Positions 1 through 64,000 of a DNA stretch of 64,000 nucleotides are shown here, piece after piece; position 1 is the stretch's first letter; the number at the start of each line of letters is the position of its first letter. The notes beneath the pieces are model-generated. The model searched no databases. It saw nothing but the letters and a program-made list of their open reading frames with translations, and was not told where the DNA came from. This DNA is from Salegentibacter salarius (lineage in GTDB: Bacteria; Bacteroidota; Bacteroidia; Flavobacteriales; Flavobacteriaceae): contig NZ_FVZF01000004.1 of NCBI RefSeq assembly GCF_900168265.1, positions 62,001 to 126,000 of the forward strand, in the 5' to 3' direction. Both the position numbers and the translations under genes were made by a program.

Positions 1-2750
1 AGCGTAAAAATGACCAACAGGATGTAAACGAACCGAGTATTTCTCCCGATGGACGCTATCTTTATTACAGCGAAGATATGTACCCTGGAGGAATGTTTCA
101 GTACAATAAAGATCCCAATAAACAAATCTATGTTATAAAAAGATATGATTTTGAAACCGGTGAGAACAAGACTATTACCGGTGGTCCCGGCGGAGCAGCG
201 AGACCTCAGGTTTCACCTGATGGAAAGAAGCTTGCTTTTATAAAACGTGTTAGAACAAAATCGGTTTTATTTATTCACGACCTGGAAACTGGCGAGGAAT
301 GGCCGGTGTATGACAAATTGAGCAAAGATCAGCAGGAAGCATGGGCTATTTTTGGGGTTTACCCCGGATTTAGTTGGATGCCCTCGGGAGAAGAAATTGT
401 GTTTTGGAGTGAAGGAAAAATCAATAAGGTAAATATTGAAGATTATTCCTCTGAAATTATTCCTTTTGAAGTTCAAAACACCATAGAGATTGCAGAAACC
501 CATAGAAGCGAACACCAGGTATTTTCGGAAGAATTCAACCCTAAAGTGATTCGTCACGCGGTGACTTCCCCTAACGGAAAAACTCTTGTTTTTAACGCGG
601 TAGGTTATTTATGGAAAAAATCTTTACCAAACGGGAAACCTCAGCGAATCACCAATGGCGAAGACTTTGAATTTGAACCTGCATTTTCACCTGACGGCAA
701 AGAAATAGTTTATGTAACCTGGAGTGATTCAAAAATGGGTGCATTAATGAAAGTAGGTTTAAATGGAAGAAATCCGCAAAAACTTACTTCAGAAAAAGGT
801 ATTTATAGAAATCCGGTGTTTTCAAACGATGGTAACCAAATTGTGTTTGTAAAAGAGGAAGGAAACAGCGACCAGGGGCAAACCTTTAGTAAAGAACCCG
901 GGATTTATACGATTAGTGCTTCCGGAGAAAATAAAAAGAAGATCCACGATTCCGGAGATTTCCCAATGTTCAGTAAAGATGATTCCCGAATTTTCTTTCA
1001 AACCGGTGGCGCGCTTATGGGCAGCCTGGAAAAGAGTTTAAAGAGTATCGATCTAAGCGGAAATGACGAGCGTACACATATCAATTCAAAACACGCTAAT
1101 CGTTTAGTGCCAAGTCCTGATAATAAATGGGTAGCATTTAGTCATTTGCACCAGGGGTATTTGGCTCCACTAACTTTAACCGGCAGGCCGCTGGATTTAG
1201 ATAATAACACTAAAAGTATTCCGGTAACACAAATTACTAAAGACGCGGGAATGAACCTGCATTGGTCTAAAAACAGCCAAAATGTACACTGGACTTTAGG
1301 TGACGAATATTTTACTAATAAAGTTTCAGAGCGTTTTACTTTCCTGGAAAGTTCTCCCGATTCTATTCCCGATATTACTGAGGAAGGAACCAAAATAGGA
1401 TTAAAACTAAAAACAGATGTTCCGGAAGGGCAAATTGCTTTCACAAACGCCAGGATTATCACTATGAATGGCGATAAGGTAATTGAAAATGGAAGTATTC
1501 TAATTAAAGAAAATAAAATTGTTTCAGTAGGTGAAGCTTCCGAAGTTAATATTCCCAATAGCGCGAAAGTTTATGACCTGGAAGGAAAAACAATAATGCC
1601 GGGGATTGTTGATGCCCACGCTCATATTGGCGCTTTTAGATATGGTTTAACACCTGAAAAGAACTGGCCTTTATATGCAAATATGGCTTTTGGAGTTACC
1701 ACTGTTCACGATCCTTCGGCATTAAGTGAAAGCATTTTTAGCATGGCAGAAATGGTGAAAGCCGGTGAAATGGTAGGACCAAGAATTTACTCTACCGGAA
1801 TTATTTTATACGGTGCCGAAGGCGATTTTAAAGCAGTAATTAATAGCCTTGACGATGCTAAATCGGCTTTAAGGAGAACAAAAGCCTTTGGAGCGACTTC
1901 GGTAAAAAGTTACAACCAGCCGCGCCGTGAACAGCGCCAGCAAATAATGCAGGCCGCAAAAGAACTGGAGATGAATGTAGTTCCTGAAGGTGGAAGTACC
2001 TTTTTGCATAATATGAATATGATTGTAGACGGGCATACCGGGATAGAACATAATATTCCCGTTGCCCCCGTTTACAAAGATGTGAAAACACTTTGGGGAA
2101 ATAGCAATACGGGATATACGCCAACATTGATTGTAAATTATGGCGGGATAAACGGTGAATATTACTTCTATCAAAAAGATAATGTGTGGGAAAATGAACG
2201 TTTGCTGAATTTCACTCCGCGACAAATTGTAGATTCCAGATCAAGACACCGTACTAAACTTCCTGAAGAAGAATATAAAAACGGACCTATTTTGGTTTCA
2301 GAAACGGCCAAAGAACTTTCAGATCTTGGCGTAAAGGTCAATCTTGGGGCGCACGGACAATTACAGGGACTTGGCGCTCACTGGGAACTTTGGTTACTGC
2401 AAATGGGCGGAATGACCAATATGGAAGCTTTACAGGCGGCTACAATTAATGGTGCCGAATATATAGGAATGGGCAGCGAAATTGGATCTTTGGAAGAAGG
2501 CAAACTAGCCGACCTGATTGTTCTGGAGGAAAATCCGTTAGAAGATATTCGTAATTCTGAATCGGTTATTTACACGATGGTAAACGGCAGATTATATGAT
2601 GCTGAAACGATGAACGAAATTGGAAATAACCCGAAAGAACGCGGTGATTTTTACTGGGAAGACAATAAATACAATGCAGCTTTCCCATGGCACGAAAGTA
2701 CACAAAGCTTTACAGCACCCGGTTGTACCTGCCATAGGTTGACTAATTAA
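1..2750 (+). CDS. Amidohydrolase with N-terminal TolB-like beta-propeller (5' truncated by window edge)
   Basis: The reading frame is open from base 3, so the start lies before the window; the first internal ATG at 78 is probably not the start. The first ~430 visible residues repeat the SPDG/SNDG motif of TolB/WD40-like propeller blades. The last ~430 residues are a metal-dependent amidohydrolase: a DAHAHIG metal-binding HxH signature follows the strand ending in GKTIMPGIV, and the protein ends with the usual small beta-domain segment (GKLADLIVLEENP). Family knowledge says such fusions are exported hydrolases (often called imidazolonepropionase-like or prolidase-like) of unknown substrate. 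The C-terminus is Cys-rich (CTCHRLTN). It stands alone and is followed by an inverted repeat. The family call is firm, the substrate unknown. Confidence 0.88.
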   Translation, partial: RKNDQQDVNEPSISPDGRYLYYSEDMYPGGMFQYNKDPNKQIYVIKRYDFETGENKTITGGPGGAARPQVSPDGKKLAFIKRVRTKSVLFIHDLETGEEWPVYDKLSKDQQEAWAIFGVYPGFSWMPSGEEIVFWSEGKINKVNIEDYSSEIIPFEVQNTIEIAETHRSEHQVFSEEFNPKVIRHAVTSPNGKTLVFNAVGYLWKKSLPNGKPQRITNGEDFEFEPAFSPDGKEIVYVTWSDSKMGALMKVGLNGRNPQKLTSEKGIYRNPVFSNDGNQIVFVKEEGNSDQGQTFSKEPGIYTISASGENKKKIHDSGDFPMFSKDDSRIFFQTGGALMGSLEKSLKSIDLSGNDERTHINSKHANRLVPSPDNKWVAFSHLHQGYLAPLTLTGRPLDLDNNTKSIPVTQITKDAGMNLHWSKNSQNVHWTLGDEYFTNKVSERFTFLESSPDSIPDITEEGTKIGLKLKTDVPEGQIAFTNARIITMNGDKVIENGSILIKENKIVSVGEASEVNIPNSAKVYDLEGKTIMPGIVDAHAHIGAFRYGLTPEKNWPLYANMAFGVTTVHDPSALSESIFSMAEMVKAGEMVGPRIYSTGIILYGAEGDFKAVINSLDDAKSALRRTKAFGATSVKSYNQPRREQRQQIMQAAKELEMNVVPEGGSTFLHNMNMIVDGHTGIEHNIPVAPVYKDVKTLWGNSNTGYTPTLIVNYGGINGEYYFYQKDNVWENERLLNFTPRQIVDSRSRHRTKLPEEEYKNGPILVSETAKELSDLGVKVNLGAHGQLQGLGAHWELWLLQMGGMTNMEALQAATINGAEYIGMGSEIGSLEEGKLADLIVLEENPLEDIRNSESVIYTMVNGRLYDAETMNEIGNNPKERGDFYWEDNKYNAAFPWHESTQSFTAPGCTCHRLTN

Positions 2751-2764
2751 AAAACCAAAAGCAC

Positions 2765-2843
2765 AAACTGGATAGTTGAAGTTAAGTTCTTGCTTAAACA
2801 AACCGAATTTGGTAACTTTTAAAGCAAATTAACTATCCAGTTT
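2765..2843 (+). terminator. Long-loop inverted repeat, possible terminator
   Basis: A perfect 13-bp inverted repeat (AAACTGGATAGTT at 2765-2777, its complement at 2831-2843) encloses a ~53-nt loop just downstream of the amidohydrolase stop. The right arm ends in TTT but there is no long T-tract, so this could be a terminator or a decayed small mobile palindrome. Confidence 0.4.
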
Positions 2844-2865
2844 CCATGCTGAAATATGAAATTTT

Positions 2866-3207
2866 ATGAGAAGGGTTAAATTTGGAAAGCTTTTCACTCA
2901 CAGAAAGATAGATGAAAGCATTATTCGTGAACATCTTGCGCTAGAAAGAACTAAGCTCGCCAATGAACGTACGTTGTTGTCCTACACTCAAGCGGCTATG
3001 TATTTTCTGCTGGGGGGTTTGGCTTTAATTCAGCTTAAGGAATACCAGGAGATGCATTATATTGGCTACCTGGCGCTGGTTATTTCTGTATTGTTCCTTA
3101 CTATTGGAATTTGGCGATTCATTGTACTAAAAAATAAAATGAAGGATCTTTTAAAGGGCAAAATAGAATCTTCAGCGGAAGAGGAAGAAGAGCCTGGAAA
3201 CAATTAA
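2866..3207 (+). CDS. DUF202 (YidH-like) small inner-membrane protein
   Basis: 113 aa. The N-terminal half carries the DUF202 hallmark LALERTKLANERTLLSYTQ, an amphipathic segment just before the first membrane helix (about residues 44-58). A second helix lies at about 66-88 and the tail is short, charged and acidic (SAEEEEE). DUF202 proteins are small bacterial inner-membrane proteins without an assigned biochemical role; the family also occurs as the N-terminal part of eukaryotic VTC polyphosphate proteins. It starts at ATG 2866 and looks monocistronic. Confidence 0.8.
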   Translation: MRRVKFGKLFTHRKIDESIIREHLALERTKLANERTLLSYTQAAMYFLLGGLALIQLKEYQEMHYIGYLALVISVLFLTIGIWRFIVLKNKMKDLLKGKIESSAEEEEEPGNN

Positions 3208-3268
3208 TAAATTTATTGAGATCCAGAGTTGGAAATTCTTTAGAAGCTTCATTTTATAAAAACTTCAA

Positions 3269-3637
3269 TTGCAAACATTCACCCATTATTTTCTTCATTT
3301 TATAGCTATTGGTGCTATTGCCTGGTTTTATGATAAAAAGAACTGGAAAAGGAACTGGCTTATTTTACTCGCCACTATGGCCGTAGATCTTGATCATGTT
3401 TTTGCCACTCCATTATTTGATCCCATGCGCTGTGGAATTGGCTACCATCCCTTACATTCTCATTTTGCAATTATCGGATATGTTTTAGGGGTTCTTTTTA
3501 TTAAAAATAAGCTTCTGAAGTTGATATTCATCGGTTTGCTCTTTCATATGCTTACCGATTTTATAGATTGTCTCTGGATGTTTTCTAAATGCGGTGAATG
3601 CTATACTTCTTCTGAAATCTATAAGTGGTTTAATTAA
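3269..3637 (+). CDS. DUF6122-type small membrane protein
   Basis: 122 aa, starting at a TTG. The protein is hydrophobic, with three to four predicted membrane helices, and has conserved-looking polar motifs inside or next to the membrane: DLDHVFATP (about residues 40-48), YHPLHSH (about 59-65) and HMLTDFIDC (about 92-100). The D-x-D-H and H-x-x-x-D pattern resembles metal-binding membrane hydrolases of the YdjM/DUF457 type, but this is only a resemblance. It matches my memory of the flavobacterial DUF6122 family. Function unknown. Confidence 0.65.
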   Translation: MQTFTHYFLHFIAIGAIAWFYDKKNWKRNWLILLATMAVDLDHVFATPLFDPMRCGIGYHPLHSHFAIIGYVLGVLFIKNKLLKLIFIGLLFHMLTDFIDCLWMFSKCGECYTSSEIYKWFN

Positions 3638-3707
3638 ATTTTTCAGAGAAATTAAAACATCAAATTTTAGAGTCAAGCCTCGGAGCATTAAATCTCGATT
3701 ATCGTGT

Positions 3708-3754
3708 AAAAAAACCTGAAAAACTGAATATTTAGGGTATAAACAGTTTTCAGG
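3708..3754 (-). terminator. Rho-independent terminator of the DUF779/ALDH operon
   Basis: On the minus strand, CCTGAAAACTG and its near-complement flank a 17-nt loop and are followed by seven T residues (complement of 3708-3714). It lies 19 bp past the DUF779 stop. Confidence 0.65.
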
Positions 3755-3772
3755 CATTGCTTAAGCAATAAT

Positions 3773-4132
3773 TTAAGGGTTTAGATTTTTGTTCTCTTCG
3801 TCATTCAACATTCTCGATTTTATTAAAAAGCGATAACCGGTAGGAATATCTAGCGAGAAACTGCCACCCCTACCTTTTATAATATTTACGGTTAAGTGAG
3901 TATGTTTCCAATACTCAAATTGGTCGTGGCTCATATAAAAATTTACACCACCAACTTCCCCAAGTAGAATATCATTATCATCAATATAAAAATCCTCTTT
4001 TGGCAACAACATGGGCGAAGAACCGTCGCAACAGCCACCGCTTTGGTGAAAAATCACCTCGCCGTGCTGTTGCTTAAGTTCTTGCAGCAGTTTTTCTGCC
4101 TCAGGAGTTATTTCTACTCTTTTATAGTCCAT
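3773..4132 (-). CDS. DUF779 protein, partner of aldehyde dehydrogenase
   Basis: 119 aa, second gene of a minus-strand operon, starting 2 bp after the aldehyde dehydrogenase stop codon. It contains the DUF779 signature FHQSGGCCDGSSPM (about residues 29-42) with a vicinal Cys pair, then LGEVGGVNFYMS and YWKHTHLTV. DUF779 genes are very often found directly next to acetaldehyde/aldehyde dehydrogenases of the ExaC/AldA class, as here, but the biochemical role is not known to me. The paired cysteines suggest metal or redox chemistry, which is inference. Confidence 0.85.
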   Translation of the reverse strand: MDYKRVEITPEAEKLLQELKQQHGEVIFHQSGGCCDGSSPMLLPKEDFYIDDNDILLGEVGGVNFYMSHDQFEYWKHTHLTVNIIKGRGGSFSLDIPTGYRFLIKSRMLNDEENKNLNP

Positions 4133-4134
4133 TT

Positions 4135-5634
4135 CTAAAAGAATCCCAGTTTATTCTTATCATAAGAAATTAGCATATTCTTACTTTGCCTGTAGTGATT
4201 CAGCATCATTAAATGGTTTTCTCTTCCGAAACCAGATTTTTTATAACCTCCAAATGGTGCGTGCGCAGGATAATCGTGGTAGCAATTTACCCAAACCCGT
4301 CCTGCTTTTATTGCCCGTGGAATTTGATATAATTGATGCGCATCTCGCGTCCAAACTCCGGCGCCAAGACCATACATCGTATCATTTGCAATTTCAATAG
4401 CTTCGGCTTCATCTTTAAAAGTACAAACCGCTACCACAGGTCCAAAAATTTCTTCCTGAAAAACCCTCATTTTATTATGGCCTTTTAAAATAGTTGGCTG
4501 AATGTAAAATCCGTTAGCTAAATCTCCATCAAGTTTTGCTGCACCACCGCCGGCTAAAACCTCAGCGCCTTCATCCTTTCCTATCTTAATATATTCCAGA
4601 ATCTTTTGGTGCTGATCACTGGAAGCCTGTGCGCCCATCATCGTAGACTCCTCAAAGGGATTACCCATCTTTATAGCTTTAGTGCGCTCTATCACCCGCT
4701 TAATGAATTCATCATAAATATCTTCCTGAATTAAGATCCTGGATGGTGCGGTACAAACTTCGCCCTGGTTAAATGCAAAAAGCACAGCGCCTTCAATACA
4801 TTTATCAAGGAAAGCATCGTCGTGATCCATAATACTATTAAAGAAGACATTAGGCGATTTTCCACCAAGTTCCATGGTTACCGGATGCAGGTTTTTAGAA
4901 GCATATTGCATAATTAATTGTCCGGTAGTGGTTTCTCCGGTAAAGGCCACTTTATCTACATTTGGGCTGGAAGCCAAAGGCTTTCCTGCTTCAGGTCCAA
5001 AGCCATGAATAACATTAAAAACTCCCGGAGGTAAAAGATCTGCAATCTTTTCAGCTAAAAATGTTGCGGAAGCTGGCGTTTGTTCCGCAGGTTTTAATAC
5101 CACGCAGTTGCCTGAAGCTAAAGCCGGAGCAACTTTCCAGGCAAGCATTAATAACGGAAAATTCCACGGAATAATTTGAGCAACCACGCCAAGTGGCTCG
5201 TTAATAATTAAGGAAAGAGTATTTTCGTTAAGTTCTGTAGCCGATCCTTCTTCTGCCCTAATCGCTGAAGCGAAATATCTAAAATGATCTACCGCCAGGG
5301 GAACATCGGCATTCATTGTTTCACGAATGGATTTCCCATTATCGGCGGTTTCCATTTGCGCAAAGGTTTCCAGGTTTTCGTGAATAACATCGGCTATCTT
5401 ATGCAAAATCGCAGCCCGTTCTGAGGCCGAAGTTTTTCCCCATTCATGCTTTGCGTTATTAGCAGCTTCAATGGCGCTTTTTACATCTTTCTCGTTAGAT
5501 CTTGGATATTTGGCTAATAACTTATTATCTACCGGCGAATGGTTTTCAAAATAAGCCCCATCAATAGGATCCTGAAATTTGCCGTTAATAAAGTTGCCAT
5601 ATTTTTCTTTAAATTTTGGTGCTGAGTAGCTCAT
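4135..5634 (-). CDS. NAD(P)-dependent aldehyde dehydrogenase (ExaC/AldA class)
   Basis: 499 aa, full length for the family. It oxidises aldehydes to carboxylic acids. The sequence shows the cofactor-fold segment IPWNFPLLM, the general-base motif [12 protein letters not shown], the catalytic-cysteine segment [13 protein letters not shown] (about residue 300) and [10 protein letters not shown]. The best subgroup match is the acetaldehyde/chloroacetaldehyde dehydrogenases that neighbour DUF779 and an AraC regulator. It is first in a two-gene operon and shares a 113-bp intergenic region with the divergent AraC gene, which is its probable regulator. Substrate not determinable from sequence. Confidence 0.93.
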
Positions 5635-5747
5635 AGAAATAATTTTTATAATTTACCATTCCAATATCTTCAATTTTAAGATTAATTAATTGAACTTTTC
5701 TATAAATAAATACTACATTACTACTATCTTATTAAATTAATCAGGTT

Positions 5748-6665
5748 TTGAATACTAATTTATCAAACTACAATCGCAATTTGAAGTTAAATACTTCAAT
5801 AGAAAACAGGACGATCTATAGTGCTGATTATGCTGAATTGAATGTTTTTGAAACCCGGCAGGTAGCAGAAAGTGTAAACCTTCAGTTTAGTTTTCCTATT
5901 ATTGCAAGTATGCTTACCGGTAAAAAAATAATGCACCTGGAAGGGATGAAATCTTTTGATTTTTTCCCGGGAGAATCTGTAGTGCTACCTTCAGATAAAA
6001 AGATGGTCATAGATTTTCCGCTGGCCAATTCAAAAAATCCTACGCGGTGCCTGGCCCTGGGAATTGATCCCGATAAAATAAAAGAAACCGTAGAAATCTT
6101 TAATGAAAATACGCGTATAGATTTTGAAAACGATCAACATAGCTTTGATGCCAGTGCAGTACACCTGGCCAATAACCAGCAGGTAAAATTTGTGTTAGAT
6201 CGTATTTTTAGTACTTTCCTGGAAGATGGTAAAGCTAAAGATGCGTTGTTAGATTTAATGGTAAAGGAACTTATTATAAGGTTACTTCAAACTAAAGCAA
6301 AAGTAATGCTTCTGGACAATGAAACGCTTTTTGATAATAATAGAATGGCGTTTATCGTAAAGTATATGCGAGAACATCTTACCGAAAATATTCAGGTAGA
6401 TAAGCTCGCAGATAAAGCCTGTATGAGTACTTCAAATTTTTACCGAAGTTTTAAAAATACGCTTGGTGAGAGCCCTATAGATTACCTAAATGGAGAACGT
6501 ATAAAATTTGCAAAAAAACTTATTCAGAGAACAAACAGTAAGTTTGCCGATATCGCTTACAAGAGCGGGTTTAATAATACCAGCTATTTTAACCGCCAAT
6601 TTAAACGCTTTGAAAAAATCACCCCAAATCAATACAGAAAGTTAGTTAATGATAATATTTCCTAA
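5748..6665 (+). CDS. AraC-family transcriptional regulator
   Basis: 305 aa with a TTG start at 5748. Residues ~1-185 form a cupin-like ligand-sensing domain of the AraC_N type; residues ~200-300 hold the two helix-turn-helix motifs, with KLADKACMSTSNFYRSFK in the first and IAYKSGFNNTSYFNRQF-KRFEKITPNQYR in the second. It is divergent from the aldehyde dehydrogenase-DUF779 operon across 113 bp, the standard layout for an aldehyde-responsive activator, so it probably controls that operon. Its stop codon overlaps the stop of the convergent DUF302 gene. Confidence 0.9.
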   Translation: MNTNLSNYNRNLKLNTSIENRTIYSADYAELNVFETRQVAESVNLQFSFPIIASMLTGKKIMHLEGMKSFDFFPGESVVLPSDKKMVIDFPLANSKNPTRCLALGIDPDKIKETVEIFNENTRIDFENDQHSFDASAVHLANNQQVKFVLDRIFSTFLEDGKAKDALLDLMVKELIIRLLQTKAKVMLLDNETLFDNNRMAFIVKYMREHLTENIQVDKLADKACMSTSNFYRSFKNTLGESPIDYLNGERIKFAKKLIQRTNSKFADIAYKSGFNNTSYFNRQFKRFEKITPNQYRKLVNDNIS

Positions 6666-7555
6666 TATTTTGAAGCATTCCTACTAAGGTTCTCCAAAGC
6701 ATTTTTCATTGTTTCCAGCTCAGGAATATTATTGGTGAGTTTAAACCTTTCTGCTAAAAATGCTGGATCGTTATAAGAAATTTTCACCACGCCGGCCTCA
6801 TCACGCCATACCAGAAATTTAACCGGCAACTCTAAGGCTATCTTTGCATTTTGCTGCATAATTGGAGTACCAATTTTTGGGTTTCCGAAAATTATTAATC
6901 GGGTTGGGCGCAATCCTAAATTTATCTCTTCAGCATTTTTAAAATGATCTATTTCTGAAAAAATTTTTAGATTAGGATTAGTTTCAATCGCAGATACCAG
7001 CCGCTCGTAGGTAGTATTGAAATCAAACTCACTTATTTCTGAAATAATCCCCTGGTGCTTCTCCAGCTTAAACTTGCCAGACTTTTTAACCCTGTTTCCT
7101 GAAGCTTTTGAGGCAATTTTTTTTAGCCCCTTATTGATCAGTCTAAGATTCTTTGCTTTTTTAAGCTCGTATCTTTTTTTTAAATAGTTAATACTACTAT
7201 AGGTAATGTGCGTTTCATCATCTTTTGAATAAACCAAAATTTTAAGCGGAAGATCCAGACCTGATAATTGATCACATTGCATCAACAAAGTGCCCTGCTT
7301 TGGATTTCCGAAGATAAACAGGCTTTTTTCTGAAAGTTCTAGCCCGGCTTTTTCAGCTTGTTCTGAGTGCCGAATTTCTGTAAAAAGGCTAAGAGAATTA
7401 TTTTGTTTCAAAGTTTGTCCCAGTCGTGAAGTTGTCTCATCAAAACTATAATCACTGCGGGTGAGCATCAGGTGGTCTTTATCTTTTTCCTGCGCCATTC
7501 CAAATTGAATTCCGCAGAAAAAAAACCAGAAAAAATATTTTAACAGGGATTTCAT
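6662..7555 (-). CDS. Exported tandem DUF302 protein
   Basis: 297 aa with a signal peptide (about residues 1-21, ending GMAQ). Two DUF302 repeats follow at about residues 33-130 and 178-280. Each carries the family core FGNPKxGTxxMQ and a LPLKILVY or LPVKFLVW strand; they are joined by a basic linker. DUF302 proteins bind small ligands or metals but no enzymatic function is established to my knowledge. The duplication probably makes a pseudo-dimer. The 3' end overlaps the AraC gene by 4 bp, tail to tail. Confidence 0.85.
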   Translation of the reverse strand: MKSLLKYFFWFFFCGIQFGMAQEKDKDHLMLTRSDYSFDETTSRLGQTLKQNNSLSLFTEIRHSEQAEKAGLELSEKSLFIFGNPKQGTLLMQCDQLSGLDLPLKILVYSKDDETHITYSSINYLKKRYELKKAKNLRLINKGLKKIASKASGNRVKKSGKFKLEKHQGIISEISEFDFNTTYERLVSAIETNPNLKIFSEIDHFKNAEEINLGLRPTRLIIFGNPKIGTPIMQQNAKIALELPVKFLVWRDEAGVVKISYNDPAFLAERFKLTNNIPELETMKNALENLSRNASKY

Positions 7556-7734
7556 AGCCTTAAATTCTACTTTAAGTTAATCAATTTTAGGGAGATATAG
7601 AATCAAAAGCTTTAGCTTTTCAAGATTTATGACTAATTTGACAAGGTGTAAAAATTCAGAGAATCTTAATTCATGTATCTTTACATCCTCGCTTTTTAAA
7701 GCGGCCCTAACAACTATCTAATTATAACGAATTT

Positions 7735-8349
7735 ATGCACGTAGCGATTGCAGGGAACATTGGCGCCGGAAAAACCACCCTCACCAAATTATTAGCAAAA
7801 CATTACAACTGGGAAGCACAGTATGAAGATGTCTTGGAAAATCCCTATCTCGAAGACTTCTATAATAAAATGGAACGTTGGTCTTTTAACCTCCAGATTT
7901 ACTTTTTAAATAGTAGGTTTCGGCAAATACTCCAAATTCGTGAGAGCGGAAAGAAAATTATCCAGGATAGAACGATCTACGAAGATGCGCACATTTTTGC
8001 ACCTAACCTACACGCGATGGGATTAATGACCAATCGTGACTTTGAGAATTACAGCTCTCTTTTTGACCTTATGGAAAGCGTTGTGCAGGGACCAGATCTT
8101 CTTATTTATTTGAGAAGTAGTATTCCAAACCTGGTTTCCCAAATTCATAAAAGAGGGCGCGATTACGAAAACTCTATTTCTATAGATTATTTAAGTAGGT
8201 TAAATGAACGCTATGAAGCCTGGGTACATAATTATAACAAAGGCAATTTATTGATCATAGATGTAGATAATATTAACTTTGTAGATGATCCTGAAGATCT
8301 GGGAAATATTATAAATCGTATTGACGCTGAGATTCACGGGTTGTTTTAA
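7735..8349 (+). CDS. Deoxynucleoside kinase (dGK/dAK/dCK family)
   Basis: 204 aa. It phosphorylates deoxynucleosides for dNTP salvage. The Walker A loop is GNIGAGKTT (residues 7-15), followed by a family-typical EDVLENPYLEDFY, the DRTIYED motif (ERS-like catalytic/Arg region), and the LID-type RGRDYE. It is 12 bp upstream of the fatty-acid hydroxylase gene on the same strand, so the two may be cotranscribed. The nucleoside transporter and thymidylate synthase found further along suit a nucleotide-salvage lifestyle, although they are not in this operon. Exact substrate unresolved. Confidence 0.9.
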   Translation: MHVAIAGNIGAGKTTLTKLLAKHYNWEAQYEDVLENPYLEDFYNKMERWSFNLQIYFLNSRFRQILQIRESGKKIIQDRTIYEDAHIFAPNLHAMGLMTNRDFENYSSLFDLMESVVQGPDLLIYLRSSIPNLVSQIHKRGRDYENSISIDYLSRLNERYEAWVHNYNKGNLLIIDVDNINFVDDPEDLGNIINRIDAEIHGLF

Positions 8350-8361
8350 AAAAACGAGAAG

Positions 8362-9027
8362 ATGGAATCAACAAAACTTAAACGGCCAAAGCATAAGGGT
8401 TCTCCAAAGTTATTTGAAAACCCAATTTTAGAAAAACTTACGCATACGCATATTTCTTTTCCGCTGATTATTTTTGGAGTAATTGCAGTAGCATTAATTT
8501 ATTACGGAATTATTGAAAAAGGTTTTGAAGCACCAATAATGGTAGGGCTCTTCGTAGCCGGACTTTTCTTTTTCACTTTTGTAGAATATATTATGCACCG
8601 TTACCTGTACCATATTCCTGCTACCAGCGAAAGAAAGAAAAAGATCTCTTACACCATGCACGGCGTGCATCACGATTACCCAAAAGATAAATCGCGATTA
8701 GCAATGCCACCGGTTTTGAGTTTAGTTGTGGCTACCGTATTATTTATATTATACCGGGCGGTTTTAGGGGATTATGTTTTTGGATTCCTGGCGGGATTTT
8801 TAATAGGATATGCTGCTTACCTGGCGGTACATTACTCGGTACACGCCTTTAAAGTTCCCAACAACTTTCTAAAGGTTTTATGGCAACATCACAGCATTCA
8901 CCATTATCGAGAATCAGACAGAGCTTTTGGTGTTTCTTCACCACTCTGGGATCATATATTTAGAACAATGCCCAGAAAAACCACTGCCAGCAGAAAAACT
9001 GCCGTTGGGAATAGCATTGATGATTAA
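8362..9027 (+). CDS. Fatty acid hydroxylase (sterol desaturase superfamily, integral membrane)
   Basis: 221 aa, four predicted membrane helices. The di-iron histidine clusters of the superfamily are all present: HRYLYH, HGVHHDYP, HYSVH and HHSIHHY. The spacing resembles the yeast Scs7/fungal 2-hydroxylase branch lacking its cytochrome b5 domain, so 2-hydroxylation of acyl chains, for example in sphingolipids or ornithine lipids, is the most likely role. It follows the deoxynucleoside kinase by 12 bp and converges with the App1-like gene, sharing the TTAA at 9024-9027 as both stop codons. Confidence 0.87.
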   Translation: MESTKLKRPKHKGSPKLFENPILEKLTHTHISFPLIIFGVIAVALIYYGIIEKGFEAPIMVGLFVAGLFFFTFVEYIMHRYLYHIPATSERKKKISYTMHGVHHDYPKDKSRLAMPPVLSLVVATVLFILYRAVLGDYVFGFLAGFLIGYAAYLAVHYSVHAFKVPNNFLKVLWQHHSIHHYRESDRAFGVSSPLWDHIFRTMPRKTTASRKTAVGNSIDD

Positions 9028-10058
9028 ATAAATCCATGTTCCTTTGCGTGGGCCACAGCTTCCTGTGAAGTTTCCACCATAAGCACCGGCGTGGTTTCAA
9101 AATTATCTATAATACTTCGCACACGGTTCATTTGCTTTTTATGCTTTACACTTCGTAGGTAGATGGCCATAATCCTATCTGGATATTGTGCTGCAATTTC
9201 AGTATAAATTGAGGCATCGTGCTCCCCACTGTCTCCAATAAGGATAAAGTCCATATTCGGATACGTTTGTAAAATATTGGTGATCTCCTTCTGCTTATGC
9301 GGCTTTTCCGGTTTTATACTTCCATCAAATGGGGTTCTGAATTTCCGAAGTAAAATTGGCCCTTTCGGGAAAGCATTGTGATCTAAAAATAATTTGAGAT
9401 ATTCATATAAATTCCACGGACTGTTACTTAAATAAAAAATTGGATTATTAGGCGTACCGTCCCGGCCTTCGTGCAATTTCTGATAAAACTCAGCCGCTCC
9501 TTTTAACGGAATTCTATCATATGCATTGGTTAACAATGAATTTTTGAGCAATCTAAGTTTTAAAAATGAAGTAACACCGGTATGTAAAATGGTATCGTCT
9601 ATATCGCTAATCACACCATATTCTGCTTCTGGATGCGGAATTAAAAAACTACCGGTAAAAGGATCTTCCAATAATTCAGTTTTCTTCCCCATTGGGCCTT
9701 TATAATAAAGATCGTAATCTAACCAGCCTTCTTCATCTGAGTGTTCTCCCAGGTTTTCCTTTATTTTATCTTCAAATAAAAAATAACCTTCAGCATTGGT
9801 TTCTGTACTCGTTTGTACTTTTCCGGGCAGGCTTAAATCTATTTTTGCTTCAGGGATTTCAAACGTATCAAACTGCTTATAAGTGGTTTTTATGGTTTTA
9901 AAAAAATTAGCATCCTGGGTAATTTTTAGCGGTTCATTATCCAATACACGTCCCTTAATATAAAGGTGAGAATGCGTGCCATAACTTCTATAAGGAGTAA
10001 TTAAGACCTGATCTATTAATTTATACCTACCGGCAAGTTTGCGTATTCTTTTCTTCAT
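9024..10058 (-). CDS. App1-type phosphatidate phosphatase domain protein (DUF2183, HAD-like)
   Basis: 344 aa. The N-terminal half is a beta-rich domain; the C-terminal half (about residues 145-300) is the App1 catalytic domain with the HAD nucleophile motif SDIDDTIL, the motif II-like FYLSNSPW and the acidic motif ILIGDSGEHD. Yeast App1 is a Mg-dependent phosphatidate phosphatase at actin patches; bacterial members are not characterised well. There is no signal peptide, so it is likely cytoplasmic. It is a single gene, transcribed towards the fatty-acid hydroxylase. Confidence 0.87.
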   Translation of the reverse strand: MKKRIRKLAGRYKLIDQVLITPYRSYGTHSHLYIKGRVLDNEPLKITQDANFFKTIKTTYKQFDTFEIPEAKIDLSLPGKVQTSTETNAEGYFLFEDKIKENLGEHSDEEGWLDYDLYYKGPMGKKTELLEDPFTGSFLIPHPEAEYGVISDIDDTILHTGVTSFLKLRLLKNSLLTNAYDRIPLKGAAEFYQKLHEGRDGTPNNPIFYLSNSPWNLYEYLKLFLDHNAFPKGPILLRKFRTPFDGSIKPEKPHKQKEITNILQTYPNMDFILIGDSGEHDASIYTEIAAQYPDRIMAIYLRSVKHKKQMNRVRSIIDNFETTPVLMVETSQEAVAHAKEHGFI

Positions 10059-10121
10059 TAATTTCCGCTTTTGGTCAAGTTAAAAATTATCAGGAAGTCG
10101 CGCCTTGCTTTTAATTAAACT

Positions 10122-12578
10122 TTAGGAAGATTCTAAGCTTTGCATAGCCTGCTCCATATCAATTCCTTTTTGGAGCACTTGTTTAAATAGATCACCTTTT
10201 TTCTGAATTCGTTGCGACATATTTTTAATGTTGAAATCCAGAATTTTGAGTCCGCTTTTTACTTCTTTCCATTCTAATGGAGCGGAAACAGGCGCACCAG
10301 GCTTTGGACGTGCACAATAGGCTGAAGCCAGGGTTTGTCCTCTTCGATTTTGTAAATAATCCAGGTAGATCTTGTCTTTTCGTTTCTTTTTAGCGCGATC
10401 CATACTGGTTATTTTTGGGACTTTATCTGCAATATAATAACACAGCAATTTGGTGAAATCGCGCGCCTCATCATAACTATAATTTCCGCCTAGCGGAATA
10501 TAAATATGAAGTCCGCTGGAACCGGAAGTTTTACAGAAACCATCAACTTTGGCTAAATCCATTACCTCTTTCGCAGCCTGGGCAACTTCAATCACTTCAT
10601 CAAAAGTATTTTTATCTGAAGGATCTAAATCTATCACCGTATAATCTGGATTATCCAGGTTATCAATTCTCGAATTCCATGGATTGATCTCTATACAACC
10701 CAAATTCGCCATATATAAAAGCGTAGCTTCGTTCTGGCAAAGTAAATATTCGATATCTTTTTCTGAAGATTCCGAATAAATCTCAGTAGTTGCTACCCAA
10801 TCTGGTAAATTCCCCTCGTTATCTTTCTGGTAAAAGCCTTGTTTTTTAATTCCATTAGGATGCCGGTGTAAATTTTGTGGCCTGTCTTTTAAATAAGGCA
10901 ACATCACTTCTGAAACCTGGATGTAATAATCTATTAAATCGTATTTCCTAAACCCGGAATCTGGCCAATACATCTTGTCCAAATTGGTAAACGGCACTTC
11001 TATACCATCTATCTCCAGGCTTTCGCCAGATTTCTTTGACGAAGCTTTTTTAGTTTTCTTTTCTTCGGAAGTTTTATTTTCAATAATTTCTTCAGCTGAA
11101 ATTTCTTCGGGATCTTTATCTTTTCTAAGAGCTTTAAAAACGGGATGTCGCAGTTTTCCTGTTTTTGTAATTTCCGAATACTTTACCTCAGCAATCAAAT
11201 CGGGGCGCATCCAAACCGGTTCTCTCCCTTTTAAATTTATTTTTTCTGAAAAAGGAGAGGTTTTACGTTCTCGGCTTTTAAACTTTTTCAACAATGCTTT
11301 CTGTTCATCATTTGAAAAACCGGTCCCGCAGTTCCCTATATATTTTAGTTCCTCATCCTCGTAAGCGCCCATAATCAAAGAACCAAAAACAGCGCCTTCT
11401 GAAGTGGTGTATCCGCAAATAAGCACTTCCCGGGAATTATCGGCCTTTATTTTTAGCCATTTTTCAGTTCTATAGCCGGGAGAATAGGTAGCATCGGCTT
11501 TCTTCGCAATCACACCTTCCATCCCTGAATCTATGGCTTTCTTATAAAAAGCGGTGCCCATACCTTCAATATGGTCGCAATAGTCAACCATGTCCAGGTC
11601 TTCCAATACTTCAGGGATTAAACTTTTTCGTTCTAAAAGCGGCAGATCTAACATAGAATGACCGTTAAGAAAAAGCATATCGAAGACATAGAAACGCAGG
11701 CTTCCGGGAGTATTTTCATCGTAATTTTGTAAAGCCTGAAATTGTGAAATTCCATCTTTATTTAAAACCACAATTTCGCCGTCTAAAATCACATTATTTT
11801 CTACCTTTTCTAAATCCTTTACCAGTTTTGGAAATTTAGAATTAAAGGAAATCCCATTGCGGGAATAGAGATCAACCTTGCCGTCTTCAATATGCGCCAG
11901 GGCGCGATAACCATCCCATTTTAACTCGTAAATCCAATCTGGATCGTTAAATATTTTCTTGCCGGTGGTAGCGAGCATCGGTTTTATAAATTCTGAAGGA
12001 TTTATTTTTCTAACTTTTCCTTCAGGTTTTTTATCGGCTTTATTTTGGCTCTTTTTTTCAGTAAAAACTTCCGCATCATAATCCAGATCGGTAGAGTAAT
12101 CATCGTTCTTTTTAATAAGTAGCCACTGGTTCTTTTTATCACCTCGCTTAGTTTTAACCAAAGCAAATTCACCTTTAATCTTGCTGCCGGTAAAAACGAT
12201 TTTCAGGTTACCATCTTCCCATTGTGCTTCAAGGTTATCTTTGGTTTTTGCAGCGGCTTTAAAAGTGCCTTTATCCCAAATCTGCATCTCCCCTGCTCCA
12301 TAATTTCCTTTTGGGATTGTACCTTCAAAATCTAAATATTTAACGGGATGATCTTCAGTTTCAATTGCCAGGCGTTTATCTTTAGGATTCATTGAAGGGC
12401 CTTTTGGCACGGCCCAACTTTTAAGAACGCCTTCCATTTCCAGACGTAGGTCATAATGCAATCGCGTGGCTTCGTGCCGCTGAATTACAAACCGCCCACG
12501 ATTTTCGGTAGAAAAATCGGCGCCGGGTTCTGGCGTGTTTTTAAAGTTTCGCTTTTTTTTATAATCGGCTAAACTCAT
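10122..12578 (-). CDS. ligD: DNA ligase D (phosphoesterase-ligase-polymerase)
   Basis: 818 aa, with the three classic domains in the order PE-LIG-POL. The 3'-phosphoesterase domain (about 1-160) has HEATRLHYDLRLE, i.e. the expected H35, H41, D43 and R45. The ATP-dependent ligase domain (about 197-500) has the adenylated lysine in ELKWDGYR (K220). An acidic/Lys-rich linker at ~490-520 leads to the archaeo-eukaryotic primase-like polymerase domain (about 525-810), whose catalytic acids are in IDLDPSD. All active-site motifs are intact, so a functional end-joining enzyme is likely. It sits 3 bp downstream of ku, making a two-protein NHEJ operon. Confidence 0.97.
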   Translation of the reverse strand: MSLADYKKKRNFKNTPEPGADFSTENRGRFVIQRHEATRLHYDLRLEMEGVLKSWAVPKGPSMNPKDKRLAIETEDHPVKYLDFEGTIPKGNYGAGEMQIWDKGTFKAAAKTKDNLEAQWEDGNLKIVFTGSKIKGEFALVKTKRGDKKNQWLLIKKNDDYSTDLDYDAEVFTEKKSQNKADKKPEGKVRKINPSEFIKPMLATTGKKIFNDPDWIYELKWDGYRALAHIEDGKVDLYSRNGISFNSKFPKLVKDLEKVENNVILDGEIVVLNKDGISQFQALQNYDENTPGSLRFYVFDMLFLNGHSMLDLPLLERKSLIPEVLEDLDMVDYCDHIEGMGTAFYKKAIDSGMEGVIAKKADATYSPGYRTEKWLKIKADNSREVLICGYTTSEGAVFGSLIMGAYEDEELKYIGNCGTGFSNDEQKALLKKFKSRERKTSPFSEKINLKGREPVWMRPDLIAEVKYSEITKTGKLRHPVFKALRKDKDPEEISAEEIIENKTSEEKKTKKASSKKSGESLEIDGIEVPFTNLDKMYWPDSGFRKYDLIDYYIQVSEVMLPYLKDRPQNLHRHPNGIKKQGFYQKDNEGNLPDWVATTEIYSESSEKDIEYLLCQNEATLLYMANLGCIEINPWNSRIDNLDNPDYTVIDLDPSDKNTFDEVIEVAQAAKEVMDLAKVDGFCKTSGSSGLHIYIPLGGNYSYDEARDFTKLLCYYIADKVPKITSMDRAKKKRKDKIYLDYLQNRRGQTLASAYCARPKPGAPVSAPLEWKEVKSGLKILDFNIKNMSQRIQKKGDLFKQVLQKGIDMEQAMQSLESS

Positions 12579-12581
12579 CTT

Positions 12582-13361
12582 TTAGGATGCTTTAGACTTT
12601 TTCTTTTTATCAAGACTGGCCTTTAATTTTGCCATAAGATCTTTTGCCTCTGTAGGCTCATCTCTAAATTTCTGTGGTTTAGGTTTTTTTCCGGTACTTT
12701 TAGATTCAATAATTTTCATTAATTGATCATTATAAACATCTTTATATTTATCTGGATCAAACTTCGTCGTGTATTGATCTATTAACGAAATAGCCATATC
12801 TACTTCTTTCTTGGCAACTTTGGCTTTGGGAAGTTTTATATCTTTTGTCTCCCTAATTTCTTCTGCAAACCTAATTACGTGTAAGACCAGGGCTTTATCG
12901 TAAACACCAACCAAACTCAAGTGTTCTTTTTGCCGCATTACAAAAGTAGCCACACCTAATTTTCCGGTTTTTTTAAGCGCATCACGAAGCAGATTATAGG
13001 ATTTCCCACCCTCTTTTTGCGGCTCCAGGAAGTAAGGCTTTTTATAAAGAACTTCTGCCACTTCATCCTCTTCCACAAATTCTTCAATATCTATGGTTTT
13101 ACTTTTTTTGAGGTTGGCATTTTCAAAATCTTCTTTCTCTAAAACCACGTAATCCTCATCGTCCCGCTTAAAGCCTTTTACGATGTCTTTCCATTCCACT
13201 TCTTTCCCGGTATCTTCATTTACCCTTTTGTAACGAATACGGGCGTTATCGTGCCGATCTAACATATCTAGATCGAGTTTTCTGCTTTCGGAAGCAGAAT
13301 ATAATTTTACCGGGATAGAAACCAGTCCGAAGCTAATAGAGCCATTCCATATAGATCTCAT
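12582..13361 (-). CDS. ku: Ku protein, non-homologous end joining
   Basis: 259 aa, usual size for bacterial Ku. It opens with MRSIWNGSISFGLVSIPVKLY and continues through the Ku core (RIRYKRVNEDTGKEVEW, MDIEEFV-type strand, YFLEP, LVGVYDKALVLHVIRF) to a Lys-rich C-terminal tail (KKKKSKAS) of the kind that contacts DNA and LigD. The homodimer encircles DNA ends and recruits LigD, encoded 3 bp downstream. The small Rho_N gene ends 1 bp downstream of the upstream side of this gene, so all three are probably transcribed together. Confidence 0.96.
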   Translation of the reverse strand: MRSIWNGSISFGLVSIPVKLYSASESRKLDLDMLDRHDNARIRYKRVNEDTGKEVEWKDIVKGFKRDDEDYVVLEKEDFENANLKKSKTIDIEEFVEEDEVAEVLYKKPYFLEPQKEGGKSYNLLRDALKKTGKLGVATFVMRQKEHLSLVGVYDKALVLHVIRFAEEIRETKDIKLPKAKVAKKEVDMAISLIDQYTTKFDPDKYKDVYNDQLMKIIESKSTGKKPKPQKFRDEPTEAKDLMAKLKASLDKKKKSKAS

Positions 13362-13362
13362 T

Positions 13363-13611
13363 CTAGTGGTTTCTAAGGGCTTTAATCAATTCATCCTTAC
13401 TCATATCGCTTCTGCCTTCAATCCCAATTTCCTGGGCTTTCTCATACAGTTCCTCTTTGGTGCGCTCTTCATATTTATCGGCCTTTCCACCTTTCTTGCC
13501 AGATTTAGAATCATTGGCAATTCTTGCAGCTTTAGATTTGCTCATTCCCTCATCCCGAAGTTCCTCGTACTGTTCATCGTTTTTAATTGATGGTCCATGA
13601 TCTTTAGCCAT
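13363..13611 (-). CDS. Small Rho_N/SAP-like domain protein upstream of ku
   Basis: 82 aa from the ATG at 13611 (a TTG three codons further upstream is possible but less likely). The N-terminal half (KDHGPSIKNDEQYEELRDEG, then a Ser/Lys/Gly-rich basic stretch) resembles the DUF7218 family; the C-terminal 35 residues (YEERTKEELYEKAQEIGIEG, then MSKDELIKALR) form a Rho termination factor N-terminal/SAP-like helical nucleic-acid-binding module. It is the first gene before ku and ligD with only a 1-bp gap, so an accessory role in end joining is plausible but unproven. Confidence 0.75.
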   Translation of the reverse strand: MAKDHGPSIKNDEQYEELRDEGMSKSKAARIANDSKSGKKGGKADKYEERTKEELYEKAQEIGIEGRSDMSKDELIKALRNH

Positions 13612-13818
13612 AATATTCAATTTTAATTTATGTTTCTTTTCTACTTAAAATTAAAGCAATTACCGCGGAAGCTTAGTTGTAGCTTTGTTAAAATTGAAAA
13701 GGCCTTCAGCTTCAAAACTTTAAGGAATAATCAACAAAGCTTTATCACTCATTTAACTTGGCTTAAACCACTTTGCACATAAATTTATCTAACAATTTTA
13801 ACCATTAAATATCTAAAT

Positions 13819-14301
13819 ATGAAAAAGTTAGAAGATCTATTTGAACACCAATTAAAAGACCTTTACAGTGCCGAAAGCCAGTTAGTAAAAGCTTTACCTA
13901 AAATGGTGAAAGCTGCCAATGATGAAAAGTTAAAAAAAGCTTTTGAAGACCATTTGGAAGAAACCAAAGAGCACAAAAAGCGTTTGGAAGAAATTAGTAA
14001 AGAATTGGGCTTTAAGCCTACCGGCCAAGAATGTAAAGCTATGAAAGGTCTTATAGAAGAGGCTGAAGCTTTCTTAAAAGAAGATGCCGAAGATGATGTA
14101 AGAGATGCAGGAATTATTGCAGACGCCCAACGGGTTGAGCATTATGAAATATCAGGCTACGGTACTGTGGTAAGATACGCCAAAAAATTAGGCCATAAGG
14201 ATGCAGCAAAAACATTGCAAAAAACCCTTGATGAAGAATATACCGCCGATGAAAACCTGAATAAACTTGCAGAAAAACGCGTAAATAAAAAGGCTAAATA
14301 A
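13819..14301 (+). CDS. DUF892 (YciE/YciF) ferritin-like stress protein
   Basis: 160 aa, almost entirely helical: LEDLFEHQLKDLYSAESQLVKALPKM is the family start, with further ferritin-like helices containing E/H pairs (HLEETKEHKKRLEEI; AQRVEHYEISGYGTVVRYA; LDEEYTADENLNKLA). YciF-type proteins form dimeric four-helix bundles and are induced by osmotic, envelope or oxidative stress; a di-metal function is suspected. It is divergent from the NHEJ genes across ~200 bp, in keeping with a shared stress theme. The Lys-rich tail is typical. Confidence 0.9.
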   Translation: MKKLEDLFEHQLKDLYSAESQLVKALPKMVKAANDEKLKKAFEDHLEETKEHKKRLEEISKELGFKPTGQECKAMKGLIEEAEAFLKEDAEDDVRDAGIIADAQRVEHYEISGYGTVVRYAKKLGHKDAAKTLQKTLDEEYTADENLNKLAEKRVNKKAK

Positions 14302-14315
14302 CTCCTTTTTTAATA

Positions 14316-14455
14316 AGAAAAGAGGCTGTTTGAATCTTTGTGAAATCGTAATCCTGAACTTGTTTCAGGATCTAACATGATTATAAATTATTTCAAGTTA
14401 GAAGCTGAAACAAGTTCAGCTTGACGAAGACAAGAATAATCAAACAGCCTCTTTT
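14316..14455 (+). terminator. Terminator hairpin split by a dispersed repeat in its loop
   Basis: The arms AGAAAAGAGGCTGTTTGA (14316-14333) and TCAAACAGCCTCTTTT (14440-14455) are complementary over 16 bp and followed by TATTTTTTA. Instead of a short loop they enclose ~106 nt containing a complete copy of the two-hairpin repeat (14350-14426). It follows the DUF892 stop and also precedes the convergent hppA 3' end. Confidence 0.6.
14350..14426 (-). repeat. Two-hairpin dispersed repeat, copy 1
   Basis: Read on the minus strand: CGTCAAGCTGAACTTGTTTCAGCTTCTAA, about 20 variable bases, then TTAGATCCTGAAACAAGTTCAGGATT. Each half is its own hairpin (AGCTGAAC.. and ATCCTGAA..), and the two halves are imperfectly related. 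The same unit recurs at 34419-34480 and 48707-48798 in plus orientation. Confidence 0.8.
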
Positions 14456-14476
14456 ATTTTTTAAAACCTGAAACTA

Positions 14477-16912
14477 TCAGGCTTTATCTTTTAAGTCCTG
14501 TACCTGTTTTTCAACTTCAGCTTCAGTACCGATAAAGGTTTTTTGCTGAACTGTGGTTTTTCCTTTTTTAGTAGTGGTAATTCTTACTTTAGCAATAGTT
14601 TCACCTCCTTCGGAAGTCATATTCACCTGAACTTCTTTTGAAATATCTTCAGCTATAACTTCTGTATTTATAGTGTTTTCCATTCCTACAGAAATCTCCT
14701 CGTTAGGAATATCACCTTCGGTATGACCACCTAAAATTGGGGCGATCACTAAACCAATTAAACAGGTTAATTTTATTAAAATGTTCATCGAAGGGCCTGA
14801 AGTATCTTTAAAAGGATCACCAACTGTATCTCCGGTTACTGCCGCTTTATGGGCCTCAGAACCTTTGTAAGTCATTTCCCCATTAATCATTACTCCTGCT
14901 TCAAAAGATTTTTTAGCATTATCCCAGGCACCACCTGCGTTATTTTGGAAAATTGCCCAAAGCACTCCGCTTACCGTAACCCCGGCCATATAACCTCCAA
15001 GCATTTCAGCGATCAATACATTTTCATATCCAAAAAGCATTGGGATCAGGGCGATCGCGATAGGAAAACCAATGGTTAAAACTCCCGGCAACAACATTTC
15101 TTTTAAGGCTGCTTCGGTAGAAATAGCGACACATTTATCATATTCAGGTTTCGCAGTTCCTTCCATAATTCCGGGAATACTTTTAAACTGTCGTCTAACT
15201 TCTTCCACCATTTTCATCGCTGCTTTCCCAACAGATTTCATTGCTAATGCCGAAAAAACAACCGGCACCATTCCGCCAATAAACAACATCGCTAAAACAG
15301 GAGCTTTAAAAATATTGATCCCGTCAATCCCAGTAAAAGTTACGTATGCAGCAAAAAGCGCTAAAGAAGTAAGTGCTGCTGAAGCGATGGCAAAACCTTT
15401 ACCGGTAGCTGCTGTGGTGTTTCCTACGGAATCCAGGATATCTGTACGTTCTCTAACTTCAGCTGGAAGTTCGCTCATTTCAGCAATCCCTCCTGCATTA
15501 TCTGCAATAGGTCCAAAGGCATCAATTGCCAATTGCATGGCAGTAGTCGCCATCATTGCTGAAGCTGCAAGCGCAACCCCATAGAATCCGGCGAAAGCGT
15601 AAGAAGCCCAAATTGCGAACGCAAACAATAAAACCGAAAGAAATGTTGAAATCATCCCGGTAGCTAAGCCGGCAATAATATTTGTTCCGGCTCCCGTACT
15701 GGAATTTTGAACGATAGAAAGCACCGGTTTTTTCCCTAGTCCTGTATAGTATTCTGTTACTGCTGAAATTACACCACCAACAACAATTCCTACTAAACAT
15801 GCATAAAACACTCTGATTGATGCGATATCCATATATTCAAAACCTTCGGCTCCTCCAACAAAAAAGCCCATAGTTAGGGTTTCTTTGGGAAGCATCCAGG
15901 TTACCAGAAAATAACTGGCCACCGCAACAAGAGCTATAGCCGTCCAGTTTCCAATATTTAATGCTTTTTGAACCTCGGCTTCTTTAGCCGAGTTACTGCT
16001 AATTTTCACTAATAAGGTTCCGATTATGGAGATTATAATTCCGGCGCCGGCAATAGCCATAGGCAGTAAAATAGGTCCAATTCCGCCAAATCCGGCATCG
16101 ACGATATTTCCGCCCATATCTTCAATAATATAGTTTCCTAAAACCATCGCGGCAAGAACGGTCGCTACATAACTTCCAAAGAGATCGGCACCCATTCCGG
16201 CAACATCCCCAACATTATCCCCCACGTTATCGGCAATGGTTGCAGGGTTACGAGGATCGTCTTCAGGAATTCCTGCTTCAACTTTACCAACCAGATCGGC
16301 TCCAACATCGGCCGCTTTGGTGTAGATTCCTCCACCCACACGGGCAAACAAAGCTATAGATTCAGCTCCAAGGGAAAAACCGGCAAGGGTTTCCAGGACT
16401 ACCGTCATTTGTGTAGTATTGGTCCATTCGCCCCCCATAAAATAATGAAAGAAAAGAATAAAAAAACCGGTAAGTCCCAATACTGCAAGACCGGCAACGC
16501 CAAGCCCCATAACGGTTCCGCCACCAAAAGAAACTTTTAATGCCTGTGGCAAACTTGTTCTGGCCGCCTGTGTGGTTCTAACATTAGTTTTTGTGGCGAT
16601 TTTCATTCCCATGTTTCCGGCAAGGGCAGAGAAAAACGCGCCAAAGATAAAAGCAACGATAATCAGGTAATGCGTGGTTGGCACTACATAAGCAATAGCA
16701 GCTAGCGCAATACTGGCTCCTACCACAAAAAAACTAAGCAATTTATATTCTGCATTTAAAAAGGCGAGCGCCCCTTCGTAGATGTGTGAAGAAATATCTT
16801 TCATCTTGCCGTCTCCGGCATCCTGTTTAAGTACCCAGGAACGTTTGGCCCACATAAAAGCGAGGCCAACGACTGCAAGTATTGCAGGCATATAAATCAT
16901 CATTGATTCCAT
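14477..16912 (-). CDS. hppA: Membrane-bound, K+-dependent ion-translocating pyrophosphatase
   Basis: 811 aa, about 16 membrane helices. It hydrolyses PPi and pumps H+ and/or Na+ out of the cytoplasm. The pyrophosphate-binding acidic motifs are present (GGGIYTKAADVGADLVGKVE with EDDPRNPATIADNVGDNVGD, and DAFGPIADNAGG). The key motif reads GNTTAATGKGFA, with Ala where K+-independent enzymes have Lys, so it belongs to the K+-dependent class. An unusual ~65-residue hydrophilic C-terminal extension (about 745-811) follows the last helix. H+ versus Na+ specificity cannot be read safely. It lies downstream of the soluble pyrophosphatase gene, with a terminator between them. Confidence 0.95.
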   Translation of the reverse strand: MESMMIYMPAILAVVGLAFMWAKRSWVLKQDAGDGKMKDISSHIYEGALAFLNAEYKLLSFFVVGASIALAAIAYVVPTTHYLIIVAFIFGAFFSALAGNMGMKIATKTNVRTTQAARTSLPQALKVSFGGGTVMGLGVAGLAVLGLTGFFILFFHYFMGGEWTNTTQMTVVLETLAGFSLGAESIALFARVGGGIYTKAADVGADLVGKVEAGIPEDDPRNPATIADNVGDNVGDVAGMGADLFGSYVATVLAAMVLGNYIIEDMGGNIVDAGFGGIGPILLPMAIAGAGIIISIIGTLLVKISSNSAKEAEVQKALNIGNWTAIALVAVASYFLVTWMLPKETLTMGFFVGGAEGFEYMDIASIRVFYACLVGIVVGGVISAVTEYYTGLGKKPVLSIVQNSSTGAGTNIIAGLATGMISTFLSVLLFAFAIWASYAFAGFYGVALAASAMMATTAMQLAIDAFGPIADNAGGIAEMSELPAEVRERTDILDSVGNTTAATGKGFAIASAALTSLALFAAYVTFTGIDGINIFKAPVLAMLFIGGMVPVVFSALAMKSVGKAAMKMVEEVRRQFKSIPGIMEGTAKPEYDKCVAISTEAALKEMLLPGVLTIGFPIAIALIPMLFGYENVLIAEMLGGYMAGVTVSGVLWAIFQNNAGGAWDNAKKSFEAGVMINGEMTYKGSEAHKAAVTGDTVGDPFKDTSGPSMNILIKLTCLIGLVIAPILGGHTEGDIPNEEISVGMENTINTEVIAEDISKEVQVNMTSEGGETIAKVRITTTKKGKTTVQQKTFIGTEAEVEKQVQDLKDKA

Positions 16913-16966
16913 ATTAATTGTTAAGTTTTAGTTAATATGGCTAATGTAGTAAATCAATGATAATTA

Positions 16967-17000
16967 AAAAAGCAATAACTTTTTAAGGTTATTGCTTTTA
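16967..17000 (-). terminator. Terminator downstream of soluble pyrophosphatase
   Basis: Perfect 12-bp stem AAAGCAATAACC-type with a 6-8 nt loop and, on the minus strand, a T-rich tail (complement of TTAAAAAAG). It separates ppa from hppA, which are on the same strand, so they are probably independent transcripts. Confidence 0.7.
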
Positions 17001-17025
17001 AATCATCAAAATTATATGATTGAAA

Positions 17026-17544
17026 TTATGGTTGTATTCCAAACTGGCCTTTATCACCATCAAAATTCTCAAATCGCTCTACACATTGTTTTATAATTTC
17101 ACGAGCTTCTGATGCATCTCCCCAACCACCAACATCAACTTTCTTCTTTTCAAGATCTTTATAAACCTTAAAGAAGTGTTCAATTTCTTTAATCATGTGG
17201 CCATTTAATTCTTTTAGATCATTCAATCTATTCCAGATAGGATCTGAAATTGGCACACAAATAATTTTTTCATCCGGTCCTTTTTCATCGGCCATGTGGA
17301 AAACGCCAATTGGCTTTACTTCCATCACAACACCAGGGAAAGTTGGCTCACTTACCAATACCAAAACATCTAATGGATCGCTATCCTGCGCAAGGGTATT
17401 TGGAATAAAACCGTAATCGGCCGGGTACATCATTGAAGAAAAGATCATCCTATCGTAACGGACTTTCTTCAATTTAAAATCGTACTCATATTTGTTTCTA
17501 CTCCCTTTCGGGATCTCTATTAATACATCAAAACTATCTGACAT
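17026..17544 (-). CDS. ppa: Family I inorganic pyrophosphatase
   Basis: 172 aa. It hydrolyses cytoplasmic PPi, pulling biosynthetic reactions forward. Family I residues are visible: EIPKGSRNKYEYD (Lys and Glu of the active site), YPADYGFIPNT, and the metal-binding signature DSDPLDVLVL; the C-terminal part has WGDASEAREII. Its presence beside hppA gives the cell both a soluble, energy-dissipating enzyme and an ion-pumping one. Start ATG at 17544 is supported by an A-rich leader. Confidence 0.95.
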   Translation of the reverse strand: MSDSFDVLIEIPKGSRNKYEYDFKLKKVRYDRMIFSSMMYPADYGFIPNTLAQDSDPLDVLVLVSEPTFPGVVMEVKPIGVFHMADEKGPDEKIICVPISDPIWNRLNDLKELNGHMIKEIEHFFKVYKDLEKKKVDVGGWGDASEAREIIKQCVERFENFDGDKGQFGIQP

Positions 17545-17608
17545 TTTCTTTCTTTTTTCTCATTTAAGGGCGGCAAATATAGTGAAAATCAATATTAATT
17601 CGGTGTAT

Positions 17609-20110
17609 TTAGAAGTGAAAACCAAAGGAAGCTGTTACCGCAAAAGACCGCGACTCTGGAACATCGAAATAATTCCCTCTAAAATGGGCTTCAATACTTA
17701 AAAATTTAAGAATATTTCCTACTCCTACGCTATACTCGTAATAAGGTGCTTTACTTGGTGCCCGCAACGGAATTCCAGACGCATTTAAAGCTTTATTTTC
17801 TTCTGAAATCTCTCCCCAAACCGCTCTGGCACCTACCAATTCCCGTAAATTTAATTCTCGCAAAAGCGGAATTCTGGCAAATAACCGTCCGTTGAAATTA
17901 TGATCAAAATGCGCTGAAATATAAGTATCGGTCACAAATTCATAGAAATTAAGCACCGGAAATGAATTATACATAGCGAAATAAGTTTGGTTCCCAGGCA
18001 CCACGTTTAACAGTCCCAGCGGAACTTCGCCAAAAGTTTTTCCAGCTTCCAAACTGGCATTCGCTCTTCCAAATCCACCAATTCTAAGCGGCTGATCGTA
18101 AAAAAACTGCACTTTCTTATAATTGAAATCGCTATTTAATACGTTTTTTAAGCCCAAGGTGTAATTAAAGAAAAAGGTAGGAAATTCCTCTTCGTTTACT
18201 ACATTTCGTTCAACTCCAAAACCAGAAGTTTGCCTGCCGGGAGTATAAGTTAAAATAGTAGAAATTTCTGTTTGATGTATGGTTGAAGCAGTTTCGGTTT
18301 GAGCTTCATTAGTATAATAATCTAAACTAAATGCCGGGGATGCCGAACTTAACTCGCGGTAAGAAGCACCAAACCGAACATTTAAATTATACCAGGGCTC
18401 AATTTCAAGATTTACGGTACTTAAATCTAAATTACTTAATTTATCATTATCGCCCACGCTTACCAAACCAGATGATGCCAAACTTCGACCTAAAACATCT
18501 GTAGTATTATTGGTTAAACTAGCCCCCAGTTGTTCTATATCACGCCTTTTTCCGCCAGAAATAATTAAACGTGACCTGGAATCTAAAAGCCATTTCCCAG
18601 AAATTCCATATTTAAATTTATCATCTTTAAAACCATAGGCTAAATAACCTTCAATTCGCCAGGGATCGTGCTGCCCAAAATAAGTTCTACCACCCACACG
18701 GGTTCTAAATCCTTCTACCTGATTATAGTCGAATAAAGAATACACAGGGCCAAAATCCCAGCCGTCAAATTCTACATAACCAGATTCTGCAATGGTGGCA
18801 ATATCGTAAATTCTATTAAAGGCGGGGACGTTTGTTAAGCTATCCAGCATCACATAAATATCTTCCTCTTCCTTATTTAGCTCTTCCAAACGATTTTCTT
18901 TCCAAAATTCTTTGTCCCGTTTATAGACCTCTTCGTTGAATTTATAAGCTCGCTTATCGTAAAAATCTTCTGCTTTCTTTATGTTGAATTGATATTCATC
19001 AAAAACCCGGGTGCGTTTTGCATAAACTCCTTTTGAACTTTCTTTTTTGGTTAATGAGAAATTAGCCTGGAAATAATCTTTGGAAATCAGAAAAACCGAA
19101 TCGTTAAGCACTTCAAATTCTTGTTCTATATACAGTTCTTTCACCCAATTTATATTGGCATCACGGGAAGCTTCCAGATTTATTTTCTTCACCGCCCAGG
19201 TAGTATCGTTTACCCAAAAATCTCCTTTAAAAGTTAATTCGTTCTCGCGACGCGGATAATAAATTATATTGTAACACCATTTATCTTCTATATACGTACT
19301 GTCGCTCAATACATAATTGTAGTTGTTGATGCCTGTTGTAGAAAGCGGACTTACAAAGCTCTTATCAAAAACCTTGATATAGTTGTTGTAGACATTATAT
19401 TCATCATACACATCTTTTACCGCAGCAATTAGGTTTTGATTTTGCTCAAAACCGGAATTCTTATTTCCTAAGAGATCTTCCCGTTTTTCATTTTCAATAT
19501 TATCGCCATAAACCTTAGAAACCGATTCATTAATAAAAACAGGCAGAATGGTTTTCCCCGAAATCCTATTGGTATCAGAATAGTCAAAAATGAATTCCAT
19601 ACCATGAAAAACCGGGTTTTTCACTACAGAGCTATCAATCCCATCTAAATCGAATTCCAGCTTTTCGTATTTTTTATACTGATATTGTTTAAAAGCAGAA
19701 ACTCCATTATCGCGTTTATTTTCCCAGATCTTCTTTAGAATATCTATAGCGGGATTGCTCTTTTTTGAAGTTTTGCCCCTAACAATTTTAACCTCATCAA
19801 GACTGGAAGCTTCTTCCTGTAATTCGATTTCAAGAGATAGATTGGTTTTTTGCTGAAGCGGGATTATTTCAGTTTTATAACCGATAAAAGAAATTTTGAG
19901 TTCGGTATGGTTGTTTTCACTTTGCAAATAGAACTTCCCATTTTCACCCGAAGTTGTTCCTTCCGAAGAATTATTAAAGATCACATTTACAAATGGAAGC
20001 GCTTGGCCGTTTTGGTCTTTAACCACGCCGCCAACTTTGGTTTGTGCCATAAGCATGGTACAGCACATTAATAAGAATAGGGAAAGAAAATTTGCTTTCG
20101 TCATCTTCAT
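17609..20110 (-). CDS. DUF5686 outer-membrane protein with carboxypeptidase-regulatory-like N-domain
   Basis: 833 aa with a signal peptide (about 1-22, ending LMAQ). Residues ~24-105 are a CarboxypepD_reg-like Ig fold (GVVKDQNGQALPFVNVIF, GTTSGENGKFYLQ). The rest matches DUF5686: a soluble middle part (YIEDKWCYNIIYYPRR, FWVNDTTWAVKKI) and a C-terminal beta-barrel with many alternating aromatic strands, ending in FGFHF, a typical outer-membrane C-terminus. It resembles TonB-dependent-transporter architecture without a plug. No substrate known. It is preceded by a terminator hairpin that serves pdhB. Confidence 0.85.
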   Translation of the reverse strand: MKMTKANFLSLFLLMCCTMLMAQTKVGGVVKDQNGQALPFVNVIFNNSSEGTTSGENGKFYLQSENNHTELKISFIGYKTEIIPLQQKTNLSLEIELQEEASSLDEVKIVRGKTSKKSNPAIDILKKIWENKRDNGVSAFKQYQYKKYEKLEFDLDGIDSSVVKNPVFHGMEFIFDYSDTNRISGKTILPVFINESVSKVYGDNIENEKREDLLGNKNSGFEQNQNLIAAVKDVYDEYNVYNNYIKVFDKSFVSPLSTTGINNYNYVLSDSTYIEDKWCYNIIYYPRRENELTFKGDFWVNDTTWAVKKINLEASRDANINWVKELYIEQEFEVLNDSVFLISKDYFQANFSLTKKESSKGVYAKRTRVFDEYQFNIKKAEDFYDKRAYKFNEEVYKRDKEFWKENRLEELNKEEEDIYVMLDSLTNVPAFNRIYDIATIAESGYVEFDGWDFGPVYSLFDYNQVEGFRTRVGGRTYFGQHDPWRIEGYLAYGFKDDKFKYGISGKWLLDSRSRLIISGGKRRDIEQLGASLTNNTTDVLGRSLASSGLVSVGDNDKLSNLDLSTVNLEIEPWYNLNVRFGASYRELSSASPAFSLDYYTNEAQTETASTIHQTEISTILTYTPGRQTSGFGVERNVVNEEEFPTFFFNYTLGLKNVLNSDFNYKKVQFFYDQPLRIGGFGRANASLEAGKTFGEVPLGLLNVVPGNQTYFAMYNSFPVLNFYEFVTDTYISAHFDHNFNGRLFARIPLLRELNLRELVGARAVWGEISEENKALNASGIPLRAPSKAPYYEYSVGVGNILKFLSIEAHFRGNYFDVPESRSFAVTASFGFHF

Positions 20111-20120
20111 TCTTCAGGGC

Positions 20121-20158
20121 AAAAAAAAACTTCATCGAATCAGCATCCGATGAAGTTT
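20121..20158 (-). terminator. Terminator downstream of pdhB
   Basis: Perfect 11-bp stem (20127-20137 with 20148-20158) around a 10-nt loop; read on the minus strand it runs into a run of nine T (complement of 20121-20129). It lies ~115 bp past the pdhB stop. Confidence 0.75.
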
Positions 20159-20274
20159 CAAATTTATAAGGATTTTCTATCTATTTGCAAGTTTGTCCCA
20201 ATAATGGAATTACTCACAGACTTATAATTAACTGACTGTTTATTACTAATTTTTGCGTCCAGCATCATGCTGGT

Positions 20275-21255
20275 TTAGTCAATATACATAACCTGCTTCA
20301 CTGCTTTAATAACATCGTCGCTGTTTGGCAACCATTCTTTAAGCAATACAGGAGAATAAGGTGCCGGAGTATCGGCAGTGTTTATTTTTACAATTGGTGC
20401 ATCTAAATAGTCAAAAGCTTTAGACTGTACCTGGTAAGTAATTTCAGTAGAAATATTTCCAAAAGGCCATGCTTCTTCTAAAATCACCAAACGATTGGTT
20501 TTCTTAACCGATTCGATAATGGCTTCGTGATCCATTGGACGAATTGTTCTAAGATCTATAATCTCACAAGAAATATCGTCTTCCGCTAATTTATCAGCTG
20601 CCTTGTAAGCTTCTTTTATAATTTTTCCGAAGGAAACAATTGTTACATCACTACCTTCTCTTTTAATATCGGCTTTCCCAATTTCAATTACATACTCTTC
20701 TTCTGGCACTTCACCTTTATCACCATACATTTGCTCGCTTTCCATAAAGATCACAGGATCGTCATCTCTAATTGCAGCTTTAAGCAAACCTTTAGCATCG
20801 TAAGGATTAGAAGGAACAATAACTTTTAAACCCGGGCAGTTGGCAAACCAGCTCTCAAAAGCTTGTGAGTGCGTTGCACCTAACTGACCTGCTGAAGCGG
20901 TTGGCCCTCTAAAAACAATAGGAATATTAAATTGCCCACCACTCATTTGGCGCATTTTCGCCGCATTGTTTATTATCTGGTCAATTCCAACTAAAGAGAA
21001 GTTAAAGGTCATAAATTCAATGATTGGTCTGTTACCATTCATTGCTGAACCCACACCAATTCCAGAAAAACCAAGTTCTGCAATTGGAGTATCTATTACA
21101 CGATCAGGGCCAAATTCGTCCAACATACCTTTAGAGGCTTTGTAAGCACCATTATATTCTGCTACTTCCTCGCCCATTAGATAAATAGACTCGTCTTTTC
21201 GCATCTCTTCGCTCATCGCTTGCTGAACGGCTTCCCTAAATTGAATTGTCTTCAT
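20275..21255 (-). CDS. pdhB: Pyruvate dehydrogenase E1 component, beta subunit
   Basis: 326 aa. With the E1-alpha subunit it forms the thiamine-diphosphate-dependent decarboxylase of the pyruvate dehydrogenase complex. The N-terminal half has EEVAEYNGAYKASKGMLDEFG and the ThDP-contact segment DTPIAELGFSGIGVGSAM; the C-terminal transketolase-like domain holds IDLRTIRPMD and ILEEAWPFGNI. Branched-chain oxoacid dehydrogenase beta subunits are related, but the sequence fits PDH beta best. The alpha subunit is not adjacent in this window, so the complex genes are split. Confidence 0.92.
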   Translation of the reverse strand: MKTIQFREAVQQAMSEEMRKDESIYLMGEEVAEYNGAYKASKGMLDEFGPDRVIDTPIAELGFSGIGVGSAMNGNRPIIEFMTFNFSLVGIDQIINNAAKMRQMSGGQFNIPIVFRGPTASAGQLGATHSQAFESWFANCPGLKVIVPSNPYDAKGLLKAAIRDDDPVIFMESEQMYGDKGEVPEEEYVIEIGKADIKREGSDVTIVSFGKIIKEAYKAADKLAEDDISCEIIDLRTIRPMDHEAIIESVKKTNRLVILEEAWPFGNISTEITYQVQSKAFDYLDAPIVKINTADTPAPYSPVLLKEWLPNSDDVIKAVKQVMYID

Positions 21256-21565
21256 TATATGCTATACTATTTAATATATCTTGAAAGAACAAAAATAGTA
21301 ATTCAATAAAGTTTTCCCCACTAATAATCCACAAAAATTTACAGGTGAGCTACAGCCGCAGCATAAAGCGCTATTACAATTAATAAATAATCAATTTTTG
21401 GCATTATTTCGGGATTTCAATTGTGATTATTACGGTTTAATTAAGGATTCAATAAAATTTAAGGAAATAAAAAACCTGAATTTTATTATGCGTGCATAGC
21501 ATTTTTTGAATTAAATTATGTAACTTCGTGAACGAAATCGTTATAAATTTTAAAAACTCGCTATA
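21256..21565. other. Intergenic region between divergent pdhB and etfB
   Basis: 310 bp, strongly AT-rich, without a plausible gene. It must hold the promoters of both neighbours. The best -7-like element for etfB is TAACTTCG at 21521-21528, but the TTG before it (21506-21508) is only 12 bp upstream, shorter than the usual ~19-23 bp, so the assignment is weak. I saw no riboswitch or repeat here. Confidence 0.5.
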
Positions 21566-22312
21566 ATGAAAATATTAGTATGTATTAGTCACGTTCCTGA
21601 TACTACCTCAAAAATCAATTTTACCGACGGCGATTCGAAATTCGATACCAACGGAGTGAATTTTGTAATTAATCCAAATGATGAATTTGGACTTACCCGT
21701 GCCATGTGGTTTAAAGAAAAACAAGGCGCAAGTGTAGATGTGGTAAATGTAGGTGGTGCTGAAACTGAACCAACTTTAAGAAAAGCCCTGGCTATTGGAG
21801 CCGATAATGCTATAAGAGTAAATACTCCTGCAACCGATGGTTTCCAGGTAGCAAAACAATTAGCAAAAGTTGCTAAAGATGGTGGTTACGATCTTATAAT
21901 TGCCGGCCGTGAATCTATTGACTATAATGGTGGAATGGTACCGGGAATGCTCGCCGGGATTCTTGACGCTAACTTCATTAATACCTGCATTAGTTTAGAG
22001 GTTGAAGGTGATAAGGCTACAGCAATTAGAGAAATAGATGGTGGTAAAGAAACCTTAACCGCATCCCTTCCATTAGTAATTGGAGGACAAAAAGGTTTGG
22101 TTGAAGAGAGCGATCTTAAGATCCCAAATATGAGAGGAATTATGCAGGCTCGTAAAAAGCCGCTTAATGTTGTAGAACCAGATGAGGCAGCTACTCATAC
22201 CGAAGCTGTGAAGTTTGAAAAACCAGCTCCAAAAGGAGATGTAAAACTGGTTGATCCAGAAAATCTAGATGAATTAATAGATTTACTTCACAACGAAGCC
22301 AAAGCGATATAA
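21566..22312 (+). CDS. etfB: Electron transfer flavoprotein beta subunit
   Basis: 248 aa. EtfB pairs with EtfA to carry electrons from acyl-CoA dehydrogenases to the respiratory chain. It starts MKILVCISHVPDTTSKI and has the AMP/nucleotide-site and ETF-beta signature region (GRESIDYNGGMVPGMLAGIL; LPLVIGGQKGL, then MQARKKPLNVV). It is the first gene of an etfB-etfA operon; a 99-bp spacer with a palindromic repeat pair separates the two. Confidence 0.95.
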   Translation: MKILVCISHVPDTTSKINFTDGDSKFDTNGVNFVINPNDEFGLTRAMWFKEKQGASVDVVNVGGAETEPTLRKALAIGADNAIRVNTPATDGFQVAKQLAKVAKDGGYDLIIAGRESIDYNGGMVPGMLAGILDANFINTCISLEVEGDKATAIREIDGGKETLTASLPLVIGGQKGLVEESDLKIPNMRGIMQARKKPLNVVEPDEAATHTEAVKFEKPAPKGDVKLVDPENLDELIDLLHNEAKAI

Positions 22313-22323
22313 ATTAAAAAAAA

Positions 22324-22393
22324 AGATTTCCGCCTTTACTGAAATAAATGTGGGAATGAATAAAAAATAGATTTCCGCCTTCGCGGAAATGAC
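22324..22393 (+). repeat. Palindromic repeat pair inside the etf operon
   Basis: Two tandem copies of AGATTTCCGCCTT followed by a variable GCGGAAAT-like arm, starting at 22324 and 22369. The second is a perfect 8-bp stem with a 4-nt loop (22370-22389); the first is decayed. This looks like a dispersed flavobacterial palindrome inserted between etfB and etfA; as an RNA hairpin it could affect mRNA stability. Confidence 0.7.
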
Positions 22394-22411
22394 ACTTAAA
22401 AATTTAAAAAT

Positions 22412-23374
22412 ATGTCAGTTTTAGTATATACAGAAACCGAAGATGGCAAGTTTAAAAAAGCTGCTTTTGAAGTTGCTTCTTACGCAAAAGAAGTAGCCGG
22501 CGGCGATGAAGTAGTTGCAGTAAGCTTTAACGCTACTGATGCTTCTGAACTTGGAAAATATGGTGTTAGCAAAGTGCTGAACATCCAAAACGATAAACTA
22601 AGCAAATTCAACGCTGAAGCTTATGCTGATGCCTTGACACAAGCTGCAAAGAAAGAAGGAAGCAAAATAGTTGTGGTAAGCCAAAGCGCGAACAGCAAAT
22701 ATGTGGCTCCACTTTTAGCTGTGCATTTAAAAGCCGGTTATGCTTCAAACGTAATGGCAGCACCAGAAAGCACAGATCCTTTTACAGTAAAAAGAAGCGC
22801 TTTCACCAATAAAGCTTTTAATTTCACTAAGATCACTACCGATGTGAAAATTGTGGGATTATCTCAAAATGCTTTCGGCTTAAAAGAAAATGAAGGCGAG
22901 GCTACTGTAGAAGATTTCTCTCCTGAATTAAAAGATGAAGATTTTTCAGTAAATGTAGAATCTGTAGATAAAGCCAAAGATAAAGTAACTATCGCCGATG
23001 CTGAAGTTGTTGTTTCTGGTGGTCGCGGACTTAAAGGTCCGGAGAACTGGGGAATGATCGAAGAAATGGCCGATATTCTTGGCGCAGCTACCGCTTGTTC
23101 TAAACCTGTTAGTGATATGGGCTGGAGACCGCACAGCGAACACGTTGGGCAAACAGGAAAACCCGTAGCATCTAACCTATATATCGCTGTAGGTATTTCG
23201 GGAGCTATTCAGCACCTTGCAGGAATCAACGCTGCCAAGACTAAAGTTGTAATAAACAATGACCCTGAAGCGCCTTTCTTTAAAGCCGCAGATTACGGTG
23301 TAGTAGGCGATGCTTTTGAAATCGTTCCTAAGTTAAACGAAAAACTAAAGGAATTTAAAGCGAAAAACGCATAA
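22412..23374 (+). CDS. etfA: Electron transfer flavoprotein alpha subunit
   Basis: 320 aa, full length. The C-terminal FAD-binding domain is clear: VVSGGRGLKGPENWGMIEE, then GATACSKPVSDMGWRPHSEHVGQTG and LYIAVGISGAIQHLAGI, AKTKVVINNDPEAPFF. Together with etfB it forms the heterodimeric flavoprotein feeding beta-oxidation electrons to ETF:quinone oxidoreductase. A strong terminator follows the stop codon. Confidence 0.96.
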   Translation: MSVLVYTETEDGKFKKAAFEVASYAKEVAGGDEVVAVSFNATDASELGKYGVSKVLNIQNDKLSKFNAEAYADALTQAAKKEGSKIVVVSQSANSKYVAPLLAVHLKAGYASNVMAAPESTDPFTVKRSAFTNKAFNFTKITTDVKIVGLSQNAFGLKENEGEATVEDFSPELKDEDFSVNVESVDKAKDKVTIADAEVVVSGGRGLKGPENWGMIEEMADILGAATACSKPVSDMGWRPHSEHVGQTGKPVASNLYIAVGISGAIQHLAGINAAKTKVVINNDPEAPFFKAADYGVVGDAFEIVPKLNEKLKEFKAKNA

Positions 23375-23395
23375 TTTTTATAACTTGCACCCCTT

Positions 23396-23446
23396 AAAAG
23401 GGCTGTCTAAAATACGGTGAAAGTCCTGCTTTAGACAGCCCTTTTT
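23396..23446 (+). terminator. Terminator of the etfB-etfA operon
   Basis: AAAAGGGCTGTCTAAA and its complement TTTAGACAGCCCTTTTT form a 16-bp stem with a ~19-nt loop and a T-tract, 21 bp after the etfA stop. Confidence 0.85.
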
Positions 23447-23458
23447 AATTGATGATAT

Positions 23459-24082
23459 ATGAGTTTAGTGCGCCTTAATATAAAAGGAATTTCTTATAGT
23501 CAAACCCAAAACGGAGCCTACGCTTTAATCTTAAGCGAGGCAGATGGAGAACGTAAACTTCCCATAGTTATTGGAGCTTTTGAAGCACAATCTATTGCCA
23601 TTGCTTTAGAAAAAGAGATCAAACCTCCACGCCCGTTAACCCACGACCTTTTTAAAAATTTTGCCGATAGGTTTGAGATCACTGTTAAACAAGTGATTAT
23701 TCATAAACTTGTAGATGGTGTTTTTTATTCCAGTCTTATTTGCGAACGCGATAAGATTGAGGAAATTGTAGATGCTCGTACCAGTGATGCTATTGCACTT
23801 GCCTTAAGGTTTGATGCTCCTATTTTCACTTACAAGAACATTCTTGATAAAGCAGGAATTTTCCTGAAAGGAGACGAAGGAGAACAGGCACCTTCAGAAA
23901 AACACGAAGAAGAAATAATTTCAGAAGAATTACTTCCTGACGATATTGATATAAAATCTGACGACACCAATTACAAAAAATTGTCTTTAGACGAACTAAA
24001 AACTTTGCTCTCCCAGGCCGTAAATAATGAAGATTACGAGAAAGCGGCACGCATAAGGGACGAAATTTCCAAACGCAAATAA
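23459..24082 (+). CDS. Bifunctional nuclease (DUF151) with C-terminal UVR motif
   Basis: 207 aa. Residues ~1-140 are the DUF151/BFN domain (LPIVIGAFEAQSIAIALE, then PLTHDLFKNF, and RTSDAIALALRFDAPIF). An acidic linker leads to a UvrB/UvrC-type motif at about 175-207 (LKTLLSQAVNNEDYEKAARIRDEI). This BFN-UVR fusion is common in Bacteroidota. Plant and archaeal BFN relatives have nuclease activity, but the bacterial role is unproven. Its stop overlaps the transporter start (TAATG at 24080-24084), suggesting coupled translation. Confidence 0.88.
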   Translation: MSLVRLNIKGISYSQTQNGAYALILSEADGERKLPIVIGAFEAQSIAIALEKEIKPPRPLTHDLFKNFADRFEITVKQVIIHKLVDGVFYSSLICERDKIEEIVDARTSDAIALALRFDAPIFTYKNILDKAGIFLKGDEGEQAPSEKHEEEIISEELLPDDIDIKSDDTNYKKLSLDELKTLLSQAVNNEDYEKAARIRDEISKRK

Positions 24083-25794
24083 TGCCCCCATTTATGAATA
24101 AAACCTGGTTTTGCCTGATTTTAGTTCTATTAAGTGTTACCAGCACTTTTTCTCAAAACATTTCAAAAACCTGGACCTTAGACGAAGAAAAGGGAAATCC
24201 TGATCAAGAAATTTTTTCCGACGGAAATACCTTAAGTTTAAATGAGGGACTTTTTAGTATTAGCAAGGCCGAAGATACCCTGGCTAAGGGAGATTATATC
24301 TTCCAGAATAAGCTTCTTGTACTTTTCTATAACACTCCGCAAGACAGCATAGTAAACTACCGGGTTTCTGCACTTACAGATTCCAGCATGGCTATAATGC
24401 AGGCTAATCGGAAATTTCACTTTAAAGCCGAGGCTTTTAACGATCCCGAAGAAGTTATCCCGGCACCTATAGTAAAAGAAATGATACCCAGTGCAGGAAT
24501 TTCTTTTAGCAGTATTTGGCGGGGAGCCCTGGGAATGTCCACTTTGCTACTTATCGCATTTTTATTTAGCAGTAACCGCAAAGCGATTAATTGGAAAACA
24601 ATTGGAATTGGTCTTAGCGCTCAGTTATTACTAGCTGTAGGGGTTTTAAAGATCACTTTTATTCAGAAAATATTTGAATTTGTAGGAAATATATTCGTTT
24701 TAATCCTGGATTTCACCGCAGCGGGAAGCGAATTTCTACTTGGCGGAATGATGGATGTAGAAAGCTTCGGCTTTATCTTCCTATTCCAGGTACTACCCAC
24801 AATAATTTTCTTTTCTGCCCTAACTTCGGTTTTGTTTTACCTGGGGGTGATACAAATTGTAGTAAAAGGTTTGGCTTGGGTTCTAACCAAATTATTAGGA
24901 ATATCTGGTGCGGAAAGTTTAAGTGTAGCAGGAAATATTTTTCTTGGCCAAACAGAAGCTCCACTTATGATTAAAGCTTACCTGGAACGTATGACTCGTT
25001 CTGAAATCCTTCTGGTTATGATTGGCGGAATGGCCACGGTTGCCGGTGGTGTTTTGGCGGCATATATAGGATTTTTGGGTGGTGATGATCCCGAACTAAG
25101 ACTTCAATTCGCGAAACACCTTCTGGCAGCATCAGTAATGGCTGCACCCGGCGCAATTGTAGTTTCAAAAATATTATACCCGCAACAGAATAAGATCAAC
25201 ACTAATGTTGATGTTTCTTCAGATAAAATTGGCTCGAACATTCTTGACGCCATTGCTAATGGTACTACCGAAGGTTTAAAACTTGCAGCCAATGTAGCGG
25301 CAATGCTTTTAGTATTTATCGCATTTATCGCAATGATCAATTACGTGCTAAACTGGACAGGATCCTGGACAGGGCTAAACGCAATTTTAGCCGAAAACAC
25401 ACCATATTCAGGTTTCTCTCTGGAATCTATTCTTGGGATCATTTTCGCTCCACTTATGTGGCTTATTGGCGTTGCAAAAGAAGATATGATGCTTATGGGG
25501 CAACTGCTGGGAATTAAACTGGCAGCCAGTGAATTTGTAGGATACGTTCAATTGGCCGATCTTAAAAATACTGCAAACGCACTTAGCCTTAATTATGAAA
25601 AATCGGTAATTATGGCTACTTACATGCTTTGCGGATTTGCGAATTTTGCATCAATAGGAATCCAAATTGGAGGAATTGGATCCCTGGCTCCCGGCCAGAG
25701 AAAAACGTTATCTGAATTTGGAATGAAGGCTTTAATTGGCGGAACTATTGCTTCTTTGCTTTCTGCAACCCTTGCTGGAATGATAATTGGATAA
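24082..25794 (+). CDS. Concentrative nucleoside transporter (NupC/CNT) with exported N-terminal domain
   Basis: 570 aa; the ATG at 24082 overlaps the previous stop, with a second ATG at 24094 directly before a signal-peptide-like segment. Residues ~25-135 are a small soluble beta-rich domain resembling lipocalin-like folds; residues ~145-570 are the CNT transporter, with 8-10 helices and the signature GNIFLGQTEAPLMIKAYL and, later, GFANFASIGIQIGG. CNT proteins import nucleosides with H+ or Na+. Homologs such as E. coli NupC lack the N-terminal domain. Neighbouring thyA and the earlier deoxynucleoside kinase fit nucleoside use. Confidence 0.9.
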   Translation: MPPFMNKTWFCLILVLLSVTSTFSQNISKTWTLDEEKGNPDQEIFSDGNTLSLNEGLFSISKAEDTLAKGDYIFQNKLLVLFYNTPQDSIVNYRVSALTDSSMAIMQANRKFHFKAEAFNDPEEVIPAPIVKEMIPSAGISFSSIWRGALGMSTLLLIAFLFSSNRKAINWKTIGIGLSAQLLLAVGVLKITFIQKIFEFVGNIFVLILDFTAAGSEFLLGGMMDVESFGFIFLFQVLPTIIFFSALTSVLFYLGVIQIVVKGLAWVLTKLLGISGAESLSVAGNIFLGQTEAPLMIKAYLERMTRSEILLVMIGGMATVAGGVLAAYIGFLGGDDPELRLQFAKHLLAASVMAAPGAIVVSKILYPQQNKINTNVDVSSDKIGSNILDAIANGTTEGLKLAANVAAMLLVFIAFIAMINYVLNWTGSWTGLNAILAENTPYSGFSLESILGIIFAPLMWLIGVAKEDMMLMGQLLGIKLAASEFVGYVQLADLKNTANALSLNYEKSVIMATYMLCGFANFASIGIQIGGIGSLAPGQRKTLSEFGMKALIGGTIASLLSATLAGMIIG

Positions 25795-25868
25795 TTTATA
25801 AAAGTTCGGTTCCGAATTTTATTTAAGAAGCTTATTTTAGCAAAACTAATCTTCTGCACCTTAGACTT

Positions 25869-26717
25869 ATGAAACAATACCACGAACTTTTACAACATAT
25901 TTTAGACAACGGTACCGACAAAGGCGATAGAACCGGCACGGGCACCAGGAGTATTTTTGGTCATCAGTTAAGATTTGACCTTAGCGAAGGTTTCCCAATG
26001 GTTACTACCAAAAAACTGCATTTAAAATCTATTATTTATGAATTGCTGTGGTTTTTAAAAGGTGATACTAACGTACAGTACCTAAAGGAAAACGGGGTTA
26101 GAATCTGGAATGAATGGGCCGACGAAAATGGGGATCTTGGTCCTGTTTACGGTAAACAATGGCGCAACTGGAATAACGAAGATATAGACCAGATCAAAGA
26201 AATCATTGAAACTCTTAAGAAGAACCCGAATAGCCGCAGAATGTTGGTTTCTGCCTGGAATCCTTCGGTATTACCTGATTCTTCTAAATCCTTTTCAGAG
26301 AATGTAGCTAATGGAAAAGCGGCACTTCCGCCCTGTCACGCATTTTTTCAATTCTATGTGAGCCCCCCAACCCCCAATGGGGGAGGAAAACCTAAATTAT
26401 CCCTTCAGCTCTATCAAAGAAGTGCAGATGTTTTTCTTGGCGTGCCTTTCAATATCGCTTCTTATGCATTATTAACTATGATGATGGCCCAGGTTTGCGG
26501 CTACGAAGCGGGAGATTTCATTCACACATTTGGTGATGTTCATATTTACAGCAACCATATGGAGCAGGTAAAACTGCAGCTTTCCAGGGAACCCAGAGCT
26601 TTACCAAAAATGACCATCAACCCTGAAATAAAAAATATTTTTGATTTCGACTATAAAGATTTTAAATTAGAAGATTATAATCCGCATCCCGGAATAAAGG
26701 CCAAGGTTGCGGTCTAA
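25869..26717 (+). CDS. thyA: Thymidylate synthase with an inserted loop
   Basis: 282 aa. It converts dUMP to dTMP using methylene-tetrahydrofolate. All hallmark segments are present: [12 protein letters not shown], the nucleophile in [12 protein letters not shown] (C156), [22 protein letters not shown] and [12 protein letters not shown]. Two segments exceed the E. coli enzyme: [15 protein letters not shown] before the nucleophile, which I recall as common in this phylum, and residues 165-175 ([11 protein letters not shown]), which replace the usual ADG turn. The latter is encoded by a C5-AAT-G5 palindrome (26361-26390). folA lies 5 kb downstream. Confidence 0.95.
26361..26390 (+). repeat. C5/G5 palindrome inserted in frame in thyA
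   Basis: The core CCCCCAATGGGGG (26371-26383), flanked by AGCCCCCCAA and AGGAAAA, matches my memory of a common flavobacterial intergenic palindrome. Here it is translated as [10 protein letters not shown] within a beta-turn of thymidylate synthase without breaking the frame. Confidence 0.6.
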
Positions 26718-26746
26718 ATTAAATCAATAATTAAAAATTAAAGTTT

Positions 26747-27124
26747 ATGAAAAAGTTAATGCTTATCGCATGTTTTGTAGTTGGAGGATTTGCAACCGCA
26801 CAAGCTCAGCAAACTTCACCGGTTTGGCCAGGTTGTGAAGATGCCGAAGACGTAAAAGCCTGTTTTAATCAGAAACTATCTCAACACGTAAGAGAAAATT
26901 ACGAATACCCACAAACCGAAGACGGTGATTATGTTCGCGGAAAAGTAGAAATTTCTTTTACAATTACTGAAGAAGGAAAAGCTGTAGTGAATTCGGTTGA
27001 GGGTCCTGAGCCAAAAGTAAATGCGGCAGCTAAGGAAATGATTCAGAAAATTCCTGATATGAAGCCTGGAACTTTACAAGGCGAGCCAGACGATCGTAAC
27101 TTTACCGTTCCCTTCAATTTCTAG
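26747..27124 (+). CDS. Small secreted TonB-C-like protein (paralog 1)
   Basis: 125 aa with a signal peptide (residues 1-20, ending AQAQ). The mature part has the pattern PVWPGCED...CFNQKLSQHVRENYEYP, then RGKVEISFTITEEGKAVVNSV and MIQKIPDMKPGT, which is the TonB C-terminal-like domain found in Bacteroidota energy-transducer-like proteins, here without a membrane-spanning TonB body. Two cysteines probably pair in the periplasm. It is followed 32 bp later by a clear paralog, evidently a tandem duplication. Function unknown. Confidence 0.75.
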   Translation: MKKLMLIACFVVGGFATAQAQQTSPVWPGCEDAEDVKACFNQKLSQHVRENYEYPQTEDGDYVRGKVEISFTITEEGKAVVNSVEGPEPKVNAAAKEMIQKIPDMKPGTLQGEPDDRNFTVPFNF

Positions 27125-27156
27125 AGAACACGCCTAAACACCCTAACACCCCAGCT

Positions 27157-27570
27157 ATGAAAAAATTAATGTTTTGTTTTTTTCTTTTAACCGGCACTTT
27201 TGCTTTTGCGCAAGAGGATGACGTTACTATTGAAGGAAACACGGTTACTGTAAAAGAGAAAGCACCGGTATGGCCGGGATGTGAATCCAGTGGAAATACA
27301 AAAAACTGTTTCGATCAAAAATTGATGGAACACGTTAAGAACAATTATAAATACCCTCGTAATGATAAAGGGGAATTTATAAGAGGAAAGGTAGTGGTGA
27401 AAATGCATATAGACGAAGACGGTAAAACAGTAGTGACCTCGGTAAAAGGAGATCAAAAACCTGTTATTGCTGCGGTAGAAAATATGCTGAAAAAAATGCC
27501 AAAAATGAAACCCGGCACTCGTGGTGGAAAACCCACAAAAATAAGTTATACCCTTCCCTTAAATCTATAG
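27157..27570 (+). CDS. Small secreted TonB-C-like protein (paralog 2)
   Basis: 137 aa with a signal peptide (about 1-18, ending AFAQ). It shares with the preceding gene the motifs PVWPGCES, CFDQKLMEHVKNNYKYP, RGKVVVKMHIDEDGKTVVTSV and LKKMPKMKPGT, differing mainly by an N-terminal EDDVTIEGN insertion of the mature protein. Same TonB C-terminal-like fold, periplasmic, unknown role. The pair likely shares one transcript that could end at the hairpin just before egtB. Confidence 0.75.
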   Translation: MKKLMFCFFLLTGTFAFAQEDDVTIEGNTVTVKEKAPVWPGCESSGNTKNCFDQKLMEHVKNNYKYPRNDKGEFIRGKVVVKMHIDEDGKTVVTSVKGDQKPVIAAVENMLKKMPKMKPGTRGGKPTKISYTLPLNL

Positions 27571-27633
27571 GAAGCAAGCTATACTTTAACTTGCCGTTAA
27601 CTACCTAAGGTTTCAGACCGAACGAAAAAATTG

Positions 27634-27673
27634 TAAATTTGAGTGGTACCCAAAAAAGTACCACTCTTTTTTT
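27634..27673 (+). promoter_or_regulatory. TAAATTTG -7 box followed by a palindrome ending at the egtB start codon
   Basis: TAAATTTG (27634-27641) is a perfect TAnnTTTG Bacteroidota -7 element, although no clear TTG sits at the right spacing. It overlaps by one base an inverted repeat GAGTGGTAC-N8-GTACCACTC (27641-27666) followed by seven T, the last touching ATG 27674. It can be read as a terminator for the upstream secreted-protein genes or, because it lies at the expected transcription start, as an operator/leader hairpin for egtB. Confidence 0.5.
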
Positions 27674-28837
27674 ATGCAATCACAAGAACAACTACTCGAT
27701 TTTTTTAATGAAACCAGGGCGCATTCTGAACTTATTTGTTCGTTTCTGGAAACTGAAGATTATGTGGTTCAGCCAATAGAAGATGTTTCACCCCCAAAAT
27801 GGCATCTTGGCCACACCACCTGGTTCTTTGAAGAATTCGTGCTAAAACCTAATGTAAATAACTACAAACTTTTTGATGAAAACTCGGCTTACATTTTCAA
27901 CAGTTATTATGAAAGCGTAGGCGATAAAGTGATTAGAACCAATCGCGGTAATTTATCGCGTCCAACGGTAGCCTGGGTTTACGAATACCGAAATTATGTT
28001 TCTAAAGCGATGCACGAATTTTTGAAAAATGAAAAGATTTCAGAAGATCTATGCGGCGTTGTAGAAATTGGTTGTCACCACGAGAAACAACACCAGGAAC
28101 TTCTTTTAACCGATATTAAATATATCCTGGGGAATAATCCTTTATTTCCTGAATATAACGATCAATTTAAAGAAAACCCTATCCAGGATTTTAAACAGGA
28201 ATGGATTTCTATTTCTGAAGGCGTTTACGAGGTTGGCCATAAATCTGATGACTTTTGTTATGATAATGAGCAGGGCATCCATAAGGTTTACCTCAATGAT
28301 TATAAAATTTCCAATAAACTGATCACTAATGCCGAGTTTATAGAATTTATTGAAGCCGGCTCTTATCAAGATGTATTACTGTGGCACGCTGAAGGCTGGG
28401 ATTGGGTAAATTCTAATAATATTGAAGCGCCATTTTACTGGCATAAAGTTGATGGAAAATGGCATCAATACACACTAAACGGACTTAAGAAACTAATTCC
28501 TGAAGCCCCGCTAAGCCATATTTCTTATTTTGAAGCTTTTGCTTTTGCACAATGGAAAGGTTTAAGATTACCTACAGAATTTGAATGGGAAACAGCGCAG
28601 CAATATTTTAAATGGGGAGACCGCTGGGAATGGACAGAAAGTGCATATTCCCCCTACCCTAATTACACTAAACCAGAGGGCGCGCTTGGCGAATATAACG
28701 GCAAATTTATGGTTAATCAAAAAGTTCTGCGGGGAGCTTCAGTAGCCACTTCTCAAAACCATACTCGCCCAACCTATCGCAATTTTTTTCATCCACATTT
28801 ACGCTGGCAGTTCACAGGATTAAGACTGGCCAAATAA
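27674..28837 (+). CDS. egtB: Ergothioneine biosynthesis sulfoxide synthase EgtB
   Basis: 387 aa, domains DinB-like (about 1-150) then formylglycine-generating-enzyme-like (about 175-385). EgtB is an iron enzyme joining a thiol (cysteine or gamma-glutamylcysteine) to trimethylhistidine. The three iron ligands are visible as HLGHTTWFFE (H47) and HHEKQHQE (H136 and H140, spaced H-x3-H). The C-terminal domain has RLPTEFEWETA, WEWTESAYSPYP and a final GLRLAK. The start codon follows directly on a hairpin T-tract. egtD is 13 bp downstream, so the two form an operon. Confidence 0.9.
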   Translation: MQSQEQLLDFFNETRAHSELICSFLETEDYVVQPIEDVSPPKWHLGHTTWFFEEFVLKPNVNNYKLFDENSAYIFNSYYESVGDKVIRTNRGNLSRPTVAWVYEYRNYVSKAMHEFLKNEKISEDLCGVVEIGCHHEKQHQELLLTDIKYILGNNPLFPEYNDQFKENPIQDFKQEWISISEGVYEVGHKSDDFCYDNEQGIHKVYLNDYKISNKLITNAEFIEFIEAGSYQDVLLWHAEGWDWVNSNNIEAPFYWHKVDGKWHQYTLNGLKKLIPEAPLSHISYFEAFAFAQWKGLRLPTEFEWETAQQYFKWGDRWEWTESAYSPYPNYTKPEGALGEYNGKFMVNQKVLRGASVATSQNHTRPTYRNFFHPHLRWQFTGLRLAK

Positions 28838-28850
28838 CCAATATACTTAA

Positions 28851-29819
28851 ATGAAAACCACACCAACTACGTTTCAAACGGCTTTTGAGGAAGACGTTTA
28901 TAAAGGCCTAACCAGCTTTCCTAAATATCTGCTTTCCAAATATATTTATGATCAAAAAGGCGATAAGCTTTTTCAGCAAATTATGGCCATGCCGGAATAT
29001 TACCTCACCAATTGTGAGTTAATTATCTTAAAACACCATAAAGCAGCAATTGCCGATATTATTAACAAAGAAGGCGGCTTTGACCTTATTGAACTTGGCG
29101 CCGGGGATGGTAAAAAGACCAAGGTCCTTCTACAACATTTGGTAGATAAAAAGTACGACTTTAATTATTTACCCATTGATATTAGTCAGCACGTTTTGGA
29201 AGAGCTGGAAAGCTCTTTAAAGGATGAAATACCCGAAGTAAATGTGAAAATTCAACAGGGAACTTATTTTAAAACCCTGGAAAACCTGGCAGATTATAGC
29301 AACCGTAGAAAAGTGATCTTAGTTTTGGGTTCTAATATTGGTAATCTTTTACATGAAAATGCTATTGAATTTCTTAGGAATATTCAGGAAGCCATGACTG
29401 CGGAAGACAAGCTATTCATGGGCTTTGACCAGAAAAAAGATCCGCAAAAGATCCTTGACGCTTACAATGATAAAACGGGTATTACCGAAGCTTTTAATAA
29501 GAATTTACTGGCTAGAATAAATAAAGAACTAGATGCCGATTTTAATTTAGACAATTTTAAACACTGGGAAGTTTACGATCCCGAAAGTGGAACTGCCAAA
29601 AGCTACCTGGTAAGCAAGGTTCAGCAAAAAGTAGCGATCAATAAGTTAGAATTAGAAGTGAATTTTGATGCCTGGGAAAGCATACATACCGAAATTTCGC
29701 AGAAATACGATGATGCCGTGGTAGAATGGCTTGCGGAAGAAGCCGGTTTAGAGATTCAAACCAGTTTTCAGGATAATGAGAACTGCTATAAGAATTATAT
29801 TTTCAGGAAGAAAAATTAA
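28851..29819 (+). CDS. egtD: L-histidine N-alpha-methyltransferase EgtD
   Basis: 322 aa. It uses three S-adenosylmethionine molecules to turn histidine into hercynine (trimethylhistidine), the substrate of EgtB. Visible are the family N-terminus (YDQKGDKLFQQIMAMPEYYLTNCE), the SAM-binding motif LIELGAGDGKKTKVLL (about residues 82-97), YLPIDISQHVLEE and LVLGSNIGNLLHENA. It follows egtB by 13 bp. Its TAA shares the TTAA at 29816-29819 with the stop of the convergent aminotransferase gene. Confidence 0.92.
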   Translation: MKTTPTTFQTAFEEDVYKGLTSFPKYLLSKYIYDQKGDKLFQQIMAMPEYYLTNCELIILKHHKAAIADIINKEGGFDLIELGAGDGKKTKVLLQHLVDKKYDFNYLPIDISQHVLEELESSLKDEIPEVNVKIQQGTYFKTLENLADYSNRRKVILVLGSNIGNLLHENAIEFLRNIQEAMTAEDKLFMGFDQKKDPQKILDAYNDKTGITEAFNKNLLARINKELDADFNLDNFKHWEVYDPESGTAKSYLVSKVQQKVAINKLELEVNFDAWESIHTEISQKYDDAVVEWLAEEAGLEIQTSFQDNENCYKNYIFRKKN

Positions 29820-30901
29820 ACCCCGAATTTCTTTAATTCCGTTATCAGGAAATCCAGTTCCTTTTCAGTATTGAAATAGTGAAAACTAACCCGTATACCC
29901 TCGCCCCGCTGGGATGCTATAATTTGTTTGCTTTTTAAATACTGGAATAATTTGTCCCCTCCTTTAATATTAAAGATAGAAGAATGTGTTTTTCGATTTA
30001 CTACGCTTTCCTCCAGCAAATCCATTTTTGTGAATTCACTTTTCGCCATGGCACTTAAAGATTCAATTCTTGAGGAAATCTCGCTTATTCCAATTTTTTT
30101 GATCAATTTTAAGGCTTCAGCTAAGCTCCCGTAGTTTAAAGTGTCCTGGTGCCCGGGTTCAAATTTTCCTATAAAATTACCTTCGTGCGCTTTATATTTT
30201 CCCTGCAACGAACCAAATCCGAGCGCTTTTGGTGCGATTTTGCCTTCCACTTCTTTTTTAAACAGTATAAAGGCATTTCCGTAACCGGCATTCAACCACT
30301 TATAAGTACTGCAAATAAGCACATCAAGCCCACTTTCTTCAAAATTGAATTCTTCTGTTCCGCAAAACTGGGTTCCATCAGCAAAAAACAAAGTTTCGGG
30401 ATATTTTTGTTTTAGTTTTTTTATAAAATCAAGGTCTATTTTTATCCCGTTAATATACTGCACAATGCTAAAAGCAAAAAAATCGGGTTGTTGTTTTTCA
30501 AAAGCTTCAGCTATATTTTTTTCCAGGTTTTGGTCAATTTCAGCATAAGAAATTTCAAAATTTTTGGATTCTACGGCCCAGTTTAGCGAGGGATAATCAT
30601 TTTTTAGCAATAGTGCTTTTTGAGGTTTATCAAGTCCTTCCAAAAGCGTATTAAATCCGTAGGAAAAATTGGGCACCAAAGCCACCTGCGAAGGGGCACA
30701 CTTAAAGAATTCGCCCACCAATTCCCGTGTATCGGTTAAAATATCTGCTTGTTTTTCTTTAAACACACTCCCACCAAGTAGAAAATCCAGGTCGTGATTT
30801 TGTCTAAACTCCCAAACCGCCTCCGGCAGTAAACCCGAAGCAGCCGTATTTAAGTAGGTATATTGCTCTAGAACCGGAAAGCCTTTTCTTAAAATCTCCA
30901 T
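29816..30901 (-). CDS. Class V aminotransferase-fold PLP enzyme, possible EgtE-like lyase
   Basis: 361 aa. The fold is that of cysteine desulfurase/kynureninase/isopenicillin-N-epimerase enzymes: TYLNTAASGLLP at the N-terminus, the PLP aspartate in FADGTQFCG (about 174) and the Schiff-base lysine in LICSTYKWLNAGYGN (about 205). The ergothioneine pathway needs a PLP C-S lyase (EgtE) after EgtB, and this gene converges on egtD with overlapping stops, so EgtE is an attractive guess. It is not cotranscribed with egtBD, so the link is inference. Confidence 0.75.
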   Translation of the reverse strand: MEILRKGFPVLEQYTYLNTAASGLLPEAVWEFRQNHDLDFLLGGSVFKEKQADILTDTRELVGEFFKCAPSQVALVPNFSYGFNTLLEGLDKPQKALLLKNDYPSLNWAVESKNFEISYAEIDQNLEKNIAEAFEKQQPDFFAFSIVQYINGIKIDLDFIKKLKQKYPETLFFADGTQFCGTEEFNFEESGLDVLICSTYKWLNAGYGNAFILFKKEVEGKIAPKALGFGSLQGKYKAHEGNFIGKFEPGHQDTLNYGSLAEALKLIKKIGISEISSRIESLSAMAKSEFTKMDLLEESVVNRKTHSSIFNIKGGDKLFQYLKSKQIIASQRGEGIRVSFHYFNTEKELDFLITELKKFGV

Positions 30902-30930
30902 ATTTCTCTGCTAATTGTTAACAAAAACTG

Positions 30931-30938
30931 TAAATTTG
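30931..30938 (+). promoter_or_regulatory. -7 promoter element TAAATTTG upstream of the 2TM-folA operon
   Basis: Perfect TAnnTTTG motif 27 bp before the ATG at 30965. The nearest TTG (30915-30917) is 13 bp upstream, shorter than the usual spacing, so only the -7 box is persuasive. Confidence 0.4.
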
Positions 30939-30964
30939 GAATAGACACTAAAGTACTTCTAATT

Positions 30965-31462
30965 ATGTTTTCTAAAAAGAAAAACACTTCCAAACTCGAT
31001 GCAGAGCAGCGTGAACTCTATGAAAATGCTCGCAAACGCACCCTCCAAAAAAAGAGGTTATTTCAGCATTTTATTATTTTTCTTATTGGCGCCGTATTCT
31101 TTATTGTTTTAAACGTAGTGATTGGTTACCAGGAAAATTTTATGCCACTGGGCTATAATTGGTTCGTTTGGGCAATCTTAATTTGGGCCTTTATACTGTT
31201 GGCACACGTTTTTAATGTTTTTGTTACCAATAAATTTTTAGGAAAAGAATGGAAAGACAGGCAAATGACTAAACTGGTACAGAAGCAAAAAGAAAAAATT
31301 GCTGAAATGCAGACTCAGGTAGAGAAAGATTTTCCTGCAAATACACCTCAGAAAAAAACTACGCCACAACCGGAAAGCAATCCTGAATTGAAAGCAGAAA
31401 ACGACCGATTTAAACCGAAAACCAACGATCCAGAAAAACCGGATCAACCTTACAATACTTAG
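30965..31462 (+). CDS. 2TM domain-containing protein
   Basis: 165 aa. A basic N-terminus (KRTLQKKRLFQHF) leads to two adjacent membrane helices (about 40-62 and 70-92) of the 2TM family, then a charged, Pro/Gln-rich cytoplasmic tail (KKTTPQPESNPELKAENDRFKPK). In this phylum 2TM domains also occur at the N-terminus of LytTR regulators; here no DNA-binding domain follows. The folA gene starts 4 bp after its stop, so the two are cotranscribed. Confidence 0.82.
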   Translation: MFSKKKNTSKLDAEQRELYENARKRTLQKKRLFQHFIIFLIGAVFFIVLNVVIGYQENFMPLGYNWFVWAILIWAFILLAHVFNVFVTNKFLGKEWKDRQMTKLVQKQKEKIAEMQTQVEKDFPANTPQKKTTPQPESNPELKAENDRFKPKTNDPEKPDQPYNT

Positions 31463-31466
31463 ATAT

Positions 31467-31949
31467 ATGATTACAATGATTGCCGCTGCAGCGGAAAATA
31501 ATGCCCTTGGAAAAGACCAGGATCTGGTTTGGCACTTACCGGACGATTTTAAACGTTTTAAAAAATTTACCACAGGGCATCATATAATTATGGGGAGGAA
31601 AACCTTTGAAACTTTCCCAAAACCACTTCCAAACCGTACACATATTGTAATTACAAGGAAAGATAATTACCTGAAAAAGGACGCCACGGTTGTTTCTTCG
31701 TTAGAAAAAGCACTGGAATTTGCTAAGAATGATGAGCAGCCTTTTATTATTGGCGGCGGAGAAATTTATGATTTAGGGATGGAAGTAGCCGACAAAATTG
31801 AGCTTACCAGGGTTCACGGGACTTTTGATGCCGATACCTTTTTTCCTGAAATAGATAAGGAAAAATGGGAATTAGTAGCCGAAGACTTTCACCCGAAAGA
31901 CGAAAAACACGATTACGCTTTTACTTATCTCACCTATGTTAGAAAATAA
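31467..31949 (+). CDS. folA: Dihydrofolate reductase
   Basis: 160 aa. It regenerates tetrahydrofolate from the dihydrofolate produced by thymidylate synthase. Motifs: MIAAAAENNALGKDQDLVWHLPDDFKRFK is split around the conserved Trp and the substrate-binding Asp (about residue 27); IIMGRKTFET; and FIIGGGEIYDLG, the NADPH-binding glycine segment. It overlaps the next gene by 14 bp, suggesting translational coupling. Confidence 0.95.
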   Translation: MITMIAAAAENNALGKDQDLVWHLPDDFKRFKKFTTGHHIIMGRKTFETFPKPLPNRTHIVITRKDNYLKKDATVVSSLEKALEFAKNDEQPFIIGGGEIYDLGMEVADKIELTRVHGTFDADTFFPEIDKEKWELVAEDFHPKDEKHDYAFTYLTYVRK

Positions 31950-32787
31950 CATTCTAAATAAAATAGCTGAAGAACATAACCTAAACAAAGCGAAATTTAG
32001 CCGACTTACAGGTGGAGATATCAATGATGTTTTCCTAATTACTTCGGAAGAGAAAAAGCAGGTAGTAAAAATAAATAATACTGAAAAGTTCCCCGGAATG
32101 TTTGAAGCAGAAAAAGCCGGCCTGGAAGCTCTTCAAAAACCAAAAGTAATTGATGTTCCCAATATTCTGGGAATTGGTAAAATTGAAAATACTTCATATT
32201 TACTTTTGGAATACAAAGAGAGTACCGCCAAATCCTCTACTTTCTGGGAAGATTTTGGAAAGCAAATGGCCGCTTTGCATAGAACCACTTCAGAAGCATT
32301 CGGGTTTCACCAGGATAATTATATTGGTAGCCTTCCACAACAAAATAATGCTTCAGTCTCTGCAGCCGAATTTTATATTTCTAAACGTTTGGATCCACAG
32401 TTAAAAATGGCAAAAGACAAAGGCTATGATCTTGGTGTCACTAGATCGTTTTTCAGCAATATTTCAGCAATAATTCCAGATGAAAAACCAGCTTTGATTC
32501 ACGGTGATCTTTGGGGCGGTAATTATCTGGTAAATGGAAATGGCGATCCCTGCCTTATAGATCCTGCCACAGCTTTTGCTCCGCGAGAAATGGATCTTTC
32601 TATGATGCAACTTTTTGGCGGATTTGATAAGGAGTTATTTAAAACCTACGAAAAAGAATTTCCTTTAGATTCAGGATTTGAAGAACGAATTCCGCTTTGG
32701 CAACTTTACTATTTATTGGTTCATCTTAACCTCTTTGGTGCCGGTTATAAAGCTCAGGTTACCAGTATTATTAAGCAATTCAGCTAA
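31936..32787 (+). CDS. Fructosamine/ketosamine kinase family protein
   Basis: 283 aa. It belongs to the fructosamine-3-kinase branch of the aminoglycoside-kinase-like superfamily, which phosphorylates ketosamines on glycated proteins or free sugars so they fall off. Seen: GGDINDVFLI near the N-terminus, MAALHRTTSEAFGFHQDNYIGSLPQ (typical of the family), the catalytic loop IHGDLWGGNYLV and the metal Asp in LIDPATAFAPREMDLSM. It starts inside the end of folA. A role in repair of glycated proteins is inferred from the family. Confidence 0.9.
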   Translation: MLENNILNKIAEEHNLNKAKFSRLTGGDINDVFLITSEEKKQVVKINNTEKFPGMFEAEKAGLEALQKPKVIDVPNILGIGKIENTSYLLLEYKESTAKSSTFWEDFGKQMAALHRTTSEAFGFHQDNYIGSLPQQNNASVSAAEFYISKRLDPQLKMAKDKGYDLGVTRSFFSNISAIIPDEKPALIHGDLWGGNYLVNGNGDPCLIDPATAFAPREMDLSMMQLFGGFDKELFKTYEKEFPLDSGFEERIPLWQLYYLLVHLNLFGAGYKAQVTSIIKQFS

Positions 32788-32890
32788 TTTCACAATTCTT
32801 AACAGGAGACTTTATTCTTTTAGGAGTTTATTAGCGCAGATAGGCGTGGATACTCATTAAATTCAAACTTCCAACTTAAACTAAAAACAA

Positions 32891-33391
32891 ATGAGTACTG
32901 AAAATTTGAATAAAGACGAGGCTTTAGATAAAATGAAGTCAATGGTAAAAGACATTAAAACCTGTATGTTCGTTACAGACTTTGGCAACAAACCCTTAAG
33001 TGCCGTACCAATGACCACCAAAGAGGTAGATAAAGAAGGAAATATCTGGTTCTTTAGCAGGTTGGATAGCGACCATAATGGGGATATCGCTAAAGATAAC
33101 GATGTACAACTTTTATATAGTGACACCTCAGATATGGAATTTATAAGTATCTACGGTAAAGCAAGCATTGAAACCAATGAAGGAGTTTTGAAAGAATTCT
33201 ATCATAAAATGGATGATGCCTGGTTTGACGGAGTAGATGACCCTAACTTAACCGCTATAAAAGTAGTTCCTAAAGAAGCTTATTTTTGGGATAACAAACA
33301 GAACAAATTTGTGACCTTCTTAAAAATAGGAGCTTCAGCAGTAACCGGAGATAAAAAAGATATTGGAGAAAAAGGTAAACTAAATCTTTAA
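32891..33391 (+). CDS. Pyridoxamine 5'-phosphate oxidase-like (general stress protein 26 type)
   Basis: 166 aa. The split-barrel flavin-binding fold is indicated by MVKDIKTCMFVTDFG, RPMT-like SAVPMTTKEV, IWFFSRLDSDHNGDI, VQLLYSDTSDMEFISIYGKASI and KVVPKEAYFWDN. These proteins bind FMN or related flavins but generally are not the true PdxH. The gene is monocistronic, preceded by a 100-bp region and followed by a terminator. Confidence 0.85.
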   Translation: MSTENLNKDEALDKMKSMVKDIKTCMFVTDFGNKPLSAVPMTTKEVDKEGNIWFFSRLDSDHNGDIAKDNDVQLLYSDTSDMEFISIYGKASIETNEGVLKEFYHKMDDAWFDGVDDPNLTAIKVVPKEAYFWDNKQNKFVTFLKIGASAVTGDKKDIGEKGKLNL

Positions 33392-33410
33392 AATCCTGTA
33401 TTTGTTAGTG

Positions 33411-33451
33411 AAAAGACCTCGTAATAATTCATTTGTTATGAGGTCTTTTTT
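33411..33451 (+). terminator. Terminator after the PNPOx-like gene
   Basis: AAAAGACCTC and GAGGTCTTTT form a 10-bp stem, extended by TAA/TTA pairs, followed by a T-tract. 20 bp after the stop codon. Confidence 0.8.
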
Positions 33452-33488
33452 ATTATTTCTATTTTAGCCGAATCTAAATTGAAAAATT

Positions 33489-34370
33489 ATGAAAGCATAT
33501 ATTTTCCCAGGTCAGGGAGCGCAGTTTTCAGGAATGGGGTTAGACCTTTTCGAAAATTCTGCTAAAGCACAGGAACTTTTTAAGAAAGCCAATGCAATTT
33601 TAGGCTTTTCAATTACCGATATTATGTTTGAAGGCTCTGCCGAAGATCTAAAACAAACCAAAGTTACTCAACCGGCCGTTTTTCTTCATTCGGTTATATT
33701 GAGTAAAGTTATGGGCGAAGATTTTAAGCCCGATATGGTAGCAGGCCATTCGCTGGGTGAATTTTCAGCGCTTGTAGCAAATAATACGCTTTCTTTTGAA
33801 GATGGCTTGAAATTAGTTTATAAACGTGCTATGGCTATGCAGCAGGCTTGCGAATTAGAACCTTCTACAATGGCCGCAGTGTTAGGCCTGGAAGATGAAG
33901 TTGTGGAAGCTGTTTGTGCTGAAACAGAGGGAACCGTTGTAGCAGCAAACTACAACTGCCCCGGGCAATTAGTAATTTCGGGAGACGTAAAAGCTGTGGA
34001 AGCTGCATGCGAAACCTTGAAAGAACGGGGTGCTAAACGTGCTATGATCCTGCCGGTTGGAGGTGCGTTTCATTCTCCTTTAATGGAACCTGCAAGGAAA
34101 GAATTAGCTGCAGCTATAGAGAATACTACATTCAATACACCTACCTGCCCTATTTACCAAAACGTAAGTATGTTTGCTGTAACCGATCCAGAGGAAATAA
34201 AGAAAAATCTTGTTTTTCAATTAACAGCACCGGTAAAATGGACACAAAGTGTTCAAAATATGATAAAAGATGGAGCTACAAGTTTTACTGAAGTAGGTCC
34301 CGGAAAAGTTTTACAGGGTCTCGTGAAGAAAATAGACCGAAAAATGGAAACCGCTTCAGCTTCTATATAG
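33489..34370 (+). CDS. fabD: Malonyl-CoA:ACP transacylase
   Basis: 293 aa. It loads malonyl groups on acyl carrier protein for fatty acid synthesis. The nucleophile motif is AGHSLGEFSAL (Ser88), the oxyanion-hole start is FPGQGAQFSGMG, and the catalytic His is in GGAFHSPLM (about 197); the C-terminus has FTEVGPGKVLQGL. All catalytic residues are intact. It stands alone between two terminators, away from other fab genes. Confidence 0.95.
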   Translation: MKAYIFPGQGAQFSGMGLDLFENSAKAQELFKKANAILGFSITDIMFEGSAEDLKQTKVTQPAVFLHSVILSKVMGEDFKPDMVAGHSLGEFSALVANNTLSFEDGLKLVYKRAMAMQQACELEPSTMAAVLGLEDEVVEAVCAETEGTVVAANYNCPGQLVISGDVKAVEAACETLKERGAKRAMILPVGGAFHSPLMEPARKELAAAIENTTFNTPTCPIYQNVSMFAVTDPEEIKKNLVFQLTAPVKWTQSVQNMIKDGATSFTEVGPGKVLQGLVKKIDRKMETASASI

Positions 34371-34418
34371 GACTAAAAAAAATCATAATTAGAAGAGGTT
34401 TTTTGAAAAACCAGCTTT

Positions 34419-34480
34419 CGTCAAGCTGAACTCGTTTTAGCTTCTAATACTTTAGATCCTGAAATAAATTCAGGATGACG
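34419..34480 (+). repeat. Two-hairpin dispersed repeat, copy 2
   Basis: CGTCAAGCTGAACTCGTTTTAGCTTCTAA, a short spacer, then TTAGATCCTGAAATAAATTCAGGATGACG. It is the same unit as at 14350-14426 (opposite strand) and 48707-48798, with a few substitutions in the hairpin loops and a shorter spacer. Confidence 0.8.
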
Positions 34481-34527
34481 TTTAAAACACCCTGGATTTC
34501 AATAGACCGAAGAAATTCCTAAAAATA

Positions 34528-34561
34528 AAAAATCCTGAAGCTATGAACTTCAGGATTTTTT
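34528..34561. terminator. Bidirectional terminator between fabD and an amidohydrolase
   Basis: Stem AAAAATCCTGAAG / CTTCAGGATTTTT with a 7-nt loop, A-tract on one side and T-tract on the other, so it can serve both fabD (plus) and the convergent amidohydrolase (minus). Confidence 0.8.
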
Positions 34562-34583
34562 ATTTCTATGTGTTTACAGACAA

Positions 34584-34609
34584 ACTTCTCGAGTCCGCTC
34601 GAAGTGACA
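34584..34609 (-). repeat. Short CGAG palindrome repeat
   Basis: Minus strand reads TGTCACTTCGAGCGGACTCGAGAAGT, a hairpin with GAGC/CTCG arms. It resembles a short repeat I recall as widespread in flavobacterial intergenic regions. Single copy here. Confidence 0.5.
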
Positions 34610-34616
34610 AGGAGAT

Positions 34617-35897
34617 TTACTTTTTATATATCTTTCCTTCTTTCATCACAAATTTCACGTTTTTTAAAGTCTCTATATTTCCGGTTGGATCTTCATCTAC
34701 TGCAATAATATCGGCATAAAAACCTTCAGCGATCTGGCCGATTTGATTTTTTTTCCTTAAAATCTTAGCAGCGGTAATTGTAGCACTCTGAATAGCTTCC
34801 ATTGGCGGCATTCCGGCTTCGGTCATATAAACAAATTCCCGTGCATTCTCTCCGTGTTTAAAAACACCGGCATCGGTACCAAAAGCAATTCCTACACCGC
34901 TTTTATAAGCGCGCTCAAACATACCCTGAATTTGTGGACCAATTTCTCTGGCTTTCGGCACTACGAGTGCCGGATAATAGTTTTCAATTTCAGCATTTTG
35001 GGTCACTTCTTTCCCTGCTGTAATTGTAGGCACCAAATAAGCATCATATTCTTTCATCAAATCCATGGTTTCTGCGCTCATTTTGGTTCCGTGCTCAATA
35101 GTTTTTACGCCGGCTCTAATAGCACGCTGCATTCCCTCATCACCGTGAGCGTGGGCAGCTACGTGAAAATCATAATCATTAGCTGTTTTTACAATAGCTC
35201 TTATCTCTTCTTCGGTAAACTGTGGATTAGAGCTACTTTTCGCTACACTTAAAACTCCGCCCGTAGCTGTAATTTTTATTAAATCGGCTCCGTTTTTATA
35301 ACGCTGGCGTACCGCTTTAGCCGCATCTTCCGGCCCGTTCACCACACCTTCTTTTGGCCCCGGATTCCCGGTTAGCTCACTATTCATCCCGTTCGTAGGA
35401 TCGGCGTGACCTCCGGTTGTAGCGAGAGATTTTCCGGCAGTAAAAATTCTAGGTCCGGGGACTTTTCCCTGATCAATTGCATCTCGAAGCGCAATATTTA
35501 CGCCGCTACCGCCTAATTCCCTAACGGTGGTAAAACCAGCCATTAAAGTTGTTTTAGCAAAACCTACCGAGTTAAATGCAGCGTCTGCCGGATCATTTAT
35601 AAACCGTTCCATATATTTCTGGGGATTGGTTTCACTTTCCAGGTGAACGTGCATATCTGTCAATCCCGGTAGCACTGTTTTATCACGAAGATCAATTACA
35701 GAATCTTTTTCGCTTTCTGGATTTACAAAACCATTCTCCACACTTTTAATCCTTTCTTCGGAAACGATAATAGTTTTTTCAGTTAAGACTTTTCCAGATT
35801 TGGTATCTACCAACTTCCCGGCCTGTATGTATAAATCCTGTGCCTGAAGCCCCGCAGATAAAAATATTCCGAAGCAAAAGATTAAAAGTTTTTTCAT
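34617..35897 (-). CDS. Exported metal-dependent amidohydrolase (imidazolonepropionase-like)
   Basis: 426 aa with a signal peptide (about 1-19, ending GLQAQ). The amidohydrolase barrel shows DMHVHLE (two metal His), the carboxylated-Lys region DLIKITATGGV, HAHG and EHGT (further His ligands) and the metal Asp in AFGTDAGVF. It closely follows the architecture of periplasmic Xaa-Pro or aryldialkylphosphatase-like hydrolases of Bacteroidota; substrate unknown. It sits 9 bp downstream of the DegT aminotransferase gene and may be cotranscribed with it. Confidence 0.9.
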   Translation of the reverse strand: MKKLLIFCFGIFLSAGLQAQDLYIQAGKLVDTKSGKVLTEKTIIVSEERIKSVENGFVNPESEKDSVIDLRDKTVLPGLTDMHVHLESETNPQKYMERFINDPADAAFNSVGFAKTTLMAGFTTVRELGGSGVNIALRDAIDQGKVPGPRIFTAGKSLATTGGHADPTNGMNSELTGNPGPKEGVVNGPEDAAKAVRQRYKNGADLIKITATGGVLSVAKSSSNPQFTEEEIRAIVKTANDYDFHVAAHAHGDEGMQRAIRAGVKTIEHGTKMSAETMDLMKEYDAYLVPTITAGKEVTQNAEIENYYPALVVPKAREIGPQIQGMFERAYKSGVGIAFGTDAGVFKHGENAREFVYMTEAGMPPMEAIQSATITAAKILRKKNQIGQIAEGFYADIIAVDEDPTGNIETLKNVKFVMKEGKIYKK

Positions 35898-35906
35898 TTT
35901 TAAAAT

Positions 35907-37040
35907 TTATGAGTTTAAAAATTCTTTGATTGTTCCCGTAATATAATCAATTTGTTCACTATCAAGTTCGGTATGCATAGGAAGGGAAAGTACTTCCTGA
36001 ACCAGTTGATTAGTTACCGGGAAATCGGCTTCATTATACCTGGAATCTACATAAGCCTTCTGCTGGTGTAATGGGATTGGATAGTATATTCCAAAAGGGA
36101 TTCCTTTCTCCTGCAGGTGTTTTGCCAAAGCATCACGCTTTCCATTTTTAATCTTTAAAGTATATTGATGATAAACGTGCGTATCACAATCTCCTACTCT
36201 GTATGGAGTTTCTAAATGAGTTTCACCTTTGAAAGCATCATTATAAAGATTAGCCGCTTTTTTACGGGCCTCGTTGTATAAGTCTAATTTTGGAAGTTTC
36301 GCTCGTAAAACAGCTGCCTGTAAACTGTCTAATCGAGAATTAACACCAACAACATCGTGATGGTAACGCTCGTACATTCCGTGGTTTACAATACCTCGAA
36401 TGGTATGCGCCAGTTTATCATCATTGGTAAAGATCGCACCCCCATCACCGTAACAACCTAAATTTTTAGAAGGAAAAAATGAAGTTGCACCAATATGGCC
36501 AACAGCTCCCGTTTTATAAGTTTTTCCATTTTTGGAATGATAATCTCCGCCAATGGCCTGCGCGTTGTCCTCTATTACAAACAAGTTATGTTCTTCGGCA
36601 ATTTCCATGATCGCATCCATATTAGCAACCTGACCAAAAAGATGAACAGGAACAATTGCTTTGGTTTTAGGAGTAATTGCTTTTTTGATCGCTTCAGGAT
36701 CTATATTAAAGGTATCTGGTTCTACATCTACCAAAACCGGTGTTAGTTGAAGAAGCGCTATCACCTCAACGGTCGCCGCAAAAGTAAAATCGGCGGTTAT
36801 AACTTCGTCTCCCGGTTTTAAACCAAGACCCATCATTGCTATTTGCAGGGCATCGGTACCATTTGCACAGGGAATAACATTTTTAACCTGTAGATAATCT
36901 TCTAAATCTTTCTGAAATTGCTGAACTTCAGGACCATTAATAAATGCTGCATTCTCTATAACTTCCTGAAAAGAAGTATTCACCTGATCTTTTATCCCCT
37001 CATATTGACCCTTAAGGTCAACCATTTGTATCTTTTTCAT
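35907..37040 (-). CDS. DegT/DnrJ/EryC1/StrS sugar aminotransferase
   Basis: 377 aa from the ATG at 37040; an upstream in-frame ATG at 37094 would add a basic stretch unlike the family, and MKKIQMVDLKGQYEG is the usual start. PLP enzyme acting on nucleotide-linked keto-sugars. Motifs: NGTDALQIAMMGLGLKPGDEVIT, VIEDNAQAIGG and the Schiff-base lysine in SFFPSKNLGCYGDGGAI, then GVNSRLDSLQAAVL. The best subgroup match is UDP-2-acetamido-2-deoxy-3-oxo-glucuronate aminotransferase-like (WbpE/WlbC). The divergent waaA suggests a surface-glycan role. Confidence 0.9.
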   Translation of the reverse strand: MKKIQMVDLKGQYEGIKDQVNTSFQEVIENAAFINGPEVQQFQKDLEDYLQVKNVIPCANGTDALQIAMMGLGLKPGDEVITADFTFAATVEVIALLQLTPVLVDVEPDTFNIDPEAIKKAITPKTKAIVPVHLFGQVANMDAIMEIAEEHNLFVIEDNAQAIGGDYHSKNGKTYKTGAVGHIGATSFFPSKNLGCYGDGGAIFTNDDKLAHTIRGIVNHGMYERYHHDVVGVNSRLDSLQAAVLRAKLPKLDLYNEARKKAANLYNDAFKGETHLETPYRVGDCDTHVYHQYTLKIKNGKRDALAKHLQEKGIPFGIYYPIPLHQQKAYVDSRYNEADFPVTNQLVQEVLSLPMHTELDSEQIDYITGTIKEFLNS

Positions 37041-37083
37041 CTGTTTTTTTTGAGTAGCACGAAAATACGAAATAAGCTTCCTA

Positions 37084-37117
37084 TTGCCAATCAATTTTAA
37101 TTAAAGGCCTATTTTCG
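37084..37117 (+). promoter_or_regulatory. Candidate waaA promoter
   Basis: TTG (37084-37086) and TATTTTCG (37110-37117) with a 23-bp spacer, matching TTG-N(17-23)-TAnnTTTG apart from one base. It lies between the divergent DegT gene and waaA. Confidence 0.35.
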
Positions 37118-37135
37118 CAATAGAAATCACTTAGT

Positions 37136-38392
37136 TTGAAACCACTTTACAACATAGCGACCAAAATTGCCGAAAAAGCACTCCCTTTGGCAGGCAGATT
37201 TAATGAAAAGCTCAAATTATTTACCGAAGGCCGCAAATCGGTTTTTAATGAACTGGAAGAGAAAATTAATCCTAACGAAGAATACCTTTGGTTTCACGCT
37301 GCATCTTTAGGAGAGTTTGAGCAGGCTTTGCCTATTATTGAAGAGATTAAAAAGGAATTCCCTAAATATAAGATCCTGGTGACTTTCTTTTCTCCTTCAG
37401 GATACGAAAACAAGAAGAACCACCCGCTGGCAGATGTGATAACCTATCTTCCGCTGGATACCAGGAAGAACGCAAAACGATTTCTGAAACTGGTAAAACC
37501 AAAAATTTTATTTTTTATTAAATATGAAATCTGGCCAAATTTTATGGCGGAAATAAAGAAACGAAACATACAAAGCTTATTGATCTCGGGAGCTTTTAGA
37601 GAAAACCAGATCTATTTTAAGCCTTATGGCGGTTTTATGCGGAAAGCGCTTCAAACTTTTGATCATATTTTTGTGCAAAATGAAGCATCAATCGCACTTC
37701 TTAAAAATATTGGGTTCAACAATACTACACTAAGCGGTGATACGCGGTTTGATAGGGTATCGAGGCAAATTCAGTATGACAATAAACTGGAATTTGCTGA
37801 AAATTTTATTGATAAAAAAACCTGTTTAGTGGCCGGAAGTACCTGGCCGGAAGATGAAGAACTTTTAATTCCTTTTATAAATGAGACTTCAGAAAAATTA
37901 AAAGTTATCATCGCTCCACACGAAATAAAAGAAGAAAAGATAAATGCGCTGGAGCATAAAATCAAAAAGAAATCTATTCGATATTCTCAGAGGGAAAGTC
38001 GTGATCTGAAAAGCTATGATGTATTAATATTAGATACTATTGGGCTGTTGGGGAAAATATACAGTTATGCGAATATTGCCTATGTAGGCGGTGCTGCCGG
38101 CACTACCGGTCTTCATAATATTTTGGAACCTGCTACCTTTGGGATTCCGGTGGTCATAGGAGAAAATTATACAAAATTCCCTGAGGCTGGGAAGCTTCGT
38201 CAACTAGCCGGTTTATATTCGGTAGCTAATGCCGAAGAATTCTCTAACATCACTAATAAACTAATTACCGATAAAGACTTTAGAGAAAAAACAGGGATGA
38301 TTGCCGGACATTTTATAAATAGTAATACCGGGGCCACCCGAAGCGTAATGAATTACTTAAAGACTTTACCTGATTTTGCTAAAGTTTCTTAA
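37136..38392 (+). CDS. waaA: 3-deoxy-D-manno-octulosonic acid (Kdo) transferase
   Basis: 418 aa with a TTG start; no better ATG lies upstream. It transfers Kdo to lipid A precursor at the inner membrane. Seen: LWFHAASLGEFEQALPI (Glu of the GT30 family), FFSPSGYENKK, IKYEIWPNFM, SGAFRENQIYFKPYG, VAGSTWPEDEELLI and the nucleotide-sugar end GGAAGTTGLHNILEPATFGIPVVIGENY. All segments expected of bacterial WaaA are present. Confidence 0.95.
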   Translation: MKPLYNIATKIAEKALPLAGRFNEKLKLFTEGRKSVFNELEEKINPNEEYLWFHAASLGEFEQALPIIEEIKKEFPKYKILVTFFSPSGYENKKNHPLADVITYLPLDTRKNAKRFLKLVKPKILFFIKYEIWPNFMAEIKKRNIQSLLISGAFRENQIYFKPYGGFMRKALQTFDHIFVQNEASIALLKNIGFNNTTLSGDTRFDRVSRQIQYDNKLEFAENFIDKKTCLVAGSTWPEDEELLIPFINETSEKLKVIIAPHEIKEEKINALEHKIKKKSIRYSQRESRDLKSYDVLILDTIGLLGKIYSYANIAYVGGAAGTTGLHNILEPATFGIPVVIGENYTKFPEAGKLRQLAGLYSVANAEEFSNITNKLITDKDFREKTGMIAGHFINSNTGATRSVMNYLKTLPDFAKVS

Positions 38393-38455
38393 AAAAGAAA
38401 TATGGCCAGACTTTATATTGTAATTTCGATCTTCTAAATCAATAATAATTAAGAT

Positions 38456-38686
38456 ATGAAACGAGTATTTATTACAGGGATATTTATGTTGAGCATTCTA
38501 AGCTTAACCTCTTGCAGGGAAACCGTGGAAGAAAAAACCGTGGTAAAGGAAGTTGAAGTAGAGAAAGAAGAACCGGAAGTTGAAGAAAAGGAAGAAAAAG
38601 GACTTTTAGAACGCACCGGGGAAAAAGTAGATGAAAAAGTAAACAAAGAGATTGACGAAGAGATCGATAAAATTGACGATAATTAA
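38456..38686 (+). CDS. Small acidic lipoprotein 1 of a tandem trio
   Basis: 76 aa. Lipoprotein signal with lipobox LTSC (Cys19-20 region) followed by RETVEEK. The mature part is a highly charged E/K/V-rich helix (KEVEVEKEEPEVEEKEEKG) and ends DEEIDKIDDN. The SCRE sequence after the lipobox is shared with the next two genes. Acidic residues just after Cys act as a surface-export signal in some Bacteroidota, so surface exposure is possible. A -7-like element TAATTTCG lies ~35 bp upstream. Function unknown. Confidence 0.65.
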   Translation: MKRVFITGIFMLSILSLTSCRETVEEKTVVKEVEVEKEEPEVEEKEEKGLLERTGEKVDEKVNKEIDEEIDKIDDN

Positions 38687-38816
38687 ATTTCACTCAGTCA
38701 ATTAGCGCTTATTACAATCGAATCATTTGTTTTTTAAGAAAATTTTAATGCTATTTGTGTTAAAATACACATTTACATCTGTAATTTTGTTTTAGCAAAC
38801 TAGAAACAACCAAATT

Positions 38817-39116
38817 ATGAAAAGATCAATTTTAATGCTCGCTATGTTTTTTACCCTTAGTACAGCTTTTACTTCTTGCCGTGAGGTAAACGAAGAAGAA
38901 GACGAAATGGAAATGGAGGGCGAAGAAATGGAACGTGAGATGGAAGGCGAAATGCACGAAATGGATGATGATATGGATAATGTTGAAGAAGACATTGAAG
39001 ATGCAGCTAACGATGCCGGTGATGCTGTAGAAAACGCAGCCAATGAAACCGGTGAAGCAGTTGAAGATGCTGCAAACGAAGTTGAGGAAGAAGTTGAAGG
39101 AGACGACGACTATTAA
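38817..39116 (+). CDS. Small acidic lipoprotein 2 of a tandem trio
   Basis: 99 aa. Signal peptide with lipobox FTSC then REVNEEEDE. The mature chain is extremely acidic: Glu/Met-rich (EMEMEGEEMEREMEGEM) followed by Ala/Asp/Glu repeats of the form DAANDAGDAVENAANETGEA, each ~11 residues, typical of an amphipathic LEA-like or YtxH-like helix. TAATTTTG at 38782-38789 is a perfect -7 element. The next gene shares the signal and the DVEDAAEDAGDE motif. Confidence 0.7.
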   Translation: MKRSILMLAMFFTLSTAFTSCREVNEEEDEMEMEGEEMEREMEGEMHEMDDDMDNVEEDIEDAANDAGDAVENAANETGEAVEDAANEVEEEVEGDDDY

Positions 39117-39143
39117 TCCTTTTTTATCACTAAACTTAGAACT

Positions 39144-39299
39144 ATGAAAAAATTAATTTTAATGCTGGCTCTTACCTTTAGTACCGCCGCGGTTTTCACT
39201 TCTTGTAGAGAAGAAAAATCTGGTGTGGAACAAGCAGCCGACGATGTAGAAGATGCGGCTGAAGATGCAGGCGATGAAATTGAAGATGCTGTAGATTAA
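39144..39299 (+). CDS. Small acidic lipoprotein 3 of a tandem trio (51 aa)
   Basis: 51 aa, ATG at 39144 and TAA at 39297-39299. It starts MKKLILMLALTF and has lipobox FTSC followed by REEKSGVEQ; the mature part is VEDAAEDAGDEIEDAVD, a short version of the preceding protein's repeat. The start is 27 bp after the previous stop and a terminator follows, so genes 2 and 3 are cotranscribed. It is short enough to be missed by routine annotation, but its signal peptide and similarity to its neighbour argue that it is real. Confidence 0.75.
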   Translation: MKKLILMLALTFSTAAVFTSCREEKSGVEQAADDVEDAAEDAGDEIEDAVD

Positions 39300-39329
39300 A
39301 CAGTAGACTTAAGAATTAACCAACCAAAG

Positions 39330-39368
39330 AAAAAATCCTTTTTGATTAGTTTCAAAAAGGATTTTTTT
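39330..39368. terminator. Bidirectional terminator
   Basis: AAAAAATCCTTTTTGA and TCAAAAAGGATTTTTTT form a long stem with a short loop. Serves the lipoprotein genes (plus) and the S24 regulator (minus, stop at 39371). Confidence 0.8.
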
Positions 39369-39370
39369 AT

Positions 39371-40144
39371 TTATGCTTGTTTTTTAAATGTTCTAAGCTC
39401 ACGTTTAAGATCTTCCATAGACTGTTTTAACTCTCTGAAAAGTCCGCTTTCTGAAGGATTATCCAGATTAAAAGTAAGCTTGGAATTTACCTGCCAGATC
39501 TCCTGAATTTCGTTAATGTTCACTTCAATAGGAAGATATTCTTCATTTAGAGAGATCAACAAAACTTTCGAAGAATCGGGTAATTTCTGAAGTTTTTTCA
39601 CCAATACAGAATCCTGTAAAACCACTACATAGATCTTATTATTACTGGCCTGGTCAAGATCTGGCACAGCTTTAGCCAAAACCCATTCATTATGGTAATA
39701 ATTTGGCAACATACTATCTCCTTCAATTTGAAAACCACGATAAGTAGCATTTCTAAATTCGGGAAGCGGAATATCAAAAGCCGGTAATTGCTGGTACCAT
39801 TCTACATCCTGCACATTGTGAGGGTAACCGGCAGCGGCTTTCTGGTTTACCATTACCATATTTTCGTTATCTGAAGAATCTACGGTAACTACCTTTGGGC
39901 TAACATCGCCCTTGCTAAGTTGTAAAAACTTTTGCCCGCTTTGCCCAAACAGCCATAAAGGATTAATTCCAAATTGACTTAAGAGTTCGGCCACTACTTT
40001 TCCGGAAAGCTTTGTACGGCCACGTTCTATATCTGCCGTAGAATTTTTAATTCCTAAAAGATCGGCGAATTCAGCTTGGGTGAAGTTATTTTCCTCCCTA
40101 ACTTCTTTAAAATGCTTAATTTCAATAGACGGTGGTTGCCCCAT
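39371..40144 (-). CDS. XRE-type HTH regulator with S24/LexA-like self-cleavage domain
   Basis: 257 aa. Residues ~8-65 form a helix-turn-helix of the XRE/Cro class (NFTQAEFADLLGI). The C-terminal S24 domain contains a complete LexA-type apparatus: candidate cleavage bond Ala105-Gly106 in KAAAGY, nucleophile Ser144 in EGDSMLPN and Lys183/184 in SVLVKKL. This fits a RecA- or stress-cleavable repressor like CI/HumR-type regulators, here in ordinary chromosome with no prophage around. A coiled-coil-like tail (RELKQSMEDLKRELR) could dimerise. Targets unknown. Confidence 0.85.
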   Translation of the reverse strand: MGQPPSIEIKHFKEVREENNFTQAEFADLLGIKNSTADIERGRTKLSGKVVAELLSQFGINPLWLFGQSGQKFLQLSKGDVSPKVVTVDSSDNENMVMVNQKAAAGYPHNVQDVEWYQQLPAFDIPLPEFRNATYRGFQIEGDSMLPNYYHNEWVLAKAVPDLDQASNNKIYVVVLQDSVLVKKLQKLPDSSKVLLISLNEEYLPIEVNINEIQEIWQVNSKLTFNLDNPSESGLFRELKQSMEDLKRELRTFKKQA

Positions 40145-40223
40145 AATTTCTAATGTTTAGGAATTTATCCAATGATAGTCAAATTTATTGGATTATTTCC
40201 ATATTCACAAAAGATTTATGTAG

Positions 40224-40598
40224 CTATTCTTTATCGGCAAGGATTTTTTCTATTCTCTCGGTAAGATCTTCCACCTCAAAAGGTTTTGCTATAAAATCGT
40301 TGGCCCCTGCTTTTTTACATTTTGGCCCGGCATCGTGAAGTGCTGACATCATTAGGACAGGTGTTTCTGAAATTTCAGGATTTTGCCTAATCCCGGCACA
40401 AACATCGGTGCCATCAACACCTGAAATGAGCATATCTAAAAGCACGATATCTATATTTTTCTCTTGAATTAATTCTTCTGCTTTAAGTGGCTTTTCGGTA
40501 ACATATACTTCATACCCGTAAAATTCCAGTAATGTTTTTAACATTTCACCAATTCCCGAATCATCATCTACCACCAGAATCTTTGTAGTTTTCTCCAT
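40224..40598 (-). CDS. Single-domain response regulator
   Basis: 124 aa CheY-like receiver with no output domain. Acidic pocket DDD at residues 11-13, phosphorylated Asp55 in IVLLDMLISG, Ser/Ala switch in VLMMSALHD and the conserved Lys in FIAKPFEVEDL. Its start is 9 bp after the stop of the multi-PAS histidine kinase, so it is very likely phosphorylated by that kinase. Output is presumably through protein contacts. Confidence 0.92.
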   Translation of the reverse strand: MEKTTKILVVDDDSGIGEMLKTLLEFYGYEVYVTEKPLKAEELIQEKNIDIVLLDMLISGVDGTDVCAGIRQNPEISETPVLMMSALHDAGPKCKKAGANDFIAKPFEVEDLTERIEKILADKE

Positions 40599-40607
40599 AT
40601 AATTAAA

Positions 40608-43265
40608 TTAAGAAGTAATTTGAGTTGCGTTCAAAATAAATGAAAATTCTGAGCCCTCACCCAATTCACTGTTCAGTTGTATTTCTCCGTTATGTCTCTC
40701 TATAATTTCGTTGGCCAAATATAAGCCTATTCCAAAACCTGAGTAGGTTTCTTCGCTTTTAACCCCAACACGATAAAATCTTTTAAAGATCTTTTTGTGG
40801 TTTTCCTGCCCTATTCCTATTCCAAAATCTTTTACGCTTACGCGCACCCTGTCTTCATCTTCCCTGGTAATTTTCACGTTTATCTCGTGACTACCGGGGG
40901 AATATTTAATAGCATTCATCACAAAATTGATAATTACCTGCCCAATACGATCACGATCTGCTACAACGTGAGCCTGCACCTTACTTTCTAAAGCTATTTT
41001 GTGTTGAGTATTGGTGTAATTTATATCCTGAATAGTTTCGGCAAGTAACTCGTTTAAATTGAATTCTTCACTCTGCAATTCCAATTGATTTTCCCTAATC
41101 CTGGATAGATCAAGTATTTCTGAAATTAAGCGGGTTAACCTGGTAACCTGGTGATTTATGCGTTCTAAAGAAGGCTGTAAAGGAAGCTTAGAAGCTTCTG
41201 CCGCTTCTTGTTGCTTCTTTAGTAAGCTCAACAAGAGTTGAACATAGCCTTTTATGGAGGTCACAGGTGTTTTTAACTCGTGACTAATCATTTTTAGAAA
41301 TTCCTCTTTGCGTTTTTCTTCTTCCTTTATTTTATCGATCTCAGTATTGGCCGCAATCCACATTTTTACCGAACCATCATCTTCTTTTACAGCTTCACAC
41401 CTGCTTAAATGCCATATATATTTGCCTTCTTTATTTTTAAGACGTAATTGCATTTCCAGATTGCAACCGGTATTTAAACAATCTTCCCAGGCTTTTAGGA
41501 AAGTTTCTTTTTCCTCGGGATGAATATATTCTACCCAACCAATTTCTTTTAGATGTTCGCTTCCTTTTCCCGTAAAATCAAGCCAGTTTTTATTGAAATA
41601 AATATCATCACCCTTGCCATCGGTTTTAGATACCATTCCCGGCATTAAATCTGCCATTTGCCTAAAATGGAATTCGCTTTCCTTAAGTAACATCTTAGAA
41701 GTAACAGATTCAGTAACATCTATGGCCATATTTAAAATTCCGTAGATTTCTCCGTTCTTATCTCTAAGAGGTTTGTATGTAAAGTTATAATAACCGGTTT
41801 GCATTTCACCGTCTATCATTAGATCTACCTTATCTTCTTTACCCCAGTATATTTCGCCTGTTTCCAGAACGTTTCTAAGCAAATCCAGAAAAGGCTGGCC
41901 ATCTAACTCTGGCAAGGCTTTATGAAGCGGGGTTCCTATAACCGAATCGTCTTTACCCCAAAGCTTGATCATCGCATCATTAGCCAATTCGATATTCATC
42001 TCCCGGCCTGTGTAGATAGCTGTAGCTACAGTGGCTTCTTTTACAATTCCCTGTAAACGGTGGTCTTTTTCGCGAACCAGGTTTTCTTTTAGTCTTTCTT
42101 CGTGAACATCCATCACGGTACCAATCATCCCTTCGTAGTTGCCATCGGCATCAAATTTAGGACTGGCTTTATCTAAAACCCAGCGATAGCCGCCTTGTTT
42201 ATTGCGCAACCTAAAACTTATACTATACGATTTTCTTTGGTTGTGTCCCTCCAGGAAAGCAAATTCCGCCATTTTCCTATCGTCAGGATGCGTGGCATTT
42301 AGCCATCCCATTCCTTTTGCATCTTCATTATCCTGGCCGGTATAGCTATACCAGTTTTTATTTAGGAAAACACTTTGCCCATCGGTATCTGTAATCCAAA
42401 TAATAGCGGGTACCGTGTTGATCACAGATCGCAATCTTGCTTCACTGTCTTCTACATTTTTGCGGGCTGCCACCTGCTCACTTACATCTACAACGTGAAC
42501 AAAAATTCCATCTATTTTTCCTTTCTTATCACGCGTAGGCTGATAAACAAAATTTAGATGAGAGTTTTTAAACTGCTCTTCGCCTACCTTAAGCTTTAAA
42601 GGCGTTTCATTCCCTATGTAAGGTTCCCCCGTAGAATAAACATGATCTAAAAGTTCTATAAACCCCTGGCTTTCTGCCTCGGGTATAGCCTCTATTACTG
42701 TTTTACCAATAATATCTCTATGCCCAATTAACTTTAAGTAATGCTCATTAGCAACCTCAAAAGTATGCTCTGGCCCTCTTAAAATGCAAATTGCCGCAGG
42801 AGCATTGGAGAGTATATTCTCTACTAATCTATTATAGACTTTTTCCTGCTGGGAAAGATCTCTAATATTTTTTAACTTTTTAAAGCTTAAAAGGATTATT
42901 GAATTTTCATCGGGTAACGGAAGTACAGATGCGTTCACCTTAAACCCTCTTTTTCCTTTCTGCGGAAGAGCTACCTGAATATTTCTTTCTGAAATGGAAT
43001 TGCCTTCGGTTTGTAAATCATCAAGAATTTCCCGGAATTCCGGAGTATCAAGTTGCTCATTATTAAATTCAAATACGGAAACCCCCGCTTCAGGCTCCCC
43101 ATTAACCTTGAATTTTTTCTTGAAATTACTATTTAAACCCACAACATTCTTATGCCGATCTAACACCAACAATGGCTCCCTAACAGTTTTAAAAAGACCT
43201 TCTGTGTAATTCTGAATAATATTTAATTCCTTTTTGGAAAGTTTTGATGTGTCAGATTCTAACAT
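40608..43265 (-). CDS. Multi-PAS sensor histidine kinase
   Basis: 885 aa from ATG 43265 (a GTG 33 bp upstream would add a non-conserved MDSFQGIYYTF). No membrane helix is seen, so it is cytoplasmic. Five PAS domains at roughly residues 20-130, 150-270, 275-395, 400-520 and 530-650; several carry PAC signatures (KNKEGKYIWHLSRCE; RNKQGGYRWVLDKASP). HisKA follows with the phospho-acceptor in MISHELKTPVTSI, then a complete HATPase (NFVMNAIKYSPG, VKDFGIGIG, FGIGLYL). It forms an operon with the downstream receiver protein. The signal is unknown. Confidence 0.93.
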   Translation of the reverse strand: MLESDTSKLSKKELNIIQNYTEGLFKTVREPLLVLDRHKNVVGLNSNFKKKFKVNGEPEAGVSVFEFNNEQLDTPEFREILDDLQTEGNSISERNIQVALPQKGKRGFKVNASVLPLPDENSIILLSFKKLKNIRDLSQQEKVYNRLVENILSNAPAAICILRGPEHTFEVANEHYLKLIGHRDIIGKTVIEAIPEAESQGFIELLDHVYSTGEPYIGNETPLKLKVGEEQFKNSHLNFVYQPTRDKKGKIDGIFVHVVDVSEQVAARKNVEDSEARLRSVINTVPAIIWITDTDGQSVFLNKNWYSYTGQDNEDAKGMGWLNATHPDDRKMAEFAFLEGHNQRKSYSISFRLRNKQGGYRWVLDKASPKFDADGNYEGMIGTVMDVHEERLKENLVREKDHRLQGIVKEATVATAIYTGREMNIELANDAMIKLWGKDDSVIGTPLHKALPELDGQPFLDLLRNVLETGEIYWGKEDKVDLMIDGEMQTGYYNFTYKPLRDKNGEIYGILNMAIDVTESVTSKMLLKESEFHFRQMADLMPGMVSKTDGKGDDIYFNKNWLDFTGKGSEHLKEIGWVEYIHPEEKETFLKAWEDCLNTGCNLEMQLRLKNKEGKYIWHLSRCEAVKEDDGSVKMWIAANTEIDKIKEEEKRKEEFLKMISHELKTPVTSIKGYVQLLLSLLKKQQEAAEASKLPLQPSLERINHQVTRLTRLISEILDLSRIRENQLELQSEEFNLNELLAETIQDINYTNTQHKIALESKVQAHVVADRDRIGQVIINFVMNAIKYSPGSHEINVKITREDEDRVRVSVKDFGIGIGQENHKKIFKRFYRVGVKSEETYSGFGIGLYLANEIIERHNGEIQLNSELGEGSEFSFILNATQITS

Positions 43266-43405
43266 AAATGTGTAATAAATTCCCTGGAACGAGTCCACTA
43301 ATTTGAGGGCACTAAAATACTATTTTTAAACAGTAATTTACTTTTCATTTTCTTATGAAAATCATAAAGTTATGATTGTAAAAAGGAATGCACATTTAAA
43401 TAACA

Positions 43406-43434
43406 AAGCCGATAAATTTTCATTTTATCGGCTT
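43406..43434 (-). terminator. Terminator after the broken short-chain dehydrogenase
   Basis: AAGCCGATAAA and TTTATCGGCTT pair over 11 bp around a short loop, 29 bp beyond the SDR stop. The minus-strand T-tract is only moderate. Confidence 0.6.
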
Positions 43435-43462
43435 GATCTATTCAAAGTTAAAAATTGTAATT

Positions 43463-44208
43463 CTACTGAGCCAGATAACCTCCATCTATTGGATAATAGG
43501 CACCTGTTGCAAAAGAAGCTCTTTCGCTAGCTAGCCAAACAAAAAGCTGAGCAACCTCATCTGCTTCGCCTAAACGGCCAATAGGATGAACATTTACCAA
43601 CTGAGACAACAGCTCTTCATCAAGTCCTTTTAACAAAGGCGTTTTTATAAAAGCAGGGCCAACCGAATTCACCCTTATTCCTTTTGCTGAATATTCTAAC
43701 GCAGCAGATTTTGTTAAGCCCACCACCCCATGTTTAGCTGCTACATAGGCTGCCGAATTTGCGAATCCTACACTCCCTAAGATGGAAGCTACATTTATTA
43801 TACTTCCGGCACCATTTTTAAGCATCGCGGGAATCTGGTAGCGCATTCCGTAAAAAACCCCAGAAAGATTGATACTTATCACGTTATCCCAGGCTTCAAT
43901 TTCATATTCACCCACGGGTTTCTGTGGCCCTCCAATACCGGCATTATTTACTGCGATGTCTAATTTCTCGAACTTTTTTATGCTTCAGCCACACTTTTTT
44001 CAGAATCCTTGGGTTGCGAAGTATCAGCTTTTAGGAAAGCAGCTTCTCCTCCAGATCCTTCGATTTTCTTTACCAGTGCTTTTCCATCTTTTTCATTGAT
44101 ATCGGTTAAAAAAACCTTTGCTCCTTCTTTTGCGAAAAGTAAGGCTGTACTCTCTCCAATTCCAGATGCTGCGCCCGTAATAAGAGCTACTTTCCCTTTT
44201 AATTCCAT
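43463..44208 (-). pseudogene. Short-chain dehydrogenase/reductase broken by a 1-nt frameshift
   Basis: Joined across the frameshift the product is a normal ~249-aa Rossmann SDR: start [18 protein letters not shown] (ATG 44208; TGxxxGIG cofactor motif), NNAG, the catalytic Ser in NVASILGS and YVAAK (Tyr/Lys), ending GAYYPIDGGYLAQ. The first reading frame ends at TAA 43978-43980 after VAEA; the next residues KKFEKLDIAVNNAG are in another frame. Adding one base at the A-run (43974-43981) restores it. A recent mutation or a homopolymer sequencing error are both possible. Confidence 0.85.
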
Positions 44209-44319
44209 GACCTTTTTCTTTAGATTAATCATCTCAAAACTAATGCTTTACCGATCGATAAAATATGATGAAAATCAGAGAATAATATTTTAAGTAACTT
44301 GGCTTAAAATTTAGTAGAA

Positions 44320-44997
44320 ATGAAAAGCTTAACCTACCTTTTACTTTTTCTAATTAGCCTAAATATAGGCCTGGCCCAGGAAAAAAATCTTCCCAAGGGC
44401 TTTGTTTATATTAAAGAACAGATCCCCGATATAAAACTTGATATTCGATATGCAGGCAGTAATAATTTTATAGGAAAACCCGTGAGTTCTTATCAGAAAT
44501 CCGTGGGTATTTTAAGCAAACCTGCCACCGATGCTCTGGAGAAGATACAAAACGACCTGATGTCACAGGGATATTGTCTCAAAATTTTTGATGCATACCG
44601 TCCTCAAACCGCGGTAAACCACTTTATTGAATGGGCCAGGAATCCAGCAGATACCCTCACCAAAGCAAAGTTTTACCCAAAAATTGCTAAAAAAGATCTT
44701 TTTCAGCTAGGTTATATAGCCAGTAAATCTGGGCATTCTCGGGGAAGCACAGTAGACTTAACGATTATAGATGCTAAAACCGGAAAGGAATTAGATATGG
44801 GAAGTGGGTATGATTTCTTTGGGAATATTTCTCACCACAATACAGATAAGATCACAAAAGAACAAAAGGCAAATCGTTCTTTATTAAAACGAATAATGAT
44901 TAAAAATGGCTTTAGGCCCTATCCAGAAGAATGGTGGCATTACACCTTGAGAAATGAACCTTACCCTGAAACCTATTTTGATTTTCCGGTACGATAA
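44320..44997 (+). CDS. VanX-like D-Ala-D-Ala dipeptidase (M15 family), exported
   Basis: 225 aa with a signal peptide (about 1-20, ending GLAQ). Family M15D metallopeptidase: DIRYAGSNNFIGKPV, the zinc-binding SGHSRGSTVDLTI (His and Asp) and the catalytic Glu-x-W-H in EEWWHYTL, plus FDAYRPQTAV. Such enzymes cleave D-alanyl-D-alanine; outside vancomycin-resistance clusters they usually recycle peptidoglycan peptides. No vanHA genes are nearby, so resistance should not be inferred. Confidence 0.9.
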   Translation: MKSLTYLLLFLISLNIGLAQEKNLPKGFVYIKEQIPDIKLDIRYAGSNNFIGKPVSSYQKSVGILSKPATDALEKIQNDLMSQGYCLKIFDAYRPQTAVNHFIEWARNPADTLTKAKFYPKIAKKDLFQLGYIASKSGHSRGSTVDLTIIDAKTGKELDMGSGYDFFGNISHHNTDKITKEQKANRSLLKRIMIKNGFRPYPEEWWHYTLRNEPYPETYFDFPVR

Positions 44998-45000
44998 GTG

Positions 45001-45552
45001 TTAAGAGATCAAATCTAAAGTTTGATCGCAAGAGGTGTTTTCACCTTCTTCTAATTCTTCTTTAAATTCAAAATTAAAGGTGTTTCTTAAAACCTCCTGG
45101 TCCAAAATTTCGGAAAGTTCCTGAGTATCTAGAAATTTATCATAGTAACCAATAACGCGGCTGTATTTTAAAGCTCGCTCCTGGTCTGGTTCATACATAG
45201 AAGCACTTAGTATAATTACATAAATCGAATTTTTATATTCAAAATTTTCAAGAAAATCCAAAACATCCCAGCCATTTACACGTGGCATATTTAGATCTAA
45301 AAAAATAAGTTTTAGATGCTCTGAGTTTGCGGTTTGTTTTAGGTGATCTATTAATTCGCCACCTTGCCAGAAGCCTTTTATTGGGCAATTCACTAATTTC
45401 TTTAAACTTCTTAATTCCAACTTTAAAATAAGTGAATTGTCTTCAGCTAGTAAAATCTCATACTTGGGGGGCTTCTGCATATGCTCGCTTTTGGAGCTAA
45501 AGTTTATGGGTGACTTTAACGCCATAAAGATAAGCTGTAAAGCTTTCGCCAC
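45001..45552 (-). CDS. Single-domain response regulator, atypical subclass
   Basis: Up to 183 aa; ATG at 45480 (MQKPPKYEILLAEDNS) is a likely alternative start giving 159 aa without the N-terminal extension. The receiver has the acidic pair in LLAEDNS, phospho-acceptor in FLDLNMPRVNGWDVL, the Ser switch in VIILSASMYEPD and the Lys in YDKF. The last ~35 residues are acidic. It resembles the RCP1/fused-kinase-partner response regulators of Bacteroidota. No kinase is adjacent; VanX-like gene is convergent. Confidence 0.85.
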   Translation of the reverse strand: MAKALQLIFMALKSPINFSSKSEHMQKPPKYEILLAEDNSLILKLELRSLKKLVNCPIKGFWQGGELIDHLKQTANSEHLKLIFLDLNMPRVNGWDVLDFLENFEYKNSIYVIILSASMYEPDQERALKYSRVIGYYDKFLDTQELSEILDQEVLRNTFNFEFKEELEEGENTSCDQTLDLIS

Positions 45553-45665
45553 AATAATAAAACCGCAATATTTATGAGATTAACCACAAGAAAAGTCATT
45601 GTGAATTCTACAAAATAAAAACTCACTATGAAATTTAGTATTTTCACTAAAATTCTATTAAATCA

Positions 45666-46064
45666 ATGAAGATAAAATTAGACGAGGAGAACAAGCAGCT
45701 AAAAATTGATGATAATATTAAAATCACCTATTGGATGCTGAAATTTGTAATGGTTTCAAATATATTTCAAATGGGACTCCGGGTTTTTAACACTCCGGTA
45801 GCTAACTGGGATTTTCTCACCTGGCTTTGGATTCCCATTGGTCTCGCATCCCTTCCTATATTATATTATTTTACTAAACTTAGCACTGAAGAGGTGATTC
45901 CTTTGGATGAAATTTAACATCCTATTCTAAAAAATTTCTTCGGAAGAAAACGCTTAAGCCTGAAACTTAAAAACGGCAAAACAAGACATATTCCAACCAA
46001 TTTGATTAAAGAAATGGAACAAATTCAGAATTTTATAAACTCACCACAGACAGCAACAACTTAA
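45666..46064 (+). pseudogene. Two-TM small protein interrupted by an in-frame stop
   Basis: The first 83 codons encode a hydrophilic start (MKIKLDEENKQLKIDD), two membrane helices (about 25-45 and 50-70) and LSTEEVIPLDEI, then TAA at 45915-45917. The same frame continues open for 48 more codons to a TAA at 46062-46064, giving HPILKNFFGRKRLSLKLK and NGKTRHIPTNLIKEM, a coherent basic C-terminal domain that looks like protein, not chance. One substitution (for example AAA to TAA) would explain it. Either a pseudogene or a truncated protein; identity unknown. Confidence 0.6.
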
Positions 46065-46077
46065 ATTCTGAAAATGA

Positions 46078-46093
46078 TCCCGAAACGTCGGGA
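46078..46093. repeat. TCCCGA/TCGGGA mini-hairpin
   Basis: TCCCGAAACGTCGGGA. A nearly identical hairpin sits inside the third copy of the two-hairpin repeat (48717-48732), and GAT and ACAGAATGATG flanks recall the same repeat family, so this is probably a fragment. Confidence 0.5.
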
Positions 46094-46114
46094 CAGAATG
46101 ATGAGTAAAAAATA

Positions 46115-46148
46115 AAACCCCGAAAAACGTTTATGCTTTTCGGGGTTT
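46115..46148. terminator. Bidirectional terminator
   Basis: AAACCCCGAAAA and TTTTCGGGGTTT pair perfectly around a ~10-nt loop. It lies downstream of the metalloprotease (minus) and of the broken two-TM gene (plus). Confidence 0.8.
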
Positions 46149-46169
46149 CTATTGATTTTCTGCTAAAAA

Positions 46170-48623
46170 TTAAGATTCTACATCTAAGGCAGCATTGATC
46201 CTCGCAATTAAATCTTCCCAGTGATATTGGGTCAACGAATGGTTTGTTCCAGATTTTCTACGATTTATCTCACGCTTTAATGTTTGCATTTCACCGCGCA
46301 TCAACGGCATAATATCAGATTTCAATAAAGCTTCGTTATCTTCAGCATTTAATTTTTGAAGATATTCTGAAGCAATATCTACATAAGAACGCTGAAGATT
46401 TCTCCGGTAAGCATCAACCTTATTTCTATTATAAAGTTCACTAAAAATACCTTTTCGTAAATCTTGCATTAAATTAACCGCCGTATAAGCCTTATTCCCA
46501 TTTACCTCCTCGTTAGCGATCATTCGGTTTAAACGATCTTCATCCAGCAAACTACTTAAGGCACGAGTTTGTAAATTCCGCACTCGTTCAATAGCTCCCG
46601 AAGCTTCAATTCGGTTTAAAATTCCCTGGTTAAGCAACCAATCGGGAGTGGTAAAAGCTTTTTCTACCAGGAACTCAACTGCTTCTTCCTGCTTTTTCTT
46701 CGGTACATTTTCATAAACCACGCCATCCTGATTGGAGGTTTTACGGGTTTCATAAACCCCGCCAACATTGGTGACCACATGAGAAACATAACCTCGCCAC
46801 ATATAAGTCAGCTCTCTGTACACTTCTTCAAGATCGTCATAAGCATAACCGTCTTTAGAAGTCCATTCAATTAAGTTTGGAACTACTTTTTTAAGATTCG
46901 CCAATCCATATTCACTGGCTTTCACCTGGTCGGCACCCAAACTCTCTCGTTGGGATTGTGGATCTACTCCGCCATAACCGTTTCCAAATTCATACCACGG
47001 ATTTCCAGCTTTTTCCAAAATCCATTCATCTAATTTTTCTTTCTCTGCTTCGGCAGACTCAGCTTCAGGCAAATATCGGTAACCCCAGTTGATGGCGTAT
47101 AAATCGTATGGCCCCATCATTCTAATATATCTCACTCCTTCATCTTCCGGTTGCGCAACGTAATTTACACGTGCATAATCCATGATTGAGGGCGTTAAAC
47201 CATATTTCTGGGTAAATTCTGCCGACCTTAAAGAATCTGTTGGGTAAGCTGAACTTGCTTTCATATTATGGGGTAAACCCAGCGCGTGGCCAACTTCGTG
47301 AGCAATTACCATACGCATCATTTCTCCAATTTCAGATTCGGGGGTGTTTAAAGTCCTGGCATCTTTGGTTTGCGCCCCGGCTTCAATCATATACCGGTTT
47401 CGGTAAGAACGCAAATGATTATGATACCAGATAATATCACTTTCAATAATCTCACCGGTCCGCGGATCGGTTACCGAAGGCCCCACCGCATTCCTGGTGG
47501 TACTGGCTACGTAACGAACCACGGAGTAACGCACATCTTCAGGGCTAAACTCTGGATCTTCTTCCTTTGTTGGTGGATCTTTAGCGATTATCGCATTTTT
47601 AAATCCTGCTTCTTCAAAAGCAACATTCCAGTCTTCAATTCCCTGCTTAAAATAAGGGCGCCATTTTTCAGGCGTGGCGGGATCTAAATAATAAACTATA
47701 GGCTCTTCAGGCTCTACCAGTTCACCACGCTTGTAAGCTTCAATATCTTTAGGCACTAATTGCCAACGACGAATCAATTCATAATCATCAGCTTTTAATT
47801 CATCTGAATTATAATCGTATTTATCTATGGTAAACCATCCCACTCGATGATCTGCAATTCTAGGTTGCATTTTATCGTCTGGCAACAGGATCATAGACTG
47901 GTTCATCATAATAGAAATTGTCCCGGCCTGGTCTCGTGTTGGCGGCTCTTCAGCCTCATATGTCATTACGTGTTTTACCTCCACGTTCTTTGGATAGGAA
48001 CTTGCAGACTCGATATAAGATCTGCTCTGGTCTAGTTTCTTTACTTTATAACGTTTCCGAAGTGAAGAAGAAAGTCCGTTAATGGCTTGCACCTCGTTTT
48101 CAAACAAATCACTCACCTCAATTACCACACTTGTGGAATCTGCATTATAAGTTTTAATTTCTGAACTAAACAGAATTGGAAAATAATTATTGGCCTGTAC
48201 CGATTTGTAAATAGGCGATTCTTCATCGCTCATATTTTCAAAACTAATCACCTTTACATCGATATTTCCTTTTCGTTTCGTCCATCGCACCACCTGTTCA
48301 TTTACTTTAGAACCGGCATTCACATAACCGCCGCCATAACCATCTGGCACACCGGCAATACGGCTTACCAAAAGCATATCTTTATCCAGCAAATCTACCG
48401 GAATTTCAAAGTAAAGTTTATCATCCACAAAATGCGTAGTAAAAAGTCCTTCATCAGATTCAGCTTCTGATGTGATGACCTCATCGTAGGATTTGAGTCC
48501 GTTTGTAGATTTTTTTGAAGTGTTTTCAGCCGACTTCTCTTTGCTGCCAAAAACAGATTTCTCACTTCCGCAGCCAGCTGCAAGTATTGCGGCCAACCCC
48601 AGAATAGGTAATTTTTTTATCAT
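46170..48623 (-). CDS. Zinc metalloprotease lipoprotein (DUF5117/DUF5118 type)
   Basis: 817 aa. Lipoprotein signal with Cys in LAAGCGSEKS. After a Ser/Lys/Glu-rich stretch come DUF5118- and DUF5117-like regions, then a metzincin-type catalytic domain: VIAHEVGHALGLPHNM supplies HExxHxxGxxH zinc ligands plus the catalytic Glu, with a Met-turn in PSIMDYARVNYV. The C-terminal ~250 residues are helical. Homologs are periplasmic or outer-membrane-anchored proteases of Bacteroidota with unknown substrates. Monocistronic. Confidence 0.9.
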   Translation of the reverse strand: MIKKLPILGLAAILAAGCGSEKSVFGSKEKSAENTSKKSTNGLKSYDEVITSEAESDEGLFTTHFVDDKLYFEIPVDLLDKDMLLVSRIAGVPDGYGGGYVNAGSKVNEQVVRWTKRKGNIDVKVISFENMSDEESPIYKSVQANNYFPILFSSEIKTYNADSTSVVIEVSDLFENEVQAINGLSSSLRKRYKVKKLDQSRSYIESASSYPKNVEVKHVMTYEAEEPPTRDQAGTISIMMNQSMILLPDDKMQPRIADHRVGWFTIDKYDYNSDELKADDYELIRRWQLVPKDIEAYKRGELVEPEEPIVYYLDPATPEKWRPYFKQGIEDWNVAFEEAGFKNAIIAKDPPTKEEDPEFSPEDVRYSVVRYVASTTRNAVGPSVTDPRTGEIIESDIIWYHNHLRSYRNRYMIEAGAQTKDARTLNTPESEIGEMMRMVIAHEVGHALGLPHNMKASSAYPTDSLRSAEFTQKYGLTPSIMDYARVNYVAQPEDEGVRYIRMMGPYDLYAINWGYRYLPEAESAEAEKEKLDEWILEKAGNPWYEFGNGYGGVDPQSQRESLGADQVKASEYGLANLKKVVPNLIEWTSKDGYAYDDLEEVYRELTYMWRGYVSHVVTNVGGVYETRKTSNQDGVVYENVPKKKQEEAVEFLVEKAFTTPDWLLNQGILNRIEASGAIERVRNLQTRALSSLLDEDRLNRMIANEEVNGNKAYTAVNLMQDLRKGIFSELYNRNKVDAYRRNLQRSYVDIASEYLQKLNAEDNEALLKSDIMPLMRGEMQTLKREINRRKSGTNHSLTQYHWEDLIARINAALDVES

Positions 48624-48706
48624 GAATTTTTTATTTTGGCTTCAAGATAAGGAAACCTGATAAATGGTTGAAATAATCAGAAGGGAAGAATCTAAATTAG
48701 CAATAC

Positions 48707-48798
48707 CGTCAAGCTGTCCCGAAACTTCGGGATTGTTTCAGCTTCTAACATACTTAAAATGTTCACATCTTAGATCCTGAAACAAGTTCAGGATGACG
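48707..48798 (+). repeat. Two-hairpin dispersed repeat, copy 3 (with internal hairpin)
   Basis: CGTCAAGCTG, then a hairpin TCCCGAAACTTCGGGA (48717-48732) in place of AACT, TTGTTTCAGCTTCTAACA, a longer spacer, and TTAGATCCTGAAACAAGT plus TCAGGATGACG. Same family as 14350-14426 and 34419-34480. Confidence 0.8.
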
Positions 48799-48825
48799 TA
48801 TAAAAGCTTTCAAAATTAGCTTTTC

Positions 48826-49587
48826 TTACTCAGAAGAAATCTTAGACCTGCTTTCAGTATTCATCCATCTATCCCAGAAGGTGAAATAAAGTCCGAAATT
48901 GGTTTTGAACTCGGCGTGGTGAAAATGATGATGCGTAGCACCAATAAACATTTTTCCGAAGCGGCTTTTCATAAAAGCTTTTGGGTAAATCTCAATATCC
49001 AAATGATTTATCACACTGCTAAGCGTCATAAAAATTAAATAAAAGCCAATTACAATTGGATGAACAGGCAGGAAGAGCAGAATTACCGGAACTACTATAG
49101 CTTCGACCAGTGATTCCCAGGGATGAAAGGAAAAAGCCGTCCATGGGCTGGGCACTAAACTATCGTGATGTACTTTATGAATTTTCCTAAAAACCTTTGG
49201 ATTATGCATCCAGCGATGCACCCAATAATAATAAGTTTCGTGAAGCAGAGAGAGTAAAATGAAGCTCACTAGTAAATACCATAATCCAAATTTATCAAGA
49301 TCCAGATAAATTGCGGTAAAGCCTTTTTGCCATAGGAAATAAGTGATCGCGCCAAAAAACCCAAAAATTACCGAAGACCACATACTCCAGTAAATCTCCT
49401 TTTTTAACTGCCCTTTTCTAAAACCGCGTTTACTTAATCTTTTACTGCTGAATTTTTCACTTTTCAGTCTGTAATAATACCAGTAGAATATTCCTGCAGA
49501 AACCAGGTACCTGAGAAAAACTGCTGCAAAAAAGATAAGCACACAAACAAAGAAAAGCCCCGGATTATTAATTTCAAAGAAAATCAT
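48826..49587 (-). CDS. Sterol desaturase/fatty acid hydroxylase family membrane enzyme
   Basis: 253 aa, four to five membrane helices. The three di-iron histidine boxes are HETYYYWVHRWMH, HKVHHDS and HHHFHHAEF, placed as in the sterol desaturase/alkylglycerol monooxygenase superfamily. It differs from the other hydroxylase at 8362-9027, which is closer to Scs7. Substrate unknown (sterol-like, carotenoid or acyl). Monocistronic. Confidence 0.88.
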   Translation of the reverse strand: MIFFEINNPGLFFVCVLIFFAAVFLRYLVSAGIFYWYYYRLKSEKFSSKRLSKRGFRKGQLKKEIYWSMWSSVIFGFFGAITYFLWQKGFTAIYLDLDKFGLWYLLVSFILLSLLHETYYYWVHRWMHNPKVFRKIHKVHHDSLVPSPWTAFSFHPWESLVEAIVVPVILLFLPVHPIVIGFYLIFMTLSSVINHLDIEIYPKAFMKSRFGKMFIGATHHHFHHAEFKTNFGLYFTFWDRWMNTESRSKISSE

Positions 49588-49683
49588 AGTCTACTAAAAT
49601 AGTAAAGATAAAATATGCGTGAATTTAAATCTTTCAATTTTTTATAAAAACTACCTCCAGAGCTACTTTTCCATGATTTTTCT

Positions 49684-50352
49684 CTATTGATCGTCTAAAG
49701 TTACTGCATCTGGATCTACCCCTAACTTTTCTAAAATATCTCCTATCTCTTCCGTCATTTTAGGAGGACCACATACATAGAATTTTTCATCAAAATCTTC
49801 TATATGTTTCTTTAAGAAATCTTCATCAATATAAGCATTGGTAAACTGGGTGTCTTTCTGGTCGGTAATTACATACGTGGCATTTTTTCCTAACATAGCA
49901 TCTAATTCCTCTTTCAGAATAATATCTTTATCAGATTTATTAGAGTAAAATAATTTAATGCCATCTAATTTATTCTTTTTCTTTAGCTCACGAAGCATCG
50001 CGATATAAGGTGTTATTCCTGCACCTCCAGCGATAATATATCCGGGCCCTTTATATTCTATGGCGCCCCAGGTATCGCGAACAATCAATTCGTCTCCCGG
50101 TTTTAATTTACCTAACTGTTCAGTTACTCCATCGTGATCTGGGTAGATCTTAATAGTAAATTCTAAAAAATCGTCTTCATTTAAACTGGTAAATGTAAAC
50201 GGTCTTTTTTCATTTTTCCATTTTTCGGTATTTATAGAAACCTCGGTAGCGTGCCCCGGCGTAAATTTATAACCATCTGGCTTTTCTACGATAAACTGTT
50301 TCACATCGTGAGTTACCGGCTTAACTTCTTTAATTTTTACTGTCTTTTCCAT
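49684..50352 (-). CDS. FAD-dependent ferredoxin/flavodoxin-NADP reductase-like protein
   Basis: 222 aa, no iron-sulfur domain. The N-terminal FAD-binding barrel has RPFTFTS (flavin contact); the C-terminal NAD(P) domain has the GGAGITPYIAMLRE glycine loop and YVCGPPKM. It fits the FNR superfamily, single-domain-electron-input type, possibly reducing a ferredoxin, heme or nitric-oxide-handling partner. Alone in its transcription unit, so the partner cannot be guessed. Confidence 0.88.
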   Translation of the reverse strand: MEKTVKIKEVKPVTHDVKQFIVEKPDGYKFTPGHATEVSINTEKWKNEKRPFTFTSLNEDDFLEFTIKIYPDHDGVTEQLGKLKPGDELIVRDTWGAIEYKGPGYIIAGGAGITPYIAMLRELKKKNKLDGIKLFYSNKSDKDIILKEELDAMLGKNATYVITDQKDTQFTNAYIDEDFLKKHIEDFDEKFYVCGPPKMTEEIGDILEKLGVDPDAVTLDDQ

Positions 50353-50554
50353 TTCCTCTTTTTAAATTCTTTATGTTGAATTTACCGGTTTATAAAGTTG
50401 GTTTCAAGACATTTAACCTTCTTTAAAGAGTTTAAGCTCCAGTTTTAAGGAAGCTTTATAAATCTCAACCTGCAAAAGCCTTTAAAGAAAACTAATAAGC
50501 CCGGGCGATAAAAACAATTTCTTATATTCGACTTTAGTTTGAAATCGTGAATCC

Positions 50555-52330
50555 ATGAAGCCAACCATCCCAATTAACAAGGTTTTTATTATTTTTTTGC
50601 TTTTGCTTTCCGGCTCAAGTATTCAAGCCCAGTTTCCTTTATCAACTAATCAGGATAAGGAACAGGAAACAGAAAAAATTCCTGACGATCCATTGGGAAG
50701 AAGAACTCCCCGTGGCACCGTAAATGGATTTATAGATGCTATGGCAGGGTTAAATTATAATAGGGCAGCCAGGTTTCTAAATTTTCCGGTCGGTATCTCC
50801 ACACAGGAAGAAAAAGAGAAAATTATACAAATCCTGCAGCGTTTATTTGATCAAAAAGGAAACATTGAGCCTTATTATGCCATTAGCAATAAGCCTAGCG
50901 GAGAAATAGATGACGGTATAAATGAAGACCTGGAAAAAATTGGAAGTGTAAAATCCGAGGATGGTGAAAAAATAGATATTTTTCTTGAAAAATACGACGA
51001 CGAAGAGGGCTACCCCATTTGGCTTTTTTCTGACGAAACTACACGGGCCATCAGCACTCTTAACACTGCAAACCCGGCATTAATTGACCAAATATTACCT
51101 GATAGCTTTAAAAAATATCTTTGGGGTGGGGTTCCCGCGGGACAATGGATAATTGCCCTGGTACTACTCGCTCTAAGTTATTTTATTTCTCTATTAATAG
51201 TTTCAATTATAATCTTTCTACTGAGAAAATTATGGAAGAAAGCGAGGCATTCACCAGTTTCAGGAATTATCACGACCTTAAAACTACCTGTAAAGCTTTA
51301 TTTAGCAGTATGGATATTCGTATCGCTTTCAAGAAATCTTGAACTCTCCATTATTTTAAGGCAAAAATTTAGTGCCATTACCATAACCGTAGGAATAGCG
51401 GCCATCCTTATTCTTTTGTGGAGGTTATCAGATTTTATTGGTAAAATAACCCAGGAAAAAATGGTGTTAAGGGGTAATCCCGCCGGAGTTTCCATAGTTC
51501 TTTTTCTACAGCGTGCCGCTAAGATCGCAATTGTGGCTTTTGGTATTATCGCTATTTTGGGAGCAGTGGGAATTGACGTAACTACTGGGCTTGCTGCATT
51601 AGGAATTGGTGGTATTGCGCTGGCTCTTGGCGCCCAGAAAACTATAGAAAATTTTGTTGGAAGCGTTACTTTAATAGCCGACAGGCCTATTAGGGTTGGG
51701 GATTTTTGTAAGGTAGGAGAAGTTACGGGTCACATTGAAAAAATAGGCATTCGTTCTACCCGAATTCGCACTTTAGACCGAACGGTAGTAACGATTCCCA
51801 ATGGTGCTTTTTCATCTGATACTATTGAAAATTATGCACATCGCGATAGGTTCAGATTTGTAAGCGTTTTAAATTTTAGATACGAAACCTCATCAGATCA
51901 ATTGCGTTTTTTACTTACAGAACTTCGAAAAGTACTTTATGCGCATCCAAAAGTATACGAAGAGCCGGCAAGAATAAGATTTATAGGTTTTGGCGCACAT
52001 TCATTAGACCTGGAAGTTTTTGCCTATTTAGATGCGCGTAATTATGACGAATTCCTGGAAATACGTGAAGATCTTATGCTAAGAATGATGGAAGTTGTAG
52101 ACCGCAGTGGCACCGACTTCGCCTTCCCTTCTCAAACTATTTACTTCGGAAAAGACAAGGGGCTTTCTAAAGAGAAATCGGCTGAAGCTGAGGCCGAAGT
52201 TGAAAACTGGAAAAAGGAGTGGGAAATGCCACTTCCGCAATTTACCCGGGAACAAATTGACGCACTTAGAAACAAAAGCAGTTATCCTCCCGAAGGTTCG
52301 AGTACGGGAATTGAAAAAAGTAAAACCTAA
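50555..52330 (+). CDS. MscS-family mechanosensitive channel with extracytoplasmic domain
   Basis: 591 aa. Signal peptide (1-26, ending SIQAQ), then an acidic periplasmic domain of ~165 residues, several membrane helices (about 195-370) and an MscS channel. The pore helix is visible as GLAALGIGGIALALGAQKTIENFVG, alternating Gly/Ala as in MscS TM3, followed by the beta domain (RPIRVGDFCKVGEVTGHIEKIGIRSTRIRTLD is split by conserved glycines). It releases solutes during osmotic down-shock; larger members may have other roles. TATATTCG at 50523-50530 resembles a -7 box. The YihY gene follows. Confidence 0.92.
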   Translation: MKPTIPINKVFIIFLLLLSGSSIQAQFPLSTNQDKEQETEKIPDDPLGRRTPRGTVNGFIDAMAGLNYNRAARFLNFPVGISTQEEKEKIIQILQRLFDQKGNIEPYYAISNKPSGEIDDGINEDLEKIGSVKSEDGEKIDIFLEKYDDEEGYPIWLFSDETTRAISTLNTANPALIDQILPDSFKKYLWGGVPAGQWIIALVLLALSYFISLLIVSIIIFLLRKLWKKARHSPVSGIITTLKLPVKLYLAVWIFVSLSRNLELSIILRQKFSAITITVGIAAILILLWRLSDFIGKITQEKMVLRGNPAGVSIVLFLQRAAKIAIVAFGIIAILGAVGIDVTTGLAALGIGGIALALGAQKTIENFVGSVTLIADRPIRVGDFCKVGEVTGHIEKIGIRSTRIRTLDRTVVTIPNGAFSSDTIENYAHRDRFRFVSVLNFRYETSSDQLRFLLTELRKVLYAHPKVYEEPARIRFIGFGAHSLDLEVFAYLDARNYDEFLEIREDLMLRMMEVVDRSGTDFAFPSQTIYFGKDKGLSKEKSAEAEAEVENWKKEWEMPLPQFTREQIDALRNKSSYPPEGSSTGIEKSKT

Positions 52331-52402
52331 ATAAATTAAAATATTTTTCAATATATATTCATTGAATATAGAAGCATTTTTAAATACCCAGAGCCATTAG
52401 AG

Positions 52403-53383
52403 ATGAGTGAAACGAAGAAAAAAAGAAAATACCGTGGAGAAGAAGCAAAATGGCCTCATCAAATTCCGTTTTCTGGGTGGATAGATATTGGAAAACGTGT
52501 TTACAAGGAAATGAAATTTGATCATGTGCAGATAATTTCGGCAGGAGTTGCCTTTTATTTCTTTCTTGCTATTTTTCCCACTATCGTCGCCGCCATCTCA
52601 ATTTATAGTCTTGTACTGGAACCTGCCCGAATTGAAGAACAAATTTCATACTTAAATTTAATTTTACCCGACCAGGCTTTTGGGATGATGACCGATTTCC
52701 TGGAACCCGTTCTGGAACGTTCCAAAAAGGAAATTGGCTGGGGATTATTCATAAGTATTATGATAAGTATTTGGAGTGCCAATAAGGGAACAAGTGCACT
52801 TTTGCAAGGTATTAATATTGCTTACGATGAAATTGATGGCCGGGGAATTATCATGAAAAATCTGCTTAGCCTGCTTTTTACCCTGGGAGGTTTAGTGATA
52901 GGACTTATTAGCTTATTAATTGTGATCTTCTTTCCGTTACTCGTAAAAAACCTGGGCTTAACTCCTCAATTAGAAAACATGTTAAACTGGTTACGCTGGG
53001 TTTTCCTGGGACTCATTTTAATTTTTAATTTAAGCATGATCTATAAAATTGCTCCTTACAGAACAAACCCAAGATTTGGTTGGGTAAGCTGGGGCGCAGT
53101 AATTGGCTCTTTGTTCTGGCTGGCCGGTTCTATATTATTTTCGTGGTATGTAGCGAATTTTGGAAGTTATGACGATCTCTACGGAAGTTTTGCCGCGGTA
53201 GCAATTTTAATGCTATGGTTATTTCTTACTGCTTTTATCATCTTAATGGGAGCCGAAATAAATTCAGAAATGGAACATCAAACCCGTTACGACACCACAA
53301 TAGGATTAGAAAGACCAATGGGAGAAAGAAACGCCTACCACGCAGATCATTGCGCGGTAGAAAACCCCGATGAGGATTGTTAA
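52403..53383 (+). CDS. YihY/BrkB family membrane protein
   Basis: 326 aa with six predicted membrane helices. Family hallmarks: ISAGVAFYFFLAIFPTIVAAIS, then WSANKGTSALLQGINIAYDE and the C-terminal YDDLYGSFAAVAILMLWLFLTAFIILMGAEIN. YihY was long mislabelled ribonuclease BN; current opinion treats it as a membrane transporter-like protein. It lies 72 bp downstream of mscS on the same strand. The C-terminus is His/Asp-rich (NAYHADHCAVENPDEDC). Confidence 0.9.
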   Translation: MSETKKKRKYRGEEAKWPHQIPFSGWIDIGKRVYKEMKFDHVQIISAGVAFYFFLAIFPTIVAAISIYSLVLEPARIEEQISYLNLILPDQAFGMMTDFLEPVLERSKKEIGWGLFISIMISIWSANKGTSALLQGINIAYDEIDGRGIIMKNLLSLLFTLGGLVIGLISLLIVIFFPLLVKNLGLTPQLENMLNWLRWVFLGLILIFNLSMIYKIAPYRTNPRFGWVSWGAVIGSLFWLAGSILFSWYVANFGSYDDLYGSFAAVAILMLWLFLTAFIILMGAEINSEMEHQTRYDTTIGLERPMGERNAYHADHCAVENPDEDC

Positions 53384-53398
53384 TGAATCAGAGAAAAA

Positions 53399-54542
53399 TC
53401 ACAAGTCAAATCCAAAATCCTCTTCCTCTAATTCCTCTGCTTTTGCAAGGTCTTGAATAAATTCGTCAATTTGGTTTTTAGTAACATTAGGCATACAGAT
53501 AATATGTGACACCTCACCCTCGGTAGCCAATTGCCATTTTTGCTTTACCGCATCAGGCGTTCTTGGCATCACAACGGTTAGCGACCCCGGATTGCTCCAT
53601 GCTTCCACTCCTATTTCTTTAAGCTGATTTTTGCAATATTCCGCAACTTCAAGTCCGTGTAGGTAACGGGCTTTCATCCCTTCTTCCCCCAACTGCTTAA
53701 GGGCATACCAAAGAAACAAAGGACTATGTCCATATCGTCGTATCTAAAGAACCTATATAAGAAATACCTTTCGCAATACGATCTCTATGACCTCTTTTGG
53801 TGATGATTACTCCGCAAGGAATAGGTGAACCTACGAATTTATGGCCGCTAATAGATATACTATCTGCGCCATCTTTAAAATCAAAAGGCACTCTTGGCTC
53901 CATAAAAGCGCCATAACTTCCGGAAAGGGCCGCATCACAATGAATGTAGTGATCTTGTACCGCAAGATTTCTTAGAATACCTTTTATTCGAGAAACATCA
54001 TCTTTAGCCTCTTTCATCGTGGTTCCAAAAGTGGTAAGCACTATAGCAGGTTTATGCCGATTCATTCTCAAGGTATTCTCAAAATCTTCATAATCTATCT
54101 CCCCATTCTCCTGCGACCTTATCACAATACTCGGAATATTTAGCAGATGAATATTCTTGCGCACACTGTAATGAGTAGATTCTGAATAATACACCATTGC
54201 CTTAGGATACATTTCCCGGGCCAGGTAAAGACCATACAAGTTACTTTCAGATCCTCCATTGGTAACATAACCCCAATAGTCTTTTGGGTGAGCTCGAAAA
54301 AGTTTGGCAAAGAAAGCCACTACTTCCTTCTCCATTTCGTGTGTTTGCACTTTCCAGGTTCCCTCTTCAAAAGGATCGCCAAGGTTATTAATTGGATATT
54401 GTAAAAATGGGGTAAGCTCAGAATAATCGAAGTCTTTAGAAACCGGATATCCAAGGAAAGTGTCTCTCGATTTCCCTAAGCTTTCCTTTAAATTTTCTAA
54501 TCTTTCTCTGTCTTTTTCTGCTAAATTTCGCTTGGTCACCAC
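53399..54542 (-). pseudogene. hdc: PLP histidine decarboxylase broken by a short deletion
   Basis: Group II PLP decarboxylase: YVTNGGSESNLYGLYLARE, FGTTMKEAKDD, CDAALSGSYGAF and the Schiff-base lysine in SISGHKFVGSPIPCGV all match histidine decarboxylases. After GSLDTTI the frame runs into TAG (53724-53726). The expected motif SGSRNGHSPLFLWYA is present only from GHSPLFLWYA onward in another frame: the codons for SGSRN are reduced to a single T, which I infer to be a 14-nt deletion near 53731. The C-terminal part continues normally to GFDL. The gene cannot make a normal enzyme. Confidence 0.85.
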
Positions 54543-54663
54543 TATTTTACTGTTTTTGAAAATTTGCGTGAAAGTAGCTATTCTTTAAGAGTTCCCGTAA
54601 ATTTTGGAATTAAATTTAACTGAAAGAAAGTTAGAAACCGATAAAAATACGGCATCAATGTTT

Positions 54664-54732
54664 TAAAAACAAAAAAGCCTTGAAAATCAAAGGATTAACA
54701 AGGCTTTAAGTACTCGGGACGGGACTTTAACC
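54664..54732. repeat. Left attachment-site repeat (attL)
   Basis: Matches 63628-63696 at 67 of 69 positions; differences at 54692 (G versus T) and 54728 (T versus G). It carries a copy of the tRNA terminator hairpin (AAGCCTTG...CAAGGCTT) and the last 22 nt of tRNA-Leu, but no further tRNA sequence, so it is not a tRNA gene. Confidence 0.85.
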
Positions 54733-54904
54733 TAAATATATTCAAGCGATCTTATTCCACTACAATATTCATAATAAACTGATTTACAGTATATAATATC
54801 TCATTCTATTTAAGGTTTCGTATTGCATTAGATTGTTATCGGTTGACTAAAGTTGTCGATTGGTTGACTAGAAGTTGACTAAGCTATATATTTGCTAATC
54901 AAAA
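54733..54904. promoter_or_regulatory. Integrase control region with GTTGACTA octamers and promoter
   Basis: GTTGACTA occurs at 54842-54849, 54863-54870 and 54874-54881; the last two are 11 bp apart, matched by a pair with the same spacing at the right end. They are candidate arm-type integrase sites. A promoter overlaps them: TTG 54864-54866, 20-bp spacer, TATATTTG 54887-54894 (perfect TAnnTTTG), 19 bp before the integrase ATG at 54914. Bound integrase could therefore repress its own gene. The rest of the region is AT-rich with nothing recognised. Confidence 0.6.
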
Positions 54905-54913
54905 TTGATTATT

Positions 54914-56242
54914 ATGGCATCACTCAAATTTCAAATCCAAAGCAAATCTACCTCAGCACCAATTTACGCTAGACTATCTTTAGGAAGAAAACAAGTTTTC
55001 AAGCGTAAAACAGGACTTTTTATTAGCGCTAAAGATTGGAGTAAGTCAACCGGGTTTCCAAAAGCAAAAGACAAACAAGGAAAAGAATTAAAGAACCAAC
55101 TAAAACAATTAGAGGCTTTTCTTCTAGAAAAGATTACAAAAGATAGCGCAAAGGGTATTGAAATAAATAGTGATTGGGTTTTTCACAATATTAATCTTCA
55201 TTTTAAAAGGGTTTCTGATAACGAGGGAAAATCTGAGTTACTTATTGATGCGGTACAAGAATTTATTGATTCAGCTCCTTTACGAAGCAATTCGAAGGGT
55301 GGCACCGGGCTTTCAGATAGCCGAATAAAAGCTATAAAACGTTTTAAGAGCATACTACAGGAATTTCTAGGAAAAAGAAAATGCAAGGTCTCCGAGGTAG
55401 ATCTCAACTTCGCGAGAGAATTTTCAACCTGGCTGCATAATAAAAAGCAATTTTCCAAAAGCTATACCCTCAAAACAATTGACAACTTAAAAACGATTTG
55501 TAATGATGCTGAGGTAAACGGAATTAACGTAAACCCTCAATTAAAAAACGTAAAAGGTGGCAAGGTGAAAAGCGAAACCATCCTCTACTTATCAAAAACA
55601 GAACTTAAAAAGATTAAAGAAGTTGATCTTAAATCAAAAGCTTTGATGAACGCTCGAAAGTGGTTGATACTAGGCTGTAATATAGGGCAACGCGGTAGTG
55701 ATCTTCTAAACCTTAATGAAAGTAATTTAGGTTCTAAGGGCGATATAGTCCTAATCGAATTGACTCAGCAAAAAACCGGGAAACATGTTTACATCCCTTT
55801 AAATAGAGATGCAAAAGAAGTTATCCAAGACGGCTTCCCTACCAAAATTTCAATGCAAAAATTTAATGACTATATAAAGCTTATTGGTAAAGAAGCTGAA
55901 ATAAATGAAAAAGTTATAGCAGGAAAGGTTTCCATGGTTCCCGAATCAAAAAATTCGGATGTTAAGATTAAAAGAAAAGTTATTAAGGAATACGAAAAAT
56001 GGGAAGTGATGGCATCCCATATTTGCAGAAGATCCTTCGCTACAAATTTATATGGCGAATTACCTGCATCATTGATAATGAGTATTACTGGACATAGTAC
56101 TGAGAAAATGTTTTTAAATTATATTGGCAAGACCTCGGTTGACCATATAGCCTCAATTAATGCTTTTTATAACAAACAAGACAAGGAACAGAACAAGGAA
56201 ATAAAACTTCAAGTTATATCCAACAAGGCTGCCAATGGATAA
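54914..56242 (+). CDS. int: Tyrosine recombinase/integrase
   Basis: 442 aa from ATG 54914 (TTG 54905 is an alternative). The Bacteroidota-type integrase layout is an arm-binding N-terminal domain (about 1-100, SLKFQIQSKSTSAPIYARL), a SAM-like core-binding domain (about 110-205) and the catalytic domain. Catalytic residues: Arg in NIGQRGSDLL (about 258), HICRRSFATNLYG with the H-x-x-R pair (about 368-371), GHSTEKMFLNYIG with the second His and nucleophilic Tyr (about 402). It should catalyse integration and excision between the two att repeats. Confidence 0.94.
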   Translation: MASLKFQIQSKSTSAPIYARLSLGRKQVFKRKTGLFISAKDWSKSTGFPKAKDKQGKELKNQLKQLEAFLLEKITKDSAKGIEINSDWVFHNINLHFKRVSDNEGKSELLIDAVQEFIDSAPLRSNSKGGTGLSDSRIKAIKRFKSILQEFLGKRKCKVSEVDLNFAREFSTWLHNKKQFSKSYTLKTIDNLKTICNDAEVNGINVNPQLKNVKGGKVKSETILYLSKTELKKIKEVDLKSKALMNARKWLILGCNIGQRGSDLLNLNESNLGSKGDIVLIELTQQKTGKHVYIPLNRDAKEVIQDGFPTKISMQKFNDYIKLIGKEAEINEKVIAGKVSMVPESKNSDVKIKRKVIKEYEKWEVMASHICRRSFATNLYGELPASLIMSITGHSTEKMFLNYIGKTSVDHIASINAFYNKQDKEQNKEIKLQVISNKAANG

Positions 56243-56254
56243 TTAACGAGTTAT

Positions 56255-56752
56255 ATGAATCTTAAGGACTACCTCATACAATACACTCAAGAACCTGACA
56301 GAAATTTTCGAAATTTTCCTAAGGAAAAAACCGAGAAATTATTTCTGGAATTCAAGTCTCTATGTTATAATCCGCAAACTTATAAATGGAGTAGAATTAA
56401 AGATTGTACCGCCTATATCAAAAGCGAAAACATTGACCCTGAAATTTTCATTCGATTCTCTCACTACCTCATCAATCGGTATTATAAACTAGTTCATGTG
56501 CATAATAGCAAAGGAAAGAACGCCGCATTCACATTCCTGAAAAAGCTTCAAGCATCTAAAAAATTAACTTCTAGAAATGGCAAGAAAATAAAACTATCTG
56601 AAGGAGTAAATAAGATTGACTTTTTGCTTGAAATGAAAACTCTAAATAAATTTCTAGATCTCACTAATGAGGAATGGGTGGATTTTATACTTTCAAATTT
56701 TGAATTAAACCTTTCAAAAGCAACACTCCTCAAATATTATTACACAAAATAG
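56255..56752 (+). CDS. Unknown 165-aa protein of the element
   Basis: 165 aa starting 12 bp after the integrase stop, so probably cotranscribed with it. It is rich in Lys, Tyr, Phe and Asn and mostly helical by eye (EKTEKLFLEFKSLCYNPQTYK; DPEIFIRFSHYLINRYYKL; FLLEMKTLNKFLDLTNEEW). No catalytic motif, signal or membrane helix is visible, and I do not recognise the family. Small basic helical proteins beside integrases are often recombination-directionality or regulatory factors, but that is only a contextual guess. Confidence 0.7.
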   Translation: MNLKDYLIQYTQEPDRNFRNFPKEKTEKLFLEFKSLCYNPQTYKWSRIKDCTAYIKSENIDPEIFIRFSHYLINRYYKLVHVHNSKGKNAAFTFLKKLQASKKLTSRNGKKIKLSEGVNKIDFLLEMKTLNKFLDLTNEEWVDFILSNFELNLSKATLLKYYYTK

Positions 56753-56794
56753 TTGAATTTTTTCACGAAATTTTCTTCAGAAAAAAGCAAAAAT

Positions 56795-56850
56795 AGGTTA
56801 ACCTAATATAACCTGATATAACCTAAATAAGCCTAAATCAACCTTACACC
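56795..56850 (+). repeat. Phased 10-bp iterons upstream of excisionase and rep genes
   Basis: After a perfect palindrome AGGTTAACCT (56795-56804) come five consecutive 10-bp units starting at 56801: ACCTAATATA, ACCTGATATA, ACCTAAATAA, GCCTAAATCA, ACCTTACACC. The CCT core repeats exactly every 10 bp, about one helical turn, placing all units on one DNA face. This fits cooperative binding by the excisionase-like or replication protein, or a replication origin. Confidence 0.7.
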
Positions 56851-57002
56851 ATCATTCAGCTCCTTGTTATACGCCTAGATCAACGTAAATAAGTTTCTAT
56901 CCACCTCTACACTTCACTTTAGCTTTGGCGTTCAAATAGGAGAAAGACTCCTATCAACGTTAAAAATGAGATCTAGCTCAAATAGATCTAAATATTCTTT
57001 TT

Positions 57003-57275
57003 ATGAAAAAAGTTCAATTAGTAGAAATTACTCCCGAACAATTTCAAAAAATGCTAGCAGTAGAAATAGCCGAAAAGATAGAGGAACTAAAAGAAGTACT
57101 AAAGCCTGTGGAAAAGACAGAATACCTTACAAGAACCGAAGTAAGTGAGCTTTTGAAAATTAATTTATCCACTGTCCACAAATGGACAAAACAAAACTAT
57201 CTCCATGCCTACTATTTAGGCAACCGCGTATATTATAAACGGAGTGAAATTGAAAACACTCTTTGTAGTGTTTAA
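57003..57275 (+). CDS. Excisionase-family helix-turn-helix protein
   Basis: 90 aa. Residues 1-38 are a coiled-coil-like helix (EQFQKMLAVEIAEKIEELKEVLK), residues 40-88 a MerR/Xis-type winged helix: YLTRTEVSELLKINLSTVHKWTKQNYL with wing residues YYLGNRVYYKRSEIENTL. This is the HTH_17 excisionase architecture common on Bacteroidota mobile elements. It lies ~150 bp downstream of the phased 10-bp repeats and upstream of the replication-like gene. Probable role: architectural factor for excision or regulator of rep. Confidence 0.85.
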   Translation: MKKVQLVEITPEQFQKMLAVEIAEKIEELKEVLKPVEKTEYLTRTEVSELLKINLSTVHKWTKQNYLHAYYLGNRVYYKRSEIENTLCSV

Positions 57276-57323
57276 ACTAAACAAGCCCTTAATCTAAGCT
57301 CTATCAACATAAAAAAATAAACT

Positions 57324-58220
57324 TTGGTTGACTACACCAAATTTGAACTTCCCTCATATTTTGAGAAAATCCTCAAAGAAAATAGCCTCCTTGAATTTCA
57401 AGCGAAGGTTGATTTGAATGGCGGTTTAATTGGTGATCGTTCAATCGCCTATTATAGAGGTTTAACTTTCACGATTTATGAGTCTAAACGAATTACAGTA
57501 GCCGGTAGCTTGCATAAATATTGGAACAAAGGAAAACATAATTTCAATGACTTCAGTACAGAAAACCTATTGGAAGTTTTAAATGATCTCAAGAATAAGT
57601 TTAAAATTACTCCTGATGTTTGCGATATAAAACAACTAGAAATTGGAATAAACTTTCGACCTCCCTATACAACAAAAGAAATCTTAGCCTCTTGTCTCCT
57701 TCATAAAACCTCACAACTTAAATGGATTTTCACTCCTGATGAGGGAAACTATAAGCAGGTTATGCACAGGAATTACTATATTAAAGTATACGACAAACAA
57801 AAGCATTATACTCAACAAGGCTACAAAATTCCTTCTGAGCTGATGAGGTTCGAAATAAAGTATAGACGTAACAAGTTAAATAATCAACTCGGCATAACTG
57901 GTAAAATAATCCTTCAAGATATTCTTGATTATAACTTTAAATATTTTACAGACGCATTAATTAAAGAGTGGAGAAATATTCTTTTTTACGACTGGACTTC
58001 TTTAGAAAATAGCTCCTATAAGGATCGTTATAGTAATGACGAGTATTGGCTCAATCTCAAGCAAGAAAACTTCAAATATCATCGTAATAAGCTCAATAAA
58101 ATTATATCCGCGAACCCCAACAACCTTAAGAAGGATATTGAAGCAAGAATAGAAGCTAAATGCAAGCTTCTAACAGCTCCGACTACCCGAATTAGCACTT
58201 TATATATAGAGACAGTTTAG
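57324..58220 (+). CDS. Replication-initiator-like protein (phage gpII/X or Rep_trans type)
   Basis: 298 aa with a TTG start. The arrangement IKVYDKQKHYTQ, then ELMRFEIKYRRNKL, is the pattern of filamentous-phage gpII/X replication proteins and rolling-circle Rep_trans initiators, as is the N-terminal strand-rich region with GLTFTIYESKRITVAGSLHKYW. I could not place the nicking tyrosine with certainty. If correct, the excised element could replicate as a circle. Nested inverted repeats cover its stop codon. The family call is tentative. Confidence 0.5.
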   Translation: MVDYTKFELPSYFEKILKENSLLEFQAKVDLNGGLIGDRSIAYYRGLTFTIYESKRITVAGSLHKYWNKGKHNFNDFSTENLLEVLNDLKNKFKITPDVCDIKQLEIGINFRPPYTTKEILASCLLHKTSQLKWIFTPDEGNYKQVMHRNYYIKVYDKQKHYTQQGYKIPSELMRFEIKYRRNKLNNQLGITGKIILQDILDYNFKYFTDALIKEWRNILFYDWTSLENSSYKDRYSNDEYWLNLKQENFKYHRNKLNKIISANPNNLKKDIEARIEAKCKLLTAPTTRISTLYIETV

Positions 58221-58249
58221 GTAGTGCTATTCCGCCTATATTAAACTGT
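58194..58249. other. Overlapping inverted repeats at the rep stop codon
   Basis: AGCACT (58194-58199) pairs with AGTGCT (58223-58228), and ACAGTTTA (58212-58219) pairs with TAAACTGT (58242-58249). The two hairpins are mutually exclusive. Possible terminator, attenuator or double-strand-origin-like structure; no T-tract follows. Confidence 0.45.
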
Positions 58250-58765
58250 AAGCTTCTCAACTCACCTCAATTTATATCAGCAGCACTTAAAAGTCAGTAT
58301 AATTTTTTATTTCGATCCCATTTGTAAAAACCGAAACTTTTTTAAACCTTTTGGATATAAAGCCAGCCCATACCTCTCGACAATTAATTTACACCTGGAG
58401 ACAATCACGTCTGAAAACCATAACAGACTCAAACCCCCGACCACAGAAAAATTTTCAGTTCTTTTTAGTAATTTCCCGATAGTAAGATGACCTATACTAT
58501 AACATCGAGAATCCTCTTCACTATTCCATATTTATAAAATACACACTACTATCACACAGTAACCTACTACTACTGACCACAGCTATTCGATTGTGTTATT
58601 TTAGTTTGCGCGTAAAGAAAAACCAGCCAGTTACTAACCAGAGAAAGAACACACAAAGAAGAAGTGAATTTTTAAACAAAAACTTCCTATAAAGAACTTG
58701 AGCTTTTATTGACCCATTTGCAGAGACATTTCTATCTTTAAGGAAATTTTAACCAAATAAACAGT
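58221..58765. other. 545-bp gene-free region between rep-like gene and restriction enzyme
   Basis: No convincing coding sequence in either strand. Left end: the nested inverted repeats. Centre (58321-58620): A/C-rich sequence with short direct CTACTA/ACTACT stretches and no strong palindrome. Right end: the restriction-enzyme promoter. It is large for this compact element and could hold a replication or transfer origin or a small RNA, but I see no decisive signal. Confidence 0.5.
58709..58740 (+). promoter_or_regulatory. Promoter of the restriction-modification gene
   Basis: TTG (58709-58711), 21-bp spacer, TATCTTTA (58733-58740), matching TTG-N(17-23)-TAnnTTTG except for the last base. The ATG is 25 bp further on, leaving a short leader. 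Confidence 0.55.
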
Positions 58766-61489
58766 ATGCCTCTTAGCTGGAATGAAATTAAATCCCGATC
58801 AATTACCTTCTCTAAAGAATGGGAAGGAGAAACAAGAGAACGAGCCGAAAAAGATACCTTCTGGAATGAATTTCTTAACATCTTCGGTATAAGTAGAAGA
58901 CGTGTTGCTACCTTTGAAAAGGCGGTTAAAAAGCTTAATGAAAATCAAGGTTACATAGACCTATTCTGGCCGGGCACACTATTGGTTGAGCATAAATCTG
59001 CAGGTAAAGACCTAGACAGCGCTTTTTCCCAAGCTCTGGACTACTTTCCCGGATTAAAAGAACACGAACTTCCACGTTACATTATAACGTCTGATTTTAC
59101 TCAGTTTAAAGTATATGATCTGGATAAAAGTCAGGAACACTTTTTTTCCCTGTCTGATTTAACGAAAAATATTCATCTCTTTGGATTCGTTGCTGGCTAT
59201 GAAAAGAAAACATTCAAGGAAGAAGATCCAGTAAACATTGATGCAGCTTATTTGATGGGGAGACTTCATGACCGATTAGAAGAGGTTGGTTATAAGGATC
59301 ATGATTTAGAAGTTTATTTAGTACGCATTTTATTCTGTCTCTTTGCAGAGGACACGAATATTTTTGAAAAAGGAATTTTTCAGGAATATATAGAACTACA
59401 TACTAAAGAAGATGGTTCAGACCTAGCAATTCATCTTGCCCACATCTTTCAAACTCTTAATACAAGAAAAGAAGAAAGGCTTACTAATCTAGATGAAGCC
59501 TTAGATCAATTTCCTTATGTAAATGGTCAACTATTTTCGGAATCCTTAAAATTAGCTTCCTTTGATAGCGGCATGAGAGATATGTTACTAGATGCATGTG
59601 GATTAGGTTGGGGAAAGATTTCACCAGCTATTTTCGGCTCAATGTTTCAGGCGGCGATGAATCAAGAAGAAAGAAGAAATTTAGGAGCTCATTACACCTC
59701 TGAAAAGAACATTCAAAAACTCATAAAACCCCTTTTTTTAGATGAACTACACAAAGAGTTTAAAAAAGCAAAGGGGAGCACAAAAAAGCTGAAAGAACTT
59801 CATGAAAAAATTGCCAGTCTTAAATTTTTAGATCCCGCTTGCGGCTGTGGTAATTTTTTGATTATAACATATAGAGAGTTAAGAGAACTGGAAATTCAGA
59901 TCCTAAGAGAGCTGAACAAGAAAGGTTTGGGATATTTAAACATTGGAGATATTATAAAAGTAGACATTGATCAATTTTACGGTATCGAATATGATGAATT
60001 TCCTGTTAGAATTGCTGAGGTTGCTATGTGGCTGATTGATCATCAAATGAATATGAAGGTTTCTGAGGAATTTGGACAATATTTTGTTAGACTGCCTCTG
60101 AAAAAATCAGCAACTATATTGCATGGCAACGCTCTCAAAACAGACTGGAAGAACCTCATATCGAATAATGAATTAAGTTTCATCTTAGGAAATCCACCTT
60201 TTTATGGTTCCAAATTACAATCAGAAGAGCAGCGACAAGATTTAGAGGAAGTATTTGGCAGCGATGTCAAAGATGCTAAAATAATGGATTATGTTTCGGC
60301 GTGGTACATTAAAGCAGCCCGATACATACAAGATACAGGAATTACCGTTGGTTACGTTTCTACTAATTCCATAACTCAAGGAGAACAAGTAGGGGTTCTA
60401 TGGACAGAACTTCTGGAGAAATATAATGTAGAAATTCATTTCGCCCATAAAACCTTCAAATGGACAAATCAAGCTAAAGGCAAAGCCGGTGTTTATTGCG
60501 TAATTATTGGTTTTGGTCAAGATAAAGTTAAGCAAAAAACTCTTTTCGAATATCAGGAGGTTACCGGGGAACCTCATTCAGTTGTTGCAAGCAACATTAA
60601 CCCTTACCTAGTTGACGCTCAAAACGTACTAATTAGAAAAAGAACCACCCCTTTAACTAAAGTTCCCCCAATGAGCTTTGGAAATATGCCGTTAGATGGA
60701 GGTAACCTCTTACTATCCAATGAAGAAAAAGAAAAAATTTTAGAAAAGGAGCCCGCCCTCAGTCCATACATAAAGCCTCTAATAAGCGCAAGGGAATTTC
60801 TGAATGGGCAAAATAGATGGTGTATCTGGTTGAAAGATGAGTCTCCAAAAGTTATAAAAACTTCAAGTTTCCTGCTGGAACGGATAAAAGCTGTGAAAGA
60901 ATTTCGCCTTTCAAGTAGAGCTGCATCCACAAGAAAGCACGCCGAAACTCCGTGGCTTTTTAGAGACAAAAGCAACCCAGAGTCATTTATAGTTATTCCG
61001 AGCACTACATCGGAAAACAGAGAATATATTCCCTTTGGTATTTTTGATAAAAATTATATCGCCAATAATAGTTGCCACATAATACCAAATGCTAATCTTT
61101 TCCTTTTCGGAGTACTGAGCTCCCAAATGCATTTAGCTTGGGTAAAATACGTGTGTGGAAGACTAGAAAGCAGGATTCGATATTCAAAAAATATTGTTTA
61201 CAACAATTATCCTTTCCCTGTAAATGCCACACGTCCCAACCAAAGCAAAGTAGAAAAATCTGCACAAAAACTATTGGATGCTAGAATGAAATTTAGTGAA
61301 AGCAGCTTATCTGATCTTTATGACCCTTTAATAATGCCCAAGAGCCTCAGAAAAGCTCACACCGAATTAAATAAGGCAGTTGATCTTTGTTATCGACCTC
61401 AGCCCTTCCCGGACGAGAGAAGAAGAATGGAGTTCTTATTTGAGCTTTATAATAGCTATATTAAAAACAAGAAAGAACTGGTTGTCTAA
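58766..61489 (+). CDS. Type IIL (MmeI-like) single-chain restriction-modification enzyme
   Basis: 907 aa, the normal length for MmeI-type enzymes. Order: N-terminal nuclease with Asp65, nine residues, then Glu75-x-Lys77 (GYIDLF...VEHKSAG), the same D-X9-EXK spacing as MmeI; a helical connector; gamma-class N6-adenine methyltransferase with SAM motif DPACGCGNFLI (about 355) and catalytic LGNPPFYG (about 474); then a target-recognition region (about 620-820) and a helical C-terminus. One strand of an asymmetric site is methylated as protection and cleavage occurs at a fixed distance. All motifs look intact. Recognition site not predictable by eye. Confidence 0.92.
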   Translation: MPLSWNEIKSRSITFSKEWEGETRERAEKDTFWNEFLNIFGISRRRVATFEKAVKKLNENQGYIDLFWPGTLLVEHKSAGKDLDSAFSQALDYFPGLKEHELPRYIITSDFTQFKVYDLDKSQEHFFSLSDLTKNIHLFGFVAGYEKKTFKEEDPVNIDAAYLMGRLHDRLEEVGYKDHDLEVYLVRILFCLFAEDTNIFEKGIFQEYIELHTKEDGSDLAIHLAHIFQTLNTRKEERLTNLDEALDQFPYVNGQLFSESLKLASFDSGMRDMLLDACGLGWGKISPAIFGSMFQAAMNQEERRNLGAHYTSEKNIQKLIKPLFLDELHKEFKKAKGSTKKLKELHEKIASLKFLDPACGCGNFLIITYRELRELEIQILRELNKKGLGYLNIGDIIKVDIDQFYGIEYDEFPVRIAEVAMWLIDHQMNMKVSEEFGQYFVRLPLKKSATILHGNALKTDWKNLISNNELSFILGNPPFYGSKLQSEEQRQDLEEVFGSDVKDAKIMDYVSAWYIKAARYIQDTGITVGYVSTNSITQGEQVGVLWTELLEKYNVEIHFAHKTFKWTNQAKGKAGVYCVIIGFGQDKVKQKTLFEYQEVTGEPHSVVASNINPYLVDAQNVLIRKRTTPLTKVPPMSFGNMPLDGGNLLLSNEEKEKILEKEPALSPYIKPLISAREFLNGQNRWCIWLKDESPKVIKTSSFLLERIKAVKEFRLSSRAASTRKHAETPWLFRDKSNPESFIVIPSTTSENREYIPFGIFDKNYIANNSCHIIPNANLFLFGVLSSQMHLAWVKYVCGRLESRIRYSKNIVYNNYPFPVNATRPNQSKVEKSAQKLLDARMKFSESSLSDLYDPLIMPKSLRKAHTELNKAVDLCYRPQPFPDERRRMEFLFELYNSYIKNKKELVV

Positions 61490-61581
61490 ACAAACACACA
61501 ATTATCAGTTTGAAGTAAAAAGAAGCATTTTAATTCCAGATTTCAGTTCCCTACAACCCCATATCTGATAATAATTTTTTA

Positions 61582-62655
61582 GTGAAGAATAATAAACAAA
61601 TTCAACTTAATCGAGCAAACAAAAGATTCCAGAGAAGGTTGACTTCCAATGCCAAGAGAAAAAGAAGAAGGAAAGAGGAACTAGGATTAAGCCGGGTTGA
61701 AAAACTCAGATTTAGGCATTATAAGAAGTTCAGAGGGTTCAAGAAAGTAAAAGCACCAGTAAACTTTTCTTTAGTGGAGGAACCGGAGGAGATGATAAAA
61801 TTTGCCAAAAATATAAAAAAACTATATAGAAAGAAAAAGAAGGTATTTGTTATCTTCAAGGATACTGAGCATATAGGTTATGACGCTCTTGTACTCTTAT
61901 TATCTATTCTTATTCGTTTTAGATCAAAAAGGATAAAATTTGACGGTGATTTCCCCACTAACCCTGAAGCCAAAAAAATTCTTCTTGATTCTGGCTTTTT
62001 TGAATACTTATATAAGAATATTAAGGAGGAAGATAGATACTCCTTTATAAAAGGGGGAACCATAGCTACACACGCCTATAAAAAAGTAGATCCCAAGCTA
62101 ACCAGTGAAATAATTTCCGATGCTTCACGCACAATTTGGAAAAAAAATAAAAGATGTCAAGGGGTGCAAAGGTCTTTAATTGAATTAATGCATAACACAA
62201 ATAACCACGCCGCTTATGACAAGGAAGGCGACAAACTTTGGTTTTTATCTGTTCAGCATAGAAAAAAGGAAGGAATTGTAAGCTTTTCCTTCCTAGACTT
62301 TGGCGTAGGTATATTCGAAAGCTTAAATAATAAAGGAAAAGATAGTAAGTGGTATAATTGGGAACGAAGTTTAGCAAAATTATTTACCTATGAGAATAAT
62401 AAAGAACTTCTAAAATTAATACTTAACGGAGAGCTTCATAGGACAGTTACAGGGAAAGCTTATAGAGGTAAAGGTTTACCGGGTATATATGGGGCATTCA
62501 AGCGAAACCATTTTAATAAATTACATATTATCTCGAATGACGTCTATGCGGATATAGAAAATAACAAATTTTTATCACTGAAGAATGCATTTAGTGGTAC
62601 TTTTGTTTATTGGGAAATAAGCTCAAATAATTTTAATACAGATGGATTCAATTAA
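61582..62655 (+). CDS. STAS + GHKL ATPase fusion with basic N-terminus (first gene of coupled trio)
   Basis: 357 aa, GTG start. Residues 1-58 are extraordinarily basic (NKRFQRRLTSNAKRKRRRKEE), suggesting nucleic-acid or ribosome binding. Residues ~60-150 look like a STAS-type alpha/beta domain (KKVFVIFKDTEHIGYDALVLLLSILIRFRS-like, with a FDGDFP strand). Residues ~190-345 are a GHKL ATPase: N-box IELMHNTNNHA (about 198), G1 box LDFGVGIFES (about 239) and G2 box GKGLPGIYGA (about 295). There is no HisKA, so it is an anti-sigma/partner-switch-like kinase rather than a sensor. It overlaps the next gene by 14 bp. Confidence 0.75.
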   Translation: MKNNKQIQLNRANKRFQRRLTSNAKRKRRRKEELGLSRVEKLRFRHYKKFRGFKKVKAPVNFSLVEEPEEMIKFAKNIKKLYRKKKKVFVIFKDTEHIGYDALVLLLSILIRFRSKRIKFDGDFPTNPEAKKILLDSGFFEYLYKNIKEEDRYSFIKGGTIATHAYKKVDPKLTSEIISDASRTIWKKNKRCQGVQRSLIELMHNTNNHAAYDKEGDKLWFLSVQHRKKEGIVSFSFLDFGVGIFESLNNKGKDSKWYNWERSLAKLFTYENNKELLKLILNGELHRTVTGKAYRGKGLPGIYGAFKRNHFNKLHIISNDVYADIENNKFLSLKNAFSGTFVYWEISSNNFNTDGFN

Positions 62656-63004
62656 GATTAAAGTTGCTAAAGATTTTTCTCCCTTTCCTGGATCAAGGTA
62701 TGAAAAAGAAGGAGAAAACTCCGGAGAGAAGTTTCGGAGAGATTTTTTAGCGCCTGCTTTTAAAAAGGCAATTGATGAAGATAAAAAAGTTCTAGTAGAT
62801 CTAGACGGAACAGCTGGTTACGGAACCTCTTTCCTAGAAGAAATTTTCGGAGGTTTGGTGAGGGATAATGATTTCGATTATAAAGAAATAAAAAAAAGGC
62901 TTGATATTATTTCACTAGAAGAAGAGTACTTGGAGGAGGATGCATGGGAGTTTATTGATGATGCTCATTCTGCAAAAAAATCTTCCGATGAAGCTTCTAT
63001 TTAA
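62642..63004 (+). CDS. DUF4325 (STAS-like) protein
   Basis: 120 aa. It begins inside the end of the ATPase gene. Central motif KKVLVDLDGTAGYGTSFLEE, then IFGGLVRDNDF, is the DUF4325 signature (strand, loop, then SFLxExFGxL helix). DUF4325 proteins are STAS-like and pair with GHKL ATPases, analogous to RsbS/SpoIIAA with their kinases, so a phosphorylation- or ATP-dependent switch with the upstream protein is likely. The C-terminus is strongly acidic (LEEEYLEEDAWEFIDD). It overlaps the third gene by 17 bp. Confidence 0.75.
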   Translation: MDSIKIKVAKDFSPFPGSRYEKEGENSGEKFRRDFLAPAFKKAIDEDKKVLVDLDGTAGYGTSFLEEIFGGLVRDNDFDYKEIKKRLDIISLEEEYLEEDAWEFIDDAHSAKKSSDEASI

Positions 63005-63590
63005 TGCCCTTCTAATTCTTTCTTGCCTTGCTATAGGTTTTGCAGCTGCTAAAATTTATTCAATTCCTTATTTTAGTATTAAGAATGAACTTGATCCTAT
63101 TGCTCTCTTTTCTGCTCTGGTGTCAGTTCTTGTTCTTTATTTTCTTTATACTTTCATTGATAAGGACAAAGAAGATAGGGTAAGGGAGAAAGATTTAATT
63201 CTAGGAAGAATAGAAGAAATCTACCAACTTATAAAATCTCAATCATTCGAATTTGGGTCGTCTAGCATAGAATATAGCACTGCTGCTGCTAATACGAAGA
63301 GAGTAAGAGTCCTGTTACTTAGCATTGAAGACCTTTTAAAAGAGGTAGGTGTTAATCATCATAAAAAAGAGCTTGATTCAATTCTACTTGAAATCAGAAA
63401 GCTTAATAATCTTTTGACTTACTACCGCCCTCCCGAGACCGGCGAAATTATGCACGATTATATTCCAGATATTGTTGTGAGAGATAATATCGCCCATTAT
63501 TCAACTAATCGTTTGAAACAGATCAATAGTTCTTACGATAAATTAAAAACCCAAGTCTTAGCCTACCAGCTCAAAATAAATCGAGCATAA
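62988..63590 (+). CDS. Two-TM protein with cytoplasmic coiled coil (third gene of trio)
   Basis: 200 aa from ATG 62988 (MKLLFNALLILSCLAIGFAAA); a start at 62940 is also open but adds residues that do not suit a membrane N-terminus. Two membrane helices at about 5-24 and 35-57, then a charged cytoplasmic part (DKDKEDRVREKDLILGRIEE) and a helical domain with ALSSIED-like segments and LLKEVGVNHHKKELDSILLEIRKLNNLL. I do not recognise the family. As the membrane component of a coupled operon it is a plausible effector or anchor. The gene ends 7 bp before the right arm sites. Confidence 0.7.
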   Translation: MKLLFNALLILSCLAIGFAAAKIYSIPYFSIKNELDPIALFSALVSVLVLYFLYTFIDKDKEDRVREKDLILGRIEEIYQLIKSQSFEFGSSSIEYSTAAANTKRVRVLLLSIEDLLKEVGVNHHKKELDSILLEIRKLNNLLTYYRPPETGEIMHDYIPDIVVRDNIAHYSTNRLKQINSSYDKLKTQVLAYQLKINRA

Positions 63591-63597
63591 ACTAATG

Positions 63598-63616
63598 GTT
63601 GACTAAAAGTTGACTA
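63598..63616 (+). promoter_or_regulatory. Right-end GTTGACTA pair (candidate integrase arm sites)
   Basis: GTTGACTA at 63598-63605 and 63609-63616, 11 bp apart, the same octamer and spacing as 54863/54874 at the left end, in the same orientation. Only 12 bp from the right att repeat. Confidence 0.6.
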
Positions 63617-63627
63617 AAACAACTTCC

Positions 63628-63696
63628 TAAAAACAAAAAAGCCTTGAAAATCAAATGATTAACAAGGCTTTAAGTACTCGGGACGGGACTTGAACC
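63628..63696. repeat. Right attachment-site repeat (attR) overlapping tRNA-Leu
   Basis: Partner of 54664-54732. It covers the tRNA terminator hairpin (AAGCCTTG / CAAGGCTT, 63640-63671) and 22 nt of the tRNA T-arm/acceptor, so the tRNA stays intact at this end. Confidence 0.85.
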
Positions 63697-63759
63697 CGTA
63701 CGGACACATTGTCCATTGGATTTTAAGTCCAACGTGTCTACCAATTCCACCACCCGAGC
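63675..63759 (-). tRNA. tRNA-Leu (anticodon TAA)
   Basis: 85 nt. Minus strand begins GCTCGGGTGGTGGAAT, with acceptor stem GCTCGGG paired to CCCGAGT (G-U at the end) and discriminator A. The anticodon loop reads CTTAAAA with anticodon TAA; a long variable arm and GGTTCAA T-loop identify a class II leucine tRNA. CCA is not encoded. It is the integration target of the element. Confidence 0.95.
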
Positions 63760-63777
63760 GTGGTAATATTATGTATG

Positions 63778-63850
63778 AGCGAAAAACGGGATTCGAACCC
63801 GCGACCTCCACCTTGGCAAGGTGGCGCTCTACCAACTGAGCTATTTTCGC
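63778..63850 (-). tRNA. tRNA-Gly (anticodon GCC)
   Basis: 73 nt. Minus strand GCGAAAATAGCTCAGTTGG opens the D-arm; anticodon arm CACCTTGCCAAGGTG gives GCC; T-arm CGGGTTCGAATCCCG; acceptor GCGAAAA pairs with TTTTCGC. It is 18 nt upstream of tRNA-Leu in transcription order, so both are probably processed from one transcript. Confidence 0.95.
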
Positions 63851-64000
63851 GTTTTTAAAAGAACTTCCACGTTTAACGTGGCTGCAATAGCGTATTGCGG
63901 ATGCAAATTTAATATAAATCTTATAATGTCAAAGGCTTTTTCAAAAAAATAAAGAAAATCTTAAATAAAAAATTCCTTCAGTAATTCAGTCCCAACTTTA

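What the first reader, a model, noticed from the sequence alone, without database searches (positions are those of the whole stretch)
56795..56850. Five 10-bp-phased iterons next to a perfect palindrome
CCT cores recur exactly every 10 bp following AGGTTAACCT, in the 250-bp gap before the excisionase-like gene. Exact helical phasing is unusual for chance AT-rich DNA and suggests an origin, an excision nucleoprotein site or an autoregulatory operator.
Basis: partly seen in the sequence, partly recalled or inferred. Interest (0 to 1): 0.55.

Follow-up and report, generated by a model that had tools for sequence, protein, structure and literature searches.

The report
Helically phased operator-like repeats in genomic island
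A short stretch of DNA in a mobile genomic island carries five copies of a small motif spaced exactly one DNA turn apart; comparison with related islands suggests that it is a docking array for the island's own control protein, which may govern when the island leaves the chromosome and copies itself.

Summary
Five CCT cores lie at 56802, 56812, 56822, 56832 and 56842, and AGGTTAACCT at 56795-56804, in a gap of exactly 250 bp. It is the best tandem repeat of the window by Tandem Repeats Finder, and 0 of 2000 shuffles of the gap give five CCT at 10 bp.

It lies inside a 9.0-kb element integrated at tRNA-Leu: integrase, orf165, array, HTH_17 (excisionase-like), rep-like gene, MmeI-type restriction gene. 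It is 2.1 kb from the nearest att copy, so it is no att-core complex.

The main result is comparative. In 94 relatives, DNA upstream of the HTH_17 gene is strongly enriched for direct repeats 11 (10-12) bp apart. The motif differs between elements and follows the C-terminal domain of the upstream gene, not HTH_17: among pairs with HTH_17 at least 60% identical, it is shared in 10 of 11 if that domain is related and in 4 of 33 if not. DNA after RteC genes shows the same 11-bp peak, from 9 of 30 loci.

Best reading: an operator for the regulator encoded just upstream (orf165), controlling the HTH_17-rep operon. For the window itself this is inference: orf165 is an orphan, not recognisably RteC, and the array is 10-bp, five-copy and farther from the promoter.

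The parts
54664..54727 (+). left copy of the att direct repeat (64 bp, one mismatch to the right copy)
54842..54881 (+). three GTTGACTA repeats (54842, 54863, 54874), arm-type-like sites near attL
   Evidence: the role as integrase arm sites is inferred
54905..56242 (+). tyrosine recombinase (integrase), 445 aa
   Evidence: Pfam Phage_integrase 2.6e-11, Phage_int_SAM_5 1.1e-9
56255..56752 (+). orf165, the proposed regulator that binds the array; orphan, all-helical in a single-sequence model, C-terminal helices 138-148 and 155-164
   Evidence: no match in Pfam, NCBIfam or PHROGs; distant relatives L036 and L039 by tblastn, L037 by position and alignment; model pLDDT 73.6
56795..56804 (+). perfect palindrome AGGTTAACCT: inverted copy plus first direct copy
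56799..56844 (+). array of five 10-bp repeats (CCT at 56802, 56812, 56822, 56832, 56842)
56920..56927 (+). TAGCTTTG, an exact TANNTTTG box (Bacteroidota -7 consensus, recalled), candidate promoter of the HTH_17-rep operon
   Evidence: in relatives boxes with at least 5 of 6 matches peak at -40..-21 of the HTH start
57003..57275 (+). HTH_17 / excisionase-like protein, 90 aa
   Evidence: Pfam HTH_17 1.1e-9; TIGR01764 excise 2.7e-6, 27.7 bits, just below its cut-off 28.8
57324..58220 (+). rep-like protein, 298 aa, TTG start; no known family
   Evidence: homologues in 23 of 299 genomes of the family, the query genome included; distant homologue on the 6,969-bp plasmid pHsw3
58766..61489 (+). MmeI-type (type IIL) restriction-modification protein, cargo
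   Evidence: five MmeI Pfam domains
63598..63616 (+). two GTTGACTA repeats (63598, 63609), arm-type-like sites near attR
   Evidence: role inferred
63628..63691 (+). right copy of the att direct repeat, overlapping the 3' end of tRNA-Leu(taa) 63674-63759 on the minus strand

Best explanation
The array is an operator: a row of half-sites on one face of the helix plus one inverted half-site. It is read by a sequence-specific regulator that the element encodes immediately upstream (orf165) and controls the promoter of the downstream HTH_17 (excisionase-like) and rep-like operon, and so the switch from quiescent island to excised, replicating form. Shown: the array and its significance; the element and its gene order; the enrichment of one-turn-phased repeats at this position in relatives; the segregation of motif with the upstream gene's C-terminal domain in relatives. 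Inferred: that orf165 is this element's version of that upstream regulator, that it binds the array, and whether it activates (RteC is required for CTnDOT excision gene expression) or represses.
For: In 94 relatives, exact 5-mers with at least two G/C recur at 11 bp 74 times against 6.4 in shuffles (z 20.8); lags 10, 12 and 20-22 are also raised, and DNA 530-700 bp upstream has 8 at lag 11 (91 loci). One locus per HTH cluster (53 loci): 37 at lag 11 against 2.8 at background lags. With an upstream-ORF-to-HTH gap of 40-160 bp, 30 of 51 relatives have lag 10-12 repeats at p<=0.05; of the 31 relatives with significant repeats 19 have an inverted copy within 35 bp, 8.0 expected with shuffled flanks. 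The motif follows the C-terminal 95 residues of the upstream ORF: among pairs with HTH at least 60% identical it is shared in 10 of 11 if related and 4 of 33 if not; with HTH below 60%, 12 of 51 against 93 of 1276. Natural swap: L083 and L091 share HTH (94%) and 209 of 252 aligned residues of the upstream ORF's first part but 20 of 96 of its last part, and their operators differ. Over seven loci in two classes, operator segments are 0.78 and 0.85 identical within and 0.62 between classes, while the HTH-proximal 40 bp do not segregate (0.64 and 0.80 within, 0.70 between). 6 of 54 upstream ORFs match Pfam RteC. DNA after 30 RteC-matching loci of Bacteroidota has 28 repeated 5-mers at lag 11 against 2.5 in shuffles (at most 10 in 100), no other lag from 4 to 40 above 9; 9 of 30 loci contribute. 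RteC controls CTnDOT excision and transfer genes (PMC1976400, passages). In the window, orf165 occupies the same slot and the palindrome starts 42 bp after its stop codon.
Against: orf165 is not detectably homologous to the four groups of relatives' regulators tested (hhalign probability 0.3% or less) and has no Pfam match at E<=10. Its distant relatives L036, L037 and L039 show no array (L039 has one TAGTTG pair 10 bp apart). With long gaps (160-345 bp), as in the window, 1 of 9 relatives has significant repeats. The array is 10-bp (relatives mostly 11), five-copy, and ends 76 bp upstream of the candidate -7 box, whereas relatives' repeats lie close to theirs. The two operator classes in the swap still share part of their sequence, GAGTACCTT in L083, L089 and all four of the other class. 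Pairs are not independent (the 10 of 11 come from three clusters), and 39 of 51 related-regulator pairs with divergent HTH share no repeated 5-mer. 21 of 30 RteC loci contribute nothing at lag 11. AACCT-N5 arrays occur elsewhere as plain tandem repeats.
Confidence: 0.5

Rival explanations
1. The HTH_17 protein itself oligomerises head-to-tail on the array, one protomer per turn, as BldC and RdfS do, to autoregulate or to shape DNA.
For: The gene next to the array is HTH_17. BldC binds directional 9-bp direct repeats head-to-tail (PMC5859096, passages), with one turn per protomer on a longer site, and RdfS one molecule per 10 bp (PMC11963761, passages). In three of the closer HTH relatives with a rep neighbour (L018, L020, L024; HTH 48-49% identical) the motif CCCTA/CCTAA resembles AACCTAA.
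Against: In relatives the motif does not follow HTH_17: closely related HTH with different motif in two classes, 4 of 33 sharing when the upstream domain is unrelated. L018 and L020 also have related upstream ORFs, so they do not tell the two readings apart. The BldC model scores 19.9 bits against a cut-off of 77.
Confidence: 0.2
2. The array is neutral or of host-wide origin: a degenerate 10-bp tandem repeat that arose by slippage, without a dedicated binder.
For: orf165 relatives lack an array.
Against: The array is unique in its genome without mismatch, its spacers are degenerate while cores and phase are kept, and it lies where relatives are enriched for phased repeats.
Confidence: 0.17
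3. The array is the replication or transfer origin bound by the rep-like protein.
For: A rep-like gene follows on the same strand; a distant homologue (22.8% identity) is the likeliest replication gene of a 6,969-bp plasmid with four annotated genes.
Against: The rep-like protein matches no known replication family and its model failed (pLDDT 34.7). The closest rep relatives (L003, L004, L005) carry no AACCT array. 10-bp units are shorter than usual plasmid iterons (recalled).
Confidence: 0.1
4. The array is a binding site in the excision complex at att.
For: An AACCT copy (TAACCTAAATA) abuts the left att repeat at 54728.
Against: The array is 2.1 kb from attL and 6.8 kb from attR, which carry their own GTTGACTA repeats; a single AACCT copy is weak evidence.
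Confidence: 0.03

Closest known systems
RteC-controlled excision operon of Bacteroides CTnDOT-type elements
   Same: A regulator gene of the element controls excision and transfer genes (PMC1976400, passages). DNA after RteC genes of Bacteroidota is enriched for 11-bp-phased repeats (9 of 30 loci contribute), and 6 of 54 upstream ORFs here match RteC.
   Different: orf165 is not recognisably RteC; the array has five copies at 10 bp; direction of control unknown. That RteC binds half-sites in the CTnDOT promoter is recalled; I found no held paper on it.
BldC of Streptomyces and the RdfS/Xis group (HTH_17 proteins)
   Same: HTH_17-type proteins; BldC uses direct repeats with head-to-tail protomers about one turn apart, RdfS one molecule per 10 bp (PMC5859096 and PMC11963761, passages).
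   Different: In relatives of this element the motif follows another gene, not HTH_17.
Iteron origins of plasmids
   Same: Tandem direct repeats near a rep-like gene.
   Different: Unit of 10 bp, rep-like protein of no known family, no test of replication.

Membership tests
RteC regulator and operator (PF09357) | regulator matches the RteC profile | tested here: not met
   orf165: 0 families at E<=10; hhalign to alignment A6, which holds RteC-type ORFs, probability 0.3%
RteC regulator and operator (PF09357) | regulator gene lies between integrase and excisionase-like gene, phased repeats after its stop | tested here: met
RteC regulator and operator (PF09357) | regulator binds the repeats and controls the excision operon | not testable with these tools
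   needs binding and expression assays
BldC family | BldC-family protein by curated cut-off | tested here: not met
   HTH_17 protein: NF033787 19.9 bits, cut-off 77
BldC family | direct repeats about one turn apart | tested here: met
   period 10, five cores
BldC family | in relatives the repeat motif follows the HTH_17 protein | tested here: not met
   4 of 33 pairs with HTH at least 60% identical and unrelated upstream domain share a motif 5-mer
att/excision complex of a tyrosine recombinase | repeats lie within the att arms | tested here: not met
   array 2.1 and 6.8 kb from the att copies
plasmid iteron origin | neighbouring replication initiator of a known family | tested here: inconclusive
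   no replication family matched; distant homologue on a small plasmid
plasmid iteron origin | the segment supports autonomous replication | not testable with these tools
   needs a plasmid test

The most novel reading that the evidence does not exclude
Integrative elements of Bacteroidota share an exchangeable control cassette, the C-terminal DNA-binding domain of a regulator plus a helically phased operator right behind its gene. It is swapped between elements as a unit while neighbouring genes stay, giving many regulatory specificities on one mobile backbone. The window's element carries an unrelated, orphan version of the cassette (orf165 plus a five-copy, 10-bp array).
Probability: 0.45. 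Interest if true: 0.62.

Novelty: new variant of a known kind. Interest (0 to 1): 0.45.

Why it matters
If right, it gives a sequence signature (repeats at 10-12 bp between a regulator gene and an HTH_17 gene) by which operator, regulator and controlled operon of integrative elements in Bacteroidota can be read directly. 48 of the 54 upstream ORFs scanned here match no RteC model, so most of these regulators now have no name. It also predicts which elements would cross-regulate each other. The cassette swap between L083 and L091 makes the pairing of domain and operator testable with two chimeras.

Tried and rejected
Excision-complex reading: rejected by distance to att. HTH_17 as the binder: my first working model; demoted when closely related HTH proteins were found with different motifs.

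Close relatives of orf165: none by pattern and tblastn in genome contigs; own copy plus 9 weak matches (E 0.003-0.01) in 397 genomes. Viral contigs with the rep-like protein: 2 pattern hits, no relative. Sister islands: L257, L260, L261 differ from each other at 4 of the 291 compared columns and carry another motif, so they say nothing about the window's array; in L270 other mobile-looking genes (my reading of the ORFs) follow the integrase.

Structure: orf165 single-sequence model pLDDT 73.6, all helical; Foldseek best E 1.0, VIA-align best Z 5.2, uninformative. Rep-like model pLDDT 34.7, not searched. PDB sequence searches with HTH, rep and the rep alignment: none. Profile comparisons of orf165 with other upstream ORFs: none. 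A5 versus A6: none; A7 versus A5: weak (31%). Members of the rep alignment gave only scattered weak matches, such as phrog_1271 HNH endonuclease in 2 of 12.

Rows dropped: of 107 HTH loci 96 were kept after removing repeats of the same first 60 residues; L001 and L002, extra copies of the window, were left out beforehand. From the listing I held the 30 automatic loci and fetched 60 further ones by rank, leaving out those already held and everything weaker. Upstream ORFs outside the gap and length limits were excluded. In one search the control lags had 40 shuffles a locus and the tested lags 100. In one search two of 30 RteC loci were left out and one (L277) was read on the wrong strand; one search repeats it with all 30 on the listed strands, and the report uses that.

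Full report
Observation. CCT cores stand at 56802, 56812, 56822, 56832 and 56842, the palindrome AGGTTAACCT at 56795-56804, in a gap of exactly 250 bp, 56753-57002. Five CCT at period 10 occurred in 0 of 2000 shuffles of the gap; any trimer at any period from 7 to 30 gave a run of five in 6 of 2000. A lag-match score of 17.6 was reached in 0 of 1000 shuffles of the gap, though three lag/stretch combinations elsewhere in the window (38.9-39.3 kb) score higher and one the same. The pattern occurs once in the window and in 0 of 100 shuffles of it. Tandem Repeats Finder ranks the array first of its 31 rows. In the assembled genome the AACCT triplet at 10-bp spacing occurs without mismatch only here. 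The palindrome by itself is ordinary: there are 93 ten-bp palindromes in the window.

Surroundings. The array lies in an integrated element. A 64-bp direct repeat with one mismatch stands at 54664-54727 and 63628-63691; the right copy overlaps tRNA-Leu(taa) at 63674-63759. Between them lie a tyrosine recombinase, orf165, the array, an HTH_17 / excisionase-like protein, a rep-like protein, an MmeI-type restriction-modification protein and three further genes, one of them with a DUF4325 domain. GTTGACTA repeats occur at both ends (54842, 54863, 54874; 63598, 63609), as integrase arm sites would (inference). The array is 2.1 kb from the left att copy, so it is not part of the att complex.

Relatives. 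The rep-like protein has homologues in 23 of 299 genomes of the bacterial family and HTH_17 in 145 of 397, the query genome included in both. I held 96 non-identical HTH loci, the window's included. In the 170 bp upstream of the HTH start of 94 relatives, exact 5-mers with at least two G or C recur at a distance of 11 bp 74 times against 6.4 in shuffles (z 20.8). Lags 10 and 12 (z 6.9, 7.9) and 20-22 (z 5.0, 4.1, 3.5) are raised; lags 9, 24, 32 and 39 reach z 3.0-3.9. A control stretch 530-700 bp upstream (91 loci) has 8 at lag 11. With one locus per HTH cluster at 60% identity (53 loci), lag 11 has 37 against a background of 2.8, and 27 of 53 loci contribute at lags 10-12 against 9 and 10 at two control ranges; of 26 intergenic stretches of the window outside the element 5 contribute. 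Per locus, 35 of 95 (window included) reach p<=0.05 for lags 10-12, against 5-9 for five control lag ranges and 15 for lags 20-22. Of 31 relatives with significant repeats in the gap behind the upstream ORF, 19 have an inverted copy of the repeated unit within 35 bp, against 8.0 expected with shuffled flanks. The sequence differs from element to element.

Which protein reads the repeats. My first model was HTH_17, by analogy with BldC and RdfS, whose papers I saw as passages. It did not survive comparison. Seven loci with closely related HTH proteins fall into two motif classes. L083 and L091 share 94% of HTH. Their upstream ORFs agree in 209 of 252 aligned residues up to residue 265 and in 20 of 96 after it, and the operators behind them differ. 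Across the two classes the operator segment is 0.78 and 0.85 identical within and 0.62 between, while the 40 bp next to HTH show no such segregation (0.64 and 0.80 within, 0.70 between). GAGTACCTT is common to L083, L089 and the other class, so the change is partial. Over 54 loci, pairs with HTH at least 60% identical share a repeated 5-mer in 10 of 11 cases when the C-terminal 95 residues of the upstream ORF are related and in 4 of 33 when not (Fisher 4e-6). With HTH below 60% the figures are 12 of 51 and 93 of 1276. These pairs are not independent: the 10 of 11 come from three clusters. An earlier, coarser test on whole upstream ORFs pointed the same way: 6 of 26 pairs with related ORF and HTH below 60%, 1 of 27 with HTH at least 60% and unrelated ORF, 100 of 1553 for neither; label permutation reached the first figure in 58 of 5000 and the second in 4292 of 5000.

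RteC. Six of 54 upstream ORFs match Pfam RteC. In 198 genomes of the phylum 21 have an RteC match. The 160 bp after 30 of these loci hold 28 repeated 5-mers at lag 11, against 2.5 in shuffles (at most 10 in 100) and at most 9 at any other lag from 4 to 40; 9 of the 30 loci contribute, 21 do not. RteC controls excision and transfer genes of CTnDOT (PMC1976400, passages). An upstream regulator with a phased operator is therefore a recurrent arrangement, not a universal one.

How the window fits, and how it does not. orf165 stands in the regulator's place and the palindrome begins 42 bp after its stop. But orf165 is an orphan: no family, no close relative, no profile similarity to four groups of the other regulators. 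Its single-sequence model is helical with a possible C-terminal helix-turn-helix and has no structural match. Its three distant relatives (17-27% identical) have gaps of 306-335 bp without a visible array. The array has 10-bp spacing and five copies, and ends 76 bp before the TAGCTTTG box at 56920. In relatives, boxes with at least 5 of 6 matches peak 21-40 bp before the HTH start, and the repeats' centres have a median of 71.5 bp before that start. Among relatives with gaps of 160-345 bp 1 of 9 has significant repeats. A minus-strand TATTTTTG abuts the palindrome (5' end at 56795); its meaning is open.

Rivals. So slippage without function remains possible. An origin for the rep-like protein is not excluded; a distant homologue (22.8% identity) is one of four annotated genes on plasmid pHsw3, and the likeliest replication gene there.

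Literature. Seven searches of the held library were made: BldC with direct repeats and MerR, excisionase with direct repeats and Bacteroides (29, no paper), RteC with CTnDOT (45), RteC with half-sites (48), integrative elements with RteC and operator (83), repressor with direct repeats and iterons (98), RteC/xis2c/xis2d (99). The rows listed (all 4, a part elsewhere) include, by title and abstract start, none that describes this operator arrangement. I found no held paper on RteC's own binding sites; subscription papers are largely missing from the library.

Verdict. Real feature. As a class, one-turn-phased repeats beside element regulators in this family are well supported by sequence statistics. 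For this array, an operator read by orf165 is the best single explanation at 0.5.

Noticed in passing
window 53399-54542: A PLP-dependent decarboxylase next to attL is split into two ORFs; a sister genome (L252) has one open frame of 397 codons there, so intact copies exist.
   Followed up: partly
window 54728-54738: TAACCTAAATA, identical to part of the array, directly abuts the left att repeat, in the region upstream of the integrase gene.
   Followed up: partly
window 57326-57334: GGTTGACTA, the repeat found at both att ends, also overlaps the TTG start region of the rep-like gene.
   Followed up: no
window 56936-56954: ATAGGAG-N5-CTCCTAT, a 7-bp inverted repeat between the candidate promoter and the HTH_17 gene (read).
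   Followed up: no
L036, L037, L039, L011 (gap before HTH_17): A similar stretch AAAAGGC ... GCCCTT recurs between the upstream ORF and HTH_17 in these four loci: a hairpin, terminator or other element of unknown role.
   Followed up: no
L257, L260, L261: Nearly identical islands with a different integrase (40% identical) begin at a sequence matching this att repeat in three other species of the genus.
   Followed up: partly
L138, L195: Bacteroides timonensis and B. cellulosilyticus share a 10-bp-phased AACCTCACGG-type array between the same two neighbouring genes, with an inverted AGGTG at its start.
   Followed up: no
L136, L172, L217, L221: AACCT arrays with a 5-bp unit, (AACCT)n, in contigs of several phyla.
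   Followed up: no
MT835707.1 5506-6024: An unannotated 28-kb phage record from human faeces encodes a distant homologue of the rep-like protein (28.4% identity, E 3e-10).
   Followed up: no
G000:C1:10102-10224: The window's own genome holds a short RteC-like fragment with a stop inside, on another contig.
   Followed up: no
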